Origin: Pseudomonas anguilliseptica
Lineage (GTDB): Bacteria; Pseudomonadota; Gammaproteobacteria; Pseudomonadales; Pseudomonadaceae
NCBI RefSeq assembly: GCF_900105355.1
Contig: NZ_FNSC01000001.1
Location: 3,410,001-3,474,000, forward strand
DNA: 64,000 nucleotides
Direction: 5' to 3'
This document shows, piece by piece, positions 1-64,000 of this stretch. The notes beneath the pieces are model-generated. The model was not told the DNA's origin. It worked only from the letters and a program-made list of their open reading frames with translations, and ran no database searches. The translations under genes were made by a program, and so were the position numbers. Position 1 is the stretch's first letter. Each line of letters begins with the position of its first letter.

Positions 1-85
1 CGATCTCGCTGCCTTCGGGGACGCGCTCGCCGTCGATGTCCAGGTCGATGCCTACAACGCGGTAGGCCTTGGTTTTATCGCTCAT
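1..85 (-). CDS. partial small prophage protein next to the major capsid gene
   Basis: Only the first 28 codons are in the window; the gene runs off the left edge. The start is ATG at 85 with GGTGAG a few bases upstream. The visible residues (MSDKTKAYRVVGIDLDIDGE...) are hydrophilic and match no family I know. It follows the capsid gene by 8 bp in the same direction, so it is probably a head or head-completion accessory gene of the same late operon. Confidence 0.6.
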   Translation of the reverse strand, partial: MSDKTKAYRVVGIDLDIDGERVPEGSEI

Positions 86-93
86 GGCTCACC

Positions 94-1017
94 TCAGGCG
101 ACGATGTCGGAGATCAGGTAACCGGCGTCAGCGCCAACCACCACGGGCTTGTACATGTCGGTGTGGCGCACATAGCGCACCTTGCCGCCGTTGGTGTCGT
201 ACTTGTCCGTTTCCGGCATGCCCTTCTTGCGCAGGGTGTAACCGAAGGACGGGGTCTCGTAGTCCGACTTCTCGCCCGCACCTTGCTGAGCCACATAGGC
301 CAGCACCAGGTTGTCGCTCCAGATATCCGCCGTGGTGGTGTCGCCGGCCAGACCTTCGCCAACCACGATGTTCTGGATGCCGAACAGCGCGCGCAGGTGC
401 TCCAGGGTGAGGAGCTTGGTTTCGTTGCTACCCAGTGCGGCCTGCAGCTTGGAGTGGAACTTCAAAGCCGCGTACACCGAGACACCCATCAGGATGGTGT
501 TCGGGCGCACACCAATGCGCGAGCGCACCACTTCCTTGCCGGTCTCGACCACCGCCACAGGATCGCCGCCATTGGCGCTCCACTGGCTGGCACCAGCCAG
601 GGCAACCTTGCCGCCACTGAGGTAGGTGTTGACGTTTTGTGCCAGCGCGGCGCAGGACACTTCACGGCGCAGGTCGATGGCTTCCTTGACGCGCTTAGCC
701 GCGCGGGCCTCGGCGTCGAACATCGACTCGGCCTGTTCGCGGTAATCCACCGGATAGGACAGGTCATGCTCGCGCAGCACCACGTCCAGGGTGTTGGTGT
801 CGTCGGGGGTCATCACATTGGACTGGGCACGAATAGCGCGCTCGGTGTCCCACAGGCGGAAGGCTTCCTTACCGAACAGCGGCACGATGCCCGCTTCCTT
901 GTCCATATCAGCGAGCGGGAACAGTGCTTCGCCGACAAATTGCGCATTGCGATAGCCGCGCGCGATGTTGGTCAGTACCGGATCAACGATCCGTAGTTGC
1001 TTGAGACGGTCAGCCAT
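94..1017 (-). CDS. prophage major capsid protein
   Basis: A 307-residue protein of the size and style of phage major capsid proteins of the E-type/HK97-fold group. It begins with an N-terminal arm (LKQLRIVDPVLTNIARGYRN), followed by a mixed alpha/beta body without membrane segments and a C-terminal domain ending GADAGYLISDIVA. AAGGAG lies upstream of the ATG. It directly follows the protease/scaffold gene, the usual order in transposable phages. It would form the shell of the head. The family call rests on length, position and sequence style; a structural comparison would settle the fold. Confidence 0.75.
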   Translation of the reverse strand: MADRLKQLRIVDPVLTNIARGYRNAQFVGEALFPLADMDKEAGIVPLFGKEAFRLWDTERAIRAQSNVMTPDDTNTLDVVLREHDLSYPVDYREQAESMFDAEARAAKRVKEAIDLRREVSCAALAQNVNTYLSGGKVALAGASQWSANGGDPVAVVETGKEVVRSRIGVRPNTILMGVSVYAALKFHSKLQAALGSNETKLLTLEHLRALFGIQNIVVGEGLAGDTTTADIWSDNLVLAYVAQQGAGEKSDYETPSFGYTLRKKGMPETDKYDTNGGKVRYVRHTDMYKPVVVGADAGYLISDIVA

Positions 1018-1031
1018 GGCTGCTCAACTCC

Positions 1032-2138
1032 TTACAGGGTGATGAGTTGGCGCACGGCCGACTCGTAGGGGATGTTCTTGTCTGCAGCCAGCTGAGTGGC
1101 GCGGGCATGCAGGGCAAGGCGGTCGGGATCGGTGTTCTTCTCGGCGAACTCCAGGTCGGCGACCTGTGCGTCGCCACTGCGGCGAGCACCGCTGGCCTGC
1201 TCGGCGAAGTCGATCTGCTGCGGCAGGTCGCCGAAGATGGCCTTGAGGCCGGCAGACACTGGCTGACGGGCGTCGCCTTCGCCGAACTCCAGCGGGGTAT
1301 CACCGTCCTCGGCGAAGTCCAGACAGGCGATCAGTGCGGCGGTGTGCTTAGGCAACAGCTTGCCAGCGGCCACCAGTTCCTCGGCGAACGCCACATTGGT
1401 GGCATGAGTGGATTCCTTGCGGGATTGGAGCTGTTGATCCTGGTGCAACTGCACCTGGTTCTTCAGCCGCAGGTTTTCAGCCTGGATGGCGGCAATTTCT
1501 TCGGGCGTCACAGTGGATTCCTCAGTGGTTGCGGTTGGGGTTGGTTCGGAAAAGGAAGGACGCGGCTCGTCTTCGCGGCGGGCGACTTCGTCCAGGGATT
1601 TGATTTGCCAGTCGGGGATGACCTGGTCGGCCACATCCAGACCTCGGTCGGAGATCAGCCAGTCGCGCAGGCGACGCCAAAGGCTGGCACCCACTTCGTG
1701 GCCGTAGTCGGAGAACTCGACAACACCTTCCTCGCCCTCGGCCAGCTCGATAGGACGCAGGCCTTTCACCGCTGGTGGCTGGGCACCGAGGAAGCCGACA
1801 TGGCGCAAGTAGTACACGCCCGGCACCGGGTTGTTCGGCGCGCCGGGGTGATAGAAGGAGGCGGAGATCTTCTTGAAGCGGTTGCTGGCGATCTGCTCGG
1901 AGAACTCCGGGGCAACCTGGTGCGGCTCGGCGACCAAACCATCGGCGCTGCTGGCCAGTGACTTGACCCAGCCACCGGCCGGTGCGTCGTGCTTGGGATG
2001 ACCAGGCACCAGCGGTGCTTCGTGCAATGCCGGGTCATAGGCACGCACTGTTGCGGCCAGGTCGGACTCGCTGAAGTTGAGGCTCACACCGCTCATGGCG
2101 ACGTGCTTACCGGGCTTGAAGATATGGATTGGCTTCAT
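1032..2138 (-). CDS. prophage head maturation protease with scaffold-like tail (Mu gpI-like)
   Basis: A 368-residue protein starting MKPIHIFKPGKH, typical of Mu-like phage proteases. The N-terminal half has the conserved DPALHEAPLVPGHPKHDAPAGG stretch and a later KKISASFYHPG motif, with His and Ser residues that could form the catalytic site. The C-terminal half is Gln/Glu-rich and predicted helical, as expected for an internal scaffold released by self-cleavage. I chose ATG 2138 over upstream GTG 2171 and ATG 2165 because family members begin at MKPI. Neither start has a strong ribosome site. It lies directly upstream of the capsid gene, and a conserved AT-rich site at 2198–2216 precedes it. 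Confidence 0.8.
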   Translation of the reverse strand: MKPIHIFKPGKHVAMSGVSLNFSESDLAATVRAYDPALHEAPLVPGHPKHDAPAGGWVKSLASSADGLVAEPHQVAPEFSEQIASNRFKKISASFYHPGAPNNPVPGVYYLRHVGFLGAQPPAVKGLRPIELAEGEEGVVEFSDYGHEVGASLWRRLRDWLISDRGLDVADQVIPDWQIKSLDEVARREDEPRPSFSEPTPTATTEESTVTPEEIAAIQAENLRLKNQVQLHQDQQLQSRKESTHATNVAFAEELVAAGKLLPKHTAALIACLDFAEDGDTPLEFGEGDARQPVSAGLKAIFGDLPQQIDFAEQASGARRSGDAQVADLEFAEKNTDPDRLALHARATQLAADKNIPYESAVRQLITL

Positions 2139-2197
2139 GGGCTGCGCGCTTGGGTGGTAGTACATGCGCACAGCCTGCCGCCCGAGCCGGCTGCAGA

Positions 2198-2216
2198 CTT
2201 TTAATCGGGTTTAAAG
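2198..2216 (-). promoter_or_regulatory. AT-rich imperfect palindrome, copy 1 of CTTTTAATNNNNTTTAAAG
   Basis: The + strand reads CTTTTAATCGGGTTTAAAG, 60 bp upstream of the protease start in the gap between two late gene blocks. A second copy precedes the lysis block (9568–9586) and a third lies in a CDS (13086–13104). All 15 non-central positions agree in the three copies. Inferred role: binding site for a phage transcription activator such as the Mor-family protein, or part of a late promoter. Confidence 0.5.
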
Positions 2217-2371
2217 AGTTTTCGGGGAGATTCGCACCGTGCTGCTGGATTTGCACCCGAGAGGCAGGATAGGAACGGCGCGATATGGCTTTATAAAGCC
2301 TTTACAGCGATTTTCTGGGGTGCGGGGCGATGAACCGGAGCGCATATCCCCGCAAAACGCAGCAGAGGGCC

Positions 2372-2848
2372 TTACAGGCGGGCGGCTCTTTTCAGGTTAT
2401 CCATGGCCAAATCGAGGATGGCTTCCTCGGCTTCTGGCTGCAGCTGGCCATCGGCATCCATGGGCAAGTACTCACGACCAGGAATGTCACCCCACAAGTG
2501 AGGGAAGTCGGACTTGCTACCGCCGAACTGCATCATGGCCGCGTAGGGATTGTTGCTGCCAACCAGTGCGGAGCTGTCGTCTGATTGAGTGGTGATGGAT
2601 GCCGCCAGACCACCAGCGCTAACTTGCAGCATCTGACCCGGCCAGGTGCCGGACTTCGTCCGTCGCTCAGTCGTGGCATCCGACAGCGGCTGCCAGTCGG
2701 GCCGGCCTTGCTCCTCGAAGTTCTCCTCGGTCTGGCTGGCCAGCTCGGCAGCGATGCCACGCATCAGCCGAGACAGGTCACCTACGGCCCACTCGATAGT
2801 GCGCAGGGTTTCCTGCAGACGTTGATGCTCCAACTGGACGGTGAACAT
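2372..2848 (-). CDS. phage virion morphogenesis protein (Mu gpG-like)
   Basis: A 158-residue protein. It has the N-terminal amphipathic region and a central block with RPDWQPLSDAT, followed later by NNPYAAMMQFGG and DIPGREYLPMD, which is characteristic of the gpG/virion morphogenesis family that helps head assembly or completion. The ATG lies one base after the stop of the minor head gene, whose last codons contain the AGGAGG ribosome site, so translation is probably coupled. Confidence 0.8.
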   Translation of the reverse strand: MFTVQLEHQRLQETLRTIEWAVGDLSRLMRGIAAELASQTEENFEEQGRPDWQPLSDATTERRTKSGTWPGQMLQVSAGGLAASITTQSDDSSALVGSNNPYAAMMQFGGSKSDFPHLWGDIPGREYLPMDADGQLQPEAEEAILDLAMDNLKRAARL

Positions 2849-2849
2849 C

Positions 2850-3686
2850 TCAAACCTCCTGCAGGCCAGCAGCGGCCTGTTTGCGCTTCAGCGTTTCAGC
2901 CAGCCCGGTACCCGGTGCATGGTTAAAGCCTGGGTCGGTGCGGAACATCACCGACTTGCCTGCTGTATCGGTGGTGCGCACGCCGGTCACCTGGGCTGTG
3001 CGGATCTCGCCTGTGCGCTTGTCCACGCCGATCTCTACCGTTTCGGTCTGCATGCGCCCGGCACTGCTCTCCACTTGGAGGCCCTTACGCGTGAGCGCAG
3101 AGCCAGACAATGCAGTCACCCGGCAGCGACAGTTGAAGCCGTTGGGCGGGTAGATTGCCGACCACACCGGGTCATCATGGCGATACACCTTGCCATTCAG
3201 CGCGCGATGACTGGGCCGGGTACGACCGTCGAGGATGGCCACATAGCGCCAGTACGGGTGGGTGTCGGCGCTGTCTTCCATGCTTGCCTTGCGGCCGGCC
3301 ATGTAGGCGCTCTGCAGGTTGGTCTGGTAGATGGTTTTCAGCCGGCGCGGGCTGCCCAGCTGCACCAGCTCGGCATTACCTGCACCGTCGACGATTACCT
3401 GCTTACCCCACCAGCCCTGGGCTTCCAGCACCGGTTGCAGCTGCTCGATGAACTGCTTGAGGGTTTGCCCATCCTGCAAGGCGGTTTCAAGTGCGTCGCG
3501 GATATCCGAGAGCAAATCCAGGCGCATCGCCTTGGCCACGGTGAAGGCCTGGTCGTGCGCCTGATCGAGCATCTCCTGCCAGTTCCAGGTAATGGCATAG
3601 CCCTTGGCGGCGAGGTAGGCGATGGCCTTCTCGGGCTCCAGGCCGAAGATGGCCTGCAGGTCGGCTGGGGTGGGTGCCTTGGCCAT
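2850..3686 (-). CDS. phage minor head protein (Mu gpF-like)
   Basis: A 278-residue protein with the hallmark F-like motif: a Thr-x-x-Gln segment (KTIYQTNLQSAYMAGR), then DGRTRPSHRALNGKVY and the cysteine-containing NGFNCRCRV near residue 190. Proteins of this family sit at the portal vertex and act early in head assembly. It shares its start region with the end of the portal gene and is followed at once by the gpG-like gene, the same order as in Mu (portal, F, G). Confidence 0.88.
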   Translation of the reverse strand: MAKAPTPADLQAIFGLEPEKAIAYLAAKGYAITWNWQEMLDQAHDQAFTVAKAMRLDLLSDIRDALETALQDGQTLKQFIEQLQPVLEAQGWWGKQVIVDGAGNAELVQLGSPRRLKTIYQTNLQSAYMAGRKASMEDSADTHPYWRYVAILDGRTRPSHRALNGKVYRHDDPVWSAIYPPNGFNCRCRVTALSGSALTRKGLQVESSAGRMQTETVEIGVDKRTGEIRTAQVTGVRTTDTAGKSVMFRTDPGFNHAPGTGLAETLKRKQAAAGLQEV

Positions 3687-5182
3687 CAGTCCTCCCGATC
3701 CGCGTTGGCCGTCAACTGGCCCCAGGTGCCTGCGATGAACAGCAGGCGGGTCAGGGTCTGCTGCAAGGCCTGGTCATCCATCAACGGGTACGCCTCGGCC
3801 AACAAGCCCAGGACTTCGGTCTCCGAACGTCCGCGCAGCAGTGCTTCAATCACTGGTGCTATAGCCTGTTGGGCTTGCTCCTGGAGCAGCTCAGCCGGCA
3901 GGTTGTCGATTACCTGGTCGAGCGCAACCTGATCTAGGATCGGCCGCAGGGTCGGCTCGGCAAAAGCCGGATCAGCCTCAACTGCAGGCGCTTCAGCAAT
4001 GTCCCCGTCTTCCAGGTTGTACATGCGCTTCCAGTAGGCCGGGGTGAACTTCACGCCTGCATCGGTGAGGTTCTTGTCGCGCTCGGCCAGGGTCTTGTCG
4101 ATCTCCTCCTGTTCCCACAGCTCATACACCGGGGCCGCGACGTTTTCGCCGAAGTTGAGGTCGACCACCAGGCGAATGGCGGCATTGAGGGTGGCGGCGA
4201 CGATGCTCTTGTCACCATCGCGGATGTCCTTGGCGACCTCCAGGCCCGCTGTGGCACTGGCTCTATTGCTGTTGGCCTCGGTGGTCTGGTTCTGGCCGAG
4301 CAGGCCCACGTTGATCTCGCTGCGGCAATAAACCAGCAACTCACGGAATACATCGGCACTGGCACTCTTGCCTGCCGCTTCGAGAATCTCAACGCTGGAG
4401 TCATCCGGGATCGCTGCCACGGCGTCCTGCACCATGGCCTCCAGGCTGTCCAGCAGCAGGTCGGTCTCGTGGGTGGCTGCGCCACGCGGGTGCTTGCCGA
4501 TCACCCAGGGCGAGCCGTACTTCTCGGTGAACTGCACCCAGAACTTCAGGCCACCCTTCATGAACACCACAGGCCAGAAGCACATGGACAGATCGGCGAA
4601 GCCGTAAGGGTTGTTGTAGGTCGCATCCTGGCGCGCCACCACAAAACGTTGTGGGTCGCACAGCTCGCCCTGCAGGCCAGCATCACGGGCCCGGAAGCGC
4701 AGCTGGTTGTCCTGGTCGTAGAGGAACCACTCAGCCGGCTTGCCCAGCAGATCCTCGGGTACCAGGTGCAGGCCCAGCGGACGCCACATCAGCTCAATAG
4801 GCTGGAAGCCAAACAACGGCGCATCGAGCAGCTCGCGGATGATGCGGTCAAGATCGAGGTCGGCTAACCAGTCGCTGATGAAACGCTCGACCCGCACCGG
4901 GGCATTACCACGCTTGAGGTCGCGCTCCAGAGCAAGCACCGCAGACTTGCGGCGACGGATGTTGCCGCCCACCAAGGCCTGACTGCGCAAGTCGCGGTAG
5001 ACGGTGATGTCTTTGCCTTGAGCCTTGAGAATCGGGTCGGGGTTGGGCAGGTACATGCCCAATGCTTGGGAGTCGAAGCTGCGACCCCGGCTGGCGATAT
5101 GGTCGGTGAGTCCCTTACCTGAAGCGGGCTCACTGAAACGGACGAACTCGGTGGGGCTAACCCACAGACCTTTACTGCTCAT
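3686..5182 (-). CDS. phage portal protein (DUF935, Mu gp29-like)
   Basis: A 498-residue protein matching the DUF935 family of Mu-like portal proteins: LGMYLPNPDPIL near the N-terminus, a basic RRRKSAVLALER segment and the LFGFQPIELMWRP motif near residue 120. The middle contains KYGSPWVIGKHPRG and LLGQNQTTEA. The ATG at 5182 overlaps the terminase stop (ATGA); longer in-frame extensions upstream lie inside the terminase gene. The portal ring is the DNA entry channel of the head. Confidence 0.88.
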   Translation of the reverse strand: MSSKGLWVSPTEFVRFSEPASGKGLTDHIASRGRSFDSQALGMYLPNPDPILKAQGKDITVYRDLRSQALVGGNIRRRKSAVLALERDLKRGNAPVRVERFISDWLADLDLDRIIRELLDAPLFGFQPIELMWRPLGLHLVPEDLLGKPAEWFLYDQDNQLRFRARDAGLQGELCDPQRFVVARQDATYNNPYGFADLSMCFWPVVFMKGGLKFWVQFTEKYGSPWVIGKHPRGAATHETDLLLDSLEAMVQDAVAAIPDDSSVEILEAAGKSASADVFRELLVYCRSEINVGLLGQNQTTEANSNRASATAGLEVAKDIRDGDKSIVAATLNAAIRLVVDLNFGENVAAPVYELWEQEEIDKTLAERDKNLTDAGVKFTPAYWKRMYNLEDGDIAEAPAVEADPAFAEPTLRPILDQVALDQVIDNLPAELLQEQAQQAIAPVIEALLRGRSETEVLGLLAEAYPLMDDQALQQTLTRLLFIAGTWGQLTANADRED

Positions 5183-6507
5183 GCGTACCCCTGGGTCATG
5201 TGCGCGCCCTGACGTGGGCGACGGGATTTGACGGTGACCGGGCCATTGGGGCCGTCGCTGGCGTTGAGAGCGAGGAAACACGCCCAGGTGCGGTCGGCGT
5301 GGCCGGCTGAGTCGGACTCGGCAATAAAGCGCGGGGCTCCGGTTGGGCCAGCGACTTTCTGTAATTTGTGCAGGTCGTTGCGCAGCTCGGTGTCGCCCAA
5401 GGGAATGCGGATCTGCATGTCCTGGAACACTTCCTTGCCACGGGTGGCCATGGTCAGTTTGCTGGCGGTACCGAAGATCACACCTTCGACACGCATGGAG
5501 CCATGGCGACGTTTGGCATCCTCTACTGGCTTCTCACCCATACCGGTCTGATCCATGCAGCAGCGCAACACGCGGTAACGGGTGAACACGTCATCCAGCA
5601 GTGCATCCTGCTCGTGAAACGGAGCCCGCTTGCGGGTGATGATCTCCCGCGTCCAGTACACGTCACCGATTTGCTCAAGCACCCAAATAACAAACAGGTC
5701 ATTGCGCGCGCCGATATCGACGCCAATGAAGCACGGCCCACCGGTATAGAGATCAGGCCGTCCGGCCTGGTCATGCTCGACATCGTTGATCAGTTCGTAG
5801 CTCAACCAGGAGCTGGCTTCGTCCAGCCACTTCAGTTCGAATTCCTGGGCCCAGGCGTCCTCGTCGTTGAGCGCCGCGCGCATCTCCTCGACGTTGCGAG
5901 GTAGGCCATCCGCTACTGCACGGTGGATGTCGACTACATGCCGCGACCAGACATCGGCGAGCTTCTTGTCGGTCATCAGCTCGTAGAACTTGTTGCCCTT
6001 GCCGTTGGGCGTGCTGGTGATGCGTAGCTTCCAGCCGTTGGAAATCACAGGAAACAGCGCCGTCCAGATCTTGCGGCTGTCCTGGTGGAAGGCGAATTCG
6101 TCCAGGAACACGTTGGCACTGAAGCCACGAGCGGTGTCGGGATTGGCCGGCAACGCGGTGATCCTGGAACCACCCGGCAGCACAACATCGAGCATGGTGA
6201 AACGCTCACCGTTGCTGCCCTTGAACTCGCCCTCGATCTCCTGCACCGCCATGTTGTAGGCGCGGCAGTGCTTCTTCACGCCTTCCTCCATGGCCTCCTT
6301 GGCCTGGCGCTCGCCTCGGGACAGGATCACCCAGCGAGTGCGGCCACCGCGCGACTCGACGTCGAAGCAGTCATCGACGATCTCCAGGGTACTGGTGAAC
6401 GTCTTGCCGGTCTGGCGGGCGAACATGGCGATTTTGAAGCGCTCACGATCAAGCAGCCATTGCTTCTGGTAGTTGAATAACTGGATAGCAGGCTGCTTGT
6501 CGCTCAT
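5179..6507 (-). CDS. phage terminase large subunit (Mu gp28-like)
   Basis: A 442-residue DNA packaging motor. The Walker A-like ARQTGKT lies at residues 30–36 and the Walker B VFLDE at 133–137 (catalytic Glu 137), followed by the SNGWKLRITSTPNGKG coupling motif around 157–171. A C-terminal RNase H-like nuclease is marked by IGVDIGARND (Asp 264 and 270). It overlaps the small terminase upstream and the portal gene downstream by 4 bp each. Confidence 0.92.
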   Translation of the reverse strand: MSDKQPAIQLFNYQKQWLLDRERFKIAMFARQTGKTFTSTLEIVDDCFDVESRGGRTRWVILSRGERQAKEAMEEGVKKHCRAYNMAVQEIEGEFKGSNGERFTMLDVVLPGGSRITALPANPDTARGFSANVFLDEFAFHQDSRKIWTALFPVISNGWKLRITSTPNGKGNKFYELMTDKKLADVWSRHVVDIHRAVADGLPRNVEEMRAALNDEDAWAQEFELKWLDEASSWLSYELINDVEHDQAGRPDLYTGGPCFIGVDIGARNDLFVIWVLEQIGDVYWTREIITRKRAPFHEQDALLDDVFTRYRVLRCCMDQTGMGEKPVEDAKRRHGSMRVEGVIFGTASKLTMATRGKEVFQDMQIRIPLGDTELRNDLHKLQKVAGPTGAPRFIAESDSAGHADRTWACFLALNASDGPNGPVTVKSRRPRQGAHMTQGYA

Positions 6508-7076
6508 AGCCCGTAGACCTCCTGACGGATGCGCTGCAAGGTCTCGGCGCTAAGCGTGCCGGCTTTGCCCATCTCATCGAGCTTCACGGCCTGCTCGGCC
6601 AGCAACGCCTTGCGGGCACGTTCCTCGGCTTCGTTCTGGTACTTCTTCAGGGTCACCGAGCTGCGCGTGAGGGTGGCGATGTTCTTCGCAGCAGTGGCCA
6701 GCAGGCCTACCCGTTCGGCCGGGTCCATCTCCTCGTCACCGGCTTCCTGCAGGGCCATGATCGACTCGAACAACTCGGACTGGATCATCGCCGTCAACGC
6801 TTCACTGCGAGCGTCTTCCTTGTCACCCGCCTGGGCGCGGATGATCTTTGCCGCTTCGGTACTGGCGCGGATAGCCGACAAGCGCCGCTCCAGCTTTTGG
6901 CCATAGCGATGCACGGCCGCCCGGCTGGGTAACTCGCCTTCCTCGGCCTGCTCAGGGAAGCGTGCGCGCAGATCGCTGATCAGCTCGTCCAAGGTCAACT
7001 GGCCCTCGGCCAGCTTGCCTTCGATATAGGACTTGATCGCTTCGGGTAGACGGATAATCGAAGACTTGCGGCCCAT
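6504..7076 (-). CDS. phage terminase small subunit-like protein (DUF3486, Mu gp27-like)
   Basis: A 190-residue helical protein starting MGRKSSIIRLPEAIKSYIEGKL, the N-terminus typical of DUF3486. A helix-turn-helix-like region (LTLDELISDLRARFPE...PSRAAVHRYGQKLERR) lies in the first 75 residues, followed by a long charged helical part. Such proteins are thought to recognise DNA for packaging in Mu-like phages. ATG 7076 sits 5 bp after the preceding stop; an upstream in-frame extension overlaps that gene and is unlikely. Confidence 0.82.
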   Translation of the reverse strand: MGRKSSIIRLPEAIKSYIEGKLAEGQLTLDELISDLRARFPEQAEEGELPSRAAVHRYGQKLERRLSAIRASTEAAKIIRAQAGDKEDARSEALTAMIQSELFESIMALQEAGDEEMDPAERVGLLATAAKNIATLTRSSVTLKKYQNEAEERARKALLAEQAVKLDEMGKAGTLSAETLQRIRQEVYGL

Positions 7077-7081
7077 GGCGG

Positions 7082-7390
7082 TCACCAGTACTTCTGCGGC
7101 CGGGCGATGCCGGGAGCGCAGTCGATGGTGTATTCCGCCATGTCGGTACCGTAGCGAGTCAGGTCGGCGAACCACTTGCCGCTGGGCTGTTTTTCCAGAC
7201 GCAACAGCCCCCGGTCGGCCAGGTAATCCAGCTCGCGGCGAATCTCCAGCGGAGTGGCGTCTGGATACTCGCTCTGCGCCACGAACAGAATCGGCCCCTC
7301 GAATGCCCCTACCGGGCGGGCATTGTTCAGGGTCAGGATGATCAGCCAGCGCAGGCTTTCGCGCCGGGTTTTGGCTAGGTCAAGTTGCAT
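7082..7390 (-). CDS. winged-helix phage protein (VpaChn25_0724 family-like)
   Basis: A 102-residue protein with a predicted winged helix: RRESLRWLIILTLNNARPVGAFE, then the recognition-helix region DATPLEIRRELDYLADRGLLRLEKQPSG. This arrangement and its position between the DUF2730 gene and the small terminase match the VpaChn25_0724 family of Mu-like phages. The function is unknown; the fold suggests DNA binding. It overlaps the upstream gene by 11 bp. Confidence 0.7.
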   Translation of the reverse strand: MQLDLAKTRRESLRWLIILTLNNARPVGAFEGPILFVAQSEYPDATPLEIRRELDYLADRGLLRLEKQPSGKWFADLTRYGTDMAEYTIDCAPGIARPQKYW

Positions 7391-7772
7391 GGTTGCCTCC
7401 GTTCAGTAGTACGCGCATTTGGGCGTTCTCAATTTTCATGGTCAGGCCATCGAGCTTGGCTTCGATGATGCTTTGGCCACGGATGTAATCTTCTCGGCGC
7501 AGGTAGCGCTCAGGCAGCTCGGCGCGCAGTTCCATCAGGTCACGTTCAAGTTGGCGCACGGCATCGGCGTCTTCCTTGGACTGATTCAGCAAGGCAGAAA
7601 AGCGCGAATCCCAGTGCAGGGTGCTGAGCTTGCGGGCCTCTTCCATGGACGCGAAGCGGGTTTCCAGGCGCTGATCAATCTGTCCCAGGAGCATCTTTCC
7701 GGCAGCCCCCAGAAAGGCGAAGAAGCCCAGCAGCAAGCTGACGAGTTGCCAGAATTCAACGGATATATTCAT
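7380..7772 (-). CDS. DUF2730 membrane-anchored phage protein (Mu gp25-like)
   Basis: A 130-residue protein with one N-terminal membrane segment (WQLVSLLLGFFAFLGAAGKMLL, about residues 8–29). A coiled-coil region of alternating charges follows (SKEDADAVRQLERDLMELRAEL). This matches DUF2730 proteins found before the terminase genes of Mu-like phages; their role is unknown. ATG 7772 overlaps the end of the zinc-finger gene by 4 bp. Confidence 0.75.
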   Translation of the reverse strand: MNISVEFWQLVSLLLGFFAFLGAAGKMLLGQIDQRLETRFASMEEARKLSTLHWDSRFSALLNQSKEDADAVRQLERDLMELRAELPERYLRREDYIRGQSIIEAKLDGLTMKIENAQMRVLLNGGNHAT

Positions 7773-7987
7773 CGCAGGCCTCGCTTGCTCAGCTGTTCCA
7801 GGGTGGACTTGCATTCGGTGCAGTGGTGGGTGCCAGGCTCGGCCTGACGGCGGCGCTCGTCGATGGCATCGCCACACTCTTCACAGCGCATCGCCGAGGG
7901 GCCGGAGCGCCGTTGCAAACCAGACTCGTGGGCACGCAGGGCGGCTTCGGTGAAGTCGTTGTCTTGCGCGAGGTCAGCTACATCCAT
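7769..7987 (-). CDS. TraR/DksA-type zinc-finger protein
   Basis: A 72-residue protein with a four-cysteine zinc finger: Cys35 and Cys38 (CEEC), Cys56 and Cys59 (CTEC), preceded by DFTEAALRAHE, typical of short phage DksA/TraR proteins. Relatives bind the secondary channel of RNA polymerase, so this one may modulate host or phage transcription. Its start overlaps the end of the Rz1-like gene by 10 bp. Confidence 0.85.
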   Translation of the reverse strand: MDVADLAQDNDFTEAALRAHESGLQRRSGPSAMRCEECGDAIDERRRQAEPGTHHCTECKSTLEQLSKRGLR

Positions 7988-8298
7988 GTGGTGTTAGTCC
8001 TTTTGCAGATCGAGCAAGGCGTTGAGTTGGGAGAGGTTGTTGCGGGCCCAGCGGCCGTAGTCCTGGGCGTGGGCCAGGATGTCTGCTGGAGTGACACCGC
8101 TTTCCAGTAGTTCGGCGTTAGCACCGGGGGTGGGCCAGGCCGCTTGAGCAGTGCCGGAGGCAGCGGCGCTGATTTCTGCGGTGGGCAAACCGGCACCGAG
8201 GGCGAGGTTGAAGTCGCGCACCCAGCCAGCAGTGAACACGCAGCGAGGGATAACAACAGGCGCAGCAGCTGGTGCCGGCCGATAGACAGTCGTGACAT
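7978..8298 (-). CDS. Rz1-like outer-membrane spanin lipoprotein nested in the Rz-like gene
   Basis: A 106-residue product read in a different frame inside the Rz-like gene. It has a short signal peptide with lipobox (LLSLAACSLLAGC, lipidated Cys about residue 27), followed by a Pro-rich stretch (LPPALLKRPGPPPVLTP), both hallmarks of Rz1 o-spanins. The lipoprotein would sit in the outer membrane and join the inner spanin to fuse the membranes at lysis. The ATG at 8298 and the stop bracket most of the Rz C-terminal half. Confidence 0.8.
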   Translation of the reverse strand: MSRLSIGRHQLLRLLLSLAACSLLAGCATSTSPSVPVCPPQKSAPLPPALLKRPGPPPVLTPNYWKAVSLQQTSWPTPRTTAAGPATTSPNSTPCSICKRTNTTWM

Positions 8299-8599
8299 GG
8301 GGGATGCGCTCCTTGAGCTGTTGGTGTTCCTGGTCGTGCCCGGACTGCTGGCCGAGCAGCTTCTCTTCGGCCTGGTTGGCGCGCTCGACTTGCTGCAAAA
8401 GCTGCACGCGGCTGTCGATGGCCACCAGTCGTGCCTGCTCGGCGTGCTCGGCCTTGAGGCGATCCAGGCTGGCATTCCCCAGGGCCTCGGCATGACGGGC
8501 ACCGAAGCCGTAGCCGATGGCACCGGCTGCGCAGGCACAGAGCAGGCAGGCCAGCAGGCCGAGCAGCAGCTGTTGTGGCAGATTCTTAAGCCCGACCAT
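7994..8599 (-). CDS. Rz-like inner-membrane spanin
   Basis: A 201-residue protein. A single N-terminal membrane segment (LLLGLLACLLCACAAGAIGYGFGA) is followed by a long Gln/Glu-rich periplasmic coiled coil (LDRLKAEHAEQARLVAIDSRVQLLQQVERANQAEEKL is its core, quoted here only in part by position 40–80). Topology, size and the nested Rz1-like frame identify the i-spanin. ATG 8599 begins MVGLKNLPQQ; it overlaps the end of the small basic gene upstream by 14 bp. Confidence 0.8.
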   Translation of the reverse strand: MVGLKNLPQQLLLGLLACLLCACAAGAIGYGFGARHAEALGNASLDRLKAEHAEQARLVAIDSRVQLLQQVERANQAEEKLLGQQSGHDQEHQQLKERIPHVTTVYRPAPAAAPVVIPRCVFTAGWVRDFNLALGAGLPTAEISAAASGTAQAAWPTPGANAELLESGVTPADILAHAQDYGRWARNNLSQLNALLDLQKD

Positions 8600-8774
8600 G
8601 GCGCTGCCTCCGGCGATTGCGTGCCTTGCGGGCGGCGCGGCGAGCAGCTGCCACACCCGACTTGCCGGGGCGCACCTGGGGCCACTCCTGCAGATAACGG
8701 ACACTGGACATCCAGGGCCTTGGCAGCAGATCGGCGATGGCCACCAGGAGGCGGCCGAACAGGCAGCGCATCAT
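8586..8774 (-). CDS. small basic protein in the lysis cassette
   Basis: A 62-codon frame beginning with two consecutive ATGs (8774, 8771). It overlaps the holin stop (ATGA) upstream and the Rz-like start downstream. The product begins hydrophobic (MRCLFGRLLVAIADLLPRPW) and ends very basic (RRAARKARNRRRQRHGRA). I do not recognise it. The tight overlaps on both sides argue that it is translated; an accessory lysis or membrane function is a guess. Confidence 0.5.
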   Translation of the reverse strand: MMRCLFGRLLVAIADLLPRPWMSSVRYLQEWPQVRPGKSGVAAARRAARKARNRRRQRHGRA

Positions 8775-8989
8775 TGTGGCGGCTCCTGTTCCGGCCCCTG
8801 CTTGACCAGGCGGGCGATAAACAGCAAGCAGGCCAGCACGCTGTTGAGGGTGGCGTAGGCAGTCGGGGACAGTTGCGCCTGCCAGATCGGCAGCAGCGTG
8901 ACCTGCAGGAAGCCAAACAGAGCGATCAGCGCCGCCAGTTGCACGCTGTAGAAGGTGTGGCAACGACGCCACTCGGCGATCAGCTTCAT
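8771..8989 (-). CDS. phage holin-like membrane protein
   Basis: A 72-residue protein with two membrane segments: SVQLAALIALFGFLQVTLL and ATLNSVLACLLFIARLV, joined by a short loop, with a charged N-terminus (MKLIAEWRRCH). Size, topology and location between the endolysin and spanin genes indicate a holin of the type found in Pseudomonas and Burkholderia prophages. It would make membrane holes that start lysis. It overlaps the endolysin gene by 4 bp. Confidence 0.75.
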   Translation of the reverse strand: MKLIAEWRRCHTFYSVQLAALIALFGFLQVTLLPIWQAQLSPTAYATLNSVLACLLFIARLVKQGPEQEPPQ

Positions 8990-9483
8990 GCCGCCACCGC
9001 CTTGCCGTGCTGTACACCGGGCACGATGCCAGCCAAGGCCAGGCCATCAACGATGATTGTGTCGCCGTACCAGGCACCACCTGGCAGCGGCCCTGGGCCG
9101 TTCTCGTGGCGGATGATGGCCAGCACCAGGGTGCGCATCGTTTCGTAGCGGTAGACGTCGACGGTCTCGTCGTCGGGGCCTACGCCCAGTGCGCTGGCTA
9201 CAACTTTGACATAAGCGCTGGTGTCGTTTTCAACAGCCGGGGCCCAGCGCTCGATGAACTCGCGCACTGAGTCAATGCGGCTGCCGTCTTTGGCGCGGCG
9301 CTTATCTTGGTAAGTGATCAAAACCCGAGCGATGGCACGGACACCCCAACGAGGGCCGTTGAACACGACAAAGCGAGGATCGCCACTCTGGTCAGTGGCC
9401 TGTCCCTGCCAACGCACACCGGCCACGCGGTCGATGTTGCCAGGGTTGAAGTTGCGGATACCGCGAGGGGTTTCAGGTCGCAT
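8986..9483 (-). CDS. putative endolysin / virion-associated lysis protein
   Basis: A 165-residue protein beginning MRPETPRGIRNFNPGNI. This RGIRNxNPGNI start is typical of phage structural/lysozyme-like proteins placed ahead of the holin. The body contains GPRWGVRAIARVLITYQDK and ends with a Gly-rich region. No signal peptide is seen. AGGAGG lies 6 bases before ATG 9483. As the first gene of the lysis block it probably degrades peptidoglycan, but I cannot point to a proven catalytic residue. Confidence 0.65.
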   Translation of the reverse strand: MRPETPRGIRNFNPGNIDRVAGVRWQGQATDQSGDPRFVVFNGPRWGVRAIARVLITYQDKRRAKDGSRIDSVREFIERWAPAVENDTSAYVKVVASALGVGPDDETVDVYRYETMRTLVLAIIRHENGPGPLPGGAWYGDTIIVDGLALAGIVPGVQHGKAVAA

Positions 9484-9532
9484 AGCGCCTCCTGCTGCTG
9501 GGCGCTCAGGAAGACCGAGCGCCAGAAACGAA

Positions 9533-9556
9533 CACGCCGCCATAATCGGCGGCGTG
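9533..9556 (-). terminator. GC-rich hairpin between accessory gene and lysis block
   Basis: CACGCCGCC and GGCGGCGTG form a perfect 9-bp stem around a 6-base loop. It lies 38 bp past the stop of the leftward lipoprotein gene and before the endolysin gene, followed by a moderately T-rich stretch. It may end transcripts from the repressor side, or be a leader hairpin of the lysis transcript. Confidence 0.5.
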
Positions 9557-9567
9557 CTGCAGGAGGG

Positions 9568-9586
9568 CTTTTAATCCGGTTTAAAG
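9568..9586 (-). promoter_or_regulatory. AT-rich imperfect palindrome, copy 2 of CTTTTAATNNNNTTTAAAG
   Basis: The + strand reads CTTTTAATCCGGTTTAAAG, 85 bp upstream of the endolysin start, where a late promoter is expected. On the transcribed strand, copies 1 and 2 share the longer CTCTTTAAACCSGATTAAAAG. The role as a late promoter or activator site is inferred from position and conservation. Confidence 0.5.
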
Positions 9587-9593
9587 AGGAGTC

Positions 9594-10118
9594 TTAGATG
9601 ATCCCGCTGCAGAATCGAGCTGCGTGTTTGGCATTGCTATCGTCAGTGCAGTATTCCCGCACGATAGATGCACCGGCCGGATTCAAGAACTCGATATTGT
9701 CCATCAGCTCCAGGAGATCCCAGTTAGTGAACTGGCCTGTTTCATAGTTCACCTTTTTGACCTCATCCATCTTGAACGCCAGCTGGATGACAGGTGAGTC
9801 CTTTTCGTTGCCATACTTATCAACCAACTTACCGTTAAGCGTAAACGCAACTACATCAGGGTTTTGCTCAGGGAAGTACTTGATCAGTTTTGGCAATATC
9901 CTGTTCGCTTCGTCGGATGCCATAAAGAAAAAAGACGCCCCGTCGTAGCCCATTTTGGAGTCCAGGCTAAACACCAACGCACTCACCCCATCCAGTTGGG
10001 TTGTGGACACGCTGCTGATATGTCGATTGATCTCTTCTAGCGTTTTTGGTGGCGCGTCGCCACAGCCTGAAAGGGCTGAGATGGCCATGACAGCAAATGC
10101 GAGATTCCATTTTTTCAT
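9594..10118 (-). CDS. prophage accessory lipoprotein of unknown function
   Basis: A 174-residue protein with a lysine-bearing signal peptide and lipobox (MKKWNLAFAVMAISALSGC, lipidated Cys 19), so it is probably anchored in the outer or inner membrane. The mature part has no motif I recognise. AAAGGAG lies upstream of ATG 10118; a further 9 in-frame codons upstream are less likely. Lying between the repressor and the lysis block, it is in the usual place for a lysogenic-conversion gene. Roles such as surface exclusion are speculative. Confidence 0.7.
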   Translation of the reverse strand: MKKWNLAFAVMAISALSGCGDAPPKTLEEINRHISSVSTTQLDGVSALVFSLDSKMGYDGASFFFMASDEANRILPKLIKYFPEQNPDVVAFTLNGKLVDKYGNEKDSPVIQLAFKMDEVKKVNYETGQFTNWDLLELMDNIEFLNPAGASIVREYCTDDSNAKHAARFCSGII

Positions 10119-10135
10119 GCTGATACTCCTTTCAA

Positions 10136-10834
10136 TCAAAACCAAAGACCGCCAACAAGCAGCCCAAATATAAAAAGGCCCGCTGCATTCCAGCGGTAGG
10201 TGATCAGAAACTCCCTCAGTTCCATCTTCGACGCCGTGGGCGGGGCCGCACTTGCCACAACTGGCTTGGCCTCGAACTGCAAGATGAACTCCAGCACCTT
10301 GGGCAGTTCCGAGCGCTTGAGCAGGTTGAGCTGGGTACGCCCGAAGGTAAGCTCACAGAAATTGCTCAACGCATGCCGAGCATCTTTTTCGTCAGCCGCC
10401 CGCAGGATTTTGGAGATCAGTCTCTTCCTATCGGCCTCTTCCTGCAGGCGCTCAAGTCGTGCCTGGATAACACCCTTGGCCTGGACAAACTGGGTCGCGG
10501 TTACCTCGTCCAGACCGGTCACGCTGAGCTGGGTGTGCACCTCACGCCAGACATCACGCGGATCATCCCCCAGCTCTTCGCACTGAGCACGCAGTTGATG
10601 CAATTCCTTGCGCTGGGCCGGCAGCAGGGCTCGCTCATCCACCCGCTCACCGATGGTGAGCTGGGTACCAAAATTGATGTTGCCTGTGTTGGTCTTGGTC
10701 TTGGTCTTGATCTTGATGCCAGGCAGTGAAGTAGGTTGTTTACCATCGCCCCGGCTGTCGAAGTTGAACTCGTAGAGGTCGCGGCCCGCGACTCTATTTT
10801 TCTCGCCATCTACCTCAATGTCATTGTCGCTCAC
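10136..10834 (-). CDS. tail-anchored protein with NxxAGRD motif, unknown function
   Basis: A 232-residue protein starting at GTG 10834, 7 bases after a perfect AAGGAG; the longer frame runs into the repressor gene. Residues 13–19 are NRVAGRD, the same motif as at the end of the upstream repressor (NKTAGRD). Then come a KTKTKTNTGN polar stretch, a charged helical middle (about 55–190) and one membrane segment at the very C-terminus (AAGLFIFGLLVGGLWF). It could be a membrane-tethered accessory or immunity protein. No family recognised. Confidence 0.7.
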   Translation of the reverse strand: MSDNDIEVDGEKNRVAGRDLYEFNFDSRGDGKQPTSLPGIKIKTKTKTNTGNINFGTQLTIGERVDERALLPAQRKELHQLRAQCEELGDDPRDVWREVHTQLSVTGLDEVTATQFVQAKGVIQARLERLQEEADRKRLISKILRAADEKDARHALSNFCELTFGRTQLNLLKRSELPKVLEFILQFEAKPVVASAAPPTASKMELREFLITYRWNAAGLFIFGLLVGGLWF

Positions 10835-10844
10835 GAACTGCTCC

Positions 10845-11261
10845 TTACTCGTGATAGTCCCTACCTGCTGTCTTATTTCCCGAGCCGGTGACCACAACGC
10901 CACCGCCACTCTTAGCTGGCTTCTTCGCTACATCACCTGTCAGCAGGGATGCGAGTAGCTGCTTTTTCTTGGCTGCACTGAGCCCGCGATAGCTGTCGAG
11001 CAGCAACTGCTCGTCGGGAGGGAGTTGCGGGGTCGCACCGACTGAACGCTGCCCTGTCAGGACGAATACCACATCGACTCCGGTAACTGCCAAGCGGCCG
11101 ATTAACTCTGCAGTAGCTCGCTTTCTACCTGAACAAACATCGCGCAAACCCTGACTAGTTGATTCGCCGATAACTCGCGAGGCGTCCGCAAGCGAAAGCC
11201 CGAGACGGTCAAGCTCATCGCGCAGGTGGATGTGTATAGCTTCCACTGAATTGCTTGGCAC
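10845..11261 (-). CDS. putative prophage repressor (helix-turn-helix)
   Basis: A 138-residue protein starting at GTG 11261. The N-terminal 70 residues look like a helix-turn-helix of the XRE/Cro type (LSLADASRVIGESTSQGLRDVCSGRKRATAELIG is the region, residues 18–51). The C-terminus ends VTGSGNKTAGRDYHE. It faces away from the Ner-like gene, the standard position of the lysogeny repressor in Mu-like phages. A palindrome at 11263–11277 touches its start, suggesting autoregulation. It is followed at 11 bp by the tail-anchored gene, with which it probably forms an operon. Confidence 0.75.
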   Translation of the reverse strand: MPSNSVEAIHIHLRDELDRLGLSLADASRVIGESTSQGLRDVCSGRKRATAELIGRLAVTGVDVVFVLTGQRSVGATPQLPPDEQLLLDSYRGLSAAKKKQLLASLLTGDVAKKPAKSGGGVVVTGSGNKTAGRDYHE

Positions 11262-11283
11262 TGTGTAACCCTTACACCATTAT
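11255..11283 (+). promoter_or_regulatory. probable prophage early promoter with operator in the spacer
   Basis: TTGGCA (11255–11260) and CATTAT (11278–11283) are separated by exactly 17 bp. The palindrome GTGTAACCCTTACAC (11263–11277; arms of 6, spacer CCC) fills this spacer. A protein bound there would block rightward early transcription. The same palindrome lies one base upstream of the repressor start codon, so it could also control the repressor. Promoter and operator calls are from sequence only. Confidence 0.6.
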
Positions 11284-11363
11284 TAATCCACACCGTCCCA
11301 CCACGAACGGCAACTAAAGCGGCACCGATACAGGCGCCAGACCCCCTCAAAAGGAGTTCCATC

Positions 11364-11597
11364 ATGGAGCTACGTACCCCAGACCAAGCCCGAGCCGAGC
11401 TGAAAGCCAAGGGCATCTCGATTACCCAATGGGCAATCGCTAACAAGTTCTCGCCCAACCTCGTTTTCGAGGTGCTGGGTGGCCGCAAGAAGTGCGTCCG
11501 TGGCCAGGCTCACGAGATCGCCATCAAGCTCGGCCTCAAGGACGGCGAGATCTGCAAAGACCCGGCTACCGCACTTGAAAGTCGCTTTGTTGCTTGA
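11364..11597 (+). CDS. Ner-like early regulator (BcepMu gp16 family)
   Basis: A 77-residue protein whose core ITQWAIANKFSPNLVFEVLGG, then RKKCVRGQAHEIAIKLGLK, matches the gp16 family of BcepMu-like phages: a small helix-turn-helix protein transcribed divergently from the repressor. It is likely to dampen early and repressor promoters, as Ner does in Mu. AAGGAG lies 8 bases before the ATG. It is the first gene of the rightward early unit. Confidence 0.85.
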   Translation: MELRTPDQARAELKAKGISITQWAIANKFSPNLVFEVLGGRKKCVRGQAHEIAIKLGLKDGEICKDPATALESRFVA

Positions 11598-11605
11598 GGC
11601 CCGCC

Positions 11606-11797
11606 ATGAACCTCTGCGATCAAACCATCCAGTACCTGGGCCAGATGCAACAAGAGTGTCTGCTGGCCAACGGTAAGCAACCGAGAGGCATCACTCTCAG
11701 TGCACCTGGCGAATCATGCGCAGCAAGCGCAGCTCAGCCGTCAGCGTCTCTTGATCTTTCCCTGGCAGCTCCGACAGCCGCTGGAGATCAGCAATGA
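11606..11797 (+). CDS. possible small early protein
   Basis: A 63-codon frame starting at ATG 11606, 8 bases after the Ner-like stop, with GAGG in the right place. The first 30 residues (MNLCDQTIQYLGQMQQECLL...) look like a normal small phage protein; the rest is Ala/Ser-rich and overlaps an opposite-strand frame that looks at least as good. It may be a decayed gene. No family recognised. Confidence 0.4.
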   Translation: MNLCDQTIQYLGQMQQECLLANGKQPRGITLSAPGESCAASAAQPSASLDLSLAAPTAAGDQQ

Positions 11798-11939
11798 GCG
11801 CCGTTTTGTTTACCGCTCCGGTCTTGGTCAAGTGCCCCACCAGCAGGGCAAAAGCCCCTTCTAGAGCCGCCAAGTTGCCGCCTTGCCTGTCCAGCCGCTC
11901 TTGTTCGTCCATCGCGATAGTACCTGTTCTGTCAGTCAA
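11697..11939 (-). CDS. possible small protein antisense to early genes
   Basis: An 80-codon frame starting TTG 11939 (GAGG 4 bases upstream), or 71 codons from ATG 11912. The product is well-formed and helical (NLAALEGAFALLVGHLTKTG, then TALIADLQRLSEL). It runs against the early operon and overlaps the 3' part of the preceding frame. Amino-acid composition favours it over the opposing frame, but both starts have weak ribosome sites. Confidence 0.45.
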   Translation of the reverse strand: MTDRTGTIAMDEQERLDRQGGNLAALEGAFALLVGHLTKTGAVNKTALIADLQRLSELPGKDQETLTAELRLLRMIRQVH

Positions 11940-11953
11940 TTTACCTCATTCAA

Positions 11954-11968
11954 TTGTGCATGGCACAA
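11954..11968. promoter_or_regulatory. perfect palindrome TTGTGCATGGCACAA
   Basis: Six-base arms around ATG, located 70 bp before the next early gene (12039) and just outside the start of the antisense frame. It differs from the operator at 11263. It is a plausible operator for one of the early DNA-binding proteins; there is no direct evidence for binding. Confidence 0.4.
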
Positions 11969-12038
11969 GGCCATTGCCAATGCGCAAACCCGGCCTTTGT
12001 TTGGAAGGCGTTCCAGCACATCAGCGGAGGGCCTTCCA

Positions 12039-12518
12039 ATGACCCCAGCACAATGGAAACGCGTCCAGCCGATCACGCTGCGCGACGCCCTCAAGCTGTG
12101 CCAGCAGCACGCCAAGGAGCGCTTCAACTTCAGCATCGAGCGCATCGCTGCGCTGATGGGCCTGGATGACCACTGGACGCTCTACAAGTGGATCGCCAAC
12201 GGCCGCATGCCGGCTGTGCTGCTCCCGGCTTATGAGCAAGCCTGCGGCATCAACCTGGTCACCCGCTGGCTGGCCGGCAGCGGCGGCAAGCTGCTGATCG
12301 ACGTGCCCACCGGGCGTACCACCAGCGCCCACGACATCCAGACCTTGCAGGCCACCCTCCATGAGGCCACAGGCCAGCTGATGGGCTTCTACTCGGACAA
12401 CGCCGAAGCCAGCGCCACCCTGGCTGCCATCCAGGCCGGCCTTGAAGAGCTGGCTTGGCACCGGGGCAACGTGCAACAGCACGCCCAGCCGCAACTTGAA
12501 CTTGGAGAGAAGCCATGA
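12039..12518 (+). CDS. early phage DNA-binding-like protein
   Basis: A 159-residue protein. The N-terminal half contains LRDALKLCQQHAKERFNFSIERIAALMG and HWTLYKWIANGRMP, a probable helix-turn-helix. The C-terminal half is helical (SAHDIQTLQATLHEATGQLMGF). GGAGG lies 8 bases before ATG 12039; a longer upstream extension has no ribosome site. It is the first of a chain of genes overlapping by 4 bp. It resembles small regulators found before the transposase in BcepMu-type phages; function unknown. Confidence 0.65.
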   Translation: MTPAQWKRVQPITLRDALKLCQQHAKERFNFSIERIAALMGLDDHWTLYKWIANGRMPAVLLPAYEQACGINLVTRWLAGSGGKLLIDVPTGRTTSAHDIQTLQATLHEATGQLMGFYSDNAEASATLAAIQAGLEELAWHRGNVQQHAQPQLELGEKP

Positions 12519-12832
12519 GCAGTGAAGACAAATACACCTCGGACCAGGTGCAGCGGGTGCTACGCGTAGTGCTGGCCCTGGGTGGCAATGAGTTCCGCGG
12601 AATGTTGCTGAAAGAGGTGGCCACCGCCGCCGACTGCACCGAGAGCAATGCCCTGCGTGCTTTGGAAAACCTGCGCACAGCAGGGTTCGCAGAGCGCAGC
12701 GCCTATGACGACAAGCGTTGGATGCTTGGCCCGCGCCTGGTGCAGATCGCTTTTGCCTTCGACAGCGCCCTGCAGAAAGCCAAGCGCGAACTGGACGAGC
12801 GCCGCCAGCGCTTCACCCGTAACCCCAATTAA
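12515..12832 (+). CDS. winged-helix phage protein (IclR-like N-terminal HTH)
   Basis: A 105-residue protein with a winged helix: VQRVLRVVLALGGNEFRGMLLKEVATAADC, then TESNALRALENLRTAGFAER, and a wing strand KRWMLGPRLVQIAF, as in the DNA-binding half of IclR regulators. The effector domain is absent. The start overlaps the preceding stop (ATGA). It probably acts on phage DNA during the early phase. Confidence 0.7.
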   Translation: MSSEDKYTSDQVQRVLRVVLALGGNEFRGMLLKEVATAADCTESNALRALENLRTAGFAERSAYDDKRWMLGPRLVQIAFAFDSALQKAKRELDERRQRFTRNPN

Positions 12833-12844
12833 GAGAGACCACAT

Positions 12845-13834
12845 ATGGCCCGCCAAAAGACCACCACGGAGTTCACTCCCATGGCCGAGATCAGCCCGGA
12901 GGCGTTGCAAGAGGAAGCCGGCACCCTGGGTATGCTCGGTACGATTGCCCAAGGTATGCAGGAGGAGCGCGACCTAGTAAACCAACTGCTCGGCCAGGCA
13001 CAGATGGCTGACGCATATGCCAAATTTTCGGTCACGGTGACCACTTCTAAGCTGGCCTATGTCAAAGAAAACAAGCTGTACCGGGCTTTAAAGGGAATTA
13101 AAAGCGGTCACGGTGACCAGTTCTTAACCGGTACTTGGGAAGAGTTCTGCGATCTGCTAGGCCGCTCGCGTGAGCAAGTAGACCGCGATATCGCCAACCT
13201 CCGCACCTTCGGCGAAGAAGCCCTTGAATCCATGTCTCGCATGGGCATCGGCTATCGCGAGATGCGCCAATACCGACGCCTGCCTGAAGATCAGCAAGCA
13301 GCCCTGATCGAGGTCGCCAAGACCGGTGACAAGGACGCCTTCGTCGAGCTGGCCGAGGAGATCATCACCAAGCATGCCGCCGAGAAGGCCGAGCTGAGCA
13401 AGAAGCTCGAAGACAGCCAGGCCGACTACGACGCTTTGTCGAAAATGGAAGCCGACACCAGCAAGAAGCTGCGTGACACCAAGCTGGAACTGGAGCGCAA
13501 CCTGCTGCGCACGCTGCCCTGGGATGAGCGCATCGCACCGCTGAAGGAAGAGATCACCGCTCGCCAGTGCCTGATCGACGAATCCCTCGCGCGCCACCTG
13601 CAGGCCGTCGACGCCCTGGATGCCTGGCTGACCAATGAGCTGACCTCGCGCCCGGACTACGACCCCGAGTCCCCGGTCGATCTGCCGCCTGAAGCGCTGA
13701 CCGTTCTGGTGCATCTGGAGGATGCCATCCAGCGCACTGCGCACCTGGTGGCAGGTGCCATGAATGACCTGCAGAACCGCTTCGGTGCCGATCTGGCCCA
13801 GGCACGGCAGCACCTGCTGCAAGTAGGCGAGTGA
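12845..13834 (+). CDS. early phage protein with HTH-like core and coiled coil
   Basis: A 329-residue protein. Residues about 75–135 (KENKLYRALKGIKSGHGDQF, then WEEFCDLLGRSREQVDRDIANLR) look like a DNA-binding segment. This is followed by a Glu/Lys-rich coiled coil at about 165–220 and a helical C-terminus. I do not recognise a named family; it recalls plasmid/phage KfrA- or ParB-associated proteins in layout. The CDS itself contains two identical 13-bp palindromes and one AT-rich repeat copy. It directly precedes the transposase gene, whose start overlaps its stop. Confidence 0.6.
   Translation: MARQKTTTEFTPMAEISPEALQEEAGTLGMLGTIAQGMQEERDLVNQLLGQAQMADAYAKFSVTVTTSKLAYVKENKLYRALKGIKSGHGDQFLTGTWEEFCDLLGRSREQVDRDIANLRTFGEEALESMSRMGIGYREMRQYRRLPEDQQAALIEVAKTGDKDAFVELAEEIITKHAAEKAELSKKLEDSQADYDALSKMEADTSKKLRDTKLELERNLLRTLPWDERIAPLKEEITARQCLIDESLARHLQAVDALDAWLTNELTSRPDYDPESPVDLPPEALTVLVHLEDAIQRTAHLVAGAMNDLQNRFGADLAQARQHLLQVGE
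13030..13042. repeat. palindrome GGTCACGGTGACC, copy A
   Basis: Six-base arms around a central G. An identical copy lies 76 bp downstream (13106–13118). Copy A spans the third base of one codon through Val-Thr-Val-Thr, whereas copy B is read Gly-His-Gly-Asp. Conservation in two frames points to selection on the DNA itself, for example as a protein-binding site. Confidence 0.55.
13086..13104. repeat. AT-rich repeat, copy 3, inside a CDS
   Basis: CTTTAAAGGGAATTAAAAG is the reverse complement form of the CTTTTAATNNNNTTTAAAG element found before the protease and lysis blocks. It ends 1 bp before palindrome copy B. In the CDS it is read Leu-Lys-Gly-Ile-Lys. Confidence 0.45.
13106..13118. repeat. 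palindrome GGTCACGGTGACC, copy B
   Basis: Identical to copy A at 13030–13042 but in a different reading frame of the same gene, immediately after the AT-rich repeat copy 3. Confidence 0.55.
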
Positions 13835-15634
13835 TGAGCGGAGCGGCAGACATGGCATTGACGCCTGATATTCGGGATTACCTGTGTGAGCTGGCGCGCA
13901 AGCTGGATGCCTCCGGGCATGGCGAGCGCGGGCCGCTGATGGCTGCCGCCCAGGAGTTCCTCGACTGGTCGAGTGCGACCATTTACCGCCAACTGAAACT
14001 GGCTTGCGGCTGGGATGCCGGACGCAAGACCCGCGCTGACAAGGGCAAGACCAGCGTGGCCGGTGACGCTCTGCAGATGCTGGGCGCTGCGCAGCGTGAG
14101 GGTGTGCGGGAGAACGGCAAGCAAACGCTGTTCACCCCGGCCGCACGCAGCATCTTGGAGCAGAACGGCATCCAGCTGGGTGTGAGCAACGGCCACCTGA
14201 ACCGGCTGATTCGGGCGCGCAGCCTGGACGTTACCTCGCAGCGCAATGCCAGCCCGGTGCAGGCCCTGCGTGCGCCACACCCGAACTACCTGCACGAGGT
14301 CGACCCTTCACTGTGCCTGGTGTACTACCTCAAGGGTCGCCAGCACATCATGCGCGACAGTGAGTTCTACAAAAACAAGTTGGAAAACTTCGCCAAGGTG
14401 AAGCTGAAGGTCTGGCGCTACGTCATGTACGACCGAGCCAGCGGTGCCCTGAAGGTGTGGTACTGCGAAGCCGCAGGCGAGAACCAGCACAGCCTGTTCG
14501 ACTTCCTGATGTTTGCCTGGAGCAAGGACGCTGGCTCGCTGCTCCATGGCGTGCCGCTGTTCCTGCTCTGGGACAAGGGCTCGGCCAACACCAGCAGCGC
14601 AATCAAGAATCTGCTCAAGCACCTGGAAGTGACCCCGCTGGAGCACGAGGCCGGCAACGCACGGGCCAAGGGTGGCGTCGAGGGTGGCAACAACATCGTC
14701 GAGACCCAGTTCGAGAGCCGCCTGCGCTTCCAGCCGGTCAACGATATCGCCGAGCTGAACGCTGCGGCCCTGGCCTGGGCTGAGGCCTACAACGCCAACC
14801 TGATCCCCGGCCAGGACACCCGCCTGCGTCGTGCCGGGCTGGTGGAGCCGGTGGCGCGTTATGACCTCTGGCAGCTGATCCGCGCCGAGCAGCTACGCCT
14901 GCTGCCGGATGTGGCGGTGTGCCGCGCGCTGATGACCAGCCGCGAAGAGGAGCGCACGGTGCGCTCGGACATGACCATCAGCTTCAAGCACCAGAACGCC
15001 GAAGCCCGGATGTTCTACGACCTGCGCGGCCTGGACGGCATCGTCGTCGGGGCCAAGGTGAGCGTGCGCGGTCTGGCCTACGGCGACTGCGCCATCCAGA
15101 TCGAGGCACCACGTTATGACGGCGAGATGCTGACTTACCGCGTCGAGCCGATCCGTGGCTATGACGTGTTCGGTCAGCGCCTGGACGCGGCTATCCCCGG
15201 CCAGGAATACAAGTCTCAGCCGGAAACAGCTATCGAGAAGGCAGCCAAGGTCATGGACGAACTGGCCTACCCGGCGCAGGACGCCAAGCAGGCCCGCAGC
15301 AAGCAGGTCACCCCCTTCGGCGGCAAGCTCGACTCGCACGAGCACCTCAAGGACATCGAGCTTCCGACCTACCTGCCGCGCCAGGGCAGCACCATCGAAA
15401 CCCCGGAGCACCTGCGCAACGACATGCCAAAGCTGTCGGCCCTGCAGGCCATGCAGCGCATCGTCACGGCCATCGGCCATCGGCCGCAGCCTCACCCAGG
15501 CCGAGAACACCTGGCTACGCAGCACCTTCAAGGAGGGCGTGCCGGAAGACCAGGTCAACGCCTTGATCGAACAGTTCACCCGGCCGGCAGCCGTTGCCCC
15601 GGCCTCCAATGTCACAGGCCTGCGGGCCGTTTAA
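13834..15634 (+). pseudogene. Mu-type DDE transposase A subunit, frameshifted near the C-terminus
   Basis: An N-terminal DNA-binding region (residues about 1–145 of the frame from GTG 13831) precedes an integrase catalytic core. The core has Asp158 (HEVDPS), Asp248 (LLWDKGSAN) and Glu284 (GGVEGGNN), the D–D–35–E spacing of the MuA/Tn552 group. After codon 549 a tandem duplication of CATCGGC (15471–15484) shifts the frame. The old frame then runs through low-quality sequence to 15660. Removing one copy restores AIGRSLTQAENTWLRSTFKEG and a C-terminus ending NVTGLRAV at 15634. In MuA the C-terminal domain contacts MuB and ClpX, so the altered protein may be inactive for replicative transposition. 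The catalytic core is intact. Confidence 0.82.
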
Positions 15635-15644
15635 GGAGCACGTC

Positions 15645-16898
15645 ATGCAGCAGCAGATGATGAAGTTGAAGCGTGTCATGTGGCAGCTCGACATCTCCCA
15701 GCGGGAGATGGCCGACGCCATCGTGAAGCCTGATGGCGAGTCCATCAGCCAATCCACCATGGCCCAGTTGGTCAACCACGGCATGTGGCCAAAGACCTTG
15801 GAACGCCTGAATTTGGAGCGTCAGATCACGACGCTTCTGTTCGCCCGAGGGGCGAACGATGACCACATTCGCGACTTGTTCGTGATGGAAGAAGCCGATG
15901 CAGCGCAAGTCTTGGTCGGCCGCGCTGCATCGGTGCCCCGCAATGCCAACAGCAAAGAGAGCGACTACATGCTACTACGAAAAAACACTCTGACCCGCCA
16001 GGCCAAGGAACACTTCCGTCTGCCCCGCGACCCGTTCACGGACGAGATGCAGGAAGAGGAAGACGTGTTCTTGTCCGATGACATCCGCTATGTGCGCCAG
16101 GCTATTCGTCAGACGGCCAAGCACGGCGGCATGTTGGCGGTGGTAGGTGAGTCCGGCGCGGGTAAATCGACTCTGCGCCAGGATCTGCTGGAGTGGATTC
16201 ACGTCAACCGTGAGCCCATCACGGTTATCCCGCCCTATGTGCTCGGCGTAGAAGAAGACAACGTCAAGGGTAAAACGCTCAAGGCGCTCGATATCACTGC
16301 TGCGATCATCCGCAACATTGACCCGAGCATTAAGCCACGCCGCAGCCAGGAAGACCGCTCGCGGCATATGCACGAGTTGCTGATGTCCAGCGCCCAGGCC
16401 GGCCGTCGACATGTGGTGATTATCGAGGAGGCACACAGCCTGCCCATCACCACCCTAAAGCACATCAAGCGCTTCTACGAGCTGGAGATGGGCTTCAAGA
16501 AGCTGCTGGCCTTCATCCTGATCGGACAGACCGAACTGGGCGACAAGCTCAGCGAATACAACCCAGCGGTGCGCGAGGTGGTTCAGCGTTGCGAGTTGGT
16601 TCGCCTCAAGCCCCTGGACAACCACGTCGAGGCTTATCTCAAGCACAAGTTCGCCAGGATCGAGGTGGACTACCAGGGGATCTTCGAGCCCTGCGCCTTT
16701 GAGGAGATCCGCAACCGCCTGCGCATGTCCATGACCGGTGGGCGCGGCGCAGCGCGCGAGGTGAAGACAATCTCCCTGTGTTACCCGCTGGCGGTGAACA
16801 ACCTGGTCTCCGGCGCGATGAACCTGGCGGTCAAGCTGCACGAGAACAAGGTAACCGGCGAGCTGGTAATCGCCTCCCTGCGCGACGGGGAGGTGTGA
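15645..16898 (+). CDS. MuB/TniB-like transposition ATPase (target-DNA activator)
   Basis: A 417-residue AAA+ ATPase. An N-terminal helix-turn-helix (MKLKRVMWQLDISQREMADA..., residues 6–55) precedes the ATPase core, with Walker A GESGAGKST at 168–176 and Walker B VVIIEEAH at 257–264. Next come a sensor-like LIGQTEL and a C-terminal lid. In the Mu group this protein binds target DNA and activates the transposase. TAAGGAG lies 7 bases before ATG 15645. It follows the transposase's ancestral stop by 10 bp. Confidence 0.88.
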   Translation: MQQQMMKLKRVMWQLDISQREMADAIVKPDGESISQSTMAQLVNHGMWPKTLERLNLERQITTLLFARGANDDHIRDLFVMEEADAAQVLVGRAASVPRNANSKESDYMLLRKNTLTRQAKEHFRLPRDPFTDEMQEEEDVFLSDDIRYVRQAIRQTAKHGGMLAVVGESGAGKSTLRQDLLEWIHVNREPITVIPPYVLGVEEDNVKGKTLKALDITAAIIRNIDPSIKPRRSQEDRSRHMHELLMSSAQAGRRHVVIIEEAHSLPITTLKHIKRFYELEMGFKKLLAFILIGQTELGDKLSEYNPAVREVVQRCELVRLKPLDNHVEAYLKHKFARIEVDYQGIFEPCAFEEIRNRLRMSMTGGRGAAREVKTISLCYPLAVNNLVSGAMNLAVKLHENKVTGELVIASLRDGEV

Positions 16899-16899
16899 C

Positions 16900-17217
16900 A
16901 TGGCCAGCCTTCAGCTTGTAGCACCACCTGTTCAGCGTCCAATGAGCATCACAGCACCTGAGTTCCTGCCGAAATTGACGGAGTTCAACGACCTGACTCG
17001 CGCCGTGCGTGATGCCGGCCTGCAGATCACGGCGATGTCCTTCCTGGACAACACCATCACCATCTCGCTCGAAAGTGTTGAGCAGCTGGTACGCCGCTTC
17101 GCCCATGAAGTGCGCGGCCAACGGCACCGCACCCGAGGCCGTTTCACCCGTAACGCAGTGACCATCCGTGGCATCGACGTTGTGTGGTTCTCCCTGGTGA
17201 AGGAGCAGGACGCATGA
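16900..17217 (+). CDS. small early phage protein, unknown function
   Basis: A 105-residue protein with no recognised domain. The middle (LQITAMSFLDNTITISLESVE) is predicted beta, followed by a basic stretch RGQRHRTRGRFTRN. ATG 16900 follows the ATPase stop by one base; a second ATG at 16942 is an alternative start. It belongs to the early operon and probably has an auxiliary replication or regulation role. Confidence 0.6.
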   Translation: MASLQLVAPPVQRPMSITAPEFLPKLTEFNDLTRAVRDAGLQITAMSFLDNTITISLESVEQLVRRFAHEVRGQRHRTRGRFTRNAVTIRGIDVVWFSLVKEQDA

Positions 17218-17480
17218 ACGTGCTCTGCATCAGCCTCTGCAACCCCGAGCAGATCACCGACCCACAGGAGCTGCGCGAAGCCCTGGAGCGGGCCAATCAG
17301 CAAATCATCCAGCTGGGCAACCAGTTGGATTGCCTCACTCGCGGAACTCACGGACTGACCACCGAGCTGGCAGTGATGTGCGAGGCGCACCTCGCAGGTG
17401 ATGCCGGGCTTGTCGCTCAGAAGGTCTCCGAGTTCGCCAACCACTACCGGCAGCACTGCCAACCAGGAGTGAAACACTGA
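17214..17480 (+). CDS. small early phage protein, unknown function
   Basis: An 88-residue protein (MNVLCISLCNPEQITDPQEL...). A helical segment EALERANQQIIQLGNQLDCL is compatible with a short coiled coil. AAGGAG lies 8 bases before the ATG, which overlaps the previous stop by 4 bp. No family recognised. Confidence 0.6.
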   Translation: MNVLCISLCNPEQITDPQELREALERANQQIIQLGNQLDCLTRGTHGLTTELAVMCEAHLAGDAGLVAQKVSEFANHYRQHCQPGVKH

Positions 17481-18103
17481 TGAATACCAATCAAACACCG
17501 GTACCTGCCGGCTATGTGCGCAATGGCGCAGGCCACCTGGTGCCTGAACACCAGGTGCGTGAGCACGACAAACTGCGCGATGGGGTGGCAGGTGATCTGG
17601 CCCGCATGGCGCTGGATATCAACAAGGCCCTGGTCGGTTTCAAGACCAAAGCCCTGGCCGATATCGACGACCTGATCGCCATCTCGAATGAGAAGTACGG
17701 GGTAACCATCGGCGGCAAGAAGGGCAATGCCTCGATCACCACCTATGACGGCCGGTTCAAAGTCGAACGCCAGATGGCCGAGCGCCTGAGCTTCACTGAG
17801 GAGATCCTCGCGGCCAAGGAACTGATCGACCGCTGCATCCGCAAATGGAGCGAGGGAGCCAACAACCACTTGCGCGTACTGGTTGACCGCGCATTCCGCG
17901 CTAACAAACAGGGCCAGATCAAAACCGGCGACGTCCTCAGCCTGCTGCGCATCGAGATCGACGATCCCGACTGGAAGCTCGCCATGGAAGCGTTGAAGGA
18001 CTCCATCCAAGTCAACGGCACCGCCGTCTACATCCGCGTCTATCAGCGTGTCGGTGAGACCGACCGCTACGACCCTATCAACCTCAATATCGCGGCGGTG
18101 TGA
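17480..18103 (+). CDS. DUF3164 family phage protein
   Basis: A 207-residue protein matching DUF3164 of Mu-like phages: an N-terminal YVRNGAGHLVPEHQV segment, the conserved NASITTYDGRFKVERQMAERLSF region near residue 80, and a C-terminal TAVYIRVYQRV motif. The family's function is unknown, but it lies consistently in the early region beside the transposition genes. It overlaps the preceding stop by one base. Confidence 0.8.
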   Translation: MNTNQTPVPAGYVRNGAGHLVPEHQVREHDKLRDGVAGDLARMALDINKALVGFKTKALADIDDLIAISNEKYGVTIGGKKGNASITTYDGRFKVERQMAERLSFTEEILAAKELIDRCIRKWSEGANNHLRVLVDRAFRANKQGQIKTGDVLSLLRIEIDDPDWKLAMEALKDSIQVNGTAVYIRVYQRVGETDRYDPINLNIAAV

Positions 18104-18104
18104 G

Positions 18105-18583
18105 ATGGATCAGGAACGCATCCTCGAAAAGATCAAGAAGTGCATGGAGATGGCGAAGTCAAAGACCGCCAACCCCAACGAAGCGGAGATCGCCCTGCGC
18201 CAGGCACACAAGCTAATGGAGGCCTACAACCTGGAGCTGGGTGATGTGCTTGCGAGTATGGCGGGCGAGGTGAAGGTGTTTGCAGGCTCCGAGGGCGAGC
18301 CGCCTGCCTGGCGGGTTCGATTGGCCCAGGTTTGCGGTCACGCATTCGGTACCCACCTGATCATCCGCAGCGGCTGGATTGAGGCAGCGTCCTTTATCTT
18401 CGTCGGCTGCGCAGCAGCCCCTGAGCTGGCCGGCTACACCTCGGCCAGGCCAAGCTGAAGCGTCGCAAGCTCAAAGCACGTGACGAGGTGGCCACCGAGG
18501 CCGGCTATCGCGCTGGCAAGTCGGCACAGCTACACCAAGCCGTGAACCACCAGCCACGTGCGCTACTGACAGCGGGGGCCTGA
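18105..18583 (+). pseudogene. DUF2786 protein gene with internal out-of-frame deletion
   Basis: The N-terminal DUF2786 domain is clear (ILEKIKKCMEMAKSKTANPN, then EAEIALRQAHKLMEAYNL). The frame stops at 18458, shortly after APELAGYT. The family's C-terminal tail is found in another frame immediately downstream (TEAGYRAGKSAQLHQAVNHQ), ending at 18583. About 100 residues that normally separate these parts are absent, so this looks like a deletion of roughly 300 bp joined out of frame near 18440–18455. The size of the loss is judged from my memory of family length. Confidence 0.75.
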
Positions 18584-18587
18584 TCCG

Positions 18588-19136
18588 ATGCGCATCCAGT
18601 GCCCATGCTGCGGTGAGCAGTTCCCGTTCGAGGCCGGCTTCGCCGATGCCGAAGGCAAGCAGTTGGCGGCTCTGTTCGCCGACCTGGAGCCACGGCTCGG
18701 ACGCGCAGTGCTGGCCTACTTGCGGTTGTTCAGCCCGGCAAAGCGCGGCCTGCGCACCACCAAGGCGATCAAACTGGTCGAGGAACTGATGCTGCTGGTC
18801 AATGCCAGCAGCGTCACCCGCGACGCCCGCACCACTGAATCCAAACCAGCCAGCCCGGCTCTGTGGGCTGCTGGCATCGAGCAGATGCTCACCCAGCGCG
18901 AACGTCTATCCCTGCCGTTGGACAACCATCACTACCTGCGCGCTGTGGTGTTTGGCATTGCCAGTGATCCTCAGCAGGTCAAACAGGCGGCACCCGCCAA
19001 GCCACGCCAGGTTGTCTCAGTCCGTAGTCAACGCCAAGACCAGATCGGCCGCATCAACAGCGACGTGATGCTTGGCCTCCTTACTAAAGAAGAAGGCGAG
19101 CGTCGTGTCGCTGAACTGATGGGAGAAACATCGTGA
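18588..19136 (+). CDS. early phage protein with N-terminal zinc-knuckle-like CPCC
   Basis: A 182-residue protein beginning MRIQCPCCGEQFPFEAGF, a half zinc-ribbon. A helical region contains LEPRLGRAVLAYLRLFSPAKRGLR. It lies just before gemA, where BcepMu-like phages carry a hypothetical protein of this kind. Only the one cysteine cluster is present, so metal binding would need dimerisation or other ligands. Function unknown. Confidence 0.65.
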   Translation: MRIQCPCCGEQFPFEAGFADAEGKQLAALFADLEPRLGRAVLAYLRLFSPAKRGLRTTKAIKLVEELMLLVNASSVTRDARTTESKPASPALWAAGIEQMLTQRERLSLPLDNHHYLRAVVFGIASDPQQVKQAAPAKPRQVVSVRSQRQDQIGRINSDVMLGLLTKEEGERRVAELMGETS

Positions 19137-19582
19137 AAGCCGATAACCGTCTGCGCCTGATCAAGCTGATCCACGTCGCCCGCCGCGAGCTGTGCATGGA
19201 TGACGACACCTACCGTCTGCTGCTCAGCGGCATGAAGGGTTTGGGTGGTGCAACTTCGACGGCCGACCTCAGCGTTCCAAACCTGTACCGGGTTTTGGAA
19301 CAGCTCAAGCAGCGCGGCTTCAAGGTACGTCCAAGCAAGAAGCAGCGCCCCCTGGCAGCGGACGATCAGTCGAAGAAGATCCGCGCGCTCTGGCTGACGC
19401 TGCACGGCATGGGCGAGGTGCGCGATCCGTCCGAGGAAGCCCTGGCCAAGTTCGTCCTGAAGATGACGGGCGTACAGGCCCTGCAGTGGCTCAGCAGCGA
19501 TCAGGCCAGCCAAGTGATCGAGAATTTAAAGAAGTGGCAACTGCGCGTTACTCGCGCAGCTATTAAGGAGGAGAATGTATGA
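19133..19582 (+). CDS. gemA: GemA-like regulatory protein (gp16/DUF1018)
   Basis: A 149-residue protein of the DUF1018 family. It begins with LRLIKLIHVARRELCMDDDTYR followed by the diagnostic GLGGATSTADLSVPNLYRVLEQLKQRGF, and ends with a conserved LQWLSSDQASQVIENLKKW. In Mu, GemA modulates host gene expression. The GTG start overlaps the preceding stop (GTGA). It is translationally coupled to the Mor gene downstream. Confidence 0.85.
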   Translation: MKADNRLRLIKLIHVARRELCMDDDTYRLLLSGMKGLGGATSTADLSVPNLYRVLEQLKQRGFKVRPSKKQRPLAADDQSKKIRALWLTLHGMGEVRDPSEEALAKFVLKMTGVQALQWLSSDQASQVIENLKKWQLRVTRAAIKEENV

Positions 19583-19941
19583 GCGACTTCCGCAGCAAGG
19601 GCCCCGAGCTTCTGCTCGATCTGACCCAGCACATCGCCCATGCCTTGGGCGAGTTGATCGCCCTGGACAACGACAAGGCTGAGCATGTCGCCAAAGAGGT
19701 CGCGGATCGTATGGCTGCCCATTGGGGTGGCCAGAACATCTACTTCCCGATGGGGCTGTCGATCAAGCTGAGCCGGCGTGATCGGCTGATCTACGACAAA
19801 TTCAACGGCCATAACCAGAGCGACCTGGCCCGCGAGTTCGGCGTTTCGCTACAGTGGGTCTACAAGATCATCAAGGCGGTGCGGAAGGAGGAGATCGCGC
19901 GTCGTCAGGTAGATATGTTCAGCCCGGCCAGCGACGCCTGA
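19579..19941 (+). CDS. Mor-family transcription activator
   Basis: A 120-residue protein with the Mor/C helix-turn-helix at the C-terminus: RRDRLIYDKFNGHNQSDLAREFGVSLQWVYKIIKAV is the region at residues 69–104. A dimerisation part precedes it. In Mu, Mor activates the middle/late promoters. Here it is the last gene of the early unit, and the two AT-rich sites before the late blocks are candidate targets. GGAGG lies 8 bases before the ATG, which overlaps the gemA stop. Confidence 0.87.
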   Translation: MSDFRSKGPELLLDLTQHIAHALGELIALDNDKAEHVAKEVADRMAAHWGGQNIYFPMGLSIKLSRRDRLIYDKFNGHNQSDLAREFGVSLQWVYKIIKAVRKEEIARRQVDMFSPASDA

Positions 19942-19998
19942 CCGGGCGTTTTCTCCATTGCATTATCTGCAACTCTTTTTCAAACTCCATTCCGTTTA

Positions 19999-20035
19999 GT
20001 TTCGTTCCGTCTCGCTATGTTTCGGACTTTTCTCA
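19999..20035. other. probable prophage terminus with transposase-site-like repeats
   Basis: Read inward from 20035 on the − strand the sequence starts TGAGAAAAGTCCGAAAC, giving the TG...CA end expected for a Mu-like element. CGAAAC occurs at 12–17 and again at 32–37 from the end (20019–20024 and 19999–20004), exactly 20 bp apart, as in arrays of transposase binding sites. It lies right after the Mor gene, where BcepMu-type genomes end. The 5-bp host duplication would be GGTTT (20036–20040), to be matched at the unseen other end. Confidence 0.5.
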
Positions 20036-20046
20036 GGTTTCCCTAA

Positions 20047-21238
20047 GGATGGTCTGAAAAAGACTTCCTGATTTTGGCAAAATATCCGCACTCCACCCGC
20101 CGAGTTTTCCGATGAAGCAGATGACCTTCGCCGACGCCGAGTACGCCGGCAAGCGCAAGCAGACCCGCAAAGAATTGTTCCTGATCGAGATGGATCGGGT
20201 AGTGCCATGGAAAGGGTTGATCGCTTTGATCGAGCCGCATTATCCAAAGGGTGAAGGCGGCCGACCGTCCTATCCGCTGATGGCGATGCTGCGAGTGCAT
20301 CTGATGCAAAACTGGTTCGGTTACAGCGATCCGGCGATGGAAGAGGCGCTGTACGAGACCACCATCCTACGCCAGTTTGCCGGGCTGACTCTGGAGCGCA
20401 TTCCTGACGAAACCACCATCCTCAACTTCCGCCGCTTGCTGGAAAAACACGAACTGGCTGCCGGCATCCTGGCCGTGATCAATGGCTACCTGGGTGACCG
20501 TGGTTTGTCGCTGCGCCAAGGCACCATCGTCGATGCCACGCTGATCAACGCGCCGAGTTCAACCAAGAACAAGAACGGTAAGCGTGACCCTGAGATGCAC
20601 TCAACCAAGAAAGGCAATCAGTATTACTTCGGCATGAAGGCGCACATCGGGGTGGATGACGAGTCTGGCTTGGTGCACAGCGTGGTGGGTACTGCCGCCA
20701 ACGTGGCGGATGTCACCCAGGTCGATAAGCTGCTGCACGGCGAGGAAAACATGGTGGGGGCCGATGCCGGATATACCGGTGTCGAGAAGCGCCCCGAGCA
20801 TGAGGGCCGTCAAGTGATCTGGCAGGTTGCAGCACGGCGTAGCACTTACAAGAAACTCGGTAAGCGCAGCGCGCTGTACAAAGCCAAGCGCAAAATCGAG
20901 AAGGCCAAGGCCCAAGTGCGAGCCAAGGTCGAGCATCCGTTTCGGGTGATCAAGCGTCAGTTCGGTTATGTGAAGACGCGCTTCCGTGGCCTGGTCAAAA
21001 ACACGGCGCAACTGGTGACTTTATTCGCGCTGTCAAATCTGTGGATGGCGCGCCGACATTTACTGACGAATGCAGGAGAGGTGCGCCCGTAATGCTGGAA
21101 ATGGCTGCCGCGAGGTGCTCGCGGCGGCTAAAAACACAGAAATGAGCCGGTAATCTGATCGTTTTTGATCGATTTATCACTTTCGAAATCAGCAGAGGCT
21201 GACGTCAGCCAGAAATGCATGGCTACTTCAGAGGATCC
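20047..21238 (+). mobile_element. IS5-family insertion sequence with CTAA target duplication
   Basis: A 1,192-bp element. The left end GGATGGTCTGAAAAAG and the inverted right end GGATCCTCTGAAGTAG agree at 12 of 16 positions. It is flanked on both sides by CTAA (20043–20046 and 21239–21242), the YTAR target typical of the IS5 group. It contains one transposase gene. It lies 11 bp outside the proposed prophage terminus, in the intergenic region before asd. Confidence 0.85.
20112..21092 (+). CDS. IS5-family transposase
   Basis: A 326-residue, apparently intact IS5-type DDE transposase. The N-terminal domain contains YPLMAMLRVHLMQNWFGYSDP and ERIPDETTILNFRRLLE. The catalytic residues are in IVDATLI (first Asp), GADAGYTG (second Asp) and VEHPFRVIKRQFG (Glu, the Y/F-R-E-like signature). 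The start ATG 20112 has no good ribosome site, as is common for IS transposases kept at low expression. Nothing in the frame suggests inactivation. Confidence 0.93.
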   Translation: MKQMTFADAEYAGKRKQTRKELFLIEMDRVVPWKGLIALIEPHYPKGEGGRPSYPLMAMLRVHLMQNWFGYSDPAMEEALYETTILRQFAGLTLERIPDETTILNFRRLLEKHELAAGILAVINGYLGDRGLSLRQGTIVDATLINAPSSTKNKNGKRDPEMHSTKKGNQYYFGMKAHIGVDDESGLVHSVVGTAANVADVTQVDKLLHGEENMVGADAGYTGVEKRPEHEGRQVIWQVAARRSTYKKLGKRSALYKAKRKIEKAKAQVRAKVEHPFRVIKRQFGYVKTRFRGLVKNTAQLVTLFALSNLWMARRHLLTNAGEVRP

Positions 21239-21314
21239 CTAAGTATTTATCTCGGTCTGGGTCACAGTGATGGCAACGTAGGTAGTTTTTCAACAGCCTG
21301 GTAATCTTCCTGGC

Positions 21315-21334
21315 CCGTCGGATATCTCCGACGG
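21315..21334. promoter_or_regulatory. perfect 8-bp hairpin upstream of asd
   Basis: CCGTCGGA and TCCGACGG around TATC, 25 bp before the asd start codon and not followed by a T-run. It may be an operator or an mRNA leader structure. It is too close to the gene and lacks the U-tract for a convincing terminator of the gene upstream. Confidence 0.4.
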
Positions 21335-21358
21335 TCAGCTTATATAGGTGTAGTGGTT

Positions 21359-22471
21359 ATGAAACGTGTAGGTCTGATCGGTTGGCGCGGCATGGTGGGT
21401 TCCGTGCTGATGCAACGCATGCTGGAAGAGCAGGATTTCGACTTGATCGAACCGGTGTTCTTTACCACCTCCAATGTCGGCGGCCAAGGCCCTTCTATTG
21501 GCAAGGAAACGGCGCCTTTGAAGGACGCCTACAGCATTGACGAGCTGAAAAGCCTGGACGTGATTCTGACCTGTCAGGGTGGCGACTACACCAGCGAAGT
21601 CTTCCCCAAGCTGCGCGAAGCTGGCTGGCAGGGCTACTGGATCGATGCCGCCTCGTCGTTGCGCATGGATGACGGCTCGGTCATCGTGCTCGATCCGGTC
21701 AACCGCAAGGTGATTGATCAGCAGCTCGATGCTGGCACCAAGAACTATATCGGCGGCAACTGCACCGTCAGTTTGATGCTGATGGCCCTGGGCGGTCTGT
21801 ACGAGGCAGGCCTGGTCGAGTGGATGAGTGCCATGACCTATCAGGCGGCTTCCGGCGCCGGCGCGCAGAACATGCGTGAGCTGATCAAGCAGATGGGCGC
21901 GATCAACGCCTCGGTAGCCGATGAACTGGCTGACCCGGCCAGTGCAATCCTGGATATCGACCGCAAAGTGGCCGAAGCCATGCGCGGCGAGTCGTTCCCA
22001 GTCGACAACTTCGGCGTGCCGCTGGCCGGCAGCCTGATTCCCTACATCGATAAGGAGCTGCCGAACGGCCAGAGCCGTGAAGAATGGAAGGGCCAGGCGG
22101 AAACCAACAAGATTCTTGGCCGTTTCAAGAGCCCGATCCCGGTCGACGGTCTGTGCGTGCGCATCGGCGCCATGCGTTGCCACAGCCAGGCGCTGACCAT
22201 CAAGCTGAACAAGGATGTGCCGCTGTCGGACATCGAAGGCCTGATCAGCCAGCACAACCCTTGGGTCAAGCTGGTGCCAAACCAGCGTGAAGCGAGCATC
22301 CGCGAACTGGGCCCGACCGCTGTGACCGGCACTCTGAGTGTACCGGTCGGTCGTCTGCGCAAGCTCAACATGGGCTCGCAGTACCTCGGTGCGTTCACTG
22401 TAGGTGATCAGCTGCTGTGGGGGGCTGCTGAGCCGCTGCGGCGCATGCTGCGCATCCTGTTGGAGCGTTAA
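21359..22471 (+). CDS. asd: aspartate-semialdehyde dehydrogenase
   Basis: A 370-residue enzyme reducing aspartyl phosphate to aspartate semialdehyde (lysine, threonine and methionine pathways; precursor of diaminopimelate). The nucleotide-binding start is [17 protein letters not shown], the catalytic Cys is 135 in GGNCTVSL, and the active-site His lies in [11 protein letters not shown] near residue 275. ATG 21359 is used; the in-frame GTG 6 bases earlier is not where the family starts. In pseudomonads leuB normally lies upstream. Here the prophage and IS have been inserted before the gene, which may affect its promoter. Confidence 0.96.
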
Positions 22472-22508
22472 TCGCGCTGCGCTGAGACGCAAGCAGGCTG
22501 TCTAAAGG

Positions 22509-22562
22509 GGGCGGGCTGTTGGGCACTCGAGTCAAATCGAGGGTCCAGCAGTCCGCTCCTTT
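22509..22562 (+). terminator. long hairpin after asd
   Basis: GGGGGCGGGCTGTTGGGCAC-type arm (22509–22530, ending CTCGA) pairs over about 20 bp, with several G·U pairs, with the arm TCGAGGGTCCAGCAGTCCGC (22537–22556). A short T-run (CTCCTTT) follows. This is a probable intrinsic terminator separating asd from its paralogue. Confidence 0.6.
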
Positions 22563-22615
22563 GCATTTGGCGGGTGCGGCTATACAGTGCTGGGCTTATT
22601 TATCCGAGCCTTGCC

Positions 22616-23626
22616 ATGACCCGTACTTTTGATATTGCCGTAATCGGCGCCACCGGCAGTGTTGGCGAAACCCTGGTGCAGCTGCTGGAAGAACGCGAGT
22701 TCCCGGTGGCCAATCTGCATCTGGTCGCCAGCGGTGAATCGGCCGGGCGTTCCTTGTCCTACAAGGGCAAGAACCTGCGCGTACGTGACCTGGAAACCTT
22801 CGACTTTGCCAGTGTGCGGCTGGTGTTCTTGGCTGCTGGCAGCAAGGTGACGCAGAAGTATGCCGCGCAAGCTGCTGCGGCTGGCTGCGCAGTGATTGAT
22901 CTGGCCAGTGGTTTGCCGGCCGCGCAGGCACCACGGGTGATTCCTGAGGTCAATCCTGAGGCATTGGCGAGTTTGGCCGCCCCCTACGTGTTGACCAGCC
23001 CAAGTGCTCCGGGTATTGCGCTGGCAGCTGTGCTGGCGGCGTTACCTGGGTCGGTCAGCATTCGCCGAGTGACAGTGACCGCATGCCTGGCAGTCTCCAG
23101 TCGCGGGCGGGAAGGGGTTTCAGAGTTGGCGAGGCAGACCGCCGAGCTGCTTAATGGTCGGGCGTTCGAGCCGCAGTTATTTGATCGGCAAATGGCTTTC
23201 AATCTGCTGGCGCAGGTCGAGCAGACGGATAGTGCCGGGCATGCTGGGTTGGAGCGGCAGGTTGCTGACGAGCTCAAGGAGTTGCTGGGATTGCCTGAAT
23301 TGCAGGCTGCAGTGACCTGCATCCAGGTGCCGGTGTTTTTTGGCGACAGTCTGAGTGTTTCACTGCAGGCCGAGTCGGCCGTCGACCTGAAGCAGGTCTA
23401 CGCCGCTCTGGACGCCGCGGCGGCTCTGGAATTGGTGGGGTTGGATGATTATCCGACTGCGGTCGGCGACGCAGTAGGCCAGGATGTGGTCTATGTTGGC
23501 CGAGTCCGCGGCGGTTTGGCTGATCCAGCTGAACTCAATTTGTGGATTACGTCTGATAACGTGAGAAAAGGCGCAGCGCTAAATGCTGTGCAATTAGCCG
23601 AGTTGTTGATAAAACACTATCTGTAA
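22616..23626 (+). CDS. aspartate-semialdehyde dehydrogenase paralogue (Usg-1-like), probably not catalytic
   Basis: A 336-residue protein of the ASADH family with the Rossmann start FDIAVIGATGSVGETLVQLL and C-terminal VGQDVVYVGRVRGG, then NLWITSDNVRKGAALNAVQL. Where the catalytic Cys is expected, the sequence is LTSPSAPGIAL (Ser130), so dehydrogenase chemistry is unlikely. Orthologues sit at this same place between asd and fimV in pseudomonads. ATG 22616 fits the family N-terminus. Confidence 0.88.
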   Translation: MTRTFDIAVIGATGSVGETLVQLLEEREFPVANLHLVASGESAGRSLSYKGKNLRVRDLETFDFASVRLVFLAAGSKVTQKYAAQAAAAGCAVIDLASGLPAAQAPRVIPEVNPEALASLAAPYVLTSPSAPGIALAAVLAALPGSVSIRRVTVTACLAVSSRGREGVSELARQTAELLNGRAFEPQLFDRQMAFNLLAQVEQTDSAGHAGLERQVADELKELLGLPELQAAVTCIQVPVFFGDSLSVSLQAESAVDLKQVYAALDAAAALELVGLDDYPTAVGDAVGQDVVYVGRVRGGLADPAELNLWITSDNVRKGAALNAVQLAELLIKHYL

Positions 23627-23780
23627 AAGATACTTACCTAGAAATTTGAAGAATCTTTCGAGCTTGGCAATACTGGCTGAGTTGATTGCTGAATGGGGTT
23701 GCGTCTTCGGACGGGGCAGGCAGCAATTTTCAATATCCTCTCGCTGGTCGAGAAAAAAAGATAAAACAAGGGATAACGCT

Positions 23781-26609
23781 ATGGTTCGGGTTCGCAAACT
23801 GGTGCTGGCAATCGCAGCTGCTTCGGCGCTGTCATCCGGTATGGCGCACGCGCTGGGGCTGGGTGAAGTTACCCTGCAGTCGGCGCTCAATCAGCCCTTG
23901 GTGGCTGAGATTGAGTTGCTGGAAGTGCGTGACCTGGCTTCCAACGAAGTAATACCGACCCTGGCATCCCCGGAAGCATTCAATAAAGCCGGCGTTGATC
24001 GTCAGTTCTTCCTGGCTGACCTGAAGTTCACCCCGGTACTTAAACCCAATGGCAAGAGCGTCATTCGGGTTACCTCCAGCAAACCAATGCGTGAGCCGTA
24101 CCTGAACTTCTTGGTTGAGGTGCTCTGGCCGAATGGCCGTTTGCTGCGTGAATACACCCTGCTGCTTGATCCGCCGCTGTACACCCCGCAGAGCGTTATT
24201 CCTGCCACCGCGCAGATGCCTGTGGCAACACCGACACCAGCGCCCCGCGCACAGGCTCCAGCACCTGCGCCGCGTCCAGCAACTGCTGCGGTTCAGCCGG
24301 TCGCTCCAGCGGCTCCGGCAGCACCTGCCGCCCCAGCAGCCAAGCCGCTGGAAGGCAACGAATACAAAACCACTGCCAACGACACCCTCTGGGAAATTGC
24401 CCAGCGTGCGCGTGCCGGCGGTAGCGTGCATCAGGCCATGTTGGCGATCCAGGACTTGAATCCGGATGCCTTTATCGGCGGCAACATCAACCGTCTGAAA
24501 AGTGGCCAGGTACTGCGTCTGCCTGATGAGCAGCAGGTCAAGAGTCGTGCTCAGGGTGAAGCCCTTGCTCAGGTTGCCGAGCAGAATGCCGCCTGGCGTG
24601 AAGGCCGCAGTGTAGCTGCCAGCGCCCGTCAGCTGGATGCCACCAAACGCACCAGCGCCGCCGCGACTCCAGCCAAGGTTGAAACTGGCGATAGCCTGAA
24701 ACTGGTTGCTGCTGACAGCGGTAAAGCTACTGCCGGCAGCGACAAGGGCGCCGCCGACAGCAAAGCGTTGACTGACAAATTGGCCGTGACCCAGGAGAGC
24801 CTGGATTCCAGCCGCCGTGAAAACGACGAGCTGAAAGGCCGCATGACGGATCTGCAGAGCCAGCTCGACAAGCTGCAGCGTCTGATCCAGTTGAAAGACG
24901 ATCAAATGGCCAAGTTGCAGGCTGATCTCGCTGTGCAAGGTCAGGTGCCTGCTGTTGCACCCGCGGTCCCGGAAGCTCCTGTAGCTGAAACCCCGGTCGC
25001 ACCAGTTGAACCAGCTCCTGAAGCTGCGCCACAAGATCCAGCGGCTGCGGCGCCGGTTGTGCCAGCTGCAACCGGCGAGACAGATTTTAATTACAGCGAG
25101 GAGCCCGCTGCTCAGCCAGAGACCGCAGCGCCTGTTGCGGTTGAGCCAGCTCCGATTGCTGCTCCCGAGCCAGCTCCGGTCACGCCTGCTGCCCCTGTTG
25201 CCGAAGCGCCTGTAGTTGCCGAGCCGCAGGCTGAAAGCAGTGCTATTGATGATCTGTTGGCCAATCCGATGTTGCTGGGTGCTGCAGGCGGCGGTGCACT
25301 GCTTATATTGCTGGTTGCGCTGATGATGCTGTCGCGCCGCAATGCGCTGAAAGAAGCCGAATTGCAGGAAAGCCTGGCCGCTGATGAGGGGGCGTCCGAT
25401 CTGGGGGCTGGTCTGGACCTGCCGGATGACAGCTTTGCTGGCATGGCTGATGATCTGGATAGTCAGCAAGCTGATCTGCCTGGCGAAGAGTGCGTGACTG
25501 CGCAAACCGGCGATGCACTGGGTGAGGCGGATATTTACATCGCCTATGGCCGCTTCCCTCAGGCTGCTGAATTGCTGCAAGGCGCCATCAATGATGAGCC
25601 GCAGCGTAGTGATCTGCGTCTGAAATTGATGGAGGTCTACGCCGAGATGGGTGACCGTAATGGTTTCGCCCGTCAGGACAGCGAGCTGCGTGAGATTGGT
25701 GGCAGTGCTGCCGAGCTTGATCAGATCAAGGCCCGCTACCCGGTCATGGCAGTTGCTGCCGGCGCTGGTTTTGCCGCAGCAGCTGCTGCTGAAGAGAATC
25801 TAGACAGCTTCAGTCTGGACGATCTGGCCCTGGACGAGCCTAGCCCGAAAGCGGCCACTGGCGATCAGGACGATGCGTTCGATCTGAGTCTGGACGATCT
25901 TGAGTCTGAACTGGATCGTGATCTGCAAGCTGCTGGTAATACTGCCTCGCTGGATGATCTGGATAGCTTGTCACTGGATGACGATATGGATTTCAGTTCG
26001 CCAGTTGAGCAAGCCGACAGCAAGGATGACGACCTGGGTTTTGATCTGAGCCTGCCTGGAAGCGGCGACAGCGGTCTTGATCTGGGCGGCGATCTGGCTG
26101 ACTTCAGTCTGGATCTGGATACTCCGGCCAAGCCTGCAGCAGCTGCCGAAGATGACTTACTGCTGAGTCTGGATGATGAGCCAAGTGCGGCGCCGGTTGT
26201 GGCTGAGCCAGGTTTTGATCTGCCGGATGAGCAGGCGAGCGGTGATTTCGATCTGTCGGCTGATTTCGATCTGTCACTAAATGATGAAGCGCCTGTGCAG
26301 TCCTCAAGCGACAGCTTTGCTGCTCAACTGGATGACGTCAGCGCTGAGCTGGATTTGCTGTCTGATGACCTGGATCAACCAGCTGGCCTGGATGAGCCGG
26401 CCAGTGCCGCTCCGTCCAGCATGGATAATGACGATGACTTCGACTTCCTCTCGGGTACCGACGAGACGGCAACCAAGCTCGATCTGGCGCGTGCCTACAT
26501 CGATATGGGTGATACCGAAGGTGCTCGCGATATCCTCGATGAAGTCATCGCCGAAGGTAGCGAAGGTCAGCAAAATGAAGCGCGTGAGCTGATCGCTAAA
26601 TTGGTCTGA
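23781..26609 (+). CDS. fimV: polar hub protein FimV
   Basis: A 942-residue inner-membrane protein. In order: signal sequence (LVLAIAAASALSSGMAHA), the conserved FimV N-terminal domain (LGLGEVTLQSALNQPLVAEI...) to about residue 135, a Pro/Ala linker, a LysM peptidoglycan-binding domain at about 193–245, a coiled coil at about 335–375, a second Pro/Ala-rich segment, one membrane span at about 495–515, a long acidic cytoplasmic region with repeated SLDDL/DLSLDD units, and a C-terminal TPR-like motif (TKLDLARAYIDMGDTEGARDIL). In P. aeruginosa it organises type IV pili, twitching and cAMP signalling at the pole. AAGGG precedes ATG 23781. Confidence 0.94.
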   Translation: MVRVRKLVLAIAAASALSSGMAHALGLGEVTLQSALNQPLVAEIELLEVRDLASNEVIPTLASPEAFNKAGVDRQFFLADLKFTPVLKPNGKSVIRVTSSKPMREPYLNFLVEVLWPNGRLLREYTLLLDPPLYTPQSVIPATAQMPVATPTPAPRAQAPAPAPRPATAAVQPVAPAAPAAPAAPAAKPLEGNEYKTTANDTLWEIAQRARAGGSVHQAMLAIQDLNPDAFIGGNINRLKSGQVLRLPDEQQVKSRAQGEALAQVAEQNAAWREGRSVAASARQLDATKRTSAAATPAKVETGDSLKLVAADSGKATAGSDKGAADSKALTDKLAVTQESLDSSRRENDELKGRMTDLQSQLDKLQRLIQLKDDQMAKLQADLAVQGQVPAVAPAVPEAPVAETPVAPVEPAPEAAPQDPAAAAPVVPAATGETDFNYSEEPAAQPETAAPVAVEPAPIAAPEPAPVTPAAPVAEAPVVAEPQAESSAIDDLLANPMLLGAAGGGALLILLVALMMLSRRNALKEAELQESLAADEGASDLGAGLDLPDDSFAGMADDLDSQQADLPGEECVTAQTGDALGEADIYIAYGRFPQAAELLQGAINDEPQRSDLRLKLMEVYAEMGDRNGFARQDSELREIGGSAAELDQIKARYPVMAVAAGAGFAAAAAAEENLDSFSLDDLALDEPSPKAATGDQDDAFDLSLDDLESELDRDLQAAGNTASLDDLDSLSLDDDMDFSSPVEQADSKDDDLGFDLSLPGSGDSGLDLGGDLADFSLDLDTPAKPAAAAEDDLLLSLDDEPSAAPVVAEPGFDLPDEQASGDFDLSADFDLSLNDEAPVQSSSDSFAAQLDDVSAELDLLSDDLDQPAGLDEPASAAPSSMDNDDDFDFLSGTDETATKLDLARAYIDMGDTEGARDILDEVIAEGSEGQQNEARELIAKLV

Positions 26610-26612
26610 TAC

Positions 26613-27479
26613 ATGTCTGATGGTCTTACTACAACGGCAGCCGATTCGGCTGCCGTTGGCGTTTTCAAGATAGCCTTGGGTGTCGAGTACAAAGGTTCGC
26701 GCTATCGCGGTTTTCAGCGCCAGCGTGCCGGTGTGCCTTCAATTCAGGAATCGCTGGAAAAGGCCCTGGCGAAAGTCGCCGGTGGTGTTCCCGTAACGCT
26801 AAGCTGCGCTGGGCGTACCGATGCGCTGGTGCATGCCAGTGCCCAGGTGGTGCATTTCAATACGCCGGTCGAGCGCTCCATGCATGCTTGGGTCATGGGC
26901 GCGAATATGAATTTGCCCGGTGATATCAGCGTGACCTGGGCCAAGTCGATGCCGGCGCACTTTGATGCGCGTTTTTGCGCCCGGGCGCGGCGTTACCGTT
27001 ATGTGATCTATAACGACCAGATTCGTCCGGCGCATATGGCCGAAGAAGTAACCTGGAACCACCGGCCATTGGATGTCGAGCGCATGCGTCAGGCGTCCCG
27101 CGCATTTATTGGTACCCATGATTTCAGCGCTTTCCGTGCGCGCCAGTGTCAGGCCAAGTCGCCGATCAAGACGGTGCATCACCTGGAGTTGCTGCAACAC
27201 GGTCGTTTTATCGTGCTGGATATTCGCGCCAATGCCTTTCTGCATCATATGGTGCGCAATATCGCCGGGGTGCTGATGACCATTGGTGCGGGCGAGCGGC
27301 CGGTGGAGTGGGCGCAGGAAGTGCTGGAGACCCGCGTGCGGCGTACCGGTGGAGTGACTGCGCACCCCTTTGGTTTGTATTTGGTGCAGGTTGATTACCC
27401 CGAGGAGTTCGACTTGCCCAAGCGCTATTTGGGACCGCACTTTCTTTCCGGCTTGCCGGATGTGGCGGCTGACGCCTAA
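26613..27479 (+). CDS. truA: tRNA pseudouridine38-40 synthase TruA
   Basis: A 288-residue enzyme that makes pseudouridine at positions 38–40 of tRNA anticodon arms. The catalytic Asp70 lies in CAGRTD. The usual following Gly (RTDAGVHA) is Leu72 here, and the usual Trp of GWQRQ is Phe34, both unusual. The rest (QCQAKSPIKTVHHLEL, RANAFLHHMVRNIAGVL, GGVTAHPFGLYLV) is standard. It starts 3 bp after the fimV stop and is probably cotranscribed with it. Confidence 0.94.
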   Translation: MSDGLTTTAADSAAVGVFKIALGVEYKGSRYRGFQRQRAGVPSIQESLEKALAKVAGGVPVTLSCAGRTDALVHASAQVVHFNTPVERSMHAWVMGANMNLPGDISVTWAKSMPAHFDARFCARARRYRYVIYNDQIRPAHMAEEVTWNHRPLDVERMRQASRAFIGTHDFSAFRARQCQAKSPIKTVHHLELLQHGRFIVLDIRANAFLHHMVRNIAGVLMTIGAGERPVEWAQEVLETRVRRTGGVTAHPFGLYLVQVDYPEEFDLPKRYLGPHFLSGLPDVAADA

Positions 27480-27530
27480 AAGGCTATTTGCTAGCATCCG
27501 GCTTTCATTGAATTTATCGAGGTTATCCTG

Positions 27531-28151
27531 TTGTCAGCCGTTCGCAGCAAGATTTGTGGCATTACCCGCATAGAGGATGCATTGTCGGCTGTCGAGGCGG
27601 GGGCTGATGCAATTGGCCTAGTGTTCTATGCCAAGAGCCCACGCGCGGTCACGCTGCAGCAAGCGCGCTCGATCATTGCTGCTTTGCCGCCTTTTGTGAC
27701 CACGGTGGGCCTGTTTGTTGATGCCAGTCGCTGTGAGTTGGGTGAGATTCTCGATGCCGTGTCGCTGGATTTACTGCAGTTCCATGGCGACGAGAGTCCG
27801 GAAGACTGTGATGGCTACCATCGCCCCTATATCAAGGCGTTGCGGGTCAAGCCGGGCGATGACATTGCTGCGCAGGTGGCGCTGTACCGGGGTGCCAGCG
27901 GCGTATTGCTGGACACCTATGTGCCAGGCATTCCGGGTGGTACGGGCGAAGCATTCGATTGGTCGCTGGTGCCTCAAGGCTTGAGCAAACCGGTTATTCT
28001 GGCGGGCGGCCTGACGGCTGAGAATGTTACGCAGGCCATCGCTCAGGTGCGTCCCTATGCCGTGGATGTCAGTGGCGGCGTGGAAAAGGCCAAGGGCATC
28101 AAGGATGCCGAGAAGATTCGCGCTTTTATGCAGGCGGTAAAGACTGTTTGA
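27531..28151 (+). CDS. trpF: phosphoribosylanthranilate isomerase TrpF
   Basis: A 206-residue TIM-barrel enzyme of tryptophan synthesis. Signatures are [21 protein letters not shown], where the Cys is the general base, [26 protein letters not shown], and the phosphate loop [15 protein letters not shown]. The start is TTG 27531, with GAGG 8 bases upstream and the family N-terminus (M)SAVRSKICG; no ATG fits. The next gene, accD, has its own 213-bp leader, so trpF probably ends the fimV–truA–trpF unit. Confidence 0.95.
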
Positions 28152-28364
28152 GGTGTGCAGGGTTGATGTGACGACGCTGCCGGCTTGGCCGTCCATACCC
28201 CTGTTGCAGGTTGGATAAACGCTGCAGGCGGGCGTTTGAGGCGGCGGGTGCGTACTGCGTAGCTGTACCGGCCCCTGAAACGGCTGTACCCATGAATTTT
28301 CCCGGTTAGGCCTGGTCGCATTTGGCGCAGCCCGTCCGGTTAACAGCTTTGGAGAGTCAAGAGC

Positions 28365-29249
28365 ATGAGCAACTGGTTGGTAGACAAACTGATCCCATCG
28401 ATCATGCGTTCCGAGGTCAAGAAGAGTTCGGTGCCCGAAGGCCTGTGGCACAAGTGCCCGTCCTGTGATTCGGTGCTGTACAAGCCCGAGCTGGAAAAGA
28501 CCCTGGATGTTTGCCCCAAGTGCAATCACCACATGCGTATCGATGCCCGCGCGCGCCTGGATATTTTCTTAGATGCTGAAGGACGTGAAGAGCTGGGGGC
28601 CGACCTTGAGCCTGTTGATCGCCTGAAGTTTCGCGACAGCAAGAAGTACAAGGATCGCCTTGCTGGCGCGCAAAAGCAGACCGGTGAGAAAGACGCCTTG
28701 GTGTCGATTCGCGGCACCCTGGAAGGCATGCCGATTGTGACCTGCGCGTTCGAGTTCTCCTTTATGGGGGGGTCGATGGGCGCCATCGTTGGTGAGCGCT
28801 TTGTCCGTGCCGCCAATGCTGCGCTGGAGCAACGTTGCCCGCTGGTGTGCTTCTCCGCGTCCGGTGGCGCACGTATGCAGGAAGCGTTGATCTCGCTGAT
28901 GCAGATGGCCAAGACGTCGGCCGTGTTGGCGCGCCTGCGTGAGGAAGGTATTCCATTTATTTCCGTGCTGACTGACCCCGTGTACGGCGGTGTGTCGGCC
29001 AGTTTGGCCATGCTCGGTGATGTGATTGTTGCTGAGCCCCGCGCTCTGATTGGCTTTGCCGGCCCGCGCGTGATCGAGCAGACCGTGCGCGAGAAACTGC
29101 CGGAAGGCTTCCAGCGCAGCGAATTCCTGCTGGAACACGGTGCCATCGATATGATCATTCACCGCGCTGAACTGCGTCCGCGCTTGGCGCGTCTGCTCGC
29201 TCAGCTGATGGGGCTGCCGTCGCCTGTAGCCTTGCCGGCGACTGCATGA
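28365..29249 (+). CDS. accD: acetyl-CoA carboxylase carboxyltransferase beta subunit
   Basis: A 294-residue subunit that, with AccA, moves CO2 from biotin to acetyl-CoA to form malonyl-CoA. The N-terminal zinc ribbon uses Cys31, Cys34, Cys50 and Cys53 (CPSC...CPKC). The crotonase-fold part contains [30 protein letters not shown] and [18 protein letters not shown]. The start has GGAGAG upstream. folC overlaps its stop by 4 bp, a classic accD–folC pairing. Confidence 0.97.
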
Positions 29250-30553
29250 CCGAGCGCTCCCTTGCCGATTGGCTGAGCTATCTGGAGCAGCTGCATCCCA
29301 GCGCCATTGATATGGGGCTGGAGCGTTCGCGGATCGTGCTGCAGCGCCTTGGCCTGGCCAAGCTGGCGCCGCGGGTGATTACCGTCACCGGAACCAATGG
29401 CAAGGGTTCGACCTGTGCATTTATTGCCTCGCTGCTCCAGCTGCAGGGCCTCAAAGTCGGGGTCTACAGCTCACCGCACCTGTTGCGTTACAACGAGCGC
29501 GTGCAGATCGCTGGCGTTGAAGCCACTGATGCCATGCTCTGTGAGGCTTTCTCCGTGGTCGAGGCCGCGCGTCGAGACACTTCACTGACCTATTTTGAGA
29601 TGGGCACTCTGGCCGCTTTCTGGTTATTCCAGCAAGCTGGGCTGGATGCTCTGGTGCTGGAAGTTGGCCTTGGTGGTCGGCTGGATGCAGTGAATCTGCT
29701 GGATGCTGATATCGCGCTGGTCACCAGTATTGGCATTGATCACGCCGACTGGCTGGGTGATACCCGTGAGTCGGTCGCTTTCGAGAAAGCTGGTATCTTC
29801 CGTGCCGGAAAACCCGCTCTGTGCGGCGATCTTGAGCCACCACAGCCTCTGCTCGATCAAGTGGCGCTGCTCGACGCTCCATTCTTCCTGCGTGGCCGTG
29901 ACTATGACCTGAGCATTAAGGCGCAGGATTGGTCCTGGTACGGCCTTAATCATCAAGGCGAAGTACTGACGCTGGCGCATTTGCCGCTGCTCGACCTGCC
30001 CATGGAAAATGCTGCCCTGGCTCTGCAGGCTTACGCAGTGATGCAGCTGCCCTGGCGGCCCGAGCTGATCAGCCAGGCTTTGCAGCAGACTCGGGTGATC
30101 GGGAGACTGGATCGCAGAATGCTCAATTGGCAGGGTAAGTCACTCACGCTGCTGCTCGATGTTGGGCATAATCCCCATGCTGCCGAGTATCTCGCTCAGC
30201 GTTTGGCCAGCCGTTCGCGATCAGGTAAGCGTCTGGCTGTATTTGGTTTGCTGGCTGATAAGGACCTGCCCGGTGTGGTGGCGCCTTTGCTGAGCGAAGT
30301 GGACAGTTGGGCGGTGGCGGCTTTGCCGGCCAGCCGCACGCGGGCAGCCAGCGAGCTGCAGGCGCATCTGCAAAACGCTGGGGCGCAAGTCGTCGCTTAT
30401 GTCAGCGTGCAGGCCGCGCTTGAGGCTCAGTGTGAGCAGGCTTCGGATGGGGATGAAGTGCTGCTGTTTGGATCTTTCTACTGCGTGGCCGAGGCCCTGG
30501 ATTGGCTGGCCCGCCAAGCCAATGGGGGCGTGCAGGATGGCTTTGCTGGATAA
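29246..30553 (+). CDS. folC: bifunctional folylpolyglutamate/dihydrofolate synthase
   Basis: A 435-residue Mur-ligase-family enzyme that adds glutamate to dihydropteroate and folates. The ATP-binding loop [10 protein letters not shown] lies at 47–56. Other signatures are [44 protein letters not shown] and [12 protein letters not shown]. It overlaps accD upstream and the SPOR gene downstream by 17 bp, so the four genes accD to the SPOR gene read as one unit. Confidence 0.96.
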
Positions 30554-31136
30554 GGGATTGAAGCAGCGCATGGTCGGGGCGTTGGTATTGCTGGCGCTGG
30601 CGGTGATTTTCCTGCCGATGCTGCTGTCGCGTGAAGATGAATCGCAGCGAGTCCAGGTTGATGCGCCGGCAATGCCGGCGGCTCCTGAGATCCCAGACGT
30701 CGAATTGCAGCCGGTAGCAGTGCCTGAGCCGCAGCTTTTGCCTGATGAGCCGATTGGTAGCGAGGCCGCGCAAAGCCTGGAGCCAAAAGAACCTGCTGTA
30801 AATGAGCAGCTGGCCGCACCAACAACACCGGCTGCAGCACCTGAGCCTGTGGCAAAACCACCTCAGCCTGCGCCGAGTAGGCTGGATGCCAATAGTCTGC
30901 CGATCAGTTGGTCGGTGCAGCTGGCGAGCTTGTCGAGTAGCGATGGCGCGCAGAAATTGCAGAAAACCCTGCGCAGCCAGGGCTATAACGCCTATATCCG
31001 TACTGTTGATGGCATGAACCGGGTGTTTGTCGGGCCGCTGATCGAGCGTGCCGAGGCGGATCGCCTGCGTGATCAGCTCAATCGTCAGCACAAACTCAAT
31101 GGTTTTGTGGTGCGGTTTCAGCCCGAAGCGGGCTGA
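30537..31136 (+). CDS. SPOR-domain membrane protein (DedD-like)
   Basis: A 199-residue protein with an N-terminal cytoplasmic tip and membrane span ([23 protein letters not shown]..., to about residue 27). A long Pro/Glu/Ala-rich linker leads to a C-terminal SPOR domain (SWSVQLASLSSSDGAQKL, then GMNRVFVGPLIERAEADRLRDQL). SPOR domains bind denuded septal peptidoglycan, so it is probably a cell-division protein of the DedD type. ATG 30537 lies inside folC, implying coupling. Confidence 0.85.
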   Translation: MALLDKGLKQRMVGALVLLALAVIFLPMLLSREDESQRVQVDAPAMPAAPEIPDVELQPVAVPEPQLLPDEPIGSEAAQSLEPKEPAVNEQLAAPTTPAAAPEPVAKPPQPAPSRLDANSLPISWSVQLASLSSSDGAQKLQKTLRSQGYNAYIRTVDGMNRVFVGPLIERAEADRLRDQLNRQHKLNGFVVRFQPEAG

Positions 31137-31275
31137 GCAAGCGGCTTCGCCAAGCCGAATTGTTTGGCCCGCCACTAGGCTGGCCGGGCATTTCAGCGGT
31201 TGGCGAATCCTTTGCTTACGCCCCGTGCAGGTGCTCTGCTAAAATGCAGCGCCTTTCTCGTCGGTAACCTGCATC

Positions 31276-31830
31276 GTGGCATTCACCTGGGTCGATTGGG
31301 CGATTATCGCCGTTGTCGCCGTTTCAAGTCTGATCAGTCTGAGCCGAGGCTTCGTCAAGGAAGCCCTGTCATTGCTTACCTGGATCATTGCTGGCGTGGT
31401 CGCCTGGATGTTCGGCGGCGCACTGTCGCAGCACCTGGTGGATTTTATCGAGACGCCTTCGGCGCGCGTGATTGCAGGTTGCGCGATTCTATTTGTGGTC
31501 ACCCTGTTGGTCGGTGCCCTGGTCAACTACCTGATTGGTGAGTTGATCCGGGTGACCGGGCTGTCGGGGACTGATCGTTTTCTCGGTATGGTCTTCGGCG
31601 CGGCGCGCGGAGGCCTGCTGGTTGTGGTGCTGGTCGGTCTGATCAGCCTGGCTCCGGTGCAACAAGACAGCTGGTGGCAGGAGTCAGCACTTCTGCCGCA
31701 TTTTCTGATGGTTGCTGATTGGTCAAAAAACCTGATTCTGGGGTTGTCCAGTGAGTGGCTGGCCAGCGGCGTTACTGCGCCGGTGGAGTTACCGTTCAAA
31801 GAGGCACTGCAGCAGCCTAAACTGCCGTAA
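31276..31830 (+). CDS. cvpA: CvpA family membrane protein
   Basis: A 184-residue protein with four predicted membrane spans (WAIIAVVAVSSLISLSRG; LTWIIAGVVAWMFGG; VIAGCAILFVVTLLVGALV; GGLLVVVLVGLISLAPV) and the family's FVKEALSLLTWI motif. It starts at GTG 31276. In E. coli cvpA is needed for colicin V production and lies before purF, as here. Its biochemical role is unclear. Confidence 0.93.
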   Translation: MAFTWVDWAIIAVVAVSSLISLSRGFVKEALSLLTWIIAGVVAWMFGGALSQHLVDFIETPSARVIAGCAILFVVTLLVGALVNYLIGELIRVTGLSGTDRFLGMVFGAARGGLLVVVLVGLISLAPVQQDSWWQESALLPHFLMVADWSKNLILGLSSEWLASGVTAPVELPFKEALQQPKLP

Positions 31831-31875
31831 GTGCATTGCGAATCATCGTGTTTCATTGAGTAGGGGTTGCGTCAC

Positions 31876-33384
31876 ATGTGCGGCATTGTCGGTATCGTCG
31901 GTAAATCGAACGTCAATCAGGCGCTGTATGACGGGCTGACCGTCCTCCAGCACCGCGGCCAGGATGCTGCCGGTATTGTCACCAGCCATGATGGCCGCCT
32001 GTTCCTGCGCAAGGACAACGGCCTGGTGCGTGACGTGTTCCAACAGCGGCACATGCAGCGCCTGGTCGGCCATATGGGCATCGGCCACGTGCGCTACCCG
32101 ACTGCGGGCAGCTCCAGCTCGGCCGAAGCGCAGCCGTTCTACGTCAACTCGCCGTATGGCATCACCCTGGCGCACAACGGCAACTTGACCAACGTCGAGC
32201 AGCTGGCCAAGGAGATCTACGAGTCCGACCTGCGCCACGTCAACACCAACTCCGATTCGGAAGTGCTGCTCAACGTGTTCGCTCACGAGCTGGCCCAGCG
32301 CGGCAAGCTGCAGCCCACCGAAGAAGACGTGTTCGCTGCCGTCACTGACGTGCACGAGCGCTGCCTGGGTGGTTACGCGGTAGTCGCGATGATCACCGGT
32401 TACGGCATCGTCGGTTTCCGCGACCCTAACGGTATCCGCCCGATCGTCTTCGGTCAGCGTCATACCGACGAAGGCGTGGAATACATGATTGCCTCGGAAA
32501 GCGTGTCGCTCGACGTGCTCGGCTTTACCCTGATCCGTGACCTCGCGCCGGGCGAAGCGGTGTACATCACCGAGGAAGGCAAGCTGTTTACACGTCAGTG
32601 TGCGGCGAACCCGAAATACGCACCCTGCATTTTTGAGCACGTCTATCTGGCGCGTCCTGACTCGATCATGGACGGCATCTCGGTGTACAAGGCGCGTCTG
32701 CGCATGGGTGAGAAGCTTGCCGACAAGATCCTCCGCGAGCGTCCGCAGCATGACATCGATGTGGTTATCCCGATTCCCGATACCAGCCGTACCGCGGCAC
32801 TGGAACTGGCCAACCATCTGGGTGTGAAGTTCCGCGAAGGCTTCGTCAAGAACCGTTATATCGGCCGTACCTTCATCATGCCGGGCCAGGCCGCGCGCAA
32901 GAAATCCGTGCGGCAGAAGCTCAACGCCATCGAACTGGAGTTCCGCGGCAAGAACGTGATGCTGGTGGACGACTCCATCGTACGTGGTACCACCTGCAAG
33001 CAGATTATTCAGATGGCCCGCGAAGCCGGGGCGAAGAACGTGTACTTCTGCTCGGCAGCGCCAGCGGTGCGTTACCCGAACGTGTACGGCATCGACATGC
33101 CCAGCGCCCATGAGCTGATCGCGCACGGCCGCACCACTGAGGAAGTCTGCGAGCTGATCGGCGCCGATTGGCTGATCTATCAGGATCTGCCGGATCTGAT
33201 AGAAGCGGTCAGTGGCAGCAAGAAGATCAAGATCGACAATTTCGACTGCGCGGTTTTTGACGGCAAGTACGTGACCGGCGATGTCGACGAGGCTTACCTG
33301 GATAAGATCGAGCAGGCGCGCAACGATGCCTCCAAGGTCAAGTCCCAGGCGGTCAGCGCGATTATCGACCTGTACAACAACTAG
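31876..33384 (+). CDS. purF: amidophosphoribosyltransferase PurF
   Basis: A 502-residue enzyme for the first committed step of purine synthesis. After Met removal the nucleophile is the Cys of MCGIVGIVG. The glutaminase domain contains [11 protein letters not shown] and [12 protein letters not shown]. The phosphoribosyltransferase domain has the PRPP loop [13 protein letters not shown] near 361–373 and the C-terminal region contains [18 protein letters not shown]. The TTG 9 bases earlier would add residues before the essential Cys, so ATG 31876 is the start. Confidence 0.97.
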
Positions 33385-33429
33385 GTTGCAGTCCGGCCTG
33401 CTGCGGCGGGCTGGTTGAGGGGATTGGCA

Positions 33430-34641
33430 ATGACGATTGAATGGCAAGCCGGGCGTCTGGACAGCGATCTCGACGGCGTCGGCTTCGATACCCTGGCGGT
33501 GCGCGCCGGCCAGCATCGCTCGCCGGAAGCTGAGCACAGCGAGGCGATCTACCCGACCTCCAGTTATGTGTTCCGCACTGCGGCCGATGCGGCTGCGCGC
33601 TTTGCCGGCGAAGTGCCGGGCAATGTCTATTCGCGCTACACCAATCCGACCGTGCGGGCCTTCGAGGAGCGCATCGCCGCTCTTGAAAGTGCCGAGCAGG
33701 CGGTCGCGACGTCCTCTGGCATGTCGGCGATTCTGGCCATTGTTATGAGCCTGTGCAGCGCCGGCGATCATGTGCTGGTGTCGCGCAGCGTATTCGGTTC
33801 GACCATCAGCCTGTTCGAGAAGTACCTCAGACGCTTTGGCGTGCAGGTCGACTATGTGCCGCTGGCAGATCTCGACGGCTGGGCCGCTGCCTTCAAGCCC
33901 AACACCAAGCTGTTGTTTGTCGAATCGCCGTCCAATCCGTTGGCCGAGCTGGTGGATATTGCTGCATTGGCGGACATCGCCCACAGCAAAGGCGCATTGC
34001 TGGCAGTGGATAACTGCTTCTGCACCCCGGCATTGCAACAGCCGTTGAAGCTTGGTGCCGACGTGGTGATGCACTCGGCTACCAAATACATCGATGGCCA
34101 GGGCCGTAGCATGGGCGGCGTGGTCGCAGGCTCAGCCAAACTGATGACCGAAGTGGTGGGTTTTCTGCGTACTGCCGGGCCGACGCTTAGCCCGTTCAAT
34201 GCCTGGATCTTCCTCAAAGGCCTGGAAACCCTGCGCATCCGCATGCAGGCGCATTGCGCCAGCGCGCTGCAATTGGCGCAGTGGCTGCAGCAACAGCCCG
34301 GTATCGAGCATGTGTACTACGCCGGTTTGCCCAGCCACCCGCAGCATGAATTGGCCAAACGTCAGCAGAGTGCTTTCGGTGCTGTGGTCAGTTTTGAGGT
34401 CAAGGGCGGCAAAGAGGCGGCTTGGCGTTTTATCGATGCCACGCGGGTGATCTCGATCACCACCAACCTCGGTGACACCAAGACCACCATCGCTCACCCC
34501 GCGACCACCTCGCATGGTCGTTTAAGTCCGGCCGAGCGTGCTAACGCCGGTATTCGTGACAACCTGATCCGCGTCGCGGTGGGTCTGGAAGACCTGGCAG
34601 ACCTGCAAGCCGATCTGGCCCGCGGCCTGGCCGCGCTTTAA
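33430..34641 (+). CDS. metZ: O-succinylhomoserine sulfhydrylase MetZ
   Basis: A 403-residue PLP enzyme of the Cys/Met metabolism family that makes homocysteine from O-succinylhomoserine and sulfide. The PLP lysine is Lys219 in HSATKYIDGQG. Other signatures are YSRYTNPTVRAFEERIAALE, SSGMSAILA and NTKLLFVESPSNPLAELVD. The metZ identity rather than metB/metC rests on the purF–metZ order of pseudomonads and the sequence start (DTLAVRAGQHRS). Confidence 0.93.
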   Translation: MTIEWQAGRLDSDLDGVGFDTLAVRAGQHRSPEAEHSEAIYPTSSYVFRTAADAAARFAGEVPGNVYSRYTNPTVRAFEERIAALESAEQAVATSSGMSAILAIVMSLCSAGDHVLVSRSVFGSTISLFEKYLRRFGVQVDYVPLADLDGWAAAFKPNTKLLFVESPSNPLAELVDIAALADIAHSKGALLAVDNCFCTPALQQPLKLGADVVMHSATKYIDGQGRSMGGVVAGSAKLMTEVVGFLRTAGPTLSPFNAWIFLKGLETLRIRMQAHCASALQLAQWLQQQPGIEHVYYAGLPSHPQHELAKRQQSAFGAVVSFEVKGGKEAAWRFIDATRVISITTNLGDTKTTIAHPATTSHGRLSPAERANAGIRDNLIRVAVGLEDLADLQADLARGLAAL

Positions 34642-34653
34642 GCGGTTTTGCTT

Positions 34654-34694
34654 ACCTGGCGGGCTTTAACCGGCTCGCCAGGTTGCTTTATTTC
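34654..34694 (+). terminator. intrinsic terminator after metZ
   Basis: ACCTGGCG (34654–34661) and CGCCAGGT (34676–34683) form an 8-bp stem followed by TGCTTTATTTCTT. This separates the purF–metZ unit from the LAL regulator. Confidence 0.7.
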
Positions 34695-34873
34695 TTCCCA
34701 GGTGCATTCCCTGCCTCGCCAAATTTTCTGGCGCGCATAGCTGTGGGCAAACCTTTGGCTAGCGACGGGTAAAACATGACGCGCTTCAAAGTCTGAAGGT
34801 GTGCAGGCGCTAGCATCCACCGCCAAGCGCGGCGTCTGACCGTGCGCCGAATAATAAGAACAGGGTCTGCCTG

Positions 34874-37501
34874 ATGGACCGACTTCAGCCGTGTGTATTG
34901 CCTGCCAATGGAGTGCTGCGCCAGAGCCTGCTGGAGCTGCTGGCGCGCAGTGAGCGCTTTGCCCTGACTTTGCTGCTGGCTCCGGCTGGCTCGGGAAAGT
35001 CGACGCTGTTGCAACACTGGCGCGGCTGTTGCCCAGCGAGGATGGTGCATTACCCACTGCAAGCGCGGGACAACGACCCGCTGTGTTTTTTCCGCCGCCT
35101 GGCTGACAGCATCCGCGCTCAGGTAGGCGATTTCGATACGTCCTGGTTCAACCCTCTGGCGGTGGCTTCGAGCCTGTCGCCGCAGCTATTGGGCGAGCTG
35201 CTCGCTGATGCCTTGGCGCGGGTCAACGGGCCACTGTTTATCGTGCTGGATGATCTTCAGTGGATCGGGTCGCGCAGCATTCTTGAGGTGATGGCGGCGC
35301 TACTCGACAAGCTGCCAGCCCATGTCCACCTGATCATCGCCAGCCGTAATCACCCAGGCTTTGCCCTGAGTCAGCTGAAGCTGGAAAACCGCCTGCTGTG
35401 CATTGATCAGCACGACCTGCGCCTGTCGGTCGAGCAGGTGCAGCAGCTCAATAGCCACCTGGGTGGTCAGGCGCTGAGTCAGGAGTATGTCGACAGCCTG
35501 CTGGGCATGACCGAAGGCTGGGTGGCGGGGGTGAAGATTGCCCTGCTGGCCTATGCGCGCTTCGGCACTCAGGCGCTGCAGCGCTTTAACGGCAGCCAGC
35601 CAGAAATCGTCGACTACTTTGGCCATGTGGTGCTGCGCCAGTTGCCGCCGAACCTGCGTGAATTTCTGCTGTGCAGTGGTCTGTTCGAGCGCTTTGACGG
35701 TGCACTTTGCGATCATGTGATGCAGCGCAGTGGCTCGGCGTTGCTGCTGGAGGAATTGGCTGAGCGTCAGCTGTTCCTGCTGCCGGTGGAAAATCAACCA
35801 GGCTGGTTCCGTTTTCATGTCCTGTTGCAGGACTTTCTCTGTCGCCGCCTGCAAGTCGAAGAATATGCGCGCCTGGATCAGCTGCACAGTCGCGCCGCCG
35901 ACTATTACCTGAGCCTGGGCGAGTATGAGCAGGCGTTGCAGCATGCCCGGTACTGTAGCGACCAGCACATCTTCCTTGGCCTGCTGGAGCATTGCTGCGC
36001 GTCATGGGTGCGCAGTGGGCAGTTTGGCGACATTCTGCGCTGGTTGGAGCCGCTGCCAGAGACGCAGCTGCTGGCGCAACCCAAGTTGCTCGGCTGGCTG
36101 ATTGCCGCGCTGTCGCTGTCGCGGCGTTTTCATCAGGCGCATTACCACCTGGAATTACTCGATGGCCTGCAGGAGCACGCGCCGGGTGCGAATCTGGAGC
36201 CGGCCACGCGGCAGTTCCTCGCCCTGTTGCTCGGCTTGTTCGAGCAGGACAAGGACTTTGAGCCGCCGCCGGCCTGGCGTGACCTGCTGGGTGCGGGGCA
36301 GGCCCTGGAAATTCGCGCCTGCACCCTGGCGGTGATTGCCTATCAGCACCTGTTGGAGGCCCGTCTGCAGGATGCGATTCGCTTCGCCAGCGAGTCCAAA
36401 CAGTTGCTCGCGCAATGTGGGCATAGCTTTCTGGAAAGTTACACCGATCTGATTATCGCGCTGTGCCACCGCAATGCCGGACGCGCCACCCATGCGCGCA
36501 AGCAGGTGTGTCTGGACTACCAGAGCACCGATTCTGTGTCTCCGGCCTGGGTCAATCGCGCCACGGCCATGGTGGTGGTGTTGTATGAGCAGAATCAGCT
36601 GGTTGAGGCGCAGCAGCTGTGTGACGAGCTGATGGCGATGGTCAATTCATCTTCGGCCACCGAGGCGATTGCCACGGTCTACATCACCTTGTCGCGGTTG
36701 CTGCATCGCCAGCAGCAGACGGCGCGTGCCAGCCGCTTGCTCGATCAGCTGTCGTGCATTCTGCAGTTGGGCAACTACGCGCGGTTTGTCAGCCAGGTGG
36801 CCCAGGAAAGCATGCGCCAGGCGTACCTGAGCGGTAAGAGTGCCTGCATGGATGCCGTAGCTCAGCGCTACGATTTGCCTGGACGGTTGCAGGCCGGGGA
36901 GTGGGAGCGCGTGCGCGCCTATGACGAAAGTTGGGAGCGCCAGGGTTTGGCGTGCGTGTACTGGTTGCAGGCACGCGGTGCACAGGCGCAGGCCGAGCGG
37001 ATTCTCAAGGTGCTGGCGGCCTCGTTGCGGCAAAGCGAGATGCGTGCGCGGCTGTTGATCGTCGAAGCCAACCGCCTGGTGCTGGCGGCGTCCAGTCAGA
37101 GCAAGAACCAGCAGCTGGCGGCACTGGGCGGTCTGGTCGAGACCTATGGCATCGTCAATATCAACCGCTCGGTATTCGATGAAGCGCCAGGTTTTGCTGC
37201 AGGTGTGCTGGATCTGGCACAGTCCGGCTTGTTGGTGGTGCCGGAAAAATACCGTGAGCACTACGCAGAGTTTCTCCAGGGCATTCAGGTTGCGCCGCCG
37301 CTTGATGCGCTGGCCGGCGGCCTGCTGACCGGACGTGAGGTGGAAGTATTCGAGTACCTGCTTAGCGGCTTGTCGAACACCCAGATCAGCGACAAGACCG
37401 GTATTGCCTTGTCCACCACCAAGTGGCACCTGAAAAACATCTACTCCAAGCTCAACGTCTCCAGCCGCACCGAGGCGATTCTCGCCGTCCGGCCGCGCTA
37501 G
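34874..37501 (+). CDS. LAL-type LuxR regulator (MalT-like ATPase with C-terminal HTH)
   Basis: An 875-residue STAND-family regulator. It has Walker A APAGSGKST at 36–44, Walker B FIVLDDLQW near 120, a winged-helix and large helical TPR-like middle (about 250–790) where an inducer would bind, and a LuxR helix-turn-helix at about 810–870 (LLTGREVEVFEYLLSGLSNT, then KWHLKNIYSKLNVSSRTEAI). The next gene, 136 bp downstream in the same direction, is the haem dioxygenase-like gene, its likeliest target. The ATG at 34874 has a modest ribosome site. Its ligand cannot be predicted. Confidence 0.9.
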   Translation: MDRLQPCVLPANGVLRQSLLELLARSERFALTLLLAPAGSGKSTLLQHWRGCCPARMVHYPLQARDNDPLCFFRRLADSIRAQVGDFDTSWFNPLAVASSLSPQLLGELLADALARVNGPLFIVLDDLQWIGSRSILEVMAALLDKLPAHVHLIIASRNHPGFALSQLKLENRLLCIDQHDLRLSVEQVQQLNSHLGGQALSQEYVDSLLGMTEGWVAGVKIALLAYARFGTQALQRFNGSQPEIVDYFGHVVLRQLPPNLREFLLCSGLFERFDGALCDHVMQRSGSALLLEELAERQLFLLPVENQPGWFRFHVLLQDFLCRRLQVEEYARLDQLHSRAADYYLSLGEYEQALQHARYCSDQHIFLGLLEHCCASWVRSGQFGDILRWLEPLPETQLLAQPKLLGWLIAALSLSRRFHQAHYHLELLDGLQEHAPGANLEPATRQFLALLLGLFEQDKDFEPPPAWRDLLGAGQALEIRACTLAVIAYQHLLEARLQDAIRFASESKQLLAQCGHSFLESYTDLIIALCHRNAGRATHARKQVCLDYQSTDSVSPAWVNRATAMVVVLYEQNQLVEAQQLCDELMAMVNSSSATEAIATVYITLSRLLHRQQQTARASRLLDQLSCILQLGNYARFVSQVAQESMRQAYLSGKSACMDAVAQRYDLPGRLQAGEWERVRAYDESWERQGLACVYWLQARGAQAQAERILKVLAASLRQSEMRARLLIVEANRLVLAASSQSKNQQLAALGGLVETYGIVNINRSVFDEAPGFAAGVLDLAQSGLLVVPEKYREHYAEFLQGIQVAPPLDALAGGLLTGREVEVFEYLLSGLSNTQISDKTGIALSTTKWHLKNIYSKLNVSSRTEAILAVRPR

Positions 37502-37637
37502 ATCTCTCTACCAACTGATTAGCCTTAGCCCCTCCGCAGGAAGGGGGCGCTACGCCATACCCGTCGATAGGCTTGATCCTGCGCTGCTATGTCAGTAGCC
37601 GCCTTGTCCCTACAACAATAAAACGGGAGCAATAGCC

Positions 37638-40382
37638 ATGTCGGTATGGGTCACTTGGCCAGCTTTGACCAAGCTGGGAACGTTGGGCGTAGTCTCCGGA
37701 CTACTGGTGCTGGCGGTCGAGCGCCAGGCATTGTTCGAGAACAACCTCTTCGATGTCGAAAACTACACGGGCTATAACGCCGATATCACCTGCGATGCGC
37801 GCAGCCTGGCGGCCCGTACAGAGGACGGCACCTGCAACATTCTCAGCAACCCGGCCGAGGGCTCGGTGTATCGGCGCTTTGGCCGTAACGTCAATCCGGC
37901 GCTGACCCAGGGTGAAACCACCACCTTGCTCAGCCCCAATCCGCGTGAAGTGAGTAACAGCCTGATGGCGCGTGAGGAGTTCAAGCCGGCCCCGAGCCTG
38001 AACTTTATCGCCGCTGCCTGGATTCAATTTATGGTGCACGATTGGTTCGACCACGGCCCGAATGCCGACGCCGACCCGATCCAGTTTCCCTTGCCGCCGG
38101 GCGATGTGCTGGGCAGTGGCAGCATGTCGGTCAAACGCACTCAGCCTGATCCAAGTCGCAGCGGTGCCGATGCCGGTAAGCCGCAAACCTATCGCAACCA
38201 CAACACCCACTGGTGGGACGGCTCGCAGCTATATGGCAGCAGCAAGGAAACCAACGACAAGGTGCGCGCGTTTGTTGACGGTAAGCTCAAGGTCAATGCA
38301 GACGGCACCCTGCCTACCGAACTGCTCAGCGGTAAACCGGTAACCGGGTTCAACGAAAACTGGTTGCTTGGCCTGAGCATGCTGCATCAGCTGTTCACCC
38401 TCGAACACAACGCCATCGCCAGCAAACTCAAGCAGAAGTACCCGACGCAGAGCGATCAGTGGCTGTATGACCGCGCGCGGCTGATCAACTCGGCGCTGAT
38501 GGCCAAGATCCACACCGTAGAATGGACTCCGGCGGTGATCGCCAACCCAATCACCGAACGCGCCATGTACTCCAACTGGTGGGGCCTGCTCGGTCAGGGC
38601 GGCCCGCGTGACGACTTCCAGGCCGAAGTGCGTATGCTGCAGGCGGACCTGGCGCGCTCCGACTCCTTTGTCAAACGCATCCTCGGTTTCGACCCGAATG
38701 TGGCGCCGGGTGTCGGCAACAGCGCCATCGACCACGCCCTGACCGGCATCGTCGGTTCCACCGCGCCGAACAATTACGGCGTGCCGTTCACTCTCACCGA
38801 AGAGTTTGTCGCGGTGTACCGCATGCACCCGCTGATGCGCGACAACGTGCAGGTGTATGACATCGGCTCGAATCAGGTCTCACGCACCATCGCGCTGCGG
38901 AACACCCGTGATCGCGACGCCGAGAACCTGCTCAACGACGAGCGCCCGGAACGCCTGTGGTACTCCTTCGGCATCACCAACCCAGGTTCGCTGACGCTGA
39001 ATAACTACCCCAACTTCCTGCGTAACTTGTCGATGCCGCTGGTGGGCGATATCGACCTGGCCGCCATCGATGTGTTGCGCGACCGCGAACGTGGCGTGCC
39101 GCGCTACAACGAGTTCCGCCGGCAGATCGGCCTCAACCCGATCGGCAAATTCGAGGACCTGACCAAGGACGCTGCGACCCTCGCCGAGCTCAAGCGCCTG
39201 TACAACAATGACATTGAGAAGATCGACACCCTGGTCGGCCAGTTGGCGGAAACCGTGCGTCCTGAGGGCTTTGCCTTCGGTGAAACGGCGTTCCAGATAT
39301 TTATCATGAACGCTTCACGGCGCCTGATGGCCGACCGCTTCTACACCAAGGACTACCGTCCAGAGGTGTACACCCCGGAAGGGATCGACTGGGTCGAGCA
39401 CACCACCATGGTCGATGTGCTACGTCGGCATAACCCGCAGCTTCAAACCAGTCTGGCCGGCGTGGAAAACGCCTTCAAACCCTGGGGCCTGAATATTCCG
39501 GCGGACTACGAAAGCTGGCCTGGGGCCAACAAGCAGGAAAACCTCTGGGTCAACGGCGCGCTGCGTACCCAGTACGCGGTAGACGAACTGCCGGCGTTGC
39601 AGCGCGTCAACATCGGCGGGCTGATTGGCTCGATTCTGTGGAACAAGGTGAAGGTTCGCAGCGACGTGGCGCCAGCCGGTTATGAGAAGCCGATCCACCC
39701 TCATGGTGCAATGGCCAAGGTCAAGTTCGTCGCAGTGCCCAATAACCCCTACAGCGGGCTGTTCCAGGGTTCTGACAACGGTCTGCTGCGGCTGTCGGTC
39801 ACCGGTGATCCAGCGGATCGCGGCTTTGCGCCGGGGCTGGCGTGGAAGGCCTTTGTCGATGGTAAACCGTCGGAAAACGTTTCCGCGCTGTATACCCTGA
39901 GCGGGCAGGGCGGTAACCATAACTTCTTCGCCAATGAGCTGTCGCAGTACGTGGTGCCGGAAGCCAATGACACCCTGGGCACCACCATTCTGTTTTCGGC
40001 GGTGAGCCTGAAGCCGACGCTGCTGCTGCTCAACGACATGGCAGAAGTCACCCAGGCCGGCGCTACTGTGGCCAAACCCAAGGCGCCGACGCAGATCTAC
40101 TTTGTGCCGCGCCCTGAACTGCGCAACCGCTTCGCCAGCACTGCGCATGATTTCCGTGCGGACCTGCTGACCCTGAATGCCGGCACCAAGGTCTATGACG
40201 TGTACGCTACCTCGATGGAGATCAAAACCTCGATCATTCCGTCGATCAGCCGCAACTACGCCGCGCAACGGCGTAACAGTGCGGTGAAGATTGGTGAGAT
40301 GGAACTGACCTCGGCCTTTATCGCCTCGGCGTTCGGCGATAACGGGGTGTTCTTCAAGCACCAGCGTAACGAAGACAAATAA
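37638..40382 (+). CDS. animal-type haem peroxidase/dioxygenase with C-terminal catalase-like region
   Basis: A 914-residue protein. An N-terminal hydrophobic segment (LTKLGTLGVVSGLLVLAV, residues about 10–27) is a signal or anchor. The peroxidase domain (about 30–650) has distal His134 (MVHDWFDHG), THWWDGSQLYGSS, and proximal His397 in VAVYRMHPLM. Tyr394, three residues before that His, sits where cyclooxygenase Tyr385 and alpha-dioxygenase tyrosine lie, which favours a fatty-acid dioxygenase over a plain peroxidase. Residues about 680–790 (IHPHGAMAKVKF, LLRLSVTGDP, GFAPGLAWKAFVDGKPS, GQGGNHNFFANE) resemble the N-terminal half of catalase-like enzymes, with His687 at the distal His. The C-terminus is too short for the canonical RxxxY haem ligand. 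GGGAG precedes the ATG. Confidence 0.85.
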   Translation: MSVWVTWPALTKLGTLGVVSGLLVLAVERQALFENNLFDVENYTGYNADITCDARSLAARTEDGTCNILSNPAEGSVYRRFGRNVNPALTQGETTTLLSPNPREVSNSLMAREEFKPAPSLNFIAAAWIQFMVHDWFDHGPNADADPIQFPLPPGDVLGSGSMSVKRTQPDPSRSGADAGKPQTYRNHNTHWWDGSQLYGSSKETNDKVRAFVDGKLKVNADGTLPTELLSGKPVTGFNENWLLGLSMLHQLFTLEHNAIASKLKQKYPTQSDQWLYDRARLINSALMAKIHTVEWTPAVIANPITERAMYSNWWGLLGQGGPRDDFQAEVRMLQADLARSDSFVKRILGFDPNVAPGVGNSAIDHALTGIVGSTAPNNYGVPFTLTEEFVAVYRMHPLMRDNVQVYDIGSNQVSRTIALRNTRDRDAENLLNDERPERLWYSFGITNPGSLTLNNYPNFLRNLSMPLVGDIDLAAIDVLRDRERGVPRYNEFRRQIGLNPIGKFEDLTKDAATLAELKRLYNNDIEKIDTLVGQLAETVRPEGFAFGETAFQIFIMNASRRLMADRFYTKDYRPEVYTPEGIDWVEHTTMVDVLRRHNPQLQTSLAGVENAFKPWGLNIPADYESWPGANKQENLWVNGALRTQYAVDELPALQRVNIGGLIGSILWNKVKVRSDVAPAGYEKPIHPHGAMAKVKFVAVPNNPYSGLFQGSDNGLLRLSVTGDPADRGFAPGLAWKAFVDGKPSENVSALYTLSGQGGNHNFFANELSQYVVPEANDTLGTTILFSAVSLKPTLLLLNDMAEVTQAGATVAKPKAPTQIYFVPRPELRNRFASTAHDFRADLLTLNAGTKVYDVYATSMEIKTSIIPSISRNYAAQRRNSAVKIGEMELTSAFIASAFGDNGVFFKHQRNEDK

Positions 40383-40401
40383 GCGTTAGTCGCGCTAAAC
40401 C

Positions 40402-40432
40402 AAAAGGCCTCGGTAGATACCGAGGCCTTTTT
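40402..40432. terminator. bidirectional terminator between dioxygenase and gspD
   Basis: AAAAGGCCTCGGTA and TACCGAGGCCTTTT form a perfect 14-bp inverted repeat around GA, with A- and T-tracts on either side. It can end both the rightward dioxygenase transcript and the leftward gspC–gspD transcript. Confidence 0.93.
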
Positions 40433-40463
40433 ATTTCTGTACTGCCCTGTGTGCGGCGAGAGG

Positions 40464-42419
40464 TTACTCGCGCAGATCGATAGCCTCAGGCTCGCCCAGG
40501 TCGAACAGCTGTACCGGGTCGCGCGGCAGGATGCCGGGACGGTAGTTCTCGCGGATATCGCCAAGCACACGGATATCGCTGTATTTCTTCCCGGATAACG
40601 CCGCCATACCGGCCGCGTCGCGGATTACGGTCGGGCGCAGGAACACCATCAGGTTGCGTTTGACTCTGGTTTCCTTGGTCGAGCGGAACAGGCCACCGAT
40701 CAGGGGGATGTCACCCAGCAGCGGCACCTTGGAGTCGGCCTGGGTCACATCATCCTGAATCAGTCCGCCGAGCACGATGACCTGGCCGTTTTCGGCGAGG
40801 ATGGTGCTCTTGATCGAGCGCTTGTTGGTGATCAGGTCGACGGCATTCACGCCCTGGCTGGTGGGGGCGATGGAGGAAATTTCCTGCTCGATTTCCAGGC
40901 GAAGGCTGGCGCCATCGTTGATATGCGGGGTGACTTTCAGGGTCACGCCGATGTCCTGGCGCTCGATGGTGGTGAAGGGGTTATCGGCCCCCGAGGAGCT
41001 GGTGGTGAAGGAGCCGGTCTGGAAGGGCACGTTCTGCCCGACCAGGATTTCAGCCTTCTGGTGATCCAGGGTCAGCAGGCTCGGTGTGGACAGCAGATTG
41101 CTCTTGCTGTTGGCCGACAGTGCGGTAATCAGCACACCAAAACTGTCAGTGCCTAGGCCGATGATTGCGCCGTCCGGCAGGTTGGCCAGGGTGTTGTTAT
41201 CGCTGCCGCTGTCGTTGCCGCTGTCCTGAATGGCTTGCAAGACCCGTCCTACTGACAGCCCGGTGCCGCTGAAGTTGGTACCGCCCAGGCCGCCGGTGCT
41301 GCCACGGCCATCCACGGCCCACTGCACGCCGAGAGCGTCGGTGATGTCGCCGGACACTTCAACAATCGCCGCCTCGACCATCACCTGAGCGCGCGGTACA
41401 TCCAGCTGGCGCACGATGTCTTCCAGAGTCGCCACCACGTCAGGTTCGGCCAGCAGCACCAGGGCGTTGAGGCTTTCATCCGCGCGGATCAGGACGGTCT
41501 GTGGCTTGCCAGTGGTTTCGCCGCCGGCTTCCGGTTTGAGCTTTTCGGAAATTTCTCCGAGGGTTTCCGCCAGGCTCTTGGCATCGCCATGGCGCAGGCG
41601 GATCACTCGGGTATTGGCCGAGCGGCTGGTTGGGGTGTCCAGCGATTTTGCCAGGGCCACCAGTTTGGCCCGTGCTGCCGATGGGCCGAGCAGGATCAGG
41701 CGGTTGGTGCGGCCGTCGGCAATCACCTGGGTGCCAGACGCGCCTTTGGCTTGGCCGCGATCTACGGCATTGCGCAGTACTTCGGCGGTGTCCATGACCC
41801 AGGCATGCTGCAGGTTGAGCACGCTGTAGTCGTTCTGGCCTTTCTGGTCGAGCTGGCGTAGCAGGTCTTCGATACGTTCAATATTGGCCGTACGGTCGCT
41901 GATGATGATTGCGTTGGCGCTGCTGATCGCCGCCAGGTGGCCGTACTGCGGCACCAGCGGGCGGATCAGCGGAATTAGCTCGGTGGCCGAGCCGTGCTGC
42001 ACCTGGATCAGGCGGGTTTCCAGACGGTCTGGCGCGTTGCGCCCGGCATCCGCATCGGCCTTGGCCTCGGCGTTCGGCACGATGCGCGCCTGGTCACCCT
42101 GGGTAATGACGCTGAAACCGTGGGTGGCCATTACCGAGAGAAACAGCTGATACACCTCAGTCAGCGTCAGCGGGCTGTTGGACACTACGCTGACCTGGCC
42201 CTTGACCCGTGGATCGACGACAAACGTCTGCCCGCTGATCTGCGCCACCTGGTCGATAAACTCGCGAATATCGGCGCCCTTGAGGTTGATGGTCCAGCTT
42301 TCTTCCTGCTGGCTGGCACTCGGTGCGACGGCGGTAACGGCGGCGCTCAGTGGCAGCGGACTACAGGCGAGGCCAGCGGCCAGCAGGGCGAAGGTAAGGC
42401 GCGAGAGAGTCGGAGTCAT
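40464..42419 (-). CDS. xcpQ: type II secretion outer-membrane secretin GspD (XcpQ)
   Basis: A 651-residue secretin. The signal peptide (LTFALLAAGLACSPLPLSAA) is followed by N0–N3 periplasmic domains (SWTINLKGADIREFIDQVAQ, TRLIQVQHGSATELIPLIRP, RVIRLRHGDAKSLAETL) and the secretin barrel (FGVLITALSANSKSNLLSTPSLLT, then VPLLGDIPLIGGLFRST). The extreme C-terminus probably binds a pilotin. ATG 42419 begins the signal peptide; earlier codons overlap gspC. It forms the outer-membrane pore for folded exoproteins. Confidence 0.95.
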   Translation of the reverse strand: MTPTLSRLTFALLAAGLACSPLPLSAAVTAVAPSASQQEESWTINLKGADIREFIDQVAQISGQTFVVDPRVKGQVSVVSNSPLTLTEVYQLFLSVMATHGFSVITQGDQARIVPNAEAKADADAGRNAPDRLETRLIQVQHGSATELIPLIRPLVPQYGHLAAISSANAIIISDRTANIERIEDLLRQLDQKGQNDYSVLNLQHAWVMDTAEVLRNAVDRGQAKGASGTQVIADGRTNRLILLGPSAARAKLVALAKSLDTPTSRSANTRVIRLRHGDAKSLAETLGEISEKLKPEAGGETTGKPQTVLIRADESLNALVLLAEPDVVATLEDIVRQLDVPRAQVMVEAAIVEVSGDITDALGVQWAVDGRGSTGGLGGTNFSGTGLSVGRVLQAIQDSGNDSGSDNNTLANLPDGAIIGLGTDSFGVLITALSANSKSNLLSTPSLLTLDHQKAEILVGQNVPFQTGSFTTSSSGADNPFTTIERQDIGVTLKVTPHINDGASLRLEIEQEISSIAPTSQGVNAVDLITNKRSIKSTILAENGQVIVLGGLIQDDVTQADSKVPLLGDIPLIGGLFRSTKETRVKRNLMVFLRPTVIRDAAGMAALSGKKYSDIRVLGDIRENYRPGILPRDPVQLFDLGEPEAIDLRE

Positions 42420-42423
42420 CGTG

Positions 42424-43080
42424 TCAGTTTTCTTCCATGGGCTGTTCGGTGGGTTCTGCAGTCTCCGGCAGGCTGCCGGAGTCCTGCATCTGCTGGCGCA
42501 GGGCGTCCATACGCTCACGCAGTTGGCTCAGATCATCGGATTCCATTTCGCTGAGCTGCTCAAGCGGATCGGCCATAACCTCCTGGGTGTTGCTCTGCAG
42601 GCTGCCGGCGGTCGAACTGTTGAGTGGGAAACTGAGGCTTTCGCGGCGGCCATTGCGCAGCAGCTCGACGCGGTCTGCGGCCACCGAATGCAGGCGCACG
42701 CCGCTGCTGATTTCGTTGTTGACGCTGTAGCGCTGGGCCGTGCTGCCTTCGCTGAGGATGATTGCAGTGGAGCGTTGTGGATCGGCATGGACAAAGCTGC
42801 CGAGCAGGGTCAGGCGCAGGTTGGTGCTGGGCGCAGGGCCATCACTGGCGGCGCTGCTGGTGCCGAACAGTTGGCCAATCTCGGGGTTGACTACCGCCGC
42901 CGGCGCTTCGCTTGTGCTGTTGCTGCTGGCAGCTACGGGCGCGCGCAGCAAGCGTAGCCAGTCGGCGCTTTGCCAGGCCAGGCTGATGCTCATGGCAAGA
43001 ATCAGCGCGATGCCAACAAAGGAAGTGGCCTGGCGCTGTAGCCAGCGTTGGGGAACCTGAAGTTGCAAAGGGGGCGTCAC
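42424..43080 (-). CDS. xcpP: type II secretion inner-membrane protein GspC (XcpP)
   Basis: A 218-residue protein with one N-terminal span (SFVGIALILAMSISLAW) and a periplasmic homology region (INLRLTLLGSFVHADPQRSTAII-like segment, about 85–150). The C-terminal helical coiled coil replaces a PDZ domain (LEQLSEMESDDLSQLRERMD). It links the secretin to the inner-membrane platform. The start is GTG 43080; no ATG precedes the membrane span at a sensible place. gspD follows after 4 bp. Confidence 0.9.
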   Translation of the reverse strand: MTPPLQLQVPQRWLQRQATSFVGIALILAMSISLAWQSADWLRLLRAPVAASSNSTSEAPAAVVNPEIGQLFGTSSAASDGPAPSTNLRLTLLGSFVHADPQRSTAIILSEGSTAQRYSVNNEISSGVRLHSVAADRVELLRNGRRESLSFPLNSSTAGSLQSNTQEVMADPLEQLSEMESDDLSQLRERMDALRQQMQDSGSLPETAEPTEQPMEEN

Positions 43081-43130
43081 TCCGTAACTTATTATTATGT
43101 GGTGTGGTTCGCGCGCTGATCATAGACATT

Positions 43131-43146
43131 TGCCAAGCATTTGGCA
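43131..43146. promoter_or_regulatory. palindrome TGCCAAGCATTTGGCA in the divergent gsp promoter region
   Basis: Six-base arms around GCAT, in the 238-bp space between the oppositely oriented gspC and gspE genes. It lies 51 bp upstream of gspC and 173 bp upstream of gspE. It is a possible operator controlling one or both secretion operons. No regulator is identified. Confidence 0.45.
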
Positions 43147-43318
43147 GCCCCCGCTTAGGGTAGTGTGTAGACCAGTTCAATGTGCTAAAGATAGCGCGCT
43201 GTTTTTCGCTTTATTGCGGCTAACTTACAACAACTATGTTGCAAAACCCCAGCTTTTGAGCCCTCGCTTGATATTCTTGGGCTCATCATCAGCTTTCTGT
43301 GCTTAAGGCATATTACGG

Positions 43319-44806
43319 ATGAATGCGTTGCTTACAGAAGTGCCATCACGGCGTTTACCCTTCAGCTTTGCCAGGCGTCACGGTGTGGTTCTCGTAGTGG
43401 AGGGCGGTGTCCTTTGCCTGGCTTATCGTGTGGGTGTCGAACTGGTGGCACTGAGCGAGGCGCAGCGCTTTGTCGGTGCGCAGCTGCCCGTGCAGGTGCT
43501 GTCGGTGGAGGCCTTCGAGCAGGCCCTGGCCAAGGCTTATCAGCATGATTCGGCGTCCATGCAACTGGCGGAGGACATCGGCGGCAGTCTGGATCTGGCG
43601 GCGCTGGCCGAACAGGTGCCGGAAACCGAAGACCTGCTGGAGCAGGAAGACGACGCGCCGATTATTCGCCTGATTAACGCCATCCTCGGCGAGGCGATCA
43701 AGGAAAACGCCTCGGATATTCACCTGGAAACCTTCGAGAAACGTCTGGTCGTGCGCTTCCGGGTGGACGGCATTCTGCGTGAGGTGCTCGAACCCAAGCG
43801 CGAACTGGCCGCCTTGCTGGTGTCGCGGATCAAGGTCATGGCGCGCCTGGATATCGCCGAGAAGCGCATTCCCCAGGACGGACGGATTTCCCTCAAAGTC
43901 GGTGGCCGTGAGGTGGATGTGCGGGTCTCGACCCTGCCCTCGGCCAATGGCGAGCGGGTGGTGCTTCGCCTGCTCGACAAGCAGGCCGGGCGCCTCAATT
44001 TGCAGCACCTGGGCATGAGTGCGCGCGACCGCGACCTGATGGAGGCCACAGTTCGCAAGCCCCACGGCATTCTGCTGGTCACCGGACCTACCGGTTCGGG
44101 TAAGACCACCACCTTGTACGCCAGCCTGGTCAGCCTGAATGACCGCACGCGCAATATCCTCACCGTCGAAGACCCGATCGAGTATCACCTTGAGGGCATC
44201 GGCCAGACCCAGGTCAATTCCAAGGTCGATATGACCTTCGCCCGCGGCCTGCGCGCGATCCTGCGTCAGGACCCGGACGTGGTGATGGTTGGTGAGATTC
44301 GCGACAAGGAAACCGCCGAGATTGCCGTGCAGGCTTCGTTGACCGGTCACTTGGTGCTCTCGACCTTGCACACCAACAGTGCCATTGGTGCGATTACCCG
44401 TCTGGTGGACATGGGCATTGAGCCGTTCCTGCTGTCGTCATCCCTGCTTGGTGTGCTGGCCCAGCGCCTGGTGCGGGTGCTCTGTCCGCATTGCAAGGCG
44501 CCTTACCAGGCGGACGAGGCCGAGTGCACATTACTTGGTGTGCCGTTCACGCAGTCACCGACGCTGTTCCACGCTCGCGGCTGCGCCGAGTGCCATCAGC
44601 AGGGCTACCGCGGCCGCACCGGCATCTATGAGCTGGTGGTGTTCGACGACCATATGCGCACGCTGATTCACAACGCCGCCTCCGAACAGGACATGACCCG
44701 TCACGCCCGCACTCTCGGCCCGAGCATCCGTGAGGATGGTCGGCGCAAGGTGCTGGAAGGGGCGACCACGGTTGAGGAAGTATTGCGCGTGACTCGCGAA
44801 GAATGA
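43319..44806 (+). CDS. xcpR: type II secretion ATPase GspE (XcpR)
   Basis: A 495-residue cytoplasmic AAA-like ATPase that powers pseudopilus assembly. An N-terminal GspL-binding domain precedes the Asp box ([20 protein letters not shown]). Walker [11 protein letters not shown] lies near 258–267, and the Walker B/His boxes are [21 protein letters not shown] and STLHTNSA. A zinc motif CPHC (about 388) ... CAEC (about 421) lies in the C-terminal part. It is the first gene of the rightward operon. Confidence 0.96.
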
Positions 44807-44819
44807 GCGGGGAAGAATA

Positions 44820-46037
44820 ATGGCCGCGTTCGAATACCTCGCCCTCGACGGTAAAGGGCGTCAGCAAAAAGGCGTGCTGGAAGCCGATAGCGCGCGCCAG
44901 GTGCGGCAGATTCTGCGTGATCGGCAACTGGCGCCGCTGGATGTCAAAGCCACGCGCACCCGTGAAAGTGCAGGAGCAGGCTCGCACTTCAGTTTTGCTC
45001 GGGGCATTTCCGCCCGTGATCTGGCGCTGATCACCCGTCAATTGGCGACCCTGGTGCAGGCCGCGCTACCGATTGAGGAAGCCCTGCGCGCGGCGGCCGC
45101 CCAGGCCAGTTCGCCGCGCATTCAAAGCATGCTGCTGGCCGTACGCGCACGGGTGCTGGAAGGTCATGACCTGGCCAGCAGCCTGAAAGAATTCCCCTCG
45201 GCTTTCCCTGAGCTGTATCGCGCCACCGTGGCGGCGGGTGAGCATGCCGGCCACCTCGGCCCGGTGCTGGAGCAGTTGGCCGACTACACAGAGCAACGCC
45301 AGCAGTCGCGGCAGAAAATTCAGCTGGCGCTGCTTTATCCGCTGATTCTGATGTGCGCATCCCTGCTGATCGTCGGTTTCCTGCTCGGTTATGTGGTGCC
45401 AGATGTGGTGCGGGTGTTTGTTGACTCCGGGCAAACCCTGCCGGCGCTCACGCGCGGTCTGATTGCCCTGAGTGACTGGGTCAAAGGCTGGGGCTGGCTG
45501 GCGGTGGTTGTCGCCATTCTGGGCGTGTTCGCCCTGCGCTGGGCACTGCGTGATGATGCAGTCAAAGCGCGTTGGCATGGTTTTCTACTGCGTATCCCGC
45601 TGGTAGGACGCTTGATTCGCGCCACCGACTGCGCACGCTTCGCCTCAACCCTGGCGATTCTGACCCGCAGCGGCGTGCCGCTGGTGGAAGCACTCGGCAT
45701 CGGCGCGCAGGTGATCGCCAACCGGGTGATTCGCGCTGAGGTGGTGATTGCCGCACAAAAGGTGCGCGAGGGCGGCAGCCTGACCCGCGCCCTGGAGGCC
45801 AGCGGCCAATTCCCGCCGATGATGCTGCACATGATCGCCAGCGGCGAACGCTCGGGTGAGCTGGACCAGATGCTGTCGCGTACCGCGCGCAATCAGGAAA
45901 ACGATTTGGGTGCCCAGGTGGCGCTGCTGGTAGGGCTGTTCGAGCCCTTTATGCTGGTCTTTATGGGGGCGGTGGTGCTGGTAATTGTACTGGCCATTCT
46001 GCTGCCGATTCTGTCTCTCAATCAGTTGGTGGGGTAA
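44820..46037 (+). CDS. xcpS: type II secretion inner-membrane platform protein GspF (XcpS)
   Basis: A 405-residue protein with two GspF domains and three membrane spans (IQLALLYPLILMCASLLIVGFLL; GWLAVVVAILGVFALRW; FMLVFMGAVVLVIVLAILLPI). Family signatures are FEYLALDGKGRQQKGVLEA, ITRQLATLVQAALPIEEAL and FARTLAILTRSG-like text at the second repeat. It is the platform on which GspE acts. It starts 13 bp after gspE. Confidence 0.95.
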   Translation: MAAFEYLALDGKGRQQKGVLEADSARQVRQILRDRQLAPLDVKATRTRESAGAGSHFSFARGISARDLALITRQLATLVQAALPIEEALRAAAAQASSPRIQSMLLAVRARVLEGHDLASSLKEFPSAFPELYRATVAAGEHAGHLGPVLEQLADYTEQRQQSRQKIQLALLYPLILMCASLLIVGFLLGYVVPDVVRVFVDSGQTLPALTRGLIALSDWVKGWGWLAVVVAILGVFALRWALRDDAVKARWHGFLLRIPLVGRLIRATDCARFASTLAILTRSGVPLVEALGIGAQVIANRVIRAEVVIAAQKVREGGSLTRALEASGQFPPMMLHMIASGERSGELDQMLSRTARNQENDLGAQVALLVGLFEPFMLVFMGAVVLVIVLAILLPILSLNQLVG

Positions 46038-46041
46038 ATAA

Positions 46042-46467
46042 GTGAATAAGCGTCAAGCAGGTTTCACGCTGATCGAAATCATGGTGGTGGTGGTGATCCT
46101 CGGCATCCTCGCCGCATTGGTGGTGCCGCAGGTGATGAGCCGGCCCGATCAGGCCAAGGTCACCGTGGCCAAGGGCGATATCAAGGCTGTAGCGGCCGCG
46201 CTGGATATGTACAAGTTGGATAACCATGCCTACCCGAGTACCCAGCAGGGTTTGGAAGCGCTGGTGAAAAAGCCTTCCGGCAATCCGCAGCCGAAGAACT
46301 GGAACCGCGACGGTTATCTCAAGCGCCTACCGGTCGATCCGTGGGGCAACGTTTATCAATACCTGGCGCCGGGCACCAAGGGTGCCTTCGACCTGTACTC
46401 CCTGGGTGCCGACGGCAAGGAAGGCGGCAGCGATCAGGATACCGATATCGGTAACTGGGACCTCTGA
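46042..46467 (+). CDS. xcpT: major pseudopilin GspG (XcpT)
   Basis: A 141-residue prepilin. The leader MNKRQAG is cut before FTLIEIMVVVVILGILAAL (Glu at +5 of the mature protein). The C-terminal domain has the calcium-site region GSDQDTDIGNWDL typical of GspG. The start is GTG. It polymerises into the pseudopilus that pushes substrates through the secretin. It lies 4 bp after gspF. Confidence 0.96.
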   Translation: MNKRQAGFTLIEIMVVVVILGILAALVVPQVMSRPDQAKVTVAKGDIKAVAAALDMYKLDNHAYPSTQQGLEALVKKPSGNPQPKNWNRDGYLKRLPVDPWGNVYQYLAPGTKGAFDLYSLGADGKEGGSDQDTDIGNWDL

Positions 46468-46472
46468 TCCCC

Positions 46473-47015
46473 ATGCGCCAGCAACCGAGACAGGCTGGGG
46501 GCTTTACCCTGATCGAACTGCTGGTGGTGCTGGTGATTCTCGGCAGCCTGATCGGTATTGCAGTGCTCGGTGTGGGGATCGCCGGGCCTGGGCGCGAGTT
46601 GCATAACGAAGCCGAACGGCTGGCCGGATTGATTGGCGTGCTGGCCGAGGAAGCGGTGCTGGATAACCAGGAGTACGGCCTGTTGCTCAGTCGCGAGGCC
46701 TATCAGGTACTGCGTTACGATTCGGCGAAACAGAGCTGGCAGGCCTTGTCGGCCAAACCGCATAAGCTGCCGGGCTGGGCCGAGCTGAGTGTCGAACTGG
46801 AAGGGGCGGCGCTGGAGCTACCGCTGCCAGAGGGCGAAGAACCCAGCAAAGGCGCACTGACGCCGCAATTGTTGCTGCTGTCGAGCGGGGAAATCAGTCC
46901 GTTTCGTTTGCGTCTGGCCGAGCGCCGCGCCGATGGTTTGCGCCTGCAATTGGCAAGCGATGGTTTCCAATTGCCCAAGGTTGAGAGCGAACAGCCGGCG
47001 GGGCGCAAACGATGA
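46473..47015 (+). CDS. xcpU: minor pseudopilin GspH (XcpU)
   Basis: A 180-residue prepilin with leader MRQQPRQAGG before FTLIELLVVLVILGSLIGI. The globular part carries the GspH-type EAERLAGLIGVLAEEAVLDNQEYGL segment. It is one of the minor pilins and connects the pseudopilus tip to the GspG shaft. Confidence 0.93.
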   Translation: MRQQPRQAGGFTLIELLVVLVILGSLIGIAVLGVGIAGPGRELHNEAERLAGLIGVLAEEAVLDNQEYGLLLSREAYQVLRYDSAKQSWQALSAKPHKLPGWAELSVELEGAALELPLPEGEEPSKGALTPQLLLLSSGEISPFRLRLAERRADGLRLQLASDGFQLPKVESEQPAGRKR

Positions 47016-47401
47016 GGCGCACGGGCGGTTTTACCCTGCTTGAGGTGCTGGTTGCCCTGGCGATTTTCGCCCTGGTCGCCGCCAGCGTACTGACCGCCAC
47101 CGCGCGGAGCCTGCAAACTGCCTCGCGGTTGGAGGAAAAGACCCTGGCCATGTGGATCGCCGACAATCAGCTGGCGGAGTTGCAGTTGTCGAAGGCCCCG
47201 GTCGCCGATGGCCGTGACCAGGGTGAGGTGACTTTCGCCGGGCGGCGCTGGCAGTGGCAAAGCGAGGTGCTGGCTACCAGCGAGGCGGATATGCGCCGCG
47301 TCACCCTATGGGTCGCGCCCGCAGAGCAGGGGCGTTTGGGCGGTGATGTACGTGAGCGCGCAGTGGTCAGCCTGACTGGTTTTCTCGGGGTGCTGCCATG
47401 A
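47012..47401 (+). CDS. xcpV: minor pseudopilin GspI (XcpV)
   Basis: A 129-residue prepilin with leader MRRTGG before FTLLEVLVALAIFALVAASVL, followed by the WIADNQLAELQL segment diagnostic of GspI. It nucleates the tip complex with GspJ and GspK. It overlaps both neighbours by 4 bp. Confidence 0.94.
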   Translation: MRRTGGFTLLEVLVALAIFALVAASVLTATARSLQTASRLEEKTLAMWIADNQLAELQLSKAPVADGRDQGEVTFAGRRWQWQSEVLATSEADMRRVTLWVAPAEQGRLGGDVRERAVVSLTGFLGVLP

Positions 47402-48093
47402 GGGCGGCGCGCGGCTTTACCCTGCTCGAGTTGCTGATTGCTATCGCGATCTTTGCCCTGCTGGGGCTGGGCACCTACCGCATGCTCGACAGCGTGCTGC
47501 AAACCGACAAGGTCACCCGTGCCCATGAGCTGCAGCAGCGTGAGCTGGTGCGCGCCATGGCCGCATTCGAACGCGATGTGTTGCAGGTGCAGGGCAGGCC
47601 CATGCGTGATCCCTTCGGCGATCCACGCGCTGCTTTGCTCGGAGAGGACCTGGATAGCCCAACTCTGGAACTGACCCGCAGCGGCTGGCGCAATCCGCTG
47701 GGGCAACCGCGCTCCGGCCTGCAGCGGGTGCGCTGGCAACTCAGTGGCGAGCAGTGGCAGCGCCACTACTGGACGGTGCTGGATCAGGCGCAGGACAGTC
47801 AGCCGCAAGTGCAGCAAGCGCTGGATGGGGTGACCCGACTGCAATTGCGCTATCTGGATCAGGAGGGCAGCTGGCAGACCAGTTGGCCGCCGCAGAGCAA
47901 CAACCCGGACGATGCACTCAAGCTGTTGCCGCAGGCCGTTGAGCTGGTGCTGGAGCATCGCCGTTATGGCGAGTTGCGCCGTGTGCTGCGCCTGCCCGAA
48001 GGCTTGCCGGAGCGACTTAAACAAGCACCCGAGCCGAGCCCTGACGACCCCGCCGAGCCTGGTGGTGATATTCCTGAGGAGCCGCGCAGATGA
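47398..48093 (+). CDS. xcpW: minor pseudopilin GspJ (XcpW)
   Basis: A 231-residue prepilin with leader MRAARG before FTLLELLIAIAIFALLGLGTYRM. It has the GspJ-specific AFERDVLQVQGRPMRDPFGD region and a Pro/Glu-rich C-terminal tail (EPSPDDPAEPGGDIPEE). Part of the pseudopilus tip. Confidence 0.93.
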   Translation: MRAARGFTLLELLIAIAIFALLGLGTYRMLDSVLQTDKVTRAHELQQRELVRAMAAFERDVLQVQGRPMRDPFGDPRAALLGEDLDSPTLELTRSGWRNPLGQPRSGLQRVRWQLSGEQWQRHYWTVLDQAQDSQPQVQQALDGVTRLQLRYLDQEGSWQTSWPPQSNNPDDALKLLPQAVELVLEHRRYGELRRVLRLPEGLPERLKQAPEPSPDDPAEPGGDIPEEPRR

Positions 48094-49055
48094 GTCGGCA
48101 GCGTGGCATGGCGCTGATCACCGTCTTACTGGTGGTGGCGGTGGTGACGGTGGTCAGTGCCGGGATTATTGCCCGCCAGCAGCTGTCGATCCGCAGCAGC
48201 GCCAATCAGCTGCATGTACGCCAAGCCTGGCATTACGCCCTGGGTGGCGAGACCCTGGCCAAGGCCATTCTGCAGCGCGACCTGCGCGAAGGTGATCCGC
48301 GTGCCCCGGTGGATCATCCGGGTGAGGCCTGGGCCAAAGCCCGTGCGCCTTTTGCCCTGGATGAGGGCGGCGCCTTGCGTGTGCAGATCACCGATCTGAC
48401 AGGGCGTTTCAACCTCAACAGCCTGCTGCGTCAGGGCCAGCCCAATGAGGCCGCCGTGGCGCAATTCCGCCGTCTGCTGCTGGGGCTGCAGATCGAAGCG
48501 CCTTACGCCGAGCGCCTGCTCGACTGGTTGGATGCCGATGATCAGCCCAGCGGCGGTTACGGCGCGGAAGACAATCAATACCTGCTGGCGCAGCCGCCTT
48601 ATCGCGCGGGCAACCGGGAGTTGAAGGATGTCTCCGAGCTGTGCCTGTTGCTGGAAATGACCGAGGCGGATTACCAGCGCCTGTCGCCCTATATCAGCGC
48701 CTTGCCGGCGGATGCCACGCTTAACGTCAATACTGCCAGCGCGCGGGTGTTGGCCAGCGTGGCTGAAGGGCTGCCCCTGAGTACCGCCCAGGGTCTGGTC
48801 GCCGCGCGGGGCAGTGAGGGCTATCGTGACTTACCGAGCTTTACCGCGCAGCTCAGCGGCTTGCAGGTGCAAAGCCAGGGCCTGGCGGTCGGCAGTCAGT
48901 ATTTTCAGGTGCTCAGCGAAGTCACAGTGGGTGAGCGCCGTCAGGTTTTACGCAGCACCTTGCAGCGCGCCAGTGATGGTCAGCTGTATGTTCTAGCCCG
49001 TGATTTGGGGCAGGGCGGTATGCCGCCGACGCCCGTTGAGGAAGTCGAACCATGA
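48090..49055 (+). CDS. xcpX: minor pseudopilin GspK (XcpX)
   Basis: A 321-residue large minor pilin with leader MSRQRG before MALITVLLVVAVVTVV. As usual for GspK it lacks the Glu at +5, and it carries a big inserted alpha-domain (FNLNSLLRQGQPNEAAVAQF, then LLDWLDADDQPSGGYGAEDNQY). It caps the pseudopilus. Confidence 0.94.
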   Translation: MSRQRGMALITVLLVVAVVTVVSAGIIARQQLSIRSSANQLHVRQAWHYALGGETLAKAILQRDLREGDPRAPVDHPGEAWAKARAPFALDEGGALRVQITDLTGRFNLNSLLRQGQPNEAAVAQFRRLLLGLQIEAPYAERLLDWLDADDQPSGGYGAEDNQYLLAQPPYRAGNRELKDVSELCLLLEMTEADYQRLSPYISALPADATLNVNTASARVLASVAEGLPLSTAQGLVAARGSEGYRDLPSFTAQLSGLQVQSQGLAVGSQYFQVLSEVTVGERRQVLRSTLQRASDGQLYVLARDLGQGGMPPTPVEEVEP

Positions 49056-50188
49056 GTCAGACCTATGTATTTCTGCCACCCGCCGCCTGTACCGGCGCGC
49101 AGGCGGATCTACCCGTACAGTGGGTGGCCGACGGGGTAAGCGAAACCCTGGCGTTCGGCGAGGCGCAGACGCAGCTTGGTGCCAGCTGGACCCTGGTCCT
49201 GCCCGTTGAGGCGGTAACCTCCTGCGCGGTCAATCTGCCTACGCGCAAGGCCCGCTGGTTGCGCCAGGCGCTGCCGTTTGCGGTGGAAGAGCTGCTCGCC
49301 GAAGAGGTCGAGCTGATGCACCTGGCGTTGGGAGAGCAATTGGCCGATGGTCGTCATCGTGTGTTTGCCGTGCGCCGCAGCTGGCTGGCCGGCTGGCTGG
49401 CGCTGTGCGCTACAGCGCCGCAGGCGATTGTGGTGGATGCCGATCTGCTGCCAGGGCAGGGCACTGCGCTCTTGCCGCTGCACGGCCGCTGGTTGCTGGG
49501 CGGCGAGAATGTCACACGGATGGCACTGCAAGCGCAGGATTGGCCGCAGCTGAGCCCCTTGTGTGTGCAGCCGCAGGTTGCCTGGAGTGACCCGCAGCAC
49601 CCGGCGCCGCAACCGGTGGATGAAAGCACGGAGGTGGCCGATCCCTATGTCTGGCTGGCCCAGCAACCGCTGCGCAACAACCTGGCTCAGGGCGAGTTCG
49701 CCGTGCAAAGCAGTAGCGGCCAGTGGCAGCGCTGGCGGCCATTGTTGGGGCTGGTCGGCATGTGGCTGGTGTTGCAGTGGGGCTTCAATCTAGCGCAGGG
49801 CTGGCACCTGCAGCGTCAGGCCGATGAATATGCCGCCGCCAGCGCAGCGTTGTACAAGGAGCTGTTCCCGCAAGACAGCAAGCTGGTCAACCTGCGTGCG
49901 CAGTTCGATCAGCATCTGCAGGCTGGGGCAGGCAGCGGACAAACCCGCTTGCTCGGCTTGCTTGCTCAGGTCAGCGGCGCGCTGGCTGCCGAGGGCGGGC
50001 AGGTGCAGATCAGTCAGGTGGATTTCAGTGAAGTACGTGGCGATCTGGCCATGCAGGTACAGGCTGCCGGCTTTGCCGAACTGGAGCGTCTGCGTGAGCG
50101 CTTGCAGGAAAATGGCCTGGCGGTGCAACTGGGCTCGGCCAGTCGGGAAGAGGCAGGCGTCAGCGCGCGTGTGGTGATCGGAGGATGA
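49052..50188 (+). CDS. xcpY: type II secretion inner-membrane protein GspL (XcpY)
   Basis: A 378-residue protein. The cytoplasmic actin-like domain (residues about 1–230) includes RKARWLRQALPFAVEELLAEEVE, which recruits GspE. One membrane span (LLGLVGMWLVLQWGFNLA) is followed by a periplasmic ferredoxin-like domain with coiled-coil linker. It overlaps both neighbours by 4 bp. Confidence 0.93.
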   Translation: MSQTYVFLPPAACTGAQADLPVQWVADGVSETLAFGEAQTQLGASWTLVLPVEAVTSCAVNLPTRKARWLRQALPFAVEELLAEEVELMHLALGEQLADGRHRVFAVRRSWLAGWLALCATAPQAIVVDADLLPGQGTALLPLHGRWLLGGENVTRMALQAQDWPQLSPLCVQPQVAWSDPQHPAPQPVDESTEVADPYVWLAQQPLRNNLAQGEFAVQSSSGQWQRWRPLLGLVGMWLVLQWGFNLAQGWHLQRQADEYAAASAALYKELFPQDSKLVNLRAQFDQHLQAGAGSGQTRLLGLLAQVSGALAAEGGQVQISQVDFSEVRGDLAMQVQAAGFAELERLRERLQENGLAVQLGSASREEAGVSARVVIGG

Positions 50189-50706
50189 GTATGGTTTCGC
50201 AAGGCAAGGGCTTTACCGCGCAGTTGGATAATTCGCTGTTGCTGCAACGCTGGAGTGCTCTGGCGCCGCGTGAGCAGTTTTCGCTCGGCAGTCTCGGGGC
50301 GTTTCTGCTGTTGGTGCTGCTTTATCTGACGCTCTGGCAACCGGCGCAGGAGCGCCTGGCCGCAGCGCGCAGTGCGTTTGAAACGCAGCGCGAGTTGAAT
50401 GCCTATCTGCATAGTCAGGAGCCGGCGGCGCGCAATGTGGCCAGCAGCCCGCAGCAGGCGATTGATCCGGAGCGCCTGCAAGGCATGGTCACGGCCACGG
50501 CCGCGACCCAGGGGCTGACCATTGAGCGCTTGGACAACTCTGGCGATGGCGCCGTGCAGCTCAATCTGCAACCAGCGCCTTTTGCTCAGTTGCTGCGTTG
50601 GTTCACTGTGCTGCAGGAGCAGGGTGTGCAAATCGCCGAAGCCGGGCTGGATCGCGCCGAAGACAATAAGGTGGCTGCTCGGCTCAGTCTGCGGGTGGCG
50701 CAATAA
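50185..50706 (+). CDS. xcpZ: type II secretion inner-membrane protein GspM (XcpZ)
   Basis: A 173-residue protein with an N-terminal span (FSLGSLGAFLLLVLLYLTLW) preceded by RWSALAPREQ, and a periplasmic ferredoxin-like domain (AQLLRWFTVLQEQGVQIAEAGLDRA). It pairs with GspL. It is the last gene of the gspE–M unit; gspN is absent, as is usual in pseudomonads, and the prepilin peptidase must be encoded elsewhere. Confidence 0.93.
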   Translation: MSMVSQGKGFTAQLDNSLLLQRWSALAPREQFSLGSLGAFLLLVLLYLTLWQPAQERLAAARSAFETQRELNAYLHSQEPAARNVASSPQQAIDPERLQGMVTATAATQGLTIERLDNSGDGAVQLNLQPAPFAQLLRWFTVLQEQGVQIAEAGLDRAEDNKVAARLSLRVAQ

Positions 50707-50784
50707 TGGTGCGGAGTGCCCTGTGATAGCACCTGGCAAGGGCAGCGTTTTTTGCACTTTTTTAGAAAAACTTGAAGCAGCGTG

Positions 50785-50813
50785 TTGACTTAGGTGCGGC
50801 CCTTGCGTAAATT
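50785..50813 (+). promoter_or_regulatory. sigma70 promoter of the tRNA operon
   Basis: TTGACT (50785–50790) and TAAATT (50808–50813) with a 17-bp spacer. A GC-rich discriminator (TCGCGCC) follows, typical of stable-RNA promoters under stringent control. It lies about 19 bp before the tRNA-Val gene. Confidence 0.8.
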
Positions 50814-50831
50814 TCGCGCCTCGCAAGCAGC

Positions 50832-50907
50832 GGGTGATTAGCTCAGCTGGGAGAGCATCTGCCTTACAAGCAGAGGGTCGGCGGTTCGATCCCGTCATCA
50901 CCCACCA
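50832..50907 (+). tRNA. tRNA-Val (anticodon TAC)
   Basis: A 76-nt cloverleaf including an encoded CCA. The acceptor stem GGGTGAT pairs with ATCACCC, the anticodon loop in CTGCCTTACAAGCAG gives TAC, and the T-loop is GGTTCGATCC. Confidence 0.97.
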
Positions 50908-50920
50908 CTCTTGTGAAACC

Positions 50921-50932
50921 GGACGAAAGTCC
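50921..50932 (+). repeat. GNRA-loop hairpin in the leader of tRNA-Asp copy 1
   Basis: GGACGAAAGTCC: a 4-bp stem with GAAA tetraloop, 8 nt before the tRNA-Asp 5' end. A matching hairpin (GTAA loop) lies at the same distance before copy 2, so the duplicated unit includes this leader. Confidence 0.5.
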
Positions 50933-50940
50933 ACCGACGC

Positions 50941-51017
50941 GCAGCGGTAGTTCAGTCGGTTAGAATACCGGCCTGTCACGCCGGGGGTCGCGGGTTCGAG
51001 TCCCGTCCGCTGCGCCA
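50941..51017 (+). tRNA. tRNA-Asp (anticodon GTC), copy 1
   Basis: A 77-nt tRNA with encoded CCA. The acceptor GCAGCGG pairs with CCGCTGC, and the anticodon GTC lies in CCGGCCTGTCACGCCGG. The T-arm is CGGGTTCGAGTCCCG. Confidence 0.97.
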
Positions 51018-51096
51018 TATTTTCCAGCCTGGGTTCGCTCAAGTTGAGATGAAAAAGCCCTCAGGGTTGATTCATCAGATGAAGCAAGAGTTCTAC

Positions 51097-51108
51097 GGAC
51101 GTAAGTCC
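51097..51108 (+). repeat. GNRA-loop hairpin in the leader of tRNA-Asp copy 2
   Basis: GGACGTAAGTCC: the stem is the same as in the copy-1 leader, with the loop changed from GAAA to GTAA, still GNRA. It is 8 nt before the tRNA. Confidence 0.5.
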
Positions 51109-51116
51109 ACCGACAT

Positions 51117-51193
51117 GCAGCGGTAGTTCAGTCGGTTAGAATACCGGCCTGTCACGCCGGGGGGCGCGGGTTCGAGTCCCGTCCGCTGCGCCA
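51117..51193 (+). tRNA. tRNA-Asp (anticodon GTC), copy 2
   Basis: A 77-nt tRNA with encoded CCA, identical to copy 1 except for one T-to-G change in the variable loop (GGGGGGCG instead of GGGGGTCG). All stems are intact, so it should be functional. Confidence 0.96.
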
Positions 51194-51202
51194 TATAGGA
51201 AG

Positions 51203-51232
51203 CCCGCTGATAGCAATATCAGCGGGTTTTTT
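51203..51232 (+). terminator. terminator of the tRNA operon
   Basis: CCCGCTGATA and TATCAGCGGG form a 10-bp stem with a GCAA loop, followed by six T residues. A textbook intrinsic terminator 10 bp after the last tRNA. Confidence 0.95.
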
Positions 51233-51378
51233 ATTGCCTGCCATCTAGGTCTTCACTCCGAAGATGCGCTACGCGACAAACTGTCATCTTGCGTTCATCT
51301 GCCTGCTCTAGCTTGATTGGCATGCTCTTTGTTTATGCAATGAGCGGTTGCTGACTTATCGAGTGGGAGGAACAGGCA

Positions 51379-51463
51379 ATGGATGATTATCAGGAAGAGC
51401 TGCTGGAAGCGCGCCACTGAGCAGGATGTACCGGAGCGTGACGAAGACGCCACCGAGCTCTGA
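51379..51463 (+). pseudogene. very short ORF, possibly frameshifted
   Basis: A strong ribosome site (GGGAGGAACAGGCA) precedes ATG GAT GAT TAT..., but the frame ends after 13 codons (MDDYQEELLEARH). One base further on, the next frame continues acidic and ends cleanly: EQDVPERDEDATEL at 51463. Dropping one base would give a 27-residue acidic peptide. Either a broken micro-gene or a short leader peptide; no family is recognised with confidence. Confidence 0.35.
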
Positions 51464-51478
51464 TCCGCTTTAGAACTG

Positions 51479-52519
51479 TTAGAGCGTCCGGCGCTGTTCG
51501 CGGCGATATTCCCCTGGGGTTTGCTGGTTCCAGCGTTTGAACGCACGCTGGAAAGCTTCGGCCGAGGCAAAGCCGAGCAAGTAGGCGATTTCGCCAAAAG
51601 CCAGCTCGGTGTCGCGAATATAGGCCATCGCCAGGTCGCGGCGGGTGTCGTTGAGGATGCTGCGAAACTGCGTGCCTTCCTCGGCCAGCTTGCGCCGCAG
51701 GGTCCAGGTCGGCAGCTGCAGACGTGCAGCAACTTCCGCTAGGTCGGGCTCGCGGCCATGCAGCAACGGGCCGAGCAGCTGAGTAATGCGCTCGCGCAGG
51801 TTGCGGGTGCGAGTCAGCTGCGTCAGTTCCCGTTCACAGATTTCCAGTAGGTGTCGCCAGGTGCTCGGGCAGTGCTCGGGGTTGCGCAGGTTCAGGCTCT
51901 GCTGGCTCAGGCGCAACTGGTTATGCTCGCTGGCAAACTCCACCGGGCAGGCAAACAATTCGCCGTACTGCGCCGCGTAATCTGGCGCGGGAAATTCAAT
52001 CTGCACTTTCTCCACGGGTAGGTTCTGTTGCGCCAGCTTGCTCAGTTGTTGTGTCCAGCTGGCCAGTACCGAGTCGACCACGAAGCGGTTGTAAGCGTTG
52101 TACGGGCTGATCGAATAGAAGCGTAGCCAGGCGCCCCGACTGTCTTCGTGCAGGCTCGACTGGCCGCGGTAATTGCTGGCATACAGCGGTTCGAAGCGAA
52201 TCAGCGCGCGCGCCGCCTCGCGTACTGTTGGTGCCTGTGCCGCAGTAACGCCGGCCAGGCCAACCTGGCTCAGGCGGCTGGTTTGCCCCATCAGCAGGCC
52301 CAGGCCAGGCTCACCGCATTGCTGAATGGCGCTATGACCCAAGCGCATATAGCGTGGGATCGACAGCCGCGCGCGTGGTTCGGCCAGGCGCGCGGCATCC
52401 AGGCCGTAACTGTCGAGCAGTGGTTGCGGGTCCTGGGCGCAATGGCGCATGGCATCGGCCAGGCTGTCGACAAAACCCACCGACAGATCACCCAGTTTCA
52501 CCCGTGTGCTTTTCAGCAT
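51479..52519 (-). CDS. AraC-family transcription regulator
   Basis: A 346-residue regulator. The N-terminal arabinose-binding-like domain of the OruR/ArgR type (about 1–230) contains LSIPRYMRLGHSAIQQCGEPGLGL. The C-terminal double helix-turn-helix (DLAEVAARLQLPTWTLRRKL, then ELAFGEIAYLLGFASAEAFQ and RAFKRWNQQTPGEYRR) is typical. The start is ATG 52519. It is divergent from fadH across a 231-bp gap, so it may control that gene; the inducer is unknown. Confidence 0.92.
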   Translation of the reverse strand: MLKSTRVKLGDLSVGFVDSLADAMRHCAQDPQPLLDSYGLDAARLAEPRARLSIPRYMRLGHSAIQQCGEPGLGLLMGQTSRLSQVGLAGVTAAQAPTVREAARALIRFEPLYASNYRGQSSLHEDSRGAWLRFYSISPYNAYNRFVVDSVLASWTQQLSKLAQQNLPVEKVQIEFPAPDYAAQYGELFACPVEFASEHNQLRLSQQSLNLRNPEHCPSTWRHLLEICERELTQLTRTRNLRERITQLLGPLLHGREPDLAEVAARLQLPTWTLRRKLAEEGTQFRSILNDTRRDLAMAYIRDTELAFGEIAYLLGFASAEAFQRAFKRWNQQTPGEYRREQRRTL

Positions 52520-52723
52520 TGCGTCGTTATCCCCTCTGCGCCCATTCAATGTCTGGCATTTAGATAGGGTCGTCAGGGTAGGTAGGTGTGTGGGTTTTGC
52601 CAAGCGTCACTGCTCTTTTTGGTCATTAGGTTGTTACTTTAGGTCATTGAGCTGTTTGGCGCGGCTGATTATCGTCTAGACCATATTCGACCGCGACCCG
52701 CTAAGAGGTTGCGGCATCCGTGA

Positions 52724-54784
<2,061 letters not shown>

Positions 54785-54793
54785 AGCAACCAG

Positions 54794-54818
54794 CGCCCCG
54801 CCTAGTGCGGGGCGTTTT
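54794..54818 (+). terminator. terminator after fadH
   Basis: CGCCCCGC and GCGGGGCG form an 8-bp stem with a CTAGT loop, followed by TTTT. Confidence 0.9.
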
Positions 54819-54849
54819 GTATGTGGCTGACAACAATAAGGAAAAGCCC

Positions 54850-55281
54850 GTGTCCGAGATCCCTCAACTACAGGCGGCCGCCGCCGCTACGCTCGCGCAA
54901 TGGCATGCTCTGATGCAAAACAACGACCTGCTCAGCCTGCCGGAATTGCTGCACCCGCAGGCGGTGTTCCGTTCGCCCATGGCGTACAAACCTTATGCTG
55001 GGGCGCCCATGGTGTCGCTGATTCTCAATACCGTAAGCAAGGTGTTTGTCGACTTTGCCTATCACCGTGAGTTGGTCAGCGCCGATGGTCTCAATGTGGT
55101 GCTGGAATTCAGCGCCAAAGTGGGCGAGCGCGAGCTCAAGGGCATCGACATGATCCGCTTTGATGAAACCGGCAAGATTGTCGATTTTGAAGTGATGGTT
55201 CGCCCCATGAGCGGCCTGCAGGCCTTGGGTGAGGAAATGGGTCGACGTCTGGCTCCATTTCTGGCGTCTGCAAAGGCCTGA
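54850..55281 (+). CDS. NTF2-like (SnoaL-type) protein
   Basis: A 143-residue protein with the cone-shaped NTF2 fold pattern: an N-terminal helix (AAAATLAQWHALMQNNDLLSL), then PELLHPQAVFRSPM and four long strands (LNVVLEFSAKVGERELKGID, MIRFDETGKIVDFEVMVRP). The start is GTG 54850, with AAGGA 7 bases upstream. Relatives are small-molecule binding proteins or isomerases. It follows fadH behind a terminator, so any link with fatty-acid metabolism is only positional. Confidence 0.8.
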   Translation: MSEIPQLQAAAAATLAQWHALMQNNDLLSLPELLHPQAVFRSPMAYKPYAGAPMVSLILNTVSKVFVDFAYHRELVSADGLNVVLEFSAKVGERELKGIDMIRFDETGKIVDFEVMVRPMSGLQALGEEMGRRLAPFLASAKA

Positions 55282-55543
55282 AGCGTTGCACCAAATCCAT
55301 CACAGTTTCGCCCTGTGGGCCGGTTTTTAGCGGCTGGCTGGCAGGTTGACAGCCAACCCAGTCACATTGCTGGGCTTGGTTTTTCCCCTAGACTTGCCTG
55401 AACAAGGGTATAGCGCCTGCAGCATGGGCCTTGCTTAACCCGTCAGAATGTTGGCAGTCTTGCTATGTGCGCCATTTTTTGCGCAGCATAAACAAGATGA
55501 GTCACCGCTGAGCGGAGTCCCGTTTCGGCCTAGAGGAAAAGCG

Positions 55544-56914
55544 ATGAGCATGCAGAACAAGCCGCAGATGGTCGAGGCCGTACTGTTCTTCAGTGAGCGC
55601 GGCGGCATATGCAAGCAAATGTTTTTCCCCGAGTTCGAAGCCTTGCTCGACGGCGTGGTGAATATGCCGGAGTTCGCCGACGAGCAGATGCGTGTGGCGT
55701 ACGTACTGATAAACCCGCGCTTGCTGATCAAGGCGCTGGTGTTTTTCTACCTGGACTTCGACGAAAAGGGCGCGCCGGATTCCGGCTGGAATATTCCTTT
55801 GCAGGCCTTGGCCGAGCGGGCTGGGCGCGGGCCTGATCTGGGTGCAGGGCCAATTCGACTGGCGTGCCGCAGTCAATGCCCGGTGTCCTGGCACCAGATG
55901 CATCTCTGGGACCCTAGCCTGACTCCCGGCAATAACGATCTGGCGCTGCTGCGTGATGTGGTCAAGCGCAACAGCCTGGGTTTGCTGGCCGAAGACGAGA
56001 ATGCCCAGGCGGTTGCGCCCGAGCGGCTGCAGATGGCCTCGGAGGATAAGTGGTACGCCCCGGATCCTGCTCAGGAAGAAGCTGCCAAAGCCACGGAAAA
56101 GCTTGATCAGGAACAGCGCCTGAAAGCCGCGCAACTGATCAAACAGCAGCGCTTGCGCATCAGCAGCCTGACCCAGCAACACGAAGAAGAACTGGCCAAG
56201 TTCAAGTTGGCCAGCGATGAGCAGAGCAAGAACCTGCAGGCGCAAATTCATGGCCTGCATCAGGCCTTGCGTCAGCAAGAAGAACACAACGCTGCGTTGA
56301 AGGCGCAGCTGGCGGCTCAGGCGGCGAGTTTCCAGGCCTCCCGTGAGGAGATGACCGAGCAGCTGCGCGCGCTTGAGCATGATGGTCGCAGTGAGAGTGA
56401 CAGCCTGCGTGTGCAGTTTGAAAGCGAGATGCAGGCCAAGATCGCCTCGGCAGTGGCTGAATACAAAGAGCAGATTGCTATTCGCGATGTCGAGCTGGCT
56501 TATCGCGGCGAGCAGGACACGCAAGCGCTGCAGGAGATCAATCGCCTCAAACGTGCTTACGCCGATCTGGCCAGTCAGGGGGGGGATCAGATTCTCGAGC
56601 GCCTGGCCAAGCTCGGTGTGGTGTTTGTGGTCTATCACCCCGGAGCGGGTCACCTGACCATCCCGCTGCAGGATATCGCCTCGTATCAGGACAATCCGCT
56701 GGCCTATGCCGCGGCCAAGTGCTTTGTCAGCGAAGAGCAGTACCGTCATTGGCTGGCGCATTATCAGCAGCCAAGCTGTGAAGCCTCACTGCCCAGCGGT
56801 GAGCGCTGCGCCATCCCAATCGACCGTATTGACACGCCCAGTCGTTTTACCCTGGGCGAGTCCAATTGCTGTGCACGGCACAAGGCCAGTAGCCGTTTGC
56901 GTACTGTCAGTTAG
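55544..56914 (+). CDS. conserved coiled-coil protein with cysteine-rich C-terminus
   Basis: A 456-residue cytoplasmic protein. The N-terminal globular domain (about 1–165) ends in the conserved LGAGPIRLACRSQCPVSWHQ segment. A long coiled coil of Gln/Glu/Lys heptads follows at about 175–360. A C-terminal domain (YHPGAGHLTIPLQDIASY) ends in a possible metal site (Cys..Cys..CC..His; CEAS, ERCAIP, NCCARHK). GAGG lies upstream of ATG 55544. Homologues occur in pseudomonads at this locus; the function is not established. A structural or chromosome-associated role is only suggested by the coiled coil. Confidence 0.75.
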   Translation: MSMQNKPQMVEAVLFFSERGGICKQMFFPEFEALLDGVVNMPEFADEQMRVAYVLINPRLLIKALVFFYLDFDEKGAPDSGWNIPLQALAERAGRGPDLGAGPIRLACRSQCPVSWHQMHLWDPSLTPGNNDLALLRDVVKRNSLGLLAEDENAQAVAPERLQMASEDKWYAPDPAQEEAAKATEKLDQEQRLKAAQLIKQQRLRISSLTQQHEEELAKFKLASDEQSKNLQAQIHGLHQALRQQEEHNAALKAQLAAQAASFQASREEMTEQLRALEHDGRSESDSLRVQFESEMQAKIASAVAEYKEQIAIRDVELAYRGEQDTQALQEINRLKRAYADLASQGGDQILERLAKLGVVFVVYHPGAGHLTIPLQDIASYQDNPLAYAAAKCFVSEEQYRHWLAHYQQPSCEASLPSGERCAIPIDRIDTPSRFTLGESNCCARHKASSRLRTVS

Positions 56915-56916
56915 CC

Positions 56917-57752
56917 TTGTCTGTTGCCCTGCCTGACTGGGCGCCCTGTGCCCCTTTGCAGCATCTTTCGCTGGACTGGTCTGCCGTCGCCGGGGTTGAA
57001 CTGGCGGTATTGCGCCTGGATCTGCTTGACCCGCTGATCAGCGGCAATAAATGGTTCAAACTCTCCGAGCACCTACGCGCCGCAGAAGCCTGTGCTGCCA
57101 CTGGCGTGATCAGCCTGGGCGGCGCACATTCCAATCATCTGCATGCCCTGGCCGCTGCCGGCAAGCGCTTCAATTTCCAGACCGTTGGGCTTCTGCGTGG
57201 CCATCCGCAGCAGACTCAGACGGTGGATGACTTGCTGGCTTTTGGCATGCACCTGCACTGGCTGGGTTATGCGGGCTACCGGGCTCGGCATGCGGCCGAC
57301 TTCTGGTTGCCCTGGCAGGCGCACTATCCGGGCTTTTATTCGCTGCCCGAGGGTGGTGGTGGCCTACCGGGCGCGCTGGGCTGTATGAGCCTGGTGCAGC
57401 AGGTTCGCCAGCAGCTGCCAAACCTCGGTTGGACCGATTACGACGCCTGGTGGCTGGCGGCAGGGACGGGCACCACTCTGGCAGGCCTGTTGCTTGGTGA
57501 GGCTGCCGCGCATCCTGTGTATGCAGCGTTGGCGGTACCGGCTGACCATGGTGTCGAGCAGCAGGTGCAGGCGATTGTTCAAACTGCCGGTATGCCAGTG
57601 CGGTGTTTCTCCTCTCGCAGCTCGACTACAGCGCCTACGCATTGCGTGATGGTGTGGATGCCTTGCCGGCGATCCAGCGTGATGCGCTGCTGTGTGAAAG
57701 TGGCTCGGGCTATCTGGCGCGCTCGGGCGGGCGCACCGAACGCAGCCTGTGA
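56917..57752 (+). pseudogene. truncated PLP-dependent deaminase/desulfhydrase (ACC deaminase family)
   Basis: The first 225 codons or so from TTG 56917 are a good 1-aminocyclopropane-1-carboxylate deaminase/D-cysteine desulfhydrase: PLP lysine Lys45 in LISGNKWFKL, GGAHSNHLHALAAAG, and the phosphate loop AAGTGTTLAGLLLGE. Near 57590 the family sequence stops. The same frame then becomes Ser/Arg-rich nonsense that runs on antisense through the next gene. Another frame gives AVFLLSQLDYSAYALRDGVD to a stop at 57752, which does not look like this family's C-terminus. About 100 C-terminal residues, including the usual HTGGLQG-type motif, are missing. Confidence 0.72.
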
Positions 57753-57753
57753 G

Positions 57754-58701
57754 TTAGCTGGCCGGTTGCGCCGGCCAGTGATCATTCACCAGAAATACCC
57801 GCTCGGCTTCCAGCCAGTCATTCTGCGGGCCTTCAATCAGGCGTACGAGCAACTGCGTGTTAGCATCGTTCGGCAGTGCCCTGAGCCATTGATTGAATTG
57901 CTCACGCGACCACAAATGCTCCTTCTCAGTCCGCGCTGACGCTAGCCAGGCGTGCCGGGCTAAGGGCTGCCAGTGACCTGGGTTGTGCGTGGCAAAGCGC
58001 GTCCAGTCAGTGCGATGCAGCCAGCGCCCACGCAGATGCGCAGAGTTGCCATGTTGCGGGGCGGCATAGGAGGGCTGCAGCCAGGGATAGAACAGATAAC
58101 CGCCCAGCCACAACGCCGCCTGAGGTTGCTGAATAGCCAGCTCGGTCAACCGCTGCTGGGCTTGAGCGCGGGTGGATAGCGGCAGCTGATGTTGGCCCAG
58201 GTGCGCCAGTTTGATATCCAGGCGATCATGGCTGCCCGGGCCGAGCCAGTGTGCCAGCTCTGCGCCACTACAATCCTGTTGGCCGAGGTACAGCTTGATC
58301 GCCAGTTCCAGGTGATGCACGCCTTCCTCATCGCGCAGCAGCATATCCAGCTCACCCAGGGTATGCCCCTGCTGCCGGATGGGCAGGTTGGCAGCCGGCA
58401 CCTCGATACCAGGCGCGGCATGCAGGGCAAATTGCCAGAGGCGTTCGTAGTACAACCCCAGGCGGCGCACTGAGCTTTGGCTTAACCACTGCTGTAGGGC
58501 ATGGCTGTCGGCATCCAGACTCAGCAGCCAGTCAGCCAGTGCTTCGGGTTGCTGGCTCCAGTTGCTGGCCTTGAGAGGGTGACGCTGTGGCCAGGGTGTC
58601 TGCGTCAGCAACGGCGGCGAGAGCAGTGCCCAAGCCAGGTCGCGCACGGCGGGCTGGCGCAACTGCGAGGGCAGGTCGGTGAGTGAGGGGAAGGGCATCA
58701 T
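57754..58701 (-). CDS. DUF1853 family protein
   Basis: A 315-residue protein of the DUF1853 family. It contains LGLYYERLWQFAL, the nuclease-like LGELDMLLRDEEGVHHLELAIKLYL (E-x-D ... ExK pattern, suggestive of a PD-(D/E)XK fold), and a C-terminal WLEAERVFLVNDHWP. A nuclease-type fold is an inference. ATG 58701 (or the adjacent 58698) begins MMPFPSLTDLP; upstream codons lack a ribosome site. It converges with the pseudogene, with stops 1 bp apart. Confidence 0.82.
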   Translation of the reverse strand: MMPFPSLTDLPSQLRQPAVRDLAWALLSPPLLTQTPWPQRHPLKASNWSQQPEALADWLLSLDADSHALQQWLSQSSVRRLGLYYERLWQFALHAAPGIEVPAANLPIRQQGHTLGELDMLLRDEEGVHHLELAIKLYLGQQDCSGAELAHWLGPGSHDRLDIKLAHLGQHQLPLSTRAQAQQRLTELAIQQPQAALWLGGYLFYPWLQPSYAAPQHGNSAHLRGRWLHRTDWTRFATHNPGHWQPLARHAWLASARTEKEHLWSREQFNQWLRALPNDANTQLLVRLIEGPQNDWLEAERVFLVNDHWPAQPAS

Positions 58702-58885
58702 GCTGCGAGCATAGCGCTTCGCGGCTATTTGCGAGCTGCTGCGCGTCGGCCCCTCTGGGTTAAAAGTGATCCCGCAGCTCTTCAATAAACGCTTAAACGC
58801 TGTCATGGCAGGTCAGCGGTTTGCCGCTGCCATGGGCTTTCGCCCATAATCCGAGCCACTAGATCCAGAGCCTGGCGGGAGCACC

Positions 58886-59773
58886 ATGGAGCAGTTTCGT
58901 AATATCGGCATCATCGGTCGACTGGGCAGCACCCAGGTTCTCGACACCATTCGCCGGCTGAAGAAATTTCTGCTCGCTCGTCACCTGCATGTGATCCTCG
59001 AAGACACCATCGCTGAAGTGCTGCCGGGTCATGGCTTGCAGACCTCATCGCGCAAAATTCTCGGCGAAGTATGCGACTTGGTGATCGTGGTCGGCGGTGA
59101 TGGCAGCATGCTCGGCGCCGCCCGTGCATTGGCGCGGCATAAGGTGCCGGTGCTGGGCGTCAACCGTGGCAGCCTGGGCTTTCTCACCGATATTCGCCCA
59201 GATGAGTTGGAAGTGAAGGTGGCCCAGGTGCTCGAAGGGCATTACCTGACCGAAAACCGCTTTCTGCTGGAGGCCGAAGTACGCCGCAATGGCGAGGCCA
59301 TCGGTCAGGGTGATGCGCTCAACGATGTGGTGCTGCATCCGGGTAAGTCCACGCGGATGATCGAGTTCGAACTGTTTATCAATGGCCAGTTCGTCTGTAG
59401 CCAGAAGGCCGACGGCCTGATCGTGGCCACGCCGACCGGCTCTACGGCCTATGCGCTGTCCGCTGGCGGGCCGATCATGCATCCCAAGTTGGATGCCATC
59501 GTGATCGTGCCGATGTACCCGCATACGCTGTCCAGTCGGCCGATTGTGGTGGATGGCAACAGCGAGCTGAAAATCGTCGTATCCAAGGATCTGCAGCTGT
59601 ATCCGCAGGTTTCCTGTGACGGACAGAATCACTTCACCTGTGCCCCCGGCGACACGGTCACCGTGGCCAAGCGGCCGCAGAAGCTGCGCCTGATTCACCC
59701 GCTGGACCACAACTATTACGAAGTTTGTCGCAACAAGTTGGGCTGGGGTAGCCGGCTCGGCGGGGGGGCTTGA
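58886..59773 (+). CDS. nadK: NAD kinase
   Basis: A 295-residue enzyme phosphorylating NAD to NADP. The catalytic GGDGS motif is at 70–74 (Asp72), followed by GVNRGSLGFLTDI, the conserved NDVVLHPG, and the Gly-rich KADGLIVATPTGSTAYALSAGGPI loop. Starts at ATG 58886 with GGGAG upstream. The next gene starts on its stop codon. Confidence 0.96.
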   Translation: MEQFRNIGIIGRLGSTQVLDTIRRLKKFLLARHLHVILEDTIAEVLPGHGLQTSSRKILGEVCDLVIVVGGDGSMLGAARALARHKVPVLGVNRGSLGFLTDIRPDELEVKVAQVLEGHYLTENRFLLEAEVRRNGEAIGQGDALNDVVLHPGKSTRMIEFELFINGQFVCSQKADGLIVATPTGSTAYALSAGGPIMHPKLDAIVIVPMYPHTLSSRPIVVDGNSELKIVVSKDLQLYPQVSCDGQNHFTCAPGDTVTVAKRPQKLRLIHPLDHNYYEVCRNKLGWGSRLGGGA

Positions 59774-60747
59774 TGCGCCTCGATCCTGCTCGCGGTTACG
59801 ACCTGATCGGCGACATCCATGGCTGCGCGAAAACCCTGGAGCATCTGCTCAGCACCCTGGGCTATCGCCAGCAGGGTGGTGTGTGGCAGCACCCTAAGCG
59901 TATGGCGATCTTTCTGGGTGATCTGGTCGATCGTGGCCCGCGCATCCGTGAAGCATTGCACCTGGTGCGCGATATGGTCGTGGCCGGCCAGGCGCTGTGC
60001 ATCATGGGTAACCATGAGTTCAATGCGCTGGCCTGGAGCACGCCGGCAGCGCCAGGCAGCGGTAGGCAGTTTGTTCGTGAGCACACGCCACGGCATGCGC
60101 GGCTGATCAAGGAAACCCTGGAGCAGTTCGATGCCTATCCGGCGGAGTGGCAGGGATTTCTCGACTGGTTCTACGAGTTGCCGCTGTTTATTGATGCCGG
60201 GCATTTCCGCGTGGTGCATGCCTGCTGGGATGCAAGTCTGATTGAACCGCTGCGTGCGCAGTTTGCCGATGGCTGCATCGACGAGCATTTTCTCCAGGCC
60301 GCGGCCGTGCACGGCAGCTTTGCCAATACCGCGCTGGATCGACTGTTGCGCGGCACTGATATGCGTCTGCCGCACGGTATGACCCTGACCAGCGATGACG
60401 GTTTTACCCGCGCGCATTTCCGTACCAAATTCTGGGAAGAAGACCCGCAAACCTACGGCGACATCGTCTTTCAGCCCGATGCCCTGCCGGAGCTGGCAGC
60501 GCAGATACCGCTCAGCGAGATGCAGAAAACCGAATTGCTCAAATACGGTGCCGATCAGCCGCTGTTGTTTGTCGGCCACTACTGGCGCAGCGGCAAACCT
60601 GCACCGATTCGCAGCAACCTGGCCTGTCTGGATTACAGCGCCGTCTTGAACGGCAAACTGGTGGCCTATCGGCTTGATCAGGAGACGCGCCTGGATGCCC
60701 ACAAGTTTGTCTGGGTCGATGTTGAAAGCCCGGAGGCGCGGCCATGA
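59773..60747 (+). CDS. calcineurin-like metallophosphoesterase
   Basis: A 324-residue phosphoesterase with the dimetal motifs GDIHG (13–17), GDLVDRG, GNHE and a C-terminal VGHYW. This is the pattern of bacterial Ser/Thr phosphatase-like (PrpE/ApaH-type) enzymes; the substrate is unknown. Its ATG overlaps the nadK stop by one base and its stop overlaps the rhomboid gene by 4 bp, so nadK, this gene and the rhomboid gene form one operon. Confidence 0.88.
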   Translation: MRLDPARGYDLIGDIHGCAKTLEHLLSTLGYRQQGGVWQHPKRMAIFLGDLVDRGPRIREALHLVRDMVVAGQALCIMGNHEFNALAWSTPAAPGSGRQFVREHTPRHARLIKETLEQFDAYPAEWQGFLDWFYELPLFIDAGHFRVVHACWDASLIEPLRAQFADGCIDEHFLQAAAVHGSFANTALDRLLRGTDMRLPHGMTLTSDDGFTRAHFRTKFWEEDPQTYGDIVFQPDALPELAAQIPLSEMQKTELLKYGADQPLLFVGHYWRSGKPAPIRSNLACLDYSAVLNGKLVAYRLDQETRLDAHKFVWVDVESPEARP

Positions 60748-61613
60748 GTGCTGTCGCGGCAATGCGTTTGCCTGAGCATGTCGACCTGAGCGGTTTTATC
60801 AGTCTGCTGCAGCGTTTGCAGGTGCCGCACCGGGTTGCGGAAGAGGCGGGTGAGCAGGTGCTCTGGGTGCCCGGCGAGCAATTGGCCGATCAGGTGCGTG
60901 AACTCTATGGCCGTTACCCACAAGGCGATACCAAGGTGGGAGTTGAGTCGCTACAGGCTTCAGTCGATGCGGCTCCAAGTTTTGTCCAGCAGTTGAACAG
61001 CAGTCGCATGACCGCTGTTGTTCTGGCGCTAAGCTTTATTGCCGCGGCCATCACCTTGCTGGGTGACAATCTGACGGCGGTGAGCTGGCTGAGTTTTGTC
61101 GACTACCGCGTGCAGGGCGATTACATCTACTTCAGCTACCTCAGCGACACACTGGCCAGCGGTCAGTGGTGGCGGTTACTGGCGCCGATGCTGATCCATT
61201 TCGGTATTCTCCATCTGGCGATGAACAGTCTGTGGTACTGGGAGCTGGGTCGGCGGATCGAGGCGCGTCAGGGTGCCGTGATGCTCTTGGGGCTGACGCT
61301 ACTGTTTAGCCTCGCGGCCAATTTCGCCCAATACCTGCATGCTGGCCCATCGCTGTTTGGCGGCCTGTCCGGGGTGCTGTATGGCTTACTTGGGCATTGC
61401 TGGATCTTCCAGCGCCTGGCACCGACACCCGCCTATAGGCTGCCGCCTGGTGTATTGGTGATGATGCTGGCGTGGCTGCTGATCTGCATGACCGGCGTCT
61501 TTGAGCTGCTGCAATTCGGCGCTATTGCCAACGCGGCGCATGTCGGCGGTCTGTTGGCTGGTTGTCTGACCGGACTGCTGGGTGGCGTGCTGGCGCGTCG
61601 GCGACACAGTTAG
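60744..61613 (+). CDS. rhomboid family intramembrane serine protease
   Basis: A 289-residue protein with an N-terminal cytoplasmic domain (about 1–90), then six membrane spans. Ser209 in GGLSGVLYGLLGH and His266 in NAAHVGGLLAG form the catalytic dyad. HFGILHLAMNSLWYWELG carries the conserved HxxxN and WR-type loop. It cleaves membrane proteins within the bilayer. Substrates are unknown. Confidence 0.93.
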   Translation: MSAVAAMRLPEHVDLSGFISLLQRLQVPHRVAEEAGEQVLWVPGEQLADQVRELYGRYPQGDTKVGVESLQASVDAAPSFVQQLNSSRMTAVVLALSFIAAAITLLGDNLTAVSWLSFVDYRVQGDYIYFSYLSDTLASGQWWRLLAPMLIHFGILHLAMNSLWYWELGRRIEARQGAVMLLGLTLLFSLAANFAQYLHAGPSLFGGLSGVLYGLLGHCWIFQRLAPTPAYRLPPGVLVMMLAWLLICMTGVFELLQFGAIANAAHVGGLLAGCLTGLLGGVLARRRHS

Positions 61614-61658
61614 TTGTTGTTCAGGCTGGTAAACTGCCACTTTGCATTTGGAGGCGCC

Positions 61659-61922
61659 ATGTCGTCCTTTCTCGAAGCGATTGAAAACATCACCCCTGAG
61701 ATCTACCAGAGCCTCAAGCTGGCCGTGGAAATCGGTAAATGGCCCGATGGCCGCAAGCTGACCCAGGAGCAGAAGGAGCTGACCTTGCAGGCGCTGATTG
61801 CCTGGGAGATCCACAACCTGCCGGAAGAAGAGCGTATCGGCTATATGGGCCCGCAGGAGTGCAGCTCCAAGTCAGAGCCGATCCCCAATCTGTTGTTCAA
61901 GTCCTCGGATACCCTGCACTGA
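61659..61922 (+). CDS. YeaC-like DUF1315 protein
   Basis: An 87-residue protein of the DUF1315 family: TPEIYQSLKLAVEIGKWPDGRKLT, then ALIAWEIHNLPEEERIGYM. TTGGAGG lies 6 bases before ATG 61659. The function is unknown. Its stop overlaps the start of the DUF2797 gene by one base, as in other pseudomonads. Confidence 0.9.
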   Translation: MSSFLEAIENITPEIYQSLKLAVEIGKWPDGRKLTQEQKELTLQALIAWEIHNLPEEERIGYMGPQECSSKSEPIPNLLFKSSDTLH

Positions 61923-62758
61923 TGAGCGAGTTGGCCCGTGGTGCCCTGAGCAAAATGGCGGCGCAGCTGGATGCGCCTGTGCAATACAGCTTTCGCCTAG
62001 GCGATGAGTTGTTGCCGGTCAACCCGCTGATCGGCAAGACCCTGCGCCTGGAGTTCCTCTGCGCCATTCACTGCACGCATTGCGGGCGCAAAACCAAGAG
62101 CAGCTTCAGTCAGGGCTATTGCTACCCCTGCATGCAGAAGCTGGCGCAGTGCGATGTCTGCATCATGAGCCCCGAGCGTTGCCACTATGAGGCCGGCACC
62201 TGTCGCGAGCCGAGCTGGGGCGAGCAGTTCTGCATGACCGATCATGTGGTCTACCTGGCCAACTCCAGCGGTGTCAAAGTCGGCATCACCCGCGCCACGC
62301 AGATTCCTACACGCTGGATCGACCAGGGCGCAACCCAGGCGCTGCCGATTCTGCGGGTGGCCACACGCCAGCAGTCCGGCTTTGTTGAAGACCTGCTGCG
62401 TAGCCAGGTGGCGGATAAAACCAACTGGCGTGCGCTGCTCAAGGGTGATGCCGCACCGGTCGACCTGCTCACTGTGCGCGATCAGCTGTTTGCCAGTTGC
62501 AGCAGCGGGCTCACCGAGTTGCAGCGGCGCTTCGGCATCCAGGCCATTCAGTCGCTCAGCGATCAGCCGGTGGTGCAGATCAGCTATCCGATTGAGGCTT
62601 ATCCGGCGAAGATCACCAGCTTCAACCTGGACAAGAACCCGCTGGCCGAAGGCACCTTGCTGGGCATCAAGGGCCAGTACCTGATGTTCGACACCGGCGT
62701 GATTAATATCCGCAAATACACCGCTTACCAGCTGGCCGTCCACGAACTGGCCGCCTGA
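61922..62758 (+). CDS. DUF2797 zinc-finger protein
   Basis: A 278-residue protein with a cluster of cysteines at about 47–100 (CTHC, CYPC, CDVC, and further single Cys), suggesting two zinc sites. A segment with GIY-YIG-like flavour follows ([20 protein letters not shown], then [10 protein letters not shown]). The C-terminal domain is of mixed strands. The function is unknown; a nucleic-acid role is plausible from the zinc sites and GIY-YIG resemblance. Confidence 0.88.
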
Positions 62759-62813
62759 GTTACTTATTCGCGAACCCGGCGCCCGCGCGCCGCAGAAAAA
62801 AGGGCCACAAGCC

Positions 62814-64000
62814 ATGCGCACCGAACAGCCGAAGATGATCTACCTCAAGGACTACCAGGCCCCGGATTATCTGATTGATGAAACGCACCTGACCTTCGAG
62901 TTGTTCGAGGATCACACCCTGGTGCATGCGCAACTGGTGATGCGCCGCAATCCGGCTGCCGGCAGCGGCTTGCCGCCGCTGGTGCTGGATGGTCAGCAGT
63001 TGGAGCTGCTCAGTGTGGCGCTGGATGACCGCGAACTGAGTGCCGGCGATTACCAGCTGAGCGACAGTCATCTGACCTTGCAGCCAATCGCGGCCAGCTT
63101 TGTGATCGACAGCAGCGTGCGCATCCACCCGGAAAGCAACACCGCGCTGGAAGGGTTGTACAAGTCCAGCGGCATGTTCTGCACTCAGTGCGAGGCCGAG
63201 GGCTTCCGCAAGATCACCTACTACCTTGACCGCCCGGATGTGATGAGCAAGTTCACCACCACCCTGAGCGCGGCGCAGCATGACTACCCTGTTTTGCTGT
63301 CCAACGGGAACCTGATTGCTAGCGGCAGTGAAGAGGGTGGCCGGCACTGGGCGGCCTGGGAAGATCCGTTTATGAAACCGGCCTACCTGTTCGCCTTGGT
63401 CGCCGGTGACCTCTGGTGTGTGGAAGATAGCTTCACCACTATGAGCAACCGCGACGTGGCGCTGCGCATCTATGTCGAGCCGGAAAACATCGACAAATGC
63501 CAGCACGCCATGGACAGCCTAAAGAAATCCATGAGGTGGGACGAGGAGGTGTACGGTCGCGAATACGACCTGGACATCTTTATGATCGTCGCGGTCAACG
63601 ACTTCAACATGGGCGCCATGGAAAACAAGGGCCTGAATATCTTCAACTCCAGCTGCGTGCTGGCCAAGGCCGAAACCGCTACCGACGCTGCGCACCAGCG
63701 CGTCGAAGCGGTTGTCGCTCACGAATACTTCCACAATTGGTCGGGCAACCGCGTGACCTGTCGCGACTGGTTCCAGCTGTCGCTCAAGGAAGGCTTTACC
63801 GTGTTCCGCGATGCCGAGTTCAGCGCCGATATGCACTCGCGTACGGTCAAGCGCATCGAGGACGTAGCCTATCTGCGCACCCATCAGTTCGCCGAAGATG
63901 CGGGTCCGATGGCCCACCCCGTGCGCCCGGATGCCTTTATGGAGATTTCCAACTTCTACACCCTGACGGTGTACGAGAAAGGCTCGGAAGTGGTGCGCAT
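62814..64000 (+). CDS. pepN: aminopeptidase N, 5' part
   Basis: The first 395 codons of the M1 metallopeptidase; the gene runs off the right edge. The substrate-anchoring exopeptidase motif GAMEN lies at 267–271. The zinc site is His303, Glu304, His307 (HEYFHNW) with Glu326 as third ligand after the standard 18-residue spacing. It removes N-terminal amino acids from peptides in the cytoplasm. The N-terminus ([21 protein letters not shown]) is that of the bacterial PepN type. Confidence 0.96.

Follow-up and report, generated by a model that had tools for sequence, protein, structure and literature searches.

The window, the whole 64,000-nucleotide stretch of Pseudomonas anguilliseptica DNA that was analysed, carries a gene for a protein of 914 amino acids with two domains (Table 1). 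A GGGAG stretch lies upstream of its ATG, ending 8 bases before it. The hairpin past the stop codon was recognized by pattern, and terminator-like sites show no excess in the stretch as a whole (2, versus a shuffle mean of 3.4). No Rfam family matched near the gene at the gathering threshold. The regulator encoded directly upstream has 875 amino acids and scores below the MalT cut-off, and genes of a type II secretion system follow downstream.

Table 1. Features of the fused gene and its surroundings (positions in the window; residue roles are predicted from alignment).
Feature	Position	Strand	Basis
MalT-type LuxR regulator gene, directly upstream	34874..37501	+	GerE and AAA_16 domains
Whole gene, two-domain protein, 914 aa	37638..40382	+	intact ORF, ATG start
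Alpha-dioxygenase domain, residues 1-617	37638..39488	+	PF03098 at 60-603; rice alpha-DOX 4kvj, 8e-111; 48% identity to CalDOX-like Calothrix protein
N-terminal hydrophobic segment, residues 9-27, possible membrane-contact helix	37662..37718	+	Kyte-Doolittle maximum of the protein at residue 9
His134, distal haem His	38037..38039	+	aligned to CalDOX H131; kept 121/121
His292 and Thr297, carboxylate / alpha-carbon positioning	38511..38528	+	aligned to CalDOX H290/T295
Tyr394 (radical) and His397 (proximal haem His)	38817..38828	+	aligned to CalDOX Y358/H361; VYRMH in 121/121
Arg562, carboxylate-binding Arg	39321..39323	+	aligned to CalDOX R529
Fusion joint, residues 616-619	39483..39494	+	Calothrix alpha-DOX alignment stops at 616; Calothrix standalone domain protein starts at 619
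Catalase-fold domain (modelled), residues 620-914	39495..40379	+	
Lys684-Pro-Ile-His687, equivalent of catalase Arg-x-x-His (distal His)	39687..39698	+	aligned to catalases, weak significance
Arg718-Leu-Ser720, equivalent of catalase R-F-S	39789..39797	+	210/210; aligned to catalases, weak significance
Gln757, aligned to catalase distal Asn	39906..39908	+	210/210; that alignment itself not significant
Asp838-Phe839-Arg840 motif	40149..40157	+	F839 and R840 210/210; D838 208/210
Phe-Phe-Lys-His908 tail	40350..40361	+	chain stops where catalase proximal helix would come next
Intrinsic-terminator-like hairpin, 20 bp past stop codon	40402..40431	+	13-pair stem, pattern match only

A Pfam scan of the full protein returned only An_peroxidase (PF03098, residues 60–603, E 7e-107). 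Among the 60 of 68 PDB matches listed, the nearest solved structures are the alpha-dioxygenases (alpha-DOXs) of rice (4kvj, 375 bits) and Arabidopsis (4hhr, 348 bits); the highest-scoring cyclooxygenase reaches 47 bits, and no linoleate diol synthase appears. For residue-level comparison we used CalDOX of Calothrix parietina, which is experimentally an alpha-DOX and for which 16 residues are named in PMC8720084. Because all 16 stand at the stated numbers in WP_015173931.1 (‘peroxidase family protein’, Calothrix sp. PCC 6303 plasmid), we take this protein to be CalDOX by its residue numbers. The window protein is 48% identical to it over 560 residues and keeps 14 of the 16, the changes being Val18 to Leu25 and Ala310 to Ser312. 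The retained residues include the counterparts of H290 and T295, which position the carboxylate and alpha-carbon in CalDOX (PMC8720084). Phe390 and Phe555 correspond to F354 and F522, the two Phe beside the radical Tyr.

Together, the bit scores and the alpha-DOX residues rule out a cyclooxygenase identity for this domain. The alpha-DOX-specific residues likewise argue against a linoleate diol synthase, a class judged here by residues rather than by a direct score. The N-terminal domain is thus supported as a member of the peroxidase-cyclooxygenase superfamily: a haem dioxygenase of the Tyr-radical type and the alpha-DOX class. The original prediction of a ‘cyclooxygenase-type’ enzyme holds at the level of the superfamily and gives way to alpha-DOX at the level of the enzyme. 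It had placed the distal His, radical Tyr and proximal His correctly, and all three are conserved throughout the query and its 120 best homologues, as are the F-M-x-H-D-W and V-Y-R-M-H motifs at the haem and radical sites; a homologue in which Tyr394 varies while His397 is kept was not seen. Alpha-DOXs convert a free fatty acid to its (R)-2-hydroperoxide, which loses CO2 to yield the Cn-1 aldehyde (PMC9305512), and the window domain would be expected to oxygenate its fatty acid at C2 as well. The alpha-DOXs of plants are regarded as monotopic membrane proteins (PMC8720084).

The boundary between the domains is marked by a natural split version, known from one record, the Calothrix plasmid. There, a single strand carries the CalDOX-like gene, a 110-aa hypothetical gene, a transposase, a standalone version of the C-terminal domain (P0186), a GMC oxidoreductase and a patatin-like phospholipase, in that order. 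The Calothrix alpha-DOX aligns to window residues 21–616 and P0186 to residues 619–910 (49% identity), so that the fused chain passes from one to the other with practically no linker. Standalone copies occur in cyanobacteria and in Pseudomonas veronii, whose protein looks like one with a lipoprotein signal peptide. No alpha-DOX was found, by annotation or first residues, among the neighbours of the standalone genes in P. veronii and genome G730, and a tblastn search of a phage collection with the standalone relative P0160 (E 1e-5) gave no match.

The protein search scored 8000 candidates, of which 7438 match at E <= 0.001, fused or not; query coverage is at least 97% in 119 of the 120 homologues listed, and 118 of the 120 best homologues are 890–970 aa long. 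In a search of species genomes, from which the best 80 of 122 related loci were kept, 76 loci give alignments longer than 700 aa, the remaining four being partial, confirming that the same domain pair exists in other genomes. Given these 76 loci and the invariance of His687, Arg718 and Ser720, the fusion is not a chance arrangement, and the two-domain architecture is well supported. Hosts among the 80 loci are Pseudomonas, Atopomonas, Moraxellaceae, Alcanivorax, Marinobacter, Thalassolituus, Oleispira, Bermanella and relatives. One locus labelled Pedobacter is a metagenome bin. Sampling more broadly, 15 of 398 genomes of the phylum match the protein, five of them at whole length, all in the window’s genus; of 369 genomes sampled from the class, two have the C-terminal domain, one of them as a standalone protein; and 6 of 119 genomes of the genus, the window’s own included, carry an alpha-DOX-type PF03098 gene by E-value. 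The window-form fusion is patchy in distribution.

Its surroundings vary. Within 1.5 kb upstream, a MalT-type LuxR gene in the same orientation is present at 53 of the 80 loci (a few seen in part) and absent at 27, three of these for want of upstream sequence. Secretion genes are found at a minority (GspD 29/80, GspE 27/80). Of the genes that accompany the split Calothrix pair, patatin, AraC and two hypothetical genes occur near the fused gene at 0 of 80 loci, and GMC oxidoreductase at 1 of 80.

The C-terminal domain adopts a catalase-type fold in a structural model; failure to form such a barrel, which would have refuted the prediction, was not seen. The modelled domain gives a structural match with an rmsd of 4.0 A over 192 residues at 15% identity, and its C-terminal end aligns to catalase residues just ahead of the proximal Tyr. 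Sequence comparison is less informative. Neither the query nor any of 76 aligned members matches PF00199 over the curated cut-off, NCBIfam gives no catalase match for the window protein, and a PDB profile search with the domain returned no catalase at E up to 10. Matches to interferon-activable protein 202 (PDB, E about 0.03) and to Pfam Herpes_U55 were judged to be chance. By hhalign, the domain profile is not significantly similar to true catalases (E 0.15). Against a catalase-like set, composed of the N-terminal domains of an opposite-order fusion (below) and divergent Pseudomonadota proteins, it reaches E 0.003 over 205 columns, with a probability from hhalign itself of only 10.5%; none of 100 column-permuted profiles scored as high, and the reversed profile was also lower. 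As a positive control, the catalase-like proteins match true catalases at E 2e-18. Since the homology case from sequence is weak, the catalase assignment comes mainly from the structural model. With that proviso, the PDB scores and the model support the predicted joining of a Tyr-radical haem dioxygenase to a catalase-type fold.

We then compared conservation in a domain alignment of 210 rows (118 fused, 92 other), counting positions where a row has a letter. Invariant wherever a letter stands are His687, Arg718, Ser720, Lys737, Gln757, Phe839, Arg840 and Gly886, with His687 found in 118/118 fused and 91/91 other rows. Lys684 is nearly so (118/118 and 90/91; 208/209 in total), as is His908 (117/117 and 90/92). 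Even a relative with only about 31–33% identity keeps His687, Arg718, Ser720 and Gln757. The motifs IHPHG, RLSVTGDP, GFAPGLAWKAF and NHNFFAN are all present, and their proposed resemblance to the distal-His and FS-turn regions of catalases agrees with the placement of His687, Arg718 and Ser720 there by weak alignments. At the distal Asn of catalases the domain has Gln757 instead, in an alignment below significance overall. For reference, the active-site residues of the coral catalase-like allene oxide synthase (cAOS) are R64, H67, R102, N137 and Y353 (PMC5617202).

The proximal side is different. As predicted, the usual R-xxx-Y is missing: exactly 227 residues follow His687, none of which form this motif in the query, and none is conserved in relatives, any R-xxx-Y within the last 30 residues occurring in 11 of 121 sequences. 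A Tyr at position 911 was considered as a displaced ligand and rejected, the residue being Asn in the query, Tyr in some relatives and His, Val or Ser elsewhere. Lacking a proximal Arg-xxx-Tyr, the domain is therefore unlikely to bind haem in the manner of a catalase. We do not favour the suggestion that the second module is ‘degenerate or structural’, because the distal-type residues are nearly invariant.

A second fusion combines similar modules in the opposite order. Alpha-DOX proteins of Rhizobium phaseoli (942 aa) and Phyllobacterium (949 aa) carry an N-terminal PF00199 domain at 28.1 and 26.5 bits against a cut-off of 25, and a Nonomuraea ORF has the same catalase-then-alpha-DOX layout by profile and motif. 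Both PF00199 and PF03098 are annotated in 104 (counted by eye) of the 120 listed homologues of the Rhizobium protein, which cover at least 90% of it and come from Rhizobium, Mesorhizobium, Streptomyces, Nonomuraea, Actinomadura and Mycobacterium, among others. An R[KRQ]xxY pattern is present between residues 250 and 480 in 120 of the 121 sequences of this set; the stricter NRxR pattern fits 103 of the 121. A tree built from 36 alpha-DOX domains places the C-terminal fusions in one clade (98/97) and the N-terminal fusions in another (100/100), and five standalone alpha-DOXs, including that of Calothrix, group with the latter (98/94). Separate clades, opposite order and different catalase-like families argue that the window-type and Rhizobium-type fusions arose separately. 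Some sources label PF00199 + PF03098 fusions ‘Animal haem peroxidase/Catalase’.

Genome G383, whose divergent alpha-DOX sits on a very long branch of this tree, has a catalase-like ORF (414-aa frame) that starts where the alpha-DOX gene ends and runs in the same direction; close by, on the opposite strand, is a 911-aa ORF with a catalase-like part. No catalase-like ORF was found at unfused loci L145–L148 and L154 (flanks of about 5–7 kb) or L156 (about 1 kb on one side). Reading a handful of alpha-DOX loci by eye, rather than by systematic count, we found genes for FAD-linked or GMC oxidoreductases (L105, L145, L154, L156), patatins or alpha/beta hydrolases (L105, L154, L155, L156) and TPP-dependent enzymes (L155, L156), and noticed no such partner at L146, L147 and L153. 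Near a Streptomyces alpha-DOX lie FAD-linked oxidase and TPP-decarboxylase genes, a pair that would fit conversion of 2-hydroxy to 2-oxo acid and then aldehyde. Together, such neighbours could free fatty acids and take the 2-hydroxy acid through the 2-oxo acid to the aldehyde. For this route the 2-hydroperoxide would have to become a 2-hydroxy acid, a conversion that the catalase-fold partner is a candidate to carry out.

We propose that the window protein may be a bifunctional alpha-oxidation enzyme whose C-terminal domain processes the 2-hydroperoxide in cis, a reading for which we consider the balance even. Judging from the strong homology to alpha-DOXs, the His397-ligated haem would generate the Tyr394 radical, which would abstract a hydrogen at the C2 position of a free fatty acid, and addition of O2 would give the (R)-2-hydroperoxy acid. 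The catalase-fold domain might then act on this labile hydroperoxide ahead of its spontaneous decarboxylation, most likely by reduction or rearrangement in a pocket formed by His687, Ser720 and Gln757. With less certainty, 2-hydroxy acids, 2-oxo acids or shortened aldehydes could follow via other enzymes. This role is suggested by the residues shared with alpha-DOXs, by the modelled fold, by conservation of the distal-type set and by the repeated pairing of the modules. Against it, CalDOX and LepDOX are active without a catalase-fold domain (PMC8720084), and the 2-hydroperoxide decarboxylates spontaneously (PMC9305512). The absent proximal Arg-xxx-Tyr, the E value against true catalases, the six unfused loci without a catalase-like ORF and the absence of the Calothrix partner genes near the fused gene also count against it.

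The missing proximal Tyr or Arg, a chain that stops ahead of the proximal helix and the weak sequence signal of catalase kinship would be accommodated if the domain were a haem-free, non-catalytic catalase fold serving oligomerisation, membrane docking or fatty-acid delivery. We regard this as the strongest alternative, though a doubtful one: a structural role would not require the distal-type residues to be kept in so distant a relative, and the domain also occurs alone in cyanobacteria and, with its apparent signal peptide, in P. veronii. Somewhat less probable still is a role in managing peroxide tone, either removing H2O2 that would inactivate the dioxygenase or admitting enough to prime the Tyr-radical enzyme. 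The modelled fold, the activation of alpha-DOX haem by H2O2 (PMC9305512) and the FAD-linked or GMC oxidoreductases near some alpha-DOX genes, possible H2O2 sources, are consistent with it, but the window-type fusion lacks the catalase proximal Tyr and has Gln for the distal Asn. Moreover, cAOS, which has the haem residues of catalase, cannot scavenge H2O2 (PMC5617202), and a catalase fold alone therefore does not imply scavenging. Finally, the catalase-free Pfam, NCBIfam and PDB searches and the structural match at an rmsd of 4.0 A would all suit a convergent beta-barrel unrelated to catalase, which we think very improbable.

A further reading is that a Tyr-less catalase fold, holding haem through the near-invariant His908 or haem-free, converts a 2-hydroperoxy fatty acid in cis, that this constitutes an enzymatic branch of alpha-oxidation for which we found no bacterial description, and that alpha-DOXs recruited catalase-fold partners independently at least twice; we advance this whole set of propositions only as an unlikely conjecture. 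No paper on a bacterial alpha-DOX/catalase fusion was found among the open-licence papers listed, judged by title and start of abstract. In the available text, the word catalase appears nowhere in PMC8720084 and once, in an unrelated place, in PMC9305512, and alpha-dioxygenase is not named in that of the review PMC4420034. Dioxygenase/catalase-fold pairs as such are already known from coral and Nostoc, and alpha-DOX/catalase fusions are already in databases. The repeated pairing of alpha-DOX with a catalase fold, which varies in order and family and includes split genes, suggests that what becomes of the hydroperoxide is under control in some bacteria. If so, alpha-DOX would be a further dioxygenase class with a catalase-fold partner, after lipoxygenase and 10S-DOX. 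A catalase fold that keeps its distal side and has lost the proximal Tyr would also let haem retention be asked directly. Because alpha-DOXs are sought as a means of making fatty aldehydes (PMC8720084, PMC9305512), a natural partner able to alter the product could also prove useful in practice.

Among known systems, the alpha-DOXs of rice, Arabidopsis and Calothrix have haem, radical and carboxylate-binding residues in common with the window protein, but their alignments end at its residues 616–617, where it runs on into a second domain. The Rhizobiales and actinomycete fusions likewise unite an alpha-DOX and a catalase-type module in a single polypeptide; unlike here, their catalase domain is N-terminal, Pfam-recognised and equipped with R[KRQ]xxY, and their alpha-DOX belongs to a separate clade. 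The 33-kDa catalase-related protein of Mycobacterium avium paratuberculosis (3e4y) differs in retaining the proximal Tyr and is only 15% identical. In Nostoc punctiforme, the product of a cyclooxygenase-superfamily enzyme, linoleate 10S-dioxygenase, is likewise transformed by a catalase-related protein, a 10S-hydroperoxide lyase, but the two are encoded by separate genes and oxygenation is at C10 rather than C2 (PMC13049297). The coral AOS-LOX and HPL-LOX proteins also fuse a catalase-related, hydroperoxide-processing domain to the dioxygenase that supplies it, although that dioxygenase is a lipoxygenase and the catalase domain, which retains Tyr353 and Asn137, sits at the N terminus (PMC5617202). 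The coral parallel drawn in the original prediction is thus apt, and nearer ones are the split Calothrix pair and the opposite-order alpha-DOX/catalase fusion.

The fused gene is adjoined by a MalT-type LuxR regulator, and this neighbourhood is kept in Pseudomonas, Alcanivorax and Marinobacter. Standalone relatives of its C-terminal domain (the L106 protein, P0203 and P0230) open with sequences resembling lipoprotein signal peptides. Because of this resemblance, the fold may have a role beyond the cytoplasm as well.

Proteins in which an N-terminal catalase domain precedes the alpha-dioxygenase (alpha-DOX) are widespread in Rhizobiales and actinomycetes, and that domain keeps RxxxY, the proximal haem-Tyr motif; some sources label them "Animal haem peroxidase/Catalase". 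At locus L149, two ORFs with catalase-like sequence are found near a divergent 1048-aa alpha-DOX relative. The 414-aa ORF, read by eye, seemingly lacks the distal His; the 911-aa ORF had no Pfam match at E 0.01.

Possible pathway genes were also observed beside other alpha-DOX genes. On a Streptomyces sp. NBC_00069 plasmid (L156), a single gene run comprises alpha-DOX, benzoylformate decarboxylase, an FAD-linked oxidase, a P450 and an alpha/beta hydrolase, and looks like a fatty-acid alpha-oxidation cluster.

Positions of the genes discussed (L, loci; P, proteins; G000, the window's own genome)
Feature	Position	Strand	Remarks
MalT-type LuxR regulator	window 34874-37501
alpha-DOX with N-terminal catalase domain	L153:4876-7704, L155:4870-7719, L157:3762-6713		proteins P0244-P0364
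414-aa catalase-like ORF	L149:5182-6423	-	RRGLY kept
911-aa ORF, catalase-like in part	L149:10655-13387	+
377-aa divergent catalase-like protein	L134 (G000:C1:4227661-4228011)		RKAVY kept
FAD-binding oxidase, immediate neighbour of unfused alpha-DOX gene	L145:8701-10128		Pfam
Similar putative FAD-binding oxidase by alpha-DOX gene	L148:5192-6580		first residues only
Standalone relative of C-terminal domain	L106:7878-8858		Pseudomonas veronii plasmid

The window's own genome also encodes, separately from the fused gene, the 377-aa catalase-like protein. In 23 of 119 genomes of the genus, PF03098 occurs solely in reading frames of another kind (for example, L113-L116), whose layout differs from that of the fused gene. 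Most of these frames are very long, and the listed ones span 893 to 4129 aa.
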